In this document: positions 1 to 22,229 of the stretch, piece after piece
Layout: each line of letters begins with the position of its first letter
Position numbering within the stretch: position 1 is the stretch's first letter
IMG/VR virus record: IMGVR_UViG_3300025896_000203
Span: 1-22,229 of that record
DNA length: 22,229 bases
Origin: a virus
Reading direction: 5' to 3' (one strand)
Position numbers and translations under genes: made by a program
The notes under the pieces: generated by a model
Told to the model about the DNA's origin: nothing
Databases searched by the model: none
The model's input: only the letters and a program-made list of their open reading frames with translations

Positions 1-6
1 GGGCTC

Positions 7-312
7 GTGTCGGACTTGGCCGAATGGGGGCGGCAGGAGGACGAGGGCATAACCGCTGCTGGTCACAGCATCCTGACCCAAGCCGCCACCGCCCTCCAGT
101 GTGTCGCGCAGGAGCGGGATGCGGCGATAGCCGACAGCAACATGCAGTGGCGGCACTGGCAAGTATGGAAGGACCGCGCCGAAGCCGCCGAGGCCCGTAT
201 CGCCACCGCCCGCGATGAGGGGCTGGAGATGGCAGCAGCCATTCTTGAGGCTGAAGACCCGACGATGGTTCACACCGCCGCCATCCGCGCACTGAAAGGA
301 ACGAAGCCGTGA
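7..312 (+). CDS. Small hypothetical phage protein
   Basis: This is an alanine- and glutamate-rich 101-aa protein. Its central part (about residues 30-85) is charged and likely helical or coiled-coil. The start used is GTG at 7, but the frame is open to the window edge, so the true start may lie upstream. The end overlaps the next gene as GTGA (GTG at 309, TGA at 310-312), which supports translation of both as one operon. I do not recognise the family. Its position with other tiny + strand genes suggests an accessory or early phage module. Confidence 0.6.
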   Translation: MSDLAEWGRQEDEGITAAGHSILTQAATALQCVAQERDAAIADSNMQWRHWQVWKDRAEAAEARIATARDEGLEMAAAILEAEDPTMVHTAAIRALKGTKP

Positions 313-548
313 GCGATGCCGAAGCTAAAGCCAAGCACGATGAACTAATGGCCGCGACTTACCGCGAAGTGGAGGTCAGCACTGCCGTTCCGTTCGTGCT
401 GTCCGAACTAGCGTTTCGCCGGACTAAGCCGCTGGCACTTGAGGCACAATGGCGTCCGATCAGCAACATAGCTGCGGACTGCTACATTCAGGGCCTCCGG
501 GATGCCGCTGCCGCCCGCGCACCGAAGAAGGATGATCCCCACCCATGA
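309..548 (+). CDS. Small hypothetical phage protein
   Basis: This 79-aa soluble protein starts at a GTG overlapping the previous stop by 4 bp, and its end overlaps the next gene by 4 bp (ATGA at 545-548). The coupled arrangement is the main evidence that it is real. It contains a WRPISNIAADCY segment but no motif I can assign to a function. Length and context are typical of uncharacterised accessory phage proteins. Confidence 0.6.
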   Translation: MSDAEAKAKHDELMAATYREVEVSTAVPFVLSELAFRRTKPLALEAQWRPISNIAADCYIQGLRDAAAARAPKKDDPHP

Positions 549-835
549 CCCTCCTCTCTCGCGTAGAGGCCCTGACGGGGCCGGAGGAAGCGCTGCCGCT
601 GAACGCATGGTCTGAGGACGATGGCGATGTGCTGTGGTGGTGTTGGACCGGCACGGACTGGCTTGGCGAGGCGCCCTATGTCGGTAGCCCGCTAGACCTT
701 GGCATCGGATATCCCATCGTCGTTGACGGTCAAACGTTTGGGCCGGTCTACCTTGGCGGCTGGCCCGGCTATCACACCCACTGGACGCGCTTGCCGCCAA
801 TGCCAGCCGTCCTCCGGGCGAAGGAGGGGACATGA
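545..835 (+). CDS. Small tryptophan-rich phage protein, DUF551-like C-terminus
   Basis: This 96-aa protein has many tryptophans (WSEDDGDVLWWCW, then DWLG) and ends in a YHTHWTRLPPMP segment. DUF551-family phage proteins characteristically end in a THW-x-x-LP-x-P motif, so I suggest a distant DUF551-like relation; the function of that family is unknown. The start ATG at 545 overlaps the upstream stop and the end overlaps the next ATG at 832 (ATGA), so it is translationally coupled on both sides. Confidence 0.6.
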   Translation: MTLLSRVEALTGPEEALPLNAWSEDDGDVLWWCWTGTDWLGEAPYVGSPLDLGIGYPIVVDGQTFGPVYLGGWPGYHTHWTRLPPMPAVLRAKEGT

Positions 836-1062
836 TGGGCCGGTACTCTTGCTCAGGCGCCGAGGCTTTAATGCGCCTATTCCACACGCCGCCAAGCGCC
901 CGATACGTCTCCCTTTTCCCGAGAATGAAAGCGCCGGGCCTCAATCAAATTACGTATCGTCTGATGCCGCAGGGAACCAAGATCACAGAATTTCCGCAGT
1001 ATCTTCGTTATTTCGGGGCCAGCCGGGTCGTTAGGCGTCCAAAAAGAAAGCCCACCCCATGA
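832..1062 (+). CDS. Small basic hypothetical phage protein
   Basis: A strong Shine-Dalgarno sequence (AAGGAGGGG) lies just upstream of ATG 832; a second ATG at 835 could also be used. The 76-aa product is basic (C-terminal RRPKRK) with no recognised domain; the charge could suit nucleic-acid binding, but that is a guess. The 3' end overlaps the 24-codon ORF that follows (ATG at 1059, TGA at 1060-1062). Confidence 0.55.
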   Translation: MMGRYSCSGAEALMRLFHTPPSARYVSLFPRMKAPGLNQITYRLMPQGTKITEFPQYLRYFGASRVVRRPKRKPTP

Positions 1063-1133
1063 GCAACCCCACACCAGCGATAGGTTGCCTTGTGTCTATA
1101 GCGCTGCTGGTTTCGGCGGAGGAGAGGATATGA
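1059..1133 (+). CDS. 24-aa hydrophobic micropeptide (candidate small membrane protein)
   Basis: This short ORF exactly fills the gap between its neighbours. Its ATG (1059) overlaps the upstream stop as ATGA, and its TGA (1131-1133) overlaps the next ATG (1130) as ATGA. The peptide has a polar start (MSNPTPA), a hydrophobic stretch IGCLVSIALLVSA that could span or insert in a membrane, and a charged end (EERI). The double four-base overlap matches the coupling used throughout this gene chain and is the main evidence for translation. It could be a small membrane effector or simply a coupling ORF; the function is unknown. Confidence 0.5.
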   Translation: MSNPTPAIGCLVSIALLVSAEERI

Positions 1134-1363
1134 GCGGCGAAATCTTTGGATATGTTGGCCTTGCATCCGGGCTTGGTTCTGTTGTGGCGCTCTATGTGGC
1201 CCGACGCATGATTGATCGCGCAGTCGGAATGCTTGATGAGGCCCGCGCTTTCCACGACGCCGCTGCTGACCTAGTTCGCGGATATCCTCTTGACTACGAG
1301 GCAGGGCCAGAACCGAGCATGACGCGGGTTGACCCGGACGGCTATTTCATGGCCGATAAGTGA
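1130..1363 (+). CDS. Small membrane-anchored hypothetical protein
   Basis: I place the start at ATG 1130, which follows GGAGAGG at good spacing and overlaps the 24-aa ORF stop. An upstream in-frame start at 1085 would lack both features. The 77-aa product has an N-terminal hydrophobic segment (residues about 4-20, IFGYVGLASGLGSVVALYV), then a helical charged region and a D/P/G-rich tail. It is likely an inner-membrane protein with a short soluble tail. Its stop is only 2 bp from the stop of the convergent minus-strand gene. Confidence 0.55.
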   Translation: MSGEIFGYVGLASGLGSVVALYVARRMIDRAVGMLDEARAFHDAAADLVRGYPLDYEAGPEPSMTRVDPDGYFMADK

Positions 1364-1365
1364 CC

Positions 1366-1668
1366 CTACCCCTTCGGCTTCCACATCTCCAGAAGCTTGA
1401 CCACTGCCTTGATAACAGCGCCCCATAAGGTCCAGCAGGCGAGAGCAACGAGGGCGGCAGCGGCAGCGCCGTTCTGCCCCCGATCCGGCCAGTGCAGAAA
1501 TTCCTCCCGGATCACATCAGATCCGATATAGCCGATGAACCATGCAAAGAAGAAGCGGCGCGCGGCTTCGGCGCGGGTCTTTGGAGGGGTATAGAGGAGA
1601 GCAGCTGCGGCACCGCCAAAGGCGCTAATCCCCTTGGCGATTTCGCTTGATGCGAGGTTTTCCATCAT
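1366..1668 (-). CDS. Small membrane protein, possible holin-type or lysis-associated
   Basis: This 100-aa protein has a small-residue hydrophobic stretch near residues 13-28, an aromatic one (FFFAWFIGYIGSDV) at about 39-52, and a C-terminal one (AAAAALVALACWTLWGAVIKAVV) at about 68-90, followed by a basic end. Size and multi-TM topology fit phage holins or related lysis proteins, but no family was confidently recognised. It starts at a tandem ATG-ATG (1668/1665) overlapping the upstream stop by 1 bp (TAATG). It is the last gene of the late strand. Confidence 0.6.
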   Translation of the reverse strand: MMENLASSEIAKGISAFGGAAAALLYTPPKTRAEAARRFFFAWFIGYIGSDVIREEFLHWPDRGQNGAAAAALVALACWTLWGAVIKAVVKLLEMWKPKG

Positions 1669-1771
1669 TAGTGCCTCCAGAACGGAGGATGCGCTCTTTG
1701 ACGCTGGAAAGCCTGGATAGCGCCACGAAGACCACGGCGAGAAGGAGGAGGTTGGGAGTGACAGTTATCAA
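1625..1771 (-). CDS. Possible overlapping 48-aa TM peptide in an alternative frame
   Basis: In the +1 frame relative to the upstream membrane protein, a TTG at 1771-1769 opens a 48-codon ORF that runs into the start of the 1366-1668 gene. Its product has a clear N-terminal hydrophobic helix (NLLLLAVVFVALSRL) and a basic tail. AAGGAGG precedes the TTG, though only 3-4 bases away. The main frame over the same DNA reads as an atypical S/P/R-rich tail, as expected if the alternative frame is the selected one. Overlapping small ORFs are common in lysis cassettes (Rz/Rz1), but there is no lipobox here. The call is tentative because of TTG, short spacing and the sequestering hairpin. Confidence 0.25.
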   Translation of the reverse strand: MITVTPNLLLLAVVFVALSRLSSVKERILRSGGTNDGKPRIKRNRQGD

Positions 1772-2186
1772 GCTCCTCCTTCTCGCCGTTGATCCCGATC
1801 CAAATCAGGACAGCGATGTTGAGTAGGTCGAGCATAAGCGCATACGCGTTATGGGCCTGTGACGCGGGCGTGACCGTTAGGCCCCATGCGTCCGCCTGAA
1901 TCGTTGCCGCATAGAAGATGATGTTGATCCCCAGCATGGCTTGGAACAGCCGCCCGACAACCATCTCCCAGCGTGTCTTGCCGTAGATGTAGATTGCATA
2001 GGCGCAGGCGATATCGAGAGCGCTGCCAGCTACAATGGGGGAAGGCCATCCCATCCGGTGATAGATGGTTGAAGCGACATAGCTAGCCGCCCATACCCCT
2101 AGCCAGACCCATGCCCGCTTGTGACCAAAGGTCATTCCAAGGGCAAGGATAAGGCCGATGGCAAACCCCACATCGTAGCCGTTCAT
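1668..2186 (-). CDS. Multi-pass membrane protein of the terminal late cassette
   Basis: This 172-aa protein has about five hydrophobic segments (near residues 5-20, 27-41, 50-70, 80-100 and 115-137) joined by short loops, so it is an integral inner-membrane protein. I do not recognise a family; with the preceding and following small genes it forms a possible lysis or membrane-modification cassette. The last 30 residues (after GEKEELDN) are abruptly rich in Ser, Pro and Arg and lie over a 17-bp perfect inverted repeat. This tail may be out-of-frame sequence acquired by a template-switch event, or it may overlap a second ORF. The start is 1 bp after the upstream stop. Confidence 0.65.
   Translation of the reverse strand: MNGYDVGFAIGLILALGMTFGHKRAWVWLGVWAASYVASTIYHRMGWPSPIVAGSALDIACAYAIYIYGKTRWEMVVGRLFQAMLGINIIFYAATIQADAWGLTVTPASQAHNAYALMLDLLNIAVLIWIGINGEKEELDNCHSQPPPSRRGLRGAIQAFQRQRAHPPFWRH
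1734..1789. repeat. 17-bp perfect inverted repeat within coding sequence
   Basis: The arms at 1734-1750 and 1773-1789 are perfectly complementary (ACGGCGAGAAGGAGGAG on both strands) with a 22-nt loop. In minus-strand RNA the 5' arm carries AAGGAGGAG, a near-perfect Shine-Dalgarno sequence, and the loop carries a TTG start for an alternative ORF. There is no T-tract after either arm, so it does not look like a terminator. It could act as a translation switch or mRNA-processing site, or be a relic of template-switched replication. Confidence 0.85.
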
Positions 2187-2187
2187 T

Positions 2188-2535
2188 TTAGCGCCCCGTG
2201 GAATAGACTACGATGTCGTCATCGCCCGAGGGCGGCGGAAGCTCATCGGGGATGCCAGCAAGCGCGGCAGTCTCGATAAGGTGCTTGTGGAACGTCACGA
2301 TGTCATAGGCGATCTGGTGGGTGATCATCTTGGTTTCGTGCTGGAGTTGCAATTGACCAAGGGCACCGAGTGAGGCCGCATCCCCATTGGCAATGACGCC
2401 TTTGACGACCTTCGCGGCAACGCGGGCAAGCTTCCGGGTTGCGGCTTCAGCTTCGGCAAATGCGTTGGCGGCTTCAGTGAGCAGTTCAGGCGTTGTGGCC
2501 ATGCGGCGTTCCTTCGGTGGGTTGTGTTCGTTCAT
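2188..2535 (-). CDS. Small helical hypothetical phage protein
   Basis: This 115-aa soluble protein is predicted mainly helical, with an Ala/Glu/Lys-rich N-terminal half (about residues 17-50) and a Pro/Asp-rich tail (PPPSGDDD). GGGGAG sits before ATG 2535; a second candidate start at Met12 has AAGGA in front. It opens the last minus-strand cassette, after a gap of about 185 bp. No family is recognised. The position beside membrane proteins is compatible with an accessory lysis role, which is not demonstrated. Confidence 0.55.
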   Translation of the reverse strand: MNEHNPPKERRMATTPELLTEAANAFAEAEAATRKLARVAAKVVKGVIANGDAASLGALGQLQLQHETKMITHQIAYDIVTFHKHLIETAALAGIPDELPPPSGDDDIVVYSTGR

Positions 2536-2587
2536 TTTGGCTCCCCTGGTTATCAGAGGATATTAGCTGATTTCGGGTCCGGTGGTC

Positions 2588-2616
2588 TTGAAATAACGCG
2601 GGGAGTCTGGTACTAA
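2588..2616 (+). promoter_or_regulatory. Candidate sigma70-type promoter for a structured RNA
   Basis: TTGAAA (2588-2593, five of six matches to TTGACA) is followed after exactly 17 bp by TACTAA (2611-2616, a weak three of six). This predicts transcription start near 2622-2624, the first bases of the outer stem of the structured element at 2623-2721. The agreement in position is the main support; the -10 box alone would not be convincing. Confidence 0.35.
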
Positions 2617-2622
2617 TTGGGG

Positions 2623-2721
2623 GCTGGCGGCGACCGCGGTGAACCTTCAGGCCGTATCCGTCTTGAAACGACGAGAGCTATGCTAGGTGCCCGAAAGGGA
2701 CTGAAGCCCTAGCCCGCCAGC
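2623..2721 (+). ncRNA. Candidate structured RNA with cloverleaf-like fold
   Basis: The gap between 2535 and the gene ending at 2721 holds a self-complementary 99-nt element. An 8-bp outer stem (2623-2630 with 2714-2721, GCTGGCGG/CCGCCAGC) closes three hairpins: 2637-2654 (CGG-TGA with TCA-GG-CCG), 2659-2673 (CGTC/GACG, 7-nt loop TTGAAAC), and 2682-2713 (GCTAGG/CCTAGC enclosing CCC-GAAA-GGG). Wobble extensions (G2622-T2722, G2636-T2655) and the GAAA tetraloop favour RNA from the + strand. It resembles a cloverleaf, but it has no T-loop, D-loop or CCA, so it is not a normal tRNA. No known riboswitch or ribozyme core was recognised. Confidence 0.4.
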
Positions 2722-2987
2722 TACTTCCAAAGCCCCTTCTTCTTCCCCACTGGCTTGATATCGGGGTGAGGGTACTGCTCTGCGGTGGGTACGGCTTTGA
2801 CGTTTGCGACCTTGAGCGCAATGCCGAGGCCAATCACAGCAGCCACGCCCAAGCGGCCAAGGACAGCGCCCACGATCATCCACACGGTCGCCTTGACGCC
2901 TTCGATGCCGAACGGGAACCACGCAATCCACGAGGCGATGACGGTATTGATGCAGTCGCCGGGTGCAAGCAGACAGGACCAGTTCAT
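2721..2987 (-). CDS. Small membrane protein of the lysis region
   Basis: I choose ATG 2987, which overlaps the upstream stop as TGATG and has AAGGA seven bases before it; an in-frame GTG one codon earlier (2990) is also possible. The 88-aa product has a hydrophobic N-terminal part with two cysteines (residues about 4-25), a second segment (about 32-60, KATVWMIVGAVLGRLGVAAVIGLGIAL in broken form) and a basic C-terminus (GKKKGLWK). Two TM helices and location just after the endolysin and another membrane protein suggest a holin-type or accessory lysis role. This is contextual inference. Confidence 0.55.
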   Translation of the reverse strand: MNWSCLLAPGDCINTVIASWIAWFPFGIEGVKATVWMIVGAVLGRLGVAAVIGLGIALKVANVKAVPTAEQYPHPDIKPVGKKKGLWK

Positions 2988-3208
2988 CACAAATCCTTCT
3001 TCATCACAGCCGGGCGCGGGCGCAGCCAGATGTTCACGAGGAACGCCGCCGCAATGACGTACTTCTGATAGCCGACCGGGATCACAGCGATAACCTCGGG
3101 GGCGTTCAGAATGTCAGGGATGAACAGCAGGAGCGCGAAGGCAAGGTTGAAAACCCACGTACGAAATCTGGTTAGAAACTCGAAGATAGTTTGCATAAAG
3201 TGCGGCAA
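2987..3208 (-). CDS. Putative holin-like small membrane protein
   Basis: The product (about 70-73 aa) has two hydrophobic segments, RTWVFNLAFALLLFIPDIL and PVGYQKYVIAAAFLVNIWL, separated by a short loop, with a basic C-terminal end. That is the size and topology of two-TM phage holins. It lies just downstream of the endolysin gene, as holins often do. Start choice is uncertain: TTG 3208 has AAAGGA seven bases upstream, whereas ATG 3196 has no well-spaced Shine-Dalgarno; a TTG at 3226 is also in frame. The stop overlaps the next gene's ATG. Confidence 0.6.
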   Translation of the reverse strand: MPHFMQTIFEFLTRFRTWVFNLAFALLLFIPDILNAPEVIAVIPVGYQKYVIAAAFLVNIWLRPRPAVMKKDL

Positions 3209-3225
3209 CGGATTATCCTTTCCCA

Positions 3226-3342
3226 ATGAGTGACGTACTAGAGCGGTTTGAGCGTAAATTTACCCGTCGCGGGCCGGATGAATGCTGGCCTTGGACGGCG
3301 GCAACAAGCGCCCGTAGCATCATTGCGATTTGCCTTTCGTGA
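3226..3342 (+). pseudogene. Truncated HNH endonuclease, N-terminal remnant
   Basis: On the + strand, between endolysin and holin genes read the other way, an ATG at 3226 opens a 38-codon ORF. Its first 25 or so residues include RFERKFTRRGPDECWPW, closely resembling the N-terminus of small phage HNH endonucleases (typically R-F-W-x-K-V-x-x-x-G-P-x-x-C-W-x-W-T-G). The similarity stops near 3303, where the sequence becomes the antisense of the endolysin 3' end. No HNH catalytic core is left. It looks like the scar of a homing-endonuclease gene that was inserted and then deleted. Confidence 0.6.
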
Positions 3343-4024
3343 TGCGTTCGATGATGGCGATGACGATAGCCCACAGCGCCTGCCACAGCCCCACTGGCGG
3401 CTTTGGAGCGGGTGCAGGCGGGATCGGTGCGGGAGAGGGCTTGGCGGGCTCCTTTGAGACTTCCAGTGCATTTAGGAACGTATACGCATAGCCAGCGATC
3501 AGCAGCGCCCGATCAGATCCATTGACGACCGAGCGCGCGGACATGAAATCGCTGGGGAAGTCGGAAAGCTTCTTGCCGGTAAACCAGCCTTCAAGGCACC
3601 CTCGCACCAGGATCAGCGCGGCAACCTCTGGCACCATTGCTTTTGATGGGTCAGCCACAAGGTCGAGGCCAAGCTTCTGCCCCGCCTTGAGGTAATTGGC
3701 CTTGTGGGTAAGCTGTACGAACCCGCGCCCGAAGAACCCGCCCGACCAATAGTCAGACTTGACCCACGCGAGTTTTCCAGCCTTCCACGCCTTCGTAAGC
3801 CGCGCCTTGGCCTTGGCATCGGTATCCGCAAGGGTTTCACGCACAGGCTGCATTGTGCGGGCGGTCTCGTGGTAGGCGGTCGCGAGGATATAAGCCAGAT
3901 TGCGCAGGTTGCCGTCCCCGGCCTTGTCCCACGCCTCTCCGATCACCTCAAAGCCGTTCACCTGCTCTTGGCTCAGACTGCCGTCAAATAGCTTGCGGAT
4001 GGCGTTGTAGAACGCGGCGTTCAT
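3320..4024 (-). CDS. Endolysin, glycoside hydrolase family 19 (chitinase-like) type
   Basis: This is predicted to cleave the peptidoglycan glycan strand at the end of infection. The 234-aa protein carries GH19-type signatures: AYHETARTMQPVRE (residues 50-63, with Glu53 the candidate catalytic acid) and GGFFGRGFVQLTHKANY (95-111). The catalytic domain spans about 1-190. It is followed by a Pro/Ala-rich linker (191-211) and a hydrophobic C-terminal helix (GLWQALWAIVIAIIERI, 212-227) with a basic tail. No N-terminal signal peptide is seen, so release would normally need a holin; the C-terminal helix is unusual and may bind membrane. AAGGAAA precedes ATG 4024. Confidence in GH19 is high, in the exact bond cleaved moderate. 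Confidence 0.85.
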   Translation of the reverse strand: MNAAFYNAIRKLFDGSLSQEQVNGFEVIGEAWDKAGDGNLRNLAYILATAYHETARTMQPVRETLADTDAKAKARLTKAWKAGKLAWVKSDYWSGGFFGRGFVQLTHKANYLKAGQKLGLDLVADPSKAMVPEVAALILVRGCLEGWFTGKKLSDFPSDFMSARSVVNGSDRALLIAGYAYTFLNALEVSKEPAKPSPAPIPPAPAPKPPVGLWQALWAIVIAIIERITKGKSQ

Positions 4025-4051
4025 CAGGTTTCCTTTGAATGTGGGGAGTGC

Positions 4052-4720
4052 TTAGCTGACAGAGACAATGAGCCCGATGGACTCAGTCGCCCCGGACGTT
4101 GCCGAAATTGTCTTGGTGCCGGATGTTGAAAAGGCCGCTGATGCGGAGCTAACCTGAAACGCAGACCCACCGGGGTTGACATCGCTATTTTCTGTCAATC
4201 CCGTCCAAGTGAACGCCGTTGGGTCGCCGTTCGCGCCCACCGCAACCATAACCACCCCGCCTGTGGCGCTGTTGTTGTTCAGGTTTAGCGCCGCGCCCGT
4301 ATCCGATGTTCGGTCAATGGTCGTGCCGGGGGCAAGAATGTTGCCGACTTTGTAAAGCGACGTTGTGCAGCGGTCATTTGATGTCGAGGTGGAAACCACA
4401 ACGTCATCGGTTCCGTCCGTGGTGATGTTGGTGGTGCTTATCCAGATGCTCACCCCCTGCCTGCCGTTCACGCCCAAAGACGCGCCGTGCATTTTGGTAA
4501 GCGCGGTCCCTGCCAGCGTAACGGAGGTCGGGTCCGAGTTGGTCCCAGATGACGCCTTTCGGTAGGCCACCGTGACAATCCATAGCCCGGTTCGCACGCC
4601 CCCGTTATGGGTGTTGGTGAAACTGGTTGCGCTGGTCGTGGCGGATTGGACAGTGTCGTTATACGTAATGTTCGGAGCGGTTGTGCCGAACGCAAACGAA
4701 TTGATCAGCGTTACGCTCAT
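4052..4720 (-). CDS. Beta-rich virion protein, putative tail fibre or appendage
   Basis: This 222-aa protein is very rich in Thr, Ser, Asn and Gly with alternating hydrophobic residues, as in beta-sandwich fibre or adhesin domains. It has no catalytic motif. Its ATG overlaps the stop of the fibre-like gene upstream (ATGA at 4717-4720), suggesting the two act together as parts of the same appendage. A receptor-binding or fibre-tip role is inferred from composition and position after the virion hydrolase and before the endolysin. Confidence 0.55.
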   Translation of the reverse strand: MSVTLINSFAFGTTAPNITYNDTVQSATTSATSFTNTHNGGVRTGLWIVTVAYRKASSGTNSDPTSVTLAGTALTKMHGASLGVNGRQGVSIWISTTNITTDGTDDVVVSTSTSNDRCTTSLYKVGNILAPGTTIDRTSDTGAALNLNNNSATGGVVMVAVGANGDPTAFTWTGLTENSDVNPGGSAFQVSSASAAFSTSGTKTISATSGATESIGLIVSVS

Positions 4721-5343
4721 GTGCGGTATCCGATGAGGGCCACTTTCGCGCCCTTCGCCCCGGTCCCTGCCACATCAATATCAATGGTCATTTCGGCGTC
4801 GTCAGCCAGCGTCGTATCCGAGATAACCGCAGGCGTTGCCGCCGTAGTCGAGGTCAATTCGTTGGCGTCAATCGTAAGCTTGGTTGAGAGGATGGTCGTG
4901 CCGCCTTCGTTGATATCGAAGGTCGGGATGCCTGACGAAGAGGCAGTAGCCAGCGAACCCCGCACATCGGTAAGCGTCATGGCAAACGGCATGCGGAACG
5001 TGACTTTTGCCGTTCCGGTGGTGATGGCCGTAGTCTCGTCCGACACCGCCACAATGATGGTTTCATACTTGCGGAGCGTGGTGCCACTGATATCGAGGCC
5101 AGATCCGATGGTCAGGTATGCAAACCCGCCCGCGCTATCGTCCCAGAATACAACCCGGTCAGCGTTCGGATCTGCCAGCGTGCCCGACGCCGAGACAAAG
5201 CCCGCCGTTTTGAGCTGGGCCATGATTTCGCGCATCGCATTGTTAAGGCCCGCCATAGCGCAGCCTTCGTCAATGTTGATGCCACCCACATCGGTGTTGC
5301 TGGCCGCTGTCGTTGACCAGTCGGAATAGGCAGATTTTGGCAC
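4717..5343 (-). CDS. Tail fibre protein with conserved phage fibre N-terminus
   Basis: Residues about 8-45 (WSTTAASNTDVGGINIDEG, then a helix ending NNAMREIMAQLK) match the start widely found on phage tail fibres, where the N-terminal part attaches to the virion. The remainder (208 aa in total) is beta-rich, consistent with a short fibre shaft or tip. The start is GTG 5343 with AAGGAGG seven bases upstream. It is coupled to the following beta-rich gene, and the pair is the best candidate for host-receptor binding in this part of the genome. Confidence 0.7.
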   Translation of the reverse strand: MPKSAYSDWSTTAASNTDVGGINIDEGCAMAGLNNAMREIMAQLKTAGFVSASGTLADPNADRVVFWDDSAGGFAYLTIGSGLDISGTTLRKYETIIVAVSDETTAITTGTAKVTFRMPFAMTLTDVRGSLATASSSGIPTFDINEGGTTILSTKLTIDANELTSTTAATPAVISDTTLADDAEMTIDIDVAGTGAKGAKVALIGYRT

Positions 5344-5355
5344 TTACTGGCCTCC

Positions 5356-7506
5356 TTAATAGCTGATGCCTTGGCGGTCGTAATTGGCCCGCTGAATGGC
5401 AGTCGTCTCGAATTTGGAGTTATTGTCGGACCCCGCCGCCGTGCCGCGTGAACCCGGTTCGGCGCGGTATCGATAGTCGCGTCCGATCTGCGTGCCGGTC
5501 TTGTCGAACCGATACCCGCCCGATGTGTAGGCCGCTGGCAGGAGGCTGGAGCCGTTGTGCTGGAACCCTTGCTGCCCGAACATTGAGAGCGTCGGGTTGA
5601 GGCTGTAGCCACCTGCGGACGGCATAGGCAGTTGCGTGGGCATGCCGACAGCCTGGACGATGGGCTGCGGGGCAATCTTGGGCTGCACCACCGGCACCGT
5701 GTACGCCTGTTGGATGTACTGCGGCGGGGGAGGAGCTTTGGCGGTGTTGGGTGCAACAGGGAACGTTCCCGGCCCACCCGTTGGCATAAAGGGGGAATAC
5801 GGGACATTCTTGGCCGATCCGAGCATGCCAGCCCCGGCCATCACGTTCGCCTTCTGCGCGTTCATATAGTCGAGGTAGGCGGGGTTTACGATCTGGCGAT
5901 ACTGCGTGACCGGAGCGGCTTGGGTTACTGAAACCGGCGCGGCTGCTGGTCGGGGTGCTGTGCCCGTCATGCCGCCGAAGCCGGTGAGAGGGTTTACGGG
6001 GGTCTTGGGGGCCACTGCGGCGGGCGCTGCACTAGCCCGGCCAAGCATCCCTTGCTGGAATGTGGGGGTCGCGGTGCGGGGAGCGGGCTGTACAGTTGCG
6101 GGCTGCGAAGCAGGCTTGTTGCCACCACCGAATAGGTTGGTCAGGAATGAGCCAGCCTGATTGGTCAGTTCTTTAGCCTTGGCACCGACATCAGCGACAA
6201 CCGCGCCCCCGACCTGCGCCGCATCGGCCTTGGCCGTCTGGACCGCACTCTGCCAGCCCTTGTCCACCAAGCCGCCGACGATGCTATTATCGCCCGCTTG
6301 ATCTATGAGGCCCGCGTCGATCTTTTGCGTCTTGCCCTTGCCATCCGGGCCGATGACGACTTTCACAACGTCCCCGGCAACCTTGTGCAGGCTCCCGACC
6401 TCGAAAGGCTTGCCGTTGATGGTTGTCATTTGCTTTGCGGCAGCGGGCTTGGCGGCAGGCTGTGAGGCGGGGCGCGCATTGCGCGGCATCGGTACGGGCG
6501 CTGTTTCCGCGACTGAGGTTGGTGTTGCGGGGCGGGGGCGCGGCAATGGAACAGCAGGATCAGCGCCGGGCATTGCGCCACCGCCGAACGTGCCCGGTCC
6601 GCCTACCGGCATTGTGGGAGAATACGGGACGGGGTTCGGCTTCGATACCATCCACGGCGGCATGTTCGGCAGCGTGTAGGGCGCGAACGATCCGCCACGG
6701 TTCATGGTGTCATTTGCGAGGCCAGTTTCCGCGATAGGCTGGTTACCGAACAGCGAGCGGCGGGCGTCGGTGTATGCGCTGCTCGGGATCGGCTGGTTGC
6801 TGGTGCCGTTGATGTTCGGCGTGACCGACATATCAGCGGGCACTGACTTGCCTAGTGCATATCCACCGGCTGAGATGCCACGCGGGGACGGGGAGCCACC
6901 CAGAGGCTGCATTGGCAGGTAGCTGTAGTCTGCACTTCGGGCGCTTTGCTGCGCTTTGACAATGGCGGGTTTCTGAGACGGATAGGGAGCGCCTTCCGGC
7001 CCCAACCGCACCGTGCTGCGTACCGGAGTTAGCCCCTTGACCGTACCGTGAAAATGCGTGCTGTCCCCGTAGCCAAGTTTTGGACCGTCAAGCGCGTTGA
7101 TCCACCCGAGGTTCTTTTTGTCCGAGTATCCAGGGTTAGCGTAGTTCAGCCCACCATTGACGCTATCCGGGGCACCCATTGCCCGTTCCTGTACCCAACT
7201 GGATACGATGTTCCGCATATAGGGGGGGACAACGCTATCCGGCACGGAATCGACGCTGCCGTAAACCGTATACTTCTTGTTTTTTGGCCCGTTGATCGCA
7301 GAAAATTGATTTTTTGCGTTCGCAACACTCGCGATGCTGTCGCCCCACTTACCGGATGCGACCCGGTTTAGTACCGTGTCTACAACGCCCTTGACCTGAG
7401 CGGCATAATCCTCGGGATGTGTCCAAGCCAAGCGGTGGTCAACTTCAGTCGCGACAAGGCGCTCAAGCTGATCCAGGCTCTTGCTATCGAGATTGACAGG
7501 GGCCAT
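5356..7506 (-). CDS. Large virion-associated protein with SleB-like cell-wall hydrolase domain
   Basis: The N-terminal 155 residues resemble the cell-wall hydrolase SleB family (Hydrolase_2): LERLVATEVDH (candidate catalytic Glu21), VVDTVLNRV (41-49), NQFSAING (66-73) and a THFHG end (150-154). The rest of the 716 aa is a long Pro/Gly/Ala/Gln-rich, probably disordered tail with internal repeats, for example VPYSPxMPxGGPGTF near residues 290 and 565. It follows the ejection-protein genes, so I infer a structural protein that opens peptidoglycan during DNA entry. The start ATG 7506 has AAGG eight bases upstream and lies 26 bp from the divergent + strand gene. Confidence 0.75.
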   Translation of the reverse strand: MAPVNLDSKSLDQLERLVATEVDHRLAWTHPEDYAAQVKGVVDTVLNRVASGKWGDSIASVANAKNQFSAINGPKNKKYTVYGSVDSVPDSVVPPYMRNIVSSWVQERAMGAPDSVNGGLNYANPGYSDKKNLGWINALDGPKLGYGDSTHFHGTVKGLTPVRSTVRLGPEGAPYPSQKPAIVKAQQSARSADYSYLPMQPLGGSPSPRGISAGGYALGKSVPADMSVTPNINGTSNQPIPSSAYTDARRSLFGNQPIAETGLANDTMNRGGSFAPYTLPNMPPWMVSKPNPVPYSPTMPVGGPGTFGGGAMPGADPAVPLPRPRPATPTSVAETAPVPMPRNARPASQPAAKPAAAKQMTTINGKPFEVGSLHKVAGDVVKVVIGPDGKGKTQKIDAGLIDQAGDNSIVGGLVDKGWQSAVQTAKADAAQVGGAVVADVGAKAKELTNQAGSFLTNLFGGGNKPASQPATVQPAPRTATPTFQQGMLGRASAAPAAVAPKTPVNPLTGFGGMTGTAPRPAAAPVSVTQAAPVTQYRQIVNPAYLDYMNAQKANVMAGAGMLGSAKNVPYSPFMPTGGPGTFPVAPNTAKAPPPPQYIQQAYTVPVVQPKIAPQPIVQAVGMPTQLPMPSAGGYSLNPTLSMFGQQGFQHNGSSLLPAAYTSGGYRFDKTGTQIGRDYRYRAEPGSRGTAAGSDNNSKFETTAIQRANYDRQGISY

Positions 7507-7532
7507 GTAAGGTGCCTTGCTTGGAGGGAAGT

Positions 7533-7877
7533 ATGCTTAAGATCACGATTGCTTTGCTCGCCTTGATGGCGAACCCCGCAATGGCTTGCGAATTGGTTTC
7601 TCGCGATGGCACAAAACTCGAGATCCCAGACCCGATGACGGTTGTTTTCATCGATGCGGACGGCACGAAAACATCGTGCGGGACGTTTGGCGTGGGCACC
7701 GGCATTGAGGCCCGTGGGCTTAGCTGCGGCGAATCCGCTACAGGCGTTATGTTCAGTTCGCCAACGACACTTGACGGCCCGGAGGATGGCCCCAGCTTCG
7801 TTGTGGCGATGAACACGGTTTTCTTTGAGAAGTGTGCCCCAGATGAAACCCCCACAGACTTGGGGCTAGGGAACTAG
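7533..7877 (+). CDS. Secreted four-cysteine protein (moron candidate)
   Basis: ATG 7533 has GGAGGG directly upstream and gives a 114-aa protein with a typical signal peptide (MLKITIALLALMANPAMA), probably cut before CELVS. The mature part has four cysteines (after the signal, then in TSCGTF, LSCGES, EKCAPD), fitting two disulphide bonds and a periplasmic or exported location. The Ala at -3 makes a lipobox less likely but not impossible. It is on the opposite strand to the late genes and adjoins a membrane-protein gene. Gene orientation and export suggest a lysogenic-conversion or superinfection-exclusion gene, but no family is recognised. Confidence 0.7.
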   Translation: MLKITIALLALMANPAMACELVSRDGTKLEIPDPMTVVFIDADGTKTSCGTFGVGTGIEARGLSCGESATGVMFSSPTTLDGPEDGPSFVVAMNTVFFEKCAPDETPTDLGLGN

Positions 7878-8165
7878 ATGCCGAAACAGATCGACCTGCC
7901 ATCGCATGAGTACCGCTTGCGTGGCAGTCGTCGTCTCAAGGTAATGTCGAGCCGACCATTCCGCTGGCTAGCGACATTGGCAGGCATATGGGCAGGAGGG
8001 TTCTGGTATACCTTTACCCACTGGATCTACTTCGCGGCGGGCTGGATTGTTCTAGTGTGCGCCCTGCTCCCCGGCGTCATCCTGTTCTTCACATGGATAG
8101 CTTTGGGAGGAGAGGATTCCACGGAGCCTGCTGAACCGCCCGATTCGACGCACCGGAACCAATAG
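7878..8165 (+). CDS. Two-TM membrane protein paired with the secreted protein
   Basis: The ATG immediately follows the previous TAG. The 95-aa product has a basic N-terminus (residues about 10-28), two hydrophobic helices (about 29-50, RWLATLAGIWAGGFWYTFTHW; about 52-75, IVLVCALLPGVILFFTWIAL in part) and a Glu/Pro-rich acidic tail. It is probably an inner-membrane protein with a cytoplasmic N-terminus. It is co-transcribed with the secreted protein and may work with it. Its last 77 bp overlap tail-to-tail with the 3' end of the ejection-protein gene on the other strand. Confidence 0.65.
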   Translation: MPKQIDLPSHEYRLRGSRRLKVMSSRPFRWLATLAGIWAGGFWYTFTHWIYFAAGWIVLVCALLPGVILFFTWIALGGEDSTEPAEPPDSTHRNQ

Positions 8166-9759
8166 CCCTTGCGCCAATGTTTGCGCCTGAAGCTGCCATC
8201 GAGGGGGGCTTCATGGACCTGGCGATTTCAGCGAGAATGGTCGGATCAAGGGTTGCAGCTGTTGAGGTCAAAGCCTCGGCCATCTTTGAATTGACCTTCG
8301 GCTGCTTCACGCCGCTCAGGACAACGCGGGCCTTGTTGAAGGCGCTTAGGATGATGCCTGTAAGCCCGACGCTTCCGAGCCTTGCCGTTTCCGGCGCGAC
8401 TTCACCCATTGCAGCCGCGCGCCTCGCCGTCTCGGAATTTCCAACAACGGCGTTGGTCGTCTTGCCGTAGGTCAGTTCGCGGTCGATACGCTTCAGCAGG
8501 TCGTCCGCTACGTCATCGCCAAGGATGATGCGGAGTTTCTGTTCGTTCCAGCCCTTGCGGAACATGTTGCGGAGAGCGGCGGGGTCATTGACCGCGTTGC
8601 CCATCTGGCTCTCGACCCACGCCTGCGCACCTGGCAGGAACGCAAGCCGCTCGCTTGGCGTCATTTCGGTAAGTGAGCGCTGAAGCTGTGCGGGGGTGGT
8701 ATCCTTGCCAAAGGCATTGAACCCTTCATCCATAGCATCGAGAACTGCGGCGGGACCGGCGAACGCCTCACGCGCCTTCTTATAGTCGGGGACCACCTTG
8801 TCGGCCTCCGCCTTTAGAATATTGGCGAGGTCACGCGCTTGCCGGGCTTCATTATTGTTGCCCTTTCGCGCGGCGCTCTGAGCAATATCGTCAAGCGCTC
8901 GCTTTGCGTAGTCCACGATGCCAACAGTCAGCCCGTCAACCTGCACACCATCGTTAGCGGCCATCTTGGCAGCATCGCGGAAAGCCTGCTTACCCATTGG
9001 GGTCTGCAACACGAATTTGAAGTTGCCCTCAACCGGCAACTGGATATCCCGCACAGCATCATAGAGCGGCTTTGCCGCCTGCGACTGTGCCGTCAAAACC
9101 TGCTGCTTGAGAAGGTCGAGATCCGGTCCTGTGCCGATTGTTGCGGCAACGTCACCAGCCACACGCCCGCTCTTTGCAGCAGCGCCCGCCCGCGTCTCTA
9201 CGGCCCCACGGATGATCCGCTGTCCTGCCCCAGGAAGGCCCGCCAATGCCCCGGCTTGCGCCTGTAGGTTCGGCCCAAGGTCCATTAGCATCGCATCCGG
9301 CCCAAGCGTTCCAAGCTCAGCGCCGATGCGCGCGGGATTGATTGCGTCGTCTTTCAGCGCCCGGCCAAGGTTCTTGGCATATTTCGGGATCGGCGCACGA
9401 ATGCGGCCCATCCCGAGCGCGCCGGGGCCAAACGTGGTGGCGAAGCCAAGCCCGCGCGCAATGCCTTCATCCGACATGGGATCGACTTTGCCCGCATAGA
9501 CATCGCCGGGGAGCATGAAAGCATCAATCGCACCCTGCACAATGCCCGGCATGGCGAGGCGGCTTTCCCCGGTCGTCTTGTTGACCTCTCGGGGGAGCAG
9601 AATGTTGCGTTCCCAATTTGCGCTGTCGGCAGCGCCCGCGCCGTTCAAAATGGCCAAGGTAGCAGGGTCCGTGACCTTGACCGGGCCACCTGCAGCCGGG
9701 GCTGGCGCGCTGCCGTTAAGTTGAGCAAGCAGGGCGGGGTCTGTGACTTTTGTTGCCAT
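8089..9759 (-). CDS. Large internal virion (DNA ejection) protein
   Basis: This 556-aa, largely helical, Ala-rich protein begins with two copies of a short motif, KVTDPALLAQLNG (residues 4-16) and KVTDPATLAILNG (28-40), of a kind I associate with large phage internal virion proteins. It is the last and largest of three consecutive genes in the slot taken in P22 by ejection proteins gp7, gp20 and gp16 (gp16 is about 609 aa). Such proteins leave the capsid with the DNA to form a trans-envelope channel. The start directly abuts the upstream stop. Its 3' end overlaps the convergent moron gene by 77 bp. The role is inferred from architecture and gene order. Confidence 0.6.
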   Translation of the reverse strand: MATKVTDPALLAQLNGSAPAPAAGGPVKVTDPATLAILNGAGAADSANWERNILLPREVNKTTGESRLAMPGIVQGAIDAFMLPGDVYAGKVDPMSDEGIARGLGFATTFGPGALGMGRIRAPIPKYAKNLGRALKDDAINPARIGAELGTLGPDAMLMDLGPNLQAQAGALAGLPGAGQRIIRGAVETRAGAAAKSGRVAGDVAATIGTGPDLDLLKQQVLTAQSQAAKPLYDAVRDIQLPVEGNFKFVLQTPMGKQAFRDAAKMAANDGVQVDGLTVGIVDYAKRALDDIAQSAARKGNNNEARQARDLANILKAEADKVVPDYKKAREAFAGPAAVLDAMDEGFNAFGKDTTPAQLQRSLTEMTPSERLAFLPGAQAWVESQMGNAVNDPAALRNMFRKGWNEQKLRIILGDDVADDLLKRIDRELTYGKTTNAVVGNSETARRAAAMGEVAPETARLGSVGLTGIILSAFNKARVVLSGVKQPKVNSKMAEALTSTAATLDPTILAEIARSMKPPSMAASGANIGARAIGSGASNRAVQQAPWNPLLPKLSM

Positions 9760-10761
9760 TTACTGCTCGTACCAATCGCCATTTGCATCCTGAACGAAGG
9801 TCTTGCCCCCGATGGTCTTGGTCTTGGGAGCCCCGAACGTCAGCGGGGCGTATGTCTCCGGGGCGGTCACGATGCCGGAAGGGTCAACACCCCAAGTCTT
9901 CGCCCGTCCACCGTACTGCTCATTTGCCTGCGTAAGGTTCTGCTGCGCCTCCTGATAGAGGCCGTCACCCGCCTGCACGAACTGTTGCCGCTGTTCAGGG
10001 GTAAGCCGTTCACCATTCAGCAGCTTGTTGTAGAGGTTGCTGATCTGGCTGGGGATGCCGCCAGTCTGCTCTGCCGTGGCAAATTCGCCTTCACGGACAA
10101 CGGAGGTCGGGTCTAGCATCTTCATATAGGCGAAGATCATGCTCACATCGCCAGCGCCATTGTTTAGCTGCGATGCCGAGCGGAGCTTTTCGTAACCGTT
10201 TCGCACCATCTGATAGGACTTAACCGGCTCTGCCGCCTGGTATTCCTTCCACAGTGCATCGGCGCGGTCGAATGCTTCTTTGCCACCCGGAACGGGGACA
10301 TGGGTTTTCCCATCCGGCCCGAGCATCATGCCCGGCTGCATTTCCGGCTGTGCGGTCGGGCCTTGAGCAATGGGGTTTCCCGATGCGTCATAGCGGATCT
10401 GGCCCTCTCCGAGGGTAAAGCCGTCACCACCCTGCGGCTTCTGCTTCTGCTCTTCTGCCGCGAGTGCGAGTTTGATCCCCATATCGCCGGGAAGGCCCAC
10501 ATACTGCGGGTAGTTATTTTGCATCCACAGATCGGTTGCGGTCTGCTGCTTTTCCTGTTCGGCTGCGGCCTTGCGCTGAAGTGCAGCCGTGGCATCGAGC
10601 GGTGCGGCCTGTGCGGCATACTGTGCGGCGTTGGAGAGGCCCGCGCCAAAGTCTGGTCCTGCGGCAAAACCTGCACCAACGGCACCGATCTTGTTCTGAT
10701 TTTCAGTGACCCACTGCGCGAAAGGGTTCTTTTCACCCAGAAGCATAGATGCGAAGCCCAT
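9760..10761 (-). CDS. Internal virion (DNA ejection) protein
   Basis: ATG 10761 is chosen because GGAGG lies eight bases upstream; an in-frame TTG at 10776 would include that Shine-Dalgarno sequence. The protein (333 aa) has an Ala/Gln-rich helical N-terminal half (about 30-90) and a central domain with FAYMKMLDPTSVVREGEFATA, a motif seen in many phage virion or injection proteins. The C-terminus ends in VQDANGDWYEQ. It lies in the P22 gp20-like slot. A role in DNA ejection is inferred; no enzymatic motif is seen. Confidence 0.6.
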   Translation of the reverse strand: MGFASMLLGEKNPFAQWVTENQNKIGAVGAGFAAGPDFGAGLSNAAQYAAQAAPLDATAALQRKAAAEQEKQQTATDLWMQNNYPQYVGLPGDMGIKLALAAEEQKQKPQGGDGFTLGEGQIRYDASGNPIAQGPTAQPEMQPGMMLGPDGKTHVPVPGGKEAFDRADALWKEYQAAEPVKSYQMVRNGYEKLRSASQLNNGAGDVSMIFAYMKMLDPTSVVREGEFATAEQTGGIPSQISNLYNKLLNGERLTPEQRQQFVQAGDGLYQEAQQNLTQANEQYGGRAKTWGVDPSGIVTAPETYAPLTFGAPKTKTIGGKTFVQDANGDWYEQ

Positions 10762-10792
10762 TATACGTGCCTCCAAGATGTGCCAGCGACGC

Positions 10793-11422
10793 TCATATGA
10801 ACTGCCCGGCCAAAGAAAGTGCCGACATCCACCAGGGGGTCTCAGCCTTCATCCCCGCCGTGCCCTGCGATGAATTGTTCGCCTGCAAAAGCTGGAGGAA
10901 GCGATTGAAGTCCGCGTTATTGGCCGTGTCCTGCACCTGACCCGCCGTAAGCTGTGTCAGCCCCGGCTGTGTCGATGCGGTCTGCAACGCCGGGAGCATC
11001 CCCGCCGCCTGCGCCTGCCGGTCAAGCCCGCTGTTGTACTGCGCCATGTCCAGCCCGCCGAGCTTGTTGGTCAACTGGTCGGTGAGGTCGGCCACCTGCA
11101 CATTCGAGCCATAGCGCCCGGAAGCCCCGATGGAGGAGTTTACATCGCCCATGACATCGGAGCGGATGCCGTTGCGCACCGCCTGATAGCCTGGAGCGTT
11201 GACGCCGATGTTATTGCCCGCAGCCGTGTTGGCGTAGGACTTGATCGCGCCTTGGATGCCCGCGTTGTAATCGGGGTTATTGGCCGCGCCCATCAGGCTC
11301 GCAATGCCGCCTGTGGTGCCTGCGCTCGGTGCCGGGGCCTTGCCCTTCACATAGCTCTGAAGCTGCGTGCCGAGTGCGCTGCCGGTCTTTTTAGCGTCGT
11401 AACCGCCTGAACCACCGCTCAT
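10793..11422 (-). CDS. Putative ejection or internal virion protein, Gly/Ala/Gln-rich
   Basis: The start at ATG 11422 overlaps the upstream stop as ATGA and has AAAGG seven bases before it; an in-frame upstream start at 11464 is less likely. The 209-aa protein is rich in Gly, Ala, Gln, Asn and Ser, with a central helical region (TDQLTNKLGGLDMAQYNSGL) and a Trp-rich C-terminal end (TPWWMSALSLAGQFI) that may associate with membrane. Its size and place correspond to P22 gp7 (about 229 aa), the first ejection gene. The assignment rests on position, not a recognised domain. Confidence 0.5.
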   Translation of the reverse strand: MSGGSGGYDAKKTGSALGTQLQSYVKGKAPAPSAGTTGGIASLMGAANNPDYNAGIQGAIKSYANTAAGNNIGVNAPGYQAVRNGIRSDVMGDVNSSIGASGRYGSNVQVADLTDQLTNKLGGLDMAQYNSGLDRQAQAAGMLPALQTASTQPGLTQLTAGQVQDTANNADFNRFLQLLQANNSSQGTAGMKAETPWWMSALSLAGQFI

Positions 11423-11838
11423 GTCAAAGCCTTTCTGAACCGCCACCGGCCATCGTCGCCGCATGTCGCCTGATAGTCGTGAAACACGCGCCGCCAGCCC
11501 TTCCGGCCTTCAAAGCGCACTTCCGAGCACTTCGATTTCAGCGCAACTAATTCGATGATTTCCATCATTGCCCGCATGTCGTCGGGGCCATTGCCCAACC
11601 CGCCCGCGTAGACGATCACCAGCGCCCGTTTTAGGGTTCCGGCAAAGCGCTGCACCTCCGTAGCGAGGAACCCGTCAGACGGGCCGCTACAGCGCCAGAA
11701 TTGCATTTGCCCACTGATCGCCATGCCGAGCATGTCGAGCCAGTTGGCCTTGGGGTCGCGCTTGATGGCCTGTTTTAGTCCACGACTGATTTCGCCCCAC
11801 TCGTGCAGGACGCGGGACGGTGGCAGGGGTTGGAGCAT
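11419..11838 (-). CDS. Small conserved-type phage head or ejection accessory protein
   Basis: This protein of about 139 aa has an N-terminal helix (HEWGEISRGLKQAI), a hydrophobic core segment (LKRALVIVYAGG) and a C-terminal CSEVRFEGRKGWRRVFHDY. The last segment recalls small GNAT-like virion-associated proteins of podoviruses (the R-x-G-W end of an acetyltransferase-type fold), but an acetyl-CoA site is not evident. It lies where P22 has gp14. ATG 11838 (TGATG overlap) or GTG 11841 may be the start; both leave the product essentially unchanged. Confidence 0.5.
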   Translation of the reverse strand: MLQPLPPSRVLHEWGEISRGLKQAIKRDPKANWLDMLGMAISGQMQFWRCSGPSDGFLATEVQRFAGTLKRALVIVYAGGLGNGPDDMRAMMEIIELVALKSKCSEVRFEGRKGWRRVFHDYQATCGDDGRWRFRKALT

Positions 11839-12191
11839 CACCTTGCTTGCGCGAACACTGGCTGTGTATAGAACGCCGTCACATGCACCTGATTGGCCGC
11901 GCTTGCCGTTGCCCGCAACGACTCCCCCGGCTCAAGCAGGATCGGGTTGCTGTCGATCGACGGCGTATTTGCCACCATCGCCAGCGTGCCCCGGATTTTG
12001 TACGCCGTAGAGCCATCGTAAATGTCGAGAATAACCGTGGGCGTGCCCGCCGCGACTTCGGCCAAGCGCACATACTCAACCCGCAGCGGGCCGGTCGTCG
12101 TCGTCGCGCTGATAATCGTTGTGGCGCTTGTCCCACTGAGGATCACATGGGCAAAGAGTTCGCGCCCGTTCTGGCTTTGGAAAACGGTCAT
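11838..12191 (-). CDS. Small beta-rich virion protein
   Basis: This 117-aa protein has alternating Thr/Val/Ile segments (HVILSGTSATTIISATTTTG, PTVILDIYDGSTAYKIRG) typical of a compact beta-barrel or sandwich. It overlaps the gp10-like gene before it (ATGA at 12188-12191) and the next gene after it, so it belongs to the connector and tail assembly cluster. A role as a tail accessory or stabilising subunit is plausible; no family is recognised. Confidence 0.5.
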   Translation of the reverse strand: MTVFQSQNGRELFAHVILSGTSATTIISATTTTGPLRVEYVRLAEVAAGTPTVILDIYDGSTAYKIRGTLAMVANTPSIDSNPILLEPGESLRATASAANQVHVTAFYTQPVFAQAR

Positions 12192-13642
12192 CGCCGCCCT
12201 CCCGGAACCGCATTCGGAAAGTCAATGCCGCGCACAAAGGTCCACGATTCACCCGCCGCGATGCTCATCCGCGCCGACTTGCACTTGCCGCGCGACCGCG
12301 CCTGACACCAGCCAGATGCATTCTTGGCATACGCCGTGCCCCATGCCACCGTGTCGGACAGGGCTTTGCGCGTTCCGATGGCCACCGTGACATTGGCAGA
12401 GTCAGTTACCGGCGTAACCCGTGTCACCACATCGTCGGTTTCGCTCATCAGCGTTGACGTATCGAGCGTGGCGGCAAGATTGGCACCGCCGAAGAACCCC
12501 GGCTTATAGCTGGCGTCGATCCCGAGCAACGCTTCGTCACCACCGACCCAGAACCGGCTATCAGGGCCATAGGGGGCCGTGTCCACCGTACCGATCGCAC
12601 TGGCATTGTCCGCCGTGTATCCCGGTAATGCCGACTGAAACAGTCCGCTGGTCTGCGTTGCTACGGTGACAAATTCACCGCTGTTGAGGTTCAGCGTGAT
12701 CAGCTTTTCAAAGATGGTGGTCGAATTGTTGGCCTTCTCCTGATAGCGCCACACAATGCGCTTATAGGTTGGGTCGTAGACGCCCTGAATGGTCGAAAGA
12801 TCACCCACAAGGCTTTCGATAAAGGTCCGGCTGACCTTGTTCTCACCGATGTTTACCACGCCTTCCGGGCTTGCCCGCTTGAAACCGTCCGTATCGATGA
12901 AATACCCCGCACCGTTCACAAAGACCGCATTCCAGGGGTTAACCGATCCAACCCCATCCGCTAGCTTGTTGCGGGCAAAGATGCGTCGATCCCCGGTTCG
13001 CGTCAGCAAGTGCACTGCCTTGCGTTGCAGGACGAGTGCATAGCCTTGGGAGAGTTCACCCCCGGCCATCAGTTCCTCGCCGTCTGCAAAGGGCTGATAG
13101 CCCGCGCCAGCGGTTGTCCAATTGGTATAGCCACCCGGGGCCGAATAGCGCATCAGGCGGGAATCGCCGTCGCTGTAAAGGCCAGCCACCGTCTCGAACA
13201 GGTTGAAGATGTACCGGAACTTCGGGGCACCCGACACCGCCGCCACACCGGCAGGGGTTTCGAGGTCATAATCCAGCAGCCCATCGGCTGTGTTGGTCAT
13301 CAGCAGCTTGTTGCCGTACTGGACGAAAGACCAGTTATCGGTTGAGGGGCACGCCTTGCCGGTCGTGATCGATGTCCACGTAAAGTCGTTGGCCATTTCC
13401 TGCACGGTTGCCGCCGTGCCGACGAACATCTTCTTGGTGCCCGACTGGAGCACCGCCTTGATCCCGCCCTGCGGCCTTGCCGGAAGCGCACCGGCCGCAG
13501 AGGTGACGGAAAGGCTGGGCTGCGGGCTGTAGGCTAGGCCCGCCTCGTCGCCCTTGATGATCACATTCATCACGTAGGCAGATACGCCGGAATTGGACGC
13601 AGCCATATCCGGGCGGTAGGGTCCAACGGGCAACAGGGTCAC
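12188..13642 (-). CDS. P22 gp10-like tail accessory (head-closure) protein
   Basis: This 484-aa, beta-rich protein has repeating Trp/Gly/Asp blade-like segments (TDNWSFVQYGNKLLMTNTADG, DSRLMRYSAPGGYTNW, DPTYKRIVWRYQ in broken form), consistent with a propeller-like fold. P22 gp10 is about 472 aa and binds below the adaptor to close the head. Here the gene likewise directly follows the adaptor gene and precedes the ejection genes. The GTG start at 13642 overlaps the adaptor stop (GTGA). Identification is by length, fold impression and order, not by a single diagnostic motif. Confidence 0.6.
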   Translation of the reverse strand: MTLLPVGPYRPDMAASNSGVSAYVMNVIIKGDEAGLAYSPQPSLSVTSAAGALPARPQGGIKAVLQSGTKKMFVGTAATVQEMANDFTWTSITTGKACPSTDNWSFVQYGNKLLMTNTADGLLDYDLETPAGVAAVSGAPKFRYIFNLFETVAGLYSDGDSRLMRYSAPGGYTNWTTAGAGYQPFADGEELMAGGELSQGYALVLQRKAVHLLTRTGDRRIFARNKLADGVGSVNPWNAVFVNGAGYFIDTDGFKRASPEGVVNIGENKVSRTFIESLVGDLSTIQGVYDPTYKRIVWRYQEKANNSTTIFEKLITLNLNSGEFVTVATQTSGLFQSALPGYTADNASAIGTVDTAPYGPDSRFWVGGDEALLGIDASYKPGFFGGANLAATLDTSTLMSETDDVVTRVTPVTDSANVTVAIGTRKALSDTVAWGTAYAKNASGWCQARSRGKCKSARMSIAAGESWTFVRGIDFPNAVPGGRR

Positions 13643-14253
13643 GGCGTCACCATGTCCAGCACCAATTCGGCATTACCGAACTGTGCGACATTGGACTGCG
13701 CGACGAGGTTGTCGAGTTCCGTCAGGCCGTTGAACTTGTGAGCGTCCGCTGCGCCGGGGTTCATTTCGTAGCGCTCGGCCTCGGCAAGGCACATCTCTAG
13801 GTAAATGTCCGGTGCCAGCGTTAGCAGCCAATTAGTCGTTGTGGTGGAGCTCAGGTTCGGCACCGAGCTATCGTAAATTGCGGTGAAGTCGTCCTCGGTC
13901 ACAGGCGCAACCTTGATGGACGATCCCTGGATGGCGTAGTGGGTCGCATCCGATGACACCGCGTAAGGGTCAAGCAGAGACAACGCGCTCCACGACACCT
14001 GTGTCAGAGGCAGCGAGCCGGTCACATCGCGCACAATCGAGCGCAGCATGATAAACCCGGTCGGCAGCGTTGCCGTGCCCGTCGAATCCGTGGTGATGGT
14101 CGATAACCCAGACCGGCGATATTGCCCGCTCAGGTGTCGGTTCATCACCGATTCCGCGAGGGCAATGAAGTAGTCCGTTTCGGTCGAGGTATAGGTCTTG
14201 ACCATATAGGCCCCGATGGCCGTGGTCAGTTCGCTGTACGTACCAAAGGCCAT
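13639..14253 (-). CDS. Head-to-tail adaptor protein (SU10 adaptor type)
   Basis: The 204-aa protein follows the pattern of SU10-type phage adaptors: an N-terminal helix (YSELTTAIGAYMV), TDYFIALAESVMNRHL (residues about 26-41), TATLPTGFIMLRSI, an HYAIQGSSIKVAP beta strand, TTTTNWLLTLAPDIYLEMCLAEAERY (in broken form) and a helical C-terminus. Such proteins form a ring under the portal and connect it to the tail. The ATG at 14253 overlaps the preceding stop (TGATG), and the gene is followed by the gp10-like protein as expected for podovirus connectors. Confidence 0.8.
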   Translation of the reverse strand: MAFGTYSELTTAIGAYMVKTYTSTETDYFIALAESVMNRHLSGQYRRSGLSTITTDSTGTATLPTGFIMLRSIVRDVTGSLPLTQVSWSALSLLDPYAVSSDATHYAIQGSSIKVAPVTEDDFTAIYDSSVPNLSSTTTTNWLLTLAPDIYLEMCLAEAERYEMNPGAADAHKFNGLTELDNLVAQSNVAQFGNAELVLDMVTP

Positions 14254-14648
14254 CAGAGGTTCCCTTCGCGGGTTCTGAATGGCTTGTTCTCATCGCGAGA
14301 CAGCCACCATTTGAGGAAGTCCTTGTCGCCCTCCTTCATGCGGGGGGCGATTTCGGAGAACATCTTGTTGAGAGGGATACGGCCAACCCGTACCATTGGG
14401 ACGTTGCCGCCCTTGTCGGACCCCATGCCCGAACCCCAACGCTTGGAGCCGCGAGAATTGCGCTCTTCGGCGTTGAGGCGGAGCAGGTTGTCTTCTTCGA
14501 TGAACTCGGTCTTCATCACTTCGATAGGCACGCCGGAAACCGGGTGAGTGCCCCGCCCGGTATAGCGGCGGAAGCCATCGCCGGTTTCAACCAATGTCCA
14601 CTTGCAGTTCTGGACATCGGCCTCGGTGAGCTTAATCGTTGAGTTCAT
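14253..14648 (-). CDS. Small phage head-region protein, hypothetical
   Basis: ATG 14648 is preferred (a GGAA-type Shine-Dalgarno sequence and a 17-bp overlap with the previous gene); an earlier in-frame start at 14711 would lengthen the overlap. The 131-aa product is charged and contains ADVQNCKWTLVETGDGFRRY near the start and KMFSEIAPRMKEGDKDFLKWW near the end. The location between the major capsid and adaptor genes is a usual place for head-completion or capsid-associated proteins. I do not know its function. Confidence 0.55.
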   Translation of the reverse strand: MNSTIKLTEADVQNCKWTLVETGDGFRRYTGRGTHPVSGVPIEVMKTEFIEEDNLLRLNAEERNSRGSKRWGSGMGSDKGGNVPMVRVGRIPLNKMFSEIAPRMKEGDKDFLKWWLSRDENKPFRTREGNL

Positions 14649-14985
14649 ATTCAGCGATTCCGGCCTTGCGGGTGGACTTGGCTTCATCGAGGGGCAGGCG
14701 GATGACCGCACCGGCCCATAGCTTGTCCGGGAAGCCCGTTCCCGACTGTGCGGGCGGGGGCAGTTCCTCGTCGATAAAAGCGGCCTCCTGGACCGTTTCC
14801 ATCATGCCTGCGGCGTTCTTCTTGAGGATGGCCTCGCGCTCGTACCCGACCACTTCAAACTCGCCGATGGGGCGGTAATTGCGGAGGAGCTTGACCGCGA
14901 TCATGCGGGGCTTTTTGGCGTCGATTGCGGCCTGCGTTGCGGGCGGCATAATGCTGATTTCTTCGTTGAGGGCGGCGGTTGCCAC
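14632..14985 (-). CDS. Small phage head-region protein, hypothetical
   Basis: GTG 14985 has GGAG eight bases upstream and gives 117 aa; ATG 14949 (105 aa) lacks a clear Shine-Dalgarno, and an upstream in-frame ATG at 15054 lies inside the hairpin and terminator region. The core reads KKPRMIAVKLLRNYRPIGEF then VVGYEREAILKKNAAG, followed by ELPPPAQSGTGFPDKLWAG and a charged end. It is the first gene after the terminator and hairpin that follow the decoration-like gene. A head-structure or assembly role is suggested by context only. Confidence 0.55.
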   Translation of the reverse strand: MATAALNEEISIMPPATQAAIDAKKPRMIAVKLLRNYRPIGEFEVVGYEREAILKKNAAGMMETVQEAAFIDEELPPPAQSGTGFPDKLWAGAVIRLPLDEAKSTRKAGIAEYELND

Positions 14986-15046
14986 AGTTTCAACTCCGGT
15001 TTCTGGGGAAATAGACGCGGACGGTTGCCCGCGCCCTTGGGATGGG

Positions 15047-15065
15047 TCACGCAATCACTGCGGGA
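15047..15065 (-). repeat. Intergenic hairpin element, divergent copy D
   Basis: On the minus strand this reads CCCGCAGTGATTGCGTGA and retains the CGCA/TGCG stem (15050-15062) with one extra loop base compared with the three other copies. The adjoining CCCATCCCA and AAGGGCG are shared with copy C upstream of the scaffold gene. It lies between a terminator and the GTG of the 14632-14985 gene. Confidence 0.6.
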
Positions 15066-15071
15066 CATGGG

Positions 15072-15097
15072 AAAAGGGCGGAGCCGGAGCCCCGCCC
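15072..15097 (-). terminator. Intrinsic terminator after the capsid and decoration genes
   Basis: On the minus strand GGGCGG (15097-15092) pairs with CCGCCC (15081-15076), with a partly paired GC-rich 10-nt loop, and is followed by TTTT (15075-15072). It lies 9 bp past the stop codon of the 15106-15531 gene. It would reduce read-through from the highly expressed scaffold and capsid genes into the connector genes; some read-through must be expected because no clear promoter is seen after it. Confidence 0.7.
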
Positions 15098-15105
15098 GAT
15101 CAGGT

Positions 15106-15531
15106 TTAGACCGCAGCGGACCACGGCGAGGCTTCGGTGCCGGTCGTGACGAGATAACCGTTCACCATCCAGAAACCCGCAACCACATCGGTGAGGGTAA
15201 CCATCGAACCGGCCAAGCCGCCCGTGGTGGAACCGTTCATCGTAATGGTGTCGGAGGTTGCGGACGCAAGCATGTTGGTGCCTGCAATGTCGGTCGAGAG
15301 CGCAACGCCGCCGTTCATAACGTCGGTGCTGTTGGCGACCTGGATGACATGGCTGCCCGAGGACACGGTGGTCTTGACGTAGATGGTGTAAACATCGCCC
15401 TTTCCGGTCGAAGCCGGAAGGGTGATGATACGGCCAGTCGTGGAATCGAGAACCACAACCGCGCCTGCGTGCGTATCCTTGCTGAGGGTCGTCGCAGCGG
15501 TGATGACGATAGGCTGAAGGGGATAGGACAT
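15106..15531 (-). CDS. Putative capsid decoration or head-fibre protein
   Basis: This 141-aa protein directly follows the major capsid gene, with AAGGAG upstream of ATG 15531. Its sequence is beta-rich with many Thr, Ser, Val and Gly residues (GAVVVLDSTTGRIITLPAST, YTIYVKTTVSSGSHVIQVAN), similar in style to small capsid-decorating or head-fibre domains. A strong terminator follows, so it belongs to the same high-level transcript as scaffold and capsid. The decoration role is inferred from position and composition. Confidence 0.6.
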   Translation of the reverse strand: MSYPLQPIVITAATTLSKDTHAGAVVVLDSTTGRIITLPASTGKGDVYTIYVKTTVSSGSHVIQVANSTDVMNGGVALSTDIAGTNMLASATSDTITMNGSTTGGLAGSMVTLTDVVAGFWMVNGYLVTTGTEASPWSAAV

Positions 15532-15543
15532 GATGTGCTCTCC

Positions 15544-16545
15544 TTAGCTCGAAGCCGAGATGCCGTAGGTATCGGCAACGACACCATGAGCAGCTTCGTT
15601 GGCGACCATCAGGGTGTACTCCACGTTGAGAACACGCTTTTCCGCGTCGCCGGTTTTCGCCGGGGTACGGACAGCAATGTCATCAAGGAAGGCCACGGCC
15701 ACCATTGAGGGGTCGATCAGGAACACGTTACGGGCAATGGTTGCACCGGCACGGGTCATCTGAACGTTCGGAACGACAGTGATCAGGCCGAAGTCGGACT
15801 GATAGGCATCAGCCGCTGCAACGATAGTTGCCTGCCCGCCCTTCACTTCCTTGCGGAGCGAAACAACGTCAGCATCATCGAGGAAACGGGAGAACACCGT
15901 CTTGTTGTAGTTGGACAGCATCAGCACATCCGCTTCGCCACCGGCATTGGTGGTCGAGAGGATGACATCGTCCATCAGCGACTTGGTGAACGCGCGCTGC
16001 GTCCCGTTGGTCGCCGCACCCTGAATGCCGTTCGAGAACGAACCCGAAGCACCGCCGCCGCCAATGCTATCATTGGTTGCGAGCCATGCGCGGAAGCCGC
16101 CCAGCTTGCGGTTGGTTGCGCCGTTACCGGTGCCCGCCGAAGCCGCCTGATTGCTCAGGAGGATCACTTCCATGTCGATCTTGAGTTCGCGGCCCTTCTT
16201 GGCGATTTCGCGAGCCAGCTCCGACTTGCGACCGGCCTTGTCAACCGTGTCCTGGGTACGGGAGATGATGATCGACTTTTCCGAAATCTGCGTGTAGTTG
16301 CCCACGCGCGTCGTCGCGGTGATCGCATCGAACGACCAATCGTTACCTTCCGGCACGTTGTTGTCCGGGTCAGGCGTTGCGAGGGTGTCGGTCTGCCATT
16401 CGGGGTGAACCGATTTGGCATCCTTGCGCCCGATGAGGGAGAGGAACGGTGTCTTCTCCGGGGTGATCATATAGATCTTGTCGGCGAGTTCTTCGCGATT
16501 TCCGGTCGCGTCGTAGGTCTCGTAGGTATTTGCTACCTGAGCCAT
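15544..16545 (-). CDS. Major capsid protein, SU10/DUF5309 family
   Basis: This 333-aa protein has the hallmark start of the SU10-type (DUF5309) major capsid family: an NTYETYDATGNREELADKIY-like N-arm, then ITPEKTPFLSLIGRKDA (residues about 28-44), HPEWQTDTLATPD and a VPEGNDWSFD segment. The later parts (SLMDDVILSTTNAGG, DVLMLSNYNKTVFSRF, LIDPSMVAVAFLDDI) fit the HK97-fold core. It builds the icosahedral shell around the scaffold. AGGAG lies before ATG 16545, 12 bp after the scaffold stop. The length is normal for the family and the call is among the firmest in the window. Confidence 0.92.
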   Translation of the reverse strand: MAQVANTYETYDATGNREELADKIYMITPEKTPFLSLIGRKDAKSVHPEWQTDTLATPDPDNNVPEGNDWSFDAITATTRVGNYTQISEKSIIISRTQDTVDKAGRKSELAREIAKKGRELKIDMEVILLSNQAASAGTGNGATNRKLGGFRAWLATNDSIGGGGASGSFSNGIQGAATNGTQRAFTKSLMDDVILSTTNAGGEADVLMLSNYNKTVFSRFLDDADVVSLRKEVKGGQATIVAAADAYQSDFGLITVVPNVQMTRAGATIARNVFLIDPSMVAVAFLDDIAVRTPAKTGDAEKRVLNVEYTLMVANEAAHGVVADTYGISASS

Positions 16546-16556
16546 GGGGATTGCTC

Positions 16557-17576
16557 CTAGATGAGGTCTGCGATTGCGGCGATGCCATCTTCGATGGAAC
16601 CGCTGCGGCGAAGCCGCTCAGACCGCGCCTGACGCTCGCTGGAGACGCGCGCTTTCGGGTCCACCCGCTTGCCCGGTCGGGCAATGGGCTTGGCCTGTAC
16701 CTGCTGCTTGACTTCCGGGGCCTTCGCGAGTGCCTTGCGATAGCGGAGGGCATCCCGGAGGATGAGCCACTGCTTGGCGGTGCGGAGGGTCTGGAGGTCG
16801 GCAGGATCGAGGCCCCACCAGTCAGCCCCTTTGGCCGTCACTTCCTCAAGGAACGCCTTGGCCTTCGCGTTATCGGCGAAGAAGGCGTCCGTTTTCTCAA
16901 GCTTCTGCATTTCGGCGGCGAAGTCGGCTTGCGCCTGCTTTTCCGCTTCCTGCTGCTGCTTTTGCGTGAGGGTCGTGCGCTCCTGATCGATGGCGTAGAA
17001 CTGCTGGAGGGCAGTCTCATAGCGCCGCGTCCGCTCCATATGCTGCATATAGCCGATGGGGTCGGTTTCAGGAGAGCCGGTGAACGGGTCTGGGGGTTGT
17101 GGCAGGTATGACTTGGAAAACTCGGTCAGTCTCTCAGAGAGCAGGGCCAGTGATTGAGCCTGCTGATCTACTTCAGAAGCCTTTGCCTCAACCTGCTTGC
17201 GCTGGTCGGACAATTCCGTGGTCTTCTTCGTGTAGTCGCGCTGGAACATCGAGCCGCGCTTGAGTTCTGCGATGGTTGTCACGGTGCCATCGTCAAGGGT
17301 TACCTTTGCGGTGTCGGGAGCAAAGCGCCCGCCCTTGATTTCGGCCTCGGAGCCATCCGCATCGTCTGCGGCGTCCTCGTCCTCAACGTCTTCCGATACG
17401 TCAATTTCGGGGTCGTCCCCGTCATCGGCGGCTTCGGCTGTCGCTTCCTCATCTCCATCAACGGGGTCCGTTTCCGGGTCGTCGGGCAGGAGATTGGCAA
17501 TGTCTTCGACCGACTGATCAAAGCTCGGGGAATCATCAACAGGCCCCGGCTCGCCGGGGAGATTGTTGTCTGACAT
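16557..17576 (-). CDS. Capsid scaffolding protein
   Basis: The 339-aa protein has a strongly acidic, low-complexity N-terminal third (residues about 1-85, many Asp/Glu), then ELKRGSMFQRDYTKKTTEL, a long coiled-coil-like Gln/Glu/Lys region (about 125-225) and a basic C-terminus (about 285-330). This domain order and the place right before the major capsid gene are typical of podovirus scaffolds, which guide procapsid assembly and leave. It begins at ATG 17576 with AAGGA nine bases upstream. Two hairpins (17619-17634 and 17594-17607) lie in its leader and could tune expression. Confidence 0.85.
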   Translation of the reverse strand: MSDNNLPGEPGPVDDSPSFDQSVEDIANLLPDDPETDPVDGDEEATAEAADDGDDPEIDVSEDVEDEDAADDADGSEAEIKGGRFAPDTAKVTLDDGTVTTIAELKRGSMFQRDYTKKTTELSDQRKQVEAKASEVDQQAQSLALLSERLTEFSKSYLPQPPDPFTGSPETDPIGYMQHMERTRRYETALQQFYAIDQERTTLTQKQQQEAEKQAQADFAAEMQKLEKTDAFFADNAKAKAFLEEVTAKGADWWGLDPADLQTLRTAKQWLILRDALRYRKALAKAPEVKQQVQAKPIARPGKRVDPKARVSSERQARSERLRRSGSIEDGIAAIADLI

Positions 17577-17593
17577 AGGTAATAGTCCTTCTC

Positions 17594-17607
17594 ACGCCCT
17601 TGGGCGT
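17594..17607 (-). promoter_or_regulatory. Leader hairpin before the scaffold gene
   Basis: ACGCCC-AA-GGGCGT is a perfect inverted repeat lying just before the scaffold Shine-Dalgarno sequence (GAGAAGGA). No T-tract follows, so it is unlikely to terminate transcription. Copy D of the other hairpin retains only the AAGGGCG half. Confidence 0.5.
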
Positions 17608-17618
17608 TCTGGGATGGG

Positions 17619-17634
17619 CCGCGCATCACTGCGG
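17619..17634 (-). repeat. Intergenic hairpin element, copy C (scaffold leader)
   Basis: The minus strand reads CCGCAGTGATGCGCGG, identical over 16 nt to the copies at 20088-20103 and 20547-20562. It folds as CCGCA-GTGA-TGCG with a bulged C and a final GG, giving a GNRA-class tetraloop. It lies between the 17649-17915 stop and the scaffold start. Confidence 0.65.
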
Positions 17635-17648
17635 GGCATAAGCCGGGG

Positions 17649-17915
17649 TCAGCTTTCGCTGGTCGGCTCGTTCGGCGTGAACCCGCCATTGGAACTGCCC
17701 ATCTTTGTGATGGAGGCCTCAAGCTGGTCCCGAACATCGAGGAGGCACCGGGCAACGGCCTGGAGCCTCAGAATTTCTGTCGTGTCACCCACATTGACTT
17801 CGGCCAATGCGAGGAGCGCGTTCATGCGCACGGTTGAGAATGCCTCGGCCAAGGTTTCATCAGCGAGCAAGCGCTCGGCTTCCTTGGCGAAGTGGGCTTC
17901 GGCTGGGGTTGCCAT
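17649..17915 (-). CDS. Small helical phage protein upstream of scaffold
   Basis: ATG 17915 has GAGG five bases upstream and is preferred over the in-frame GTG 17936. The 88-aa product is almost wholly helical (EAERLLADETLAEAFSTVR, then LQAVARCLLDVRDQLEASI), with a flexible Gly/Asn/Ser tail. Proteins of this length and composition often occur between portal or tail genes and the scaffold in podoviruses; their function is not known to me. It is the last gene before the hairpin-containing scaffold leader. Confidence 0.6.
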   Translation of the reverse strand: MATPAEAHFAKEAERLLADETLAEAFSTVRMNALLALAEVNVGDTTEILRLQAVARCLLDVRDQLEASITKMGSSNGGFTPNEPTSES

Positions 17916-17960
17916 TGGGGCCTCTTGGATAGACACATTTGTGGTTAGGGCGTGGGGGTC

Positions 17961-18731
17961 TCAGCCTGCAACGTAATCCGGGTCTAACCCCACCGGATCT
18001 GCCTGCGTAAGCTGCTTAAAAAGCGACAGGTCTGGTGGGTTCGCCATGATCTGCGCCAGCGTCATGGACGTGGCCGCAAACCGGCGCATATCCTTCGTGA
18101 TTGGCATCAGACCGCTGGTAAAAGCGGCACGGATCGTCAAGCCGTCCGCCGTCTTAAAATCGCAGCCGACCTGCCCAAGCAGGCACCCAGCTTTACCCGA
18201 CAAGTCTGCCCCCGTCTTGGACACTAGCTTGGCTGAGAACACGACAATGATGCCAAGGAGTGCAGTGTAGTCTATGCGCTGGGTGTAAAAATGATAGGCG
18301 GTTCCAGCGGTGGCAATTTGCGTGATCACCATATTTGGTGAGGCCGAATAGCTTGGCGCTGGTCCGGATGGCACTGCGTTGTCATCGCCGCCGCCAGCCA
18401 GTGGGAACTCAGCCGGATATATCTGGCCGCTCACACGCGTCCATGATTGGCGCTGCGACCACAAGCCTGTTGCTTGCGAAAGATCATAGATCGCAAGGTC
18501 TCCAACCTTCACCAGAACATCATTGTCAGGTGGGTTATCCTTGCTTCGATAGATGACGCCCCACGGTACGAACTTGGTCAGCCCGAGCGCTGACGCCGGG
18601 TTATTGTTACCTAAGTCAACGCGCCCTTGCAGGGTGATGTTGTGGTAGCCAGGCGTGACGCCCTCGGCAATCTTTCGGTTCAATGCAACCGTGTTGCGGA
18701 CCAACGCATCGGCGGTAATTGTGTCGATCAT
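17961..18731 (-). CDS. Putative virion appendage protein, hypothetical
   Basis: This 256-aa protein of mixed type has an N-terminal helix, a beta-rich middle (VLVKVGDLAIYDLSQATGLW, WTRVSGQIYPAEFPLAGGGDD) and a helical C-terminal part with two cysteines (GCLLGQVGCDF). Its start overlaps the lectin-like gene before it (ATGA at 18728-18731), so the two products may form one appendage. I recognise no family. Confidence 0.5.
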   Translation of the reverse strand: MIDTITADALVRNTVALNRKIAEGVTPGYHNITLQGRVDLGNNNPASALGLTKFVPWGVIYRSKDNPPDNDVLVKVGDLAIYDLSQATGLWSQRQSWTRVSGQIYPAEFPLAGGGDDNAVPSGPAPSYSASPNMVITQIATAGTAYHFYTQRIDYTALLGIIVVFSAKLVSKTGADLSGKAGCLLGQVGCDFKTADGLTIRAAFTSGLMPITKDMRRFAATSMTLAQIMANPPDLSLFKQLTQADPVGLDPDYVAG

Positions 18732-19612
18732 GGCGCCGTCCAGACTGCCAGTACCCCCACGTTCACGCGGTTTAGTCCGTTATCCAGCGTAGTCATATCG
18801 CCATCGCTCAATGCCGATTTAAACCACACATGGCAGGAAGTTTCGCCATTCCAAAAGTCGGCGGGACCGGAGCTGGCCTCCACAGACATCAAAGACGGCG
18901 AGGCCGTGTTGCTTGTGGAGCCGGCAGTACCAAGCGAGGATGACATATCTACGCCATCGATCTTCAATGTCCCTAGAGCCCCAGCATAGTCGCGACGGCC
19001 AATTATCCTGTGCCACACATCACCGATATCAGACGGCGTCGTAAAAGACTGTCCCGCATCCGCATCCAAGCGACGGCTCTGCAGGGCACCAGTTCCGGTT
19101 GCTATCGTCGTCAGCACACGGAGCCGGTTATTCGGGTTGGGTGTGAGCGTCTGCCACAGGCAGTTGTTTGCCGCCTTGCTGATGTATCGAGCAACGCTCG
19201 CCCCCGTCAGCCCGGCGACGTTTTGGCTAAAGGTCAGGCTGATCGACATCTGCGCAGTATCGTCCACGCCATCGCAGACGATTGATCGGCAGTGCGGGGC
19301 CATTTTTGCTTGGCTACCTGCAGTGGCCTGCGTAACGTGCCGGCTGTTGCCCGTCTGATCATATCGAGTAACCACAAAGGCATTGCCAGCGGCCCACGCT
19401 GCAACTGCGGCAGGATCAAGCCACCCATTTGCTGCTGCCGAGAAGTCCTGCTCCGCGTTATCGCTGGCTCTCCGCAGCCTCACTAGAGGGCCTGTGTACG
19501 ATGTCAGCAGGCGCGCCAGCCCTACGGCTGCAAATGCCGCTGGCAACCCATCCAACGGCGGCGTCCATACCCCCACGCCCTGAAGCAGGGTGTATTTGAT
19601 CGCGCTGCGCAT
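18728..19612 (-). CDS. Lectin-like (concanavalin A-type) virion protein
   Basis: The 294-aa protein contains GPLVRLRRASDNAEQDFS (residues about 41-58), LDPAAVAAWA and VVTRYDQTGNSRHVTQATAG (about 79-98), closely resembling the start of the alpha-L-arabinofuranosidase B catalytic-type domain, a concanavalin A-like fold. The rest (WHRIIGRRDYAG, LKIDGVDMSSSLG) follows the LamG-like strand pattern. In phages such domains usually bind or cleave surface glycans as part of fibres; catalytic residues were not identified. Its ATG lies 1 bp past the upstream stop (TGATATG). Confidence 0.65.
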   Translation of the reverse strand: MRSAIKYTLLQGVGVWTPPLDGLPAAFAAVGLARLLTSYTGPLVRLRRASDNAEQDFSAAANGWLDPAAVAAWAAGNAFVVTRYDQTGNSRHVTQATAGSQAKMAPHCRSIVCDGVDDTAQMSISLTFSQNVAGLTGASVARYISKAANNCLWQTLTPNPNNRLRVLTTIATGTGALQSRRLDADAGQSFTTPSDIGDVWHRIIGRRDYAGALGTLKIDGVDMSSSLGTAGSTSNTASPSLMSVEASSGPADFWNGETSCHVWFKSALSDGDMTTLDNGLNRVNVGVLAVWTAP

Positions 19613-19613
19613 A

Positions 19614-20063
19614 TCAGCCGCTGATGCCCGTCACACGGACCTGAATGTCCGAAGTGCTGGTGAGCGTCCAGCCCGTGCCGTCGATCAGGAGCAGATAGAA
19701 CGATCCCGTGTCCGCAACCGGGGCCATGACGATGTTGACCGCGCCCGAGCTATACTCATTCGGCGTGCCGTGGTCGTACAGCGTCGTGACCGGCACAGTC
19801 TTGCGGACCTTGAACGCATCAGCGGCATTGAGCGAGTAAGCCGCGTTGTCGGTCTTGGTCGTGTTGGTCGGGTCGGCGTTGAACAGCACCGCATTGAGCG
19901 ACGAGGTCACAGCCGCTTTCACCATGACAGAGATTTCGTTGATGATCAGGCGGCGGTTAAAGCCAATGCCTGTGTTGAACGTCATCAGCGCACCGACGAT
20001 GTCGCCCGCCGAATACGCACCGCTGGTCACGGTTGGCGTGACCGTGATGTCAAATGCTGCCAT
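19614..20063 (-). CDS. Beta-rich virion protein whose 5' end is duplicated
   Basis: This 149-aa protein is rich in Thr, Val, Ala and Asn (VTPTVTSGAYSAGDIVGALM, LIINEISVMVKAAVTSSL) and probably an all-beta structural subunit of the virion. GGAG lies seven bases before ATG 20063. The first 25 codons plus leader are present again at 20447-20573, on the other side of groES. A C-terminal GTGWTLTSTSDIQVRVTGISG stretch (read in parts) suggests a beta-sandwich. No family is recognised. Confidence 0.6.
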   Translation of the reverse strand: MAAFDITVTPTVTSGAYSAGDIVGALMTFNTGIGFNRRLIINEISVMVKAAVTSSLNAVLFNADPTNTTKTDNAAYSLNAADAFKVRKTVPVTTLYDHGTPNEYSSGAVNIVMAPVADTGSFYLLLIDGTGWTLTSTSDIQVRVTGISG

Positions 20064-20114
20064 GTGGAAACTCCATCAAAGGGAAAGCCGCGCATCACTG
20101 CGGGGGAGTGGTTA
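19988..20114. repeat. 127-bp direct repeat, copy 1 (after groES)
   Basis: It matches 20447-20573 over 127 bp with one mismatch (20106 G versus 20565 A). It covers the first 25 codons of the 19614-20063 gene, its Shine-Dalgarno sequence, a hairpin element and the groES stop codon. The exact match ends on both sides at unrelated sequence. Confidence 0.95.
20088..20103 (-). repeat. Intergenic hairpin element, copy A
   Basis: CCGCAGTGATGCGCGG on the minus strand, between the groES stop and the Shine-Dalgarno sequence of the 19614-20063 gene. It lies inside the 127-bp repeat, so copy B is its duplicate rather than an independent occurrence. Confidence 0.65.
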
Positions 20115-20405
20115 GGCAACCGCGCGGAGGTCCACGGATAGGGTGCCAAATACTTCAGACTGTTTCAGGATAACGTGAGCGTCCCCGACCGCTCTGGCCT
20201 CAACGCCACTCCACCGCCCAAATAGGACGTGGTCCCCGACTTTCAGCACCATTGGCTCATCAGCAGACCCCGGCCCAACTGCTTCAACGATACCTTCCTG
20301 CGGCTTCTCAAGCGCATTGTCTGGGATAAGAATCCCACCCGCCGTAATGTTGGCTGCGGAGACCCGCTTAACGAGCACTCGGTCAGCTAGTGGGTTGAAC
20401 TTCAT
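20112..20405 (-). CDS. groES-like: GroES-like co-chaperonin
   Basis: The 97-aa protein aligns by eye along the whole of bacterial GroES: FNPLADRVLVKRV (3-15), the mobile loop with GGILIPD (23-29) that binds GroEL, EKPQEGIVEAVGPG (33-46), KVGDHVLFGRWSG (55-67) and ILKQSEVFGTL (79-89). The roof-loop region (GSADEPM) is several residues shorter than in typical GroES. It probably forms a heptameric lid on host GroEL to help fold virion proteins, as T4 gp31 does for its capsid protein. AAGGAG precedes ATG 20405. It is flanked by 127-bp repeats, suggesting recent insertion. No groEL is in the window. Confidence 0.92.
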   Translation of the reverse strand: MKFNPLADRVLVKRVSAANITAGGILIPDNALEKPQEGIVEAVGPGSADEPMVLKVGDHVLFGRWSGVEARAVGDAHVILKQSEVFGTLSVDLRAVA

Positions 20406-20522
20406 TCATCTTCTCCTTGCTCGAAGCGATCTGCGCAGCGTTGGCCGCGCACCGACGATGTCGCCCGCCGAATACGCACCGCTGGTCACGGTTGGCGTGA
20501 CCGTGATGTCAAATGCTGCCAT
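20406..20522 (-). pseudogene. 38-codon remnant of the 19614-20063 gene, abutting groES
   Basis: The second copy of the repeat supplies a complete Shine-Dalgarno sequence, ATG (20522) and the first 25 codons (MAAFDITVTPTVTSGAYSAG, DIVGA) of the downstream gene. The frame then runs through foreign sequence (RPTLRRSLRARRR) to TGA at 20408-20406, directly next to the groES ATG at 20405. It may still be translated and deliver ribosomes to groES. A different frame over the same leader reads ANAAQIASSKEKMNEVQPTS then stop, overlapping the groES start; this may be the 3' end of the gene that preceded groES in its source. Confidence 0.75.
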
Positions 20523-20573
20523 GTGGAAACTCCATCAAAGGGAAAGCCGCGCATCACTGCGGGGAAGTGGTTA
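20447..20573. repeat. 127-bp direct repeat, copy 2 (before groES)
   Basis: Partner of 19988-20114 at an offset of 459 bp. It begins on the minus strand with the stop codon of the 20571-21116 gene and ends 25 codons into the truncated gene copy. Recombination between the copies would remove exactly 459 bp, including groES, and leave both neighbours intact. Confidence 0.95.
20547..20562 (-). repeat. Intergenic hairpin element, copy B
   Basis: Same 16-nt sequence as copies A and C, here in the leader of the truncated ORF that precedes groES. It is part of the duplicated 127 bp. Confidence 0.65.
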
Positions 20574-21116
20574 AGCCGCGAGTAGCAGCAATTCGATGTC
20601 GTCTTCGTCATCGGCTTGCGCCTGCTGTTCAGCTAGGGCGCGGAGGTAGCCAGCAATGGCCAGCGCGATATCGTGTTGCGATATTCCGCTTTCGGGCGGG
20701 ACGAGTATTTCGGTGGGCAGCACATCTGCCGCCGTTGCGTTAGTCCATTGCGCCCAGAACGGGGTTTCCGAAACCGCATCCGCGATGACGGCTTTCGTGA
20801 TCCGGCGCGCCACCAATTCAGGGGCTGGCTCGTCAACCTCGGTCGCGAGATGTTTCAGATAGACCAGCGGCTTGCTGGCCTTGAGATATGTCCTTAGCCG
20901 TTCAGCCGACTTGGCCTTGCGGGCCTTCCGGGCCTTGCCCGAACTTGGGAACCCGTCGCCGCCTCTGTCGCTTTGCCGCGCATCCGCAAGGCCCGACAAC
21001 GCGCCCGAACCAGACAGGCTTGCCGACATTGCGCCGGGGTCTTGTTCCCCGCCTTGGAAATAGCCGGGCGGGAAATACCCTGGGGGGTAAAATTTATCCG
21101 CAAAGCTATCGGCCAT
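20571..21116 (-). CDS. Virion-associated protein with PPGYF repeats
   Basis: The 181-aa protein starts with a tandem FYPPGYFPPGYFQGG (residues 9-23), then SASLSGSGALSG (31-42), a Lys/Arg-rich linker (SSGKARKARKAKSAERLR) and a helical acidic C-terminal domain ending EDDIELLLLAA. The LSGSG motif is shared with the adjacent 261-aa protein, suggesting a common assembly or derivation. It overlaps that gene by 1 bp (TGATG). The role is probably structural (tail or appendage); no family is recognised. Confidence 0.55.
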   Translation of the reverse strand: MADSFADKFYPPGYFPPGYFQGGEQDPGAMSASLSGSGALSGLADARQSDRGGDGFPSSGKARKARKAKSAERLRTYLKASKPLVYLKHLATEVDEPAPELVARRITKAVIADAVSETPFWAQWTNATAADVLPTEILVPPESGISQHDIALAIAGYLRALAEQQAQADDEDDIELLLLAA

Positions 21117-21901
21117 CAGTCAAGGTCCAGAGTGATCGCCGTCCTGTTGCCGTTGCTATCCACGGTTGCGATAATGCGGTCCGTGTCGTCAGCCATTGAG
21201 TTTCTGAACGTGATCGTAGTGGTTTCCGCACCGGACACCTTGCCCGCCGTGGCCGCTGCGATCACTCGGAGCGCCTGCCGCATGGTCAGCCCCACCTCAA
21301 CGCCGTCTGTGGCATCGAGAATGGCCGCTGCGATATTAGCCGAGGTCAGCAGATCGCCCGTGACCGTGATTGCTGCCGCCAGCGTGCCAAGTGCTGTGGC
21401 GGTTGCCGTTGCCGTCCCAGACCCCGACAGGGCCGCTGTGTGATGCCCTATGGCCGTCACCAGCCCGGATAGATCGCCTTCACCCGCAAGTGACGCCGCA
21501 AGGTTCAAAAACGCCTGTAGCGTGGCGCTAGAGATAGTCCCCGACCCGCTCAACGAAGCGGCCATCGAGATGATGAGCGCGCCAACGCCGGTTAGCGAAC
21601 CCGCACCCGCAAGGCTGGCCTCGCCGTTGACGCCGCCCGCCATTGAAATGCTTGCGTCACCCGACCCGACGATATTGTTTCGTGCCGACAGTGCACCCGC
21701 CTTGATCGGCAGAACCCACGAATACGGAGGCCGATACCCATCCGGGACGCCAGACTTAGGCTCCCATTCCGAGCCGGTGAACGCCCCGCGCGCTTGGCTA
21801 GAGCCGTTAAAGTCCGAGCGGTTGTTTCCCAGCCCAATCGCCCCTCCGCCAATCCGGCGTCCGGGGTCTTTGGCTAGGACCGAATAATTCCCGATCAGCA
21901 T
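21116..21901 (-). CDS. Phage structural (tail or appendage) protein with SLSGSG-type repeats
   Basis: This 261-aa protein has an N-terminal region with FNGSSQARGAFTGSEWEPKS, a middle made of degenerate hydrophobic/Gly repeats (SLAGAGSLTGVG, SLSGSGTISS, SLAGEGDLSG, ALSGSGTATA) and a C-terminal module (LRVIAAATAGKVSGAETTTI, then DRIIATVDSNGNRTAITLDLD) of a kind recurrent in phage tail proteins. The repeats probably form a membrane-like or beta-helical stalk; this is inference. The ATG at 21901 is 3 bp after the upstream stop. Confidence 0.6.
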   Translation of the reverse strand: MLIGNYSVLAKDPGRRIGGGAIGLGNNRSDFNGSSQARGAFTGSEWEPKSGVPDGYRPPYSWVLPIKAGALSARNNIVGSGDASISMAGGVNGEASLAGAGSLTGVGALIISMAASLSGSGTISSATLQAFLNLAASLAGEGDLSGLVTAIGHHTAALSGSGTATATATALGTLAAAITVTGDLLTSANIAAAILDATDGVEVGLTMRQALRVIAAATAGKVSGAETTTITFRNSMADDTDRIIATVDSNGNRTAITLDLD

Positions 21902-21904
21902 GGG

Positions 21905-22229
21905 TCAGCCCCACGCGAAATCCAGATGGCCGAAGAAGCTTGACGCAACCGGGGTGGCAGCGCCAGCATACATCAGCCACACAAGGCACGCACCGTCATA
22001 AACCCTTGGCAAGGACGGCAACTGGTTGAGCAGGTCACGCTCCGCCGCTACGCCAATTGTCGTCATAGGCAGCGTCAGAAGCGGGCGGCACAGCACGAGG
22101 TTCGTCGTCCCTGAGGTGTGCGTGACGTTGTAGCTGAATTGCTCAACAGTTCGGATGCCGCCATCACCAGCCGCAAGCGGAATGAACGGGCCGAACTTGC
22201 CCGCCGCAACGCCGGAATATTCGATGCTC
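21905..22229 (-). CDS. Phage tail or appendage protein, 5'-truncated by window edge
   Basis: The frame is open from the window's right end to TGA at 21907-21905, giving at least 108 residues; the internal ATG at 22096 is unlikely to be the start. The visible part includes GKFGPFIPLAAGDGGIRTV, a beta-rich FSYNVTHTSGTTNLVL and PSLPRVYDGACLVWLMYAG, and ends FFGHLDFAWG. It is the first of three consecutive structural genes upstream of groES. It resembles uncharacterised podovirus upper-tail or appendage proteins in style and position. Confidence 0.6.
   Translation of the reverse strand, partial: SIEYSGVAAGKFGPFIPLAAGDGGIRTVEQFSYNVTHTSGTTNLVLCRPLLTLPMTTIGVAAERDLLNQLPSLPRVYDGACLVWLMYAGAATPVASSFFGHLDFAWG

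Follow-up and report, generated by a model that had tools for sequence, protein, structure and literature searches.

A phage groES gene between near-identical direct repeats: a probable scar of unequal recombination at a variable site between portal and scaffold genes

The window analysed here, which is the whole stretch of 22,229 nt, comes from a phage record of IMG/VR, a metagenome assembly, and carries a SU10-type major capsid protein, a scaffold protein and further head genes, nearly all on the minus strand. In the direction of transcription the order is Y (which runs off the window), X, U, the upstream copy of a direct repeat (copy 2), a segment of 41 nt, groES, the downstream repeat copy (copy 1), which merges into gene D and here continues past codon 25, and then E, F, G, the scaffold gene and the capsid gene. 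The phage's own portal gene lies beyond the window, and a search of the phage collection for DNA relatives of positions 19000-22000 returned none. The features discussed below are the following.

21905..22228, minus strand: gene Y, C-terminal 107 aa, running off the window; homologues in L180-L184
21116..21901, minus strand: gene X, 261 aa, upstream cassette; homologues in L180-L184
20571..21116, minus strand: gene U, 181 aa, closing the upstream cassette; homologues in L056 and L180-L183
20447..20576, minus strand: direct repeat copy 2 (upstream in transcription), with the U stop, a leader with hairpin and ribosome-binding site, and D codons 1-25
20530..20567, minus strand: conserved hairpin leader element (GNRA loop) in repeat copy 2
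20406..20522, minus strand: junction ORF, 38 aa, in which D codons 1-25 run on, in another frame, into the putative portal remnant
20406..20446, minus strand: putative remnant of a portal gene 3' end, DNA match to the L020 portal end
20112..20405, minus strand: groES, co-chaperonin, 97 aa, intact; Pfam Cpn10, PHROG 3188 and PDB matches
19988..20117, minus strand: direct repeat copy 1 (downstream), with the groES stop, leader and D codons 1-25
20071..20108, minus strand: conserved hairpin leader element in repeat copy 1
19614..20063, minus strand: gene D, 149 aa, predicted beta-sandwich protein; homologues directly behind portal
17602..17639, minus strand: third hairpin copy, in the usual place before the scaffold gene

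The groES gene is a complete ORF, and the Cpn10 domain spans its whole length (Pfam PF00166, positions 1-92/93, E 2.5e-24, 85.6 bits against a cut-off of 21.1), with a further match to the GroES family PHROG 3188 (E 4.7e-17). The product matches Cpn10/GroES proteins of the PDB both by sequence (18 PDB sequences) and by fold, the top Foldseek matches of its model being Cpn10 chains with a probability of 1.00, at a moderate model confidence (pLDDT 64). Proteins of the Cpn10/GroES family form a heptamer capping GroEL, and a hydrophobic tripeptide in their mobile loop binds GroEL. In the window protein the segment TAGGILIPDN aligns with the mobile loop, with the tripeptide ILI in the mobile-loop region, and T21 and G24 are invariant across the phage alignment. 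T4 gp31 is a functional analogue, absent among the 18 PDB sequences matched; the window protein is by sequence of the ordinary bacterial Cpn10 type and not gp31-like, and its model resembles gp31 more weakly. It may be expected to serve head assembly together with the host GroEL. An AAGGAG site lies 7 nt ahead of the groES ATG, and translational coupling of groES to the 38-aa junction ORF is possible because the TGA of this ORF directly precedes the ATG.

The initial annotation of this DNA had placed groES between near-perfect direct repeats on the minus strand, and both the Cpn10 match and the computed repeat bear this out. The repeat, given there as 127 bp with one mismatch, is the same one cut just inside the outer mismatch; at full length it comprises 130 nt, and its 2 mismatches, at 20106/20565 and 20115/20574, fall within the 12 nt with which it opens on the minus strand; from there on the copies are identical over 118 nt, which take in 25 codons of D. 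Its limits had been drawn correctly, copy 2 starting at the U stop and both copies ending after D codon 25, and the start-to-start period is 459 nt. Because the copies are in register, removal of one period would be clean and leave the U stop, a single leader and an intact D ORF, the simple two-gene junction that had been predicted. When 182 loci (1.90 Mb) were compared with themselves, only two spaced direct repeats, that around groES among them, reached at least 60 nt and 85% identity within 4 kb, and the only other direct repeat in the window is a chance-like 39-nt pair at 77%. Since the copies are nearly identical, the repeat appears to be either recent, as the annotation had it, or homogenised, and its copies could recombine; it is plausible that such recombination would delete groES and restore U-leader-D. 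No contig with this groES-free variant as a second state was found.

Between the repeat copies lie only groES and the 41 nt that separate it from copy 2, and it is this short segment that carries most information on the origin of the arrangement. The peptide ANAAQIASSKEKMNEVQPTS read from it ends at a stop 20 residues on, inside groES, with an overlap of 23 nt. At the DNA level the segment agrees best, among all fetched loci, with the portal end of L020 (22/25 nt, E 0.007, in frame), and the portal end of L004 matches it at the same, homologous place. At the peptide level, ANAAQIASSK aligns with ANAAHIASLK, a score reached by 16 of 5000 shuffles, and the portals of relatives end in ANAAHIASLKPDPKPSGKPA (L020), ANSAHIASMKPQPQPSGKPAG (L004) and ANAATIAAMKPKPEPGKPAGK (L069); the distance to the stop is 20 aa in the remnant and 20-21 aa in L020, L004, L069 and L031. 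A degenerate search of viral contigs with the portal-tail peptide returned no match. Each of these statistics is modest by itself and the segment is short; because frame, position, stop distance and best-matching relative all agree, we read the 41 nt as the 3' remnant of a portal gene.

This reading gains its meaning from gene D, whose homologues stand directly behind the portal gene in L004 (72%) and L075 (56%), while a distant D-like gene, 20-22% identical to D, is found behind the portal in L020 and L069. The model of D (pLDDT 89) matches phage proteins in fold, no solved structure was matched by sequence, and the fold comparison with the PDB gave only weak jelly-roll-like matches; D would thus be a phage protein with a beta-sandwich. 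In the window, D codon 25 abuts the portal tail at 20446/20447, the reverse of the normal order in relatives, where D lies downstream of the portal, and such a joint is characteristic of a tandem duplication or an unequal crossover. In D the joint is preceded by the tetranucleotide GCGC, which in the L020 portal lies 2 nt ahead of the corresponding place, the phage's own portal being beyond the window. The portal remnant ahead of groES indicates that groES came, or stayed, with its old upstream neighbour, and the presence of a portal end, groES and D in one unit, together with the portal-D order of relatives, suggests an ancestral order portal-groES-D. The parents of the present arrangement would have been a phage with portal-groES-D and one with U-leader-D; no relative with either order was found.

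It is at this point that the interpretation in the initial annotation, an acquisition of groES in which the target was duplicated, has to be given up. A foreign groES unit that entered with duplication of 127-130 bp of target, leaving a repeat-bounded mobile or reversible cassette, is a tempting reading from the sequence alone, since taking out 459 nt leaves two intact genes, the GC3 of groES (0.60) is slightly under that of other genes (0.64-0.81), and groES is missing at this junction in all examined relatives. As regards this last point, which the annotation had proposed to compare, Cpn10 occurs in none of the 45 contigs retrieved with the capsid gene or in a first D search, and none of 34 contigs found by D alignment has groES at any D neighbourhood, only that of L084 having a Cpn10 match, weak and far from D; a genome scan with the capsid gene yielded three alphaproteobacterial loci with no groES match in the fetched stretch. 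The insert, however, includes the 3' end of a portal gene, in relatives the neighbour of D, and neither a transposase or integrase nor terminal inverted repeats were seen in the ORFs and repeat analysis of the window, with no inverted repeats between the direct repeat copies. We know of no transposon that a target duplication of 130 bp would fit. Transposition with target-site duplication was rejected on these grounds (the portal-gene end in the insert, no inverted repeats, no recombinase), and the insertion reading as a whole appears unlikely. A unit composed of portal tail, groES, leader and D codons 1-25 points to tandem duplication or unequal crossover instead, so that the observation of the annotation stands, its interpretation holds in part, and its mobile cassette does not; the locus is best read as gene shuffling at a variable spot and not as a self-mobile groES cassette.

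The variable nature of this spot is also evident on the other side of the junction. X is 69-71% identical in L180-L184, always between the portal and the end of the cassette, Y is 86-87% identical and directly before X in the same contigs, and U follows directly behind X in L180-L183, with 52-64% identity over its N-terminus. In L180-L184 the Y-X-U genes always stand behind the portal, and before the scaffold gene where the contig extends to it, and the portals of these contigs differ and are not of one kind. L056 carries a U homologue behind the portal, in the same portal-scaffold interval and with the same C-terminus EDDIELLLLAA; U alone had no match in viral contigs and phage records. Because it recurs behind unrelated portals, Y-X-U appears to be a cassette that moves between phages, and it may, as well as groES, be a newcomer. 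The portal-scaffold interval itself varies from 247 to 3304 nt among the 45 relatives. As a side observation, the cassette of L180-L184 consists of a 144-aa gene, a 290-aa gene, Y, X and U, with extra small genes inside it in L180 and L184.

Taken together, these observations make it fairly probable that groES is a working gene of the head operon and that the repeat was left by unequal recombination in the variable portal-scaffold interval. The ancestor would have carried portal-groES-leader-D, where the portal end and groES shared 23 nt, and the portal tail would then have become attached to D codon 25 by an illegitimate joint. This would probably have happened by tandem duplication of the 459-nt unit (portal tail, groES, leader, D codons 1-25), the first groES copy being replaced later by Y-X-U via recombination in the common leader. 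The same product would result from a one-step crossover between a phage with portal and further genes up to U-leader-D and a phage with portal-groES-leader-D. Either route would lead to the order Y-X-U-leader-D fragment-portal remnant-groES-leader-D, in which groES would be translated from its own AAGGAG site, and perhaps also by coupling to the junction ORF, and would presumably aid the host GroEL in folding head proteins. Upstream of Y this explanation predicts a 144-aa and a 290-aa gene, preceded by a portal gene. If the duplication-plus-replacement history is true, the phage's portal, beyond the window, is predicted to end in ANAAQIASSKEKM.

The same order could in principle be the product of assembly, two strains with U-leader-D and portal-groES-leader-D having been joined through their common 130 nt. 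The contig is a metagenomic fragment, the repeat is about as long as a short read or k-mer, and both halves match what two such strains would supply. A common leader, however, explains only the joints of U and groES to the leader. The joint between the portal tail and D codon 25 is without shared sequence of k-mer length; it would hardly arise in assembly and should require a real molecule. In addition, the independent contig L011 differs from window positions 11142-17109 at 2 of 5968 nt, which argues that the virus is real, though L011 ends short of the junction. An artefact is accordingly improbable.

Tandem segmental amplification is known from T4, where dmd-tifA is amplified through 2-10 bp of microhomology (PMC9391042), and from T6, where segB-tRNA is concerned (PMC13096335). 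The window resembles these cases in that a short locus is bounded by a new joint of normally flanking sequences and the repeats permit later recombination, and differs from them in having one full and one partial copy, with another gene fronting the partial one. The partial copy comprises the leader and D codons 1-25, repeated in register, and the arrangement looks like a resolved or recombined duplication. On the strength of the same likeness of unit and joint (PMC9391042; PMC13096335), and of the 118 identical nt that should permit recombination, one could imagine a live array with the 459-nt unit at 0, 1, 2 or more copies in the population, collapsed to one in assembly and amplified as extra GroES helps head-protein folding in some hosts. 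A single groES copy is seen, however, and the leftmost neighbour is U and not the portal, which makes such an array very unlikely. Just as unlikely would be an accordion, varying between 0, 1 or more copies within the population, by which the phage tunes its GroES dose to the folding capacity of the current host, with the repeated head-gene leader as the recombination handle.

Morons usually carry their own promoter and terminator and have no flanking duplication. The window shares with them the extra gene between conserved head genes, and differs in its flanking duplication and in having neither a terminator-like site nor a promoter-like site on the coding strand. A nearer parallel is L023, of the same phage group, in which the same interval contains a duplicated gene part together with the small gene G. 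This duplication differs from that of the window in being older (91.6% with indels, the first gene copy broken) and in not involving groES. It arose independently and has decayed; its two tandem copies follow immediately on the portal (4696-4945 and 5760-6009), with the remnant of a 285-aa gene and G followed by the intact 285-aa gene and a second G. A literature search for gene gain with direct repeats in phages found nothing, and in the literature on phage GroES a repeat and portal remnant around groES were not found described. The arrangement is interesting, yet of a known kind.

The leader within the repeat contains a conserved hairpin, CGCA-GTGA-TGCG, with a core of 12 nt that recurs in relatives (L056 6077-6114, L069 6904-6940, L058 1611-1647, L057 6095-6131, L031 6141-6177 and 8706-8743, L019 1654-1691, L037 1605-1642, L038 5450-5487, L054 4181-4219), mostly directly ahead of the scaffold gene. 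In that position it has the form CGCA-GTGA-TGCG in the window, L056, L069, L058 and L038, and CGCT-GNRA-AGCG in L031, L057 and L054, a compensatory change of one base pair (A-U to U-A). L031 and L019 have a hairpin copy downstream of the capsid gene, and the long stretch common to the repeat and these copies amounts to 25/25 nt in L031 and 27/28 in L019. The element is possibly a cis-regulatory RNA or an operator that acts on the head genes of this phage group, and the recurring leader may have provided the homology for cassette exchange. Folding of the 61-nt leader was not more stable than that of shuffled sequences, a covariance model recovered only the sequences used to build it, and Rfam gave no meaningful match. 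An intrinsic terminator was sought in the leader and none found, and the sole sigma-70 promoter-like site is on the other strand, with none on the coding strand.

Phage-encoded GroES is already known, as in siphovirus B8b, whose ORF19 is likewise a small co-chaperonin (PMC4294664); that of the window sits among head genes. The closest groES among viral contigs (L118, 54%) is located between portal and capsid genes. A recognisable head gene lies within ~6 kb in 24 of 66 groES contigs, and 15 of these 24, several being near-copies of each other, show the order portal-groES-capsid (L118, L157, L159-L163, L166, L169, L171, L172, L176-L179). Their capsid proteins belong to families other than that of the window, and the position is a recurrent one for phage co-chaperonins. 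At the present locus a step of phage gene shuffling seems to have been caught almost fresh, with a joint that names the portal as the previous neighbour of groES, and together with the portal-capsid position elsewhere this points to a recurrent link between phage GroES and head assembly.

Among the genes downstream of D, gene E (18728-19612) matches the profile of the alpha-L-arabinofuranosidase B catalytic domain (Pfam PF09206, E 1.3e-8) as well as a virion structural family, and its product is possibly a carbohydrate-binding head or fibre protein.
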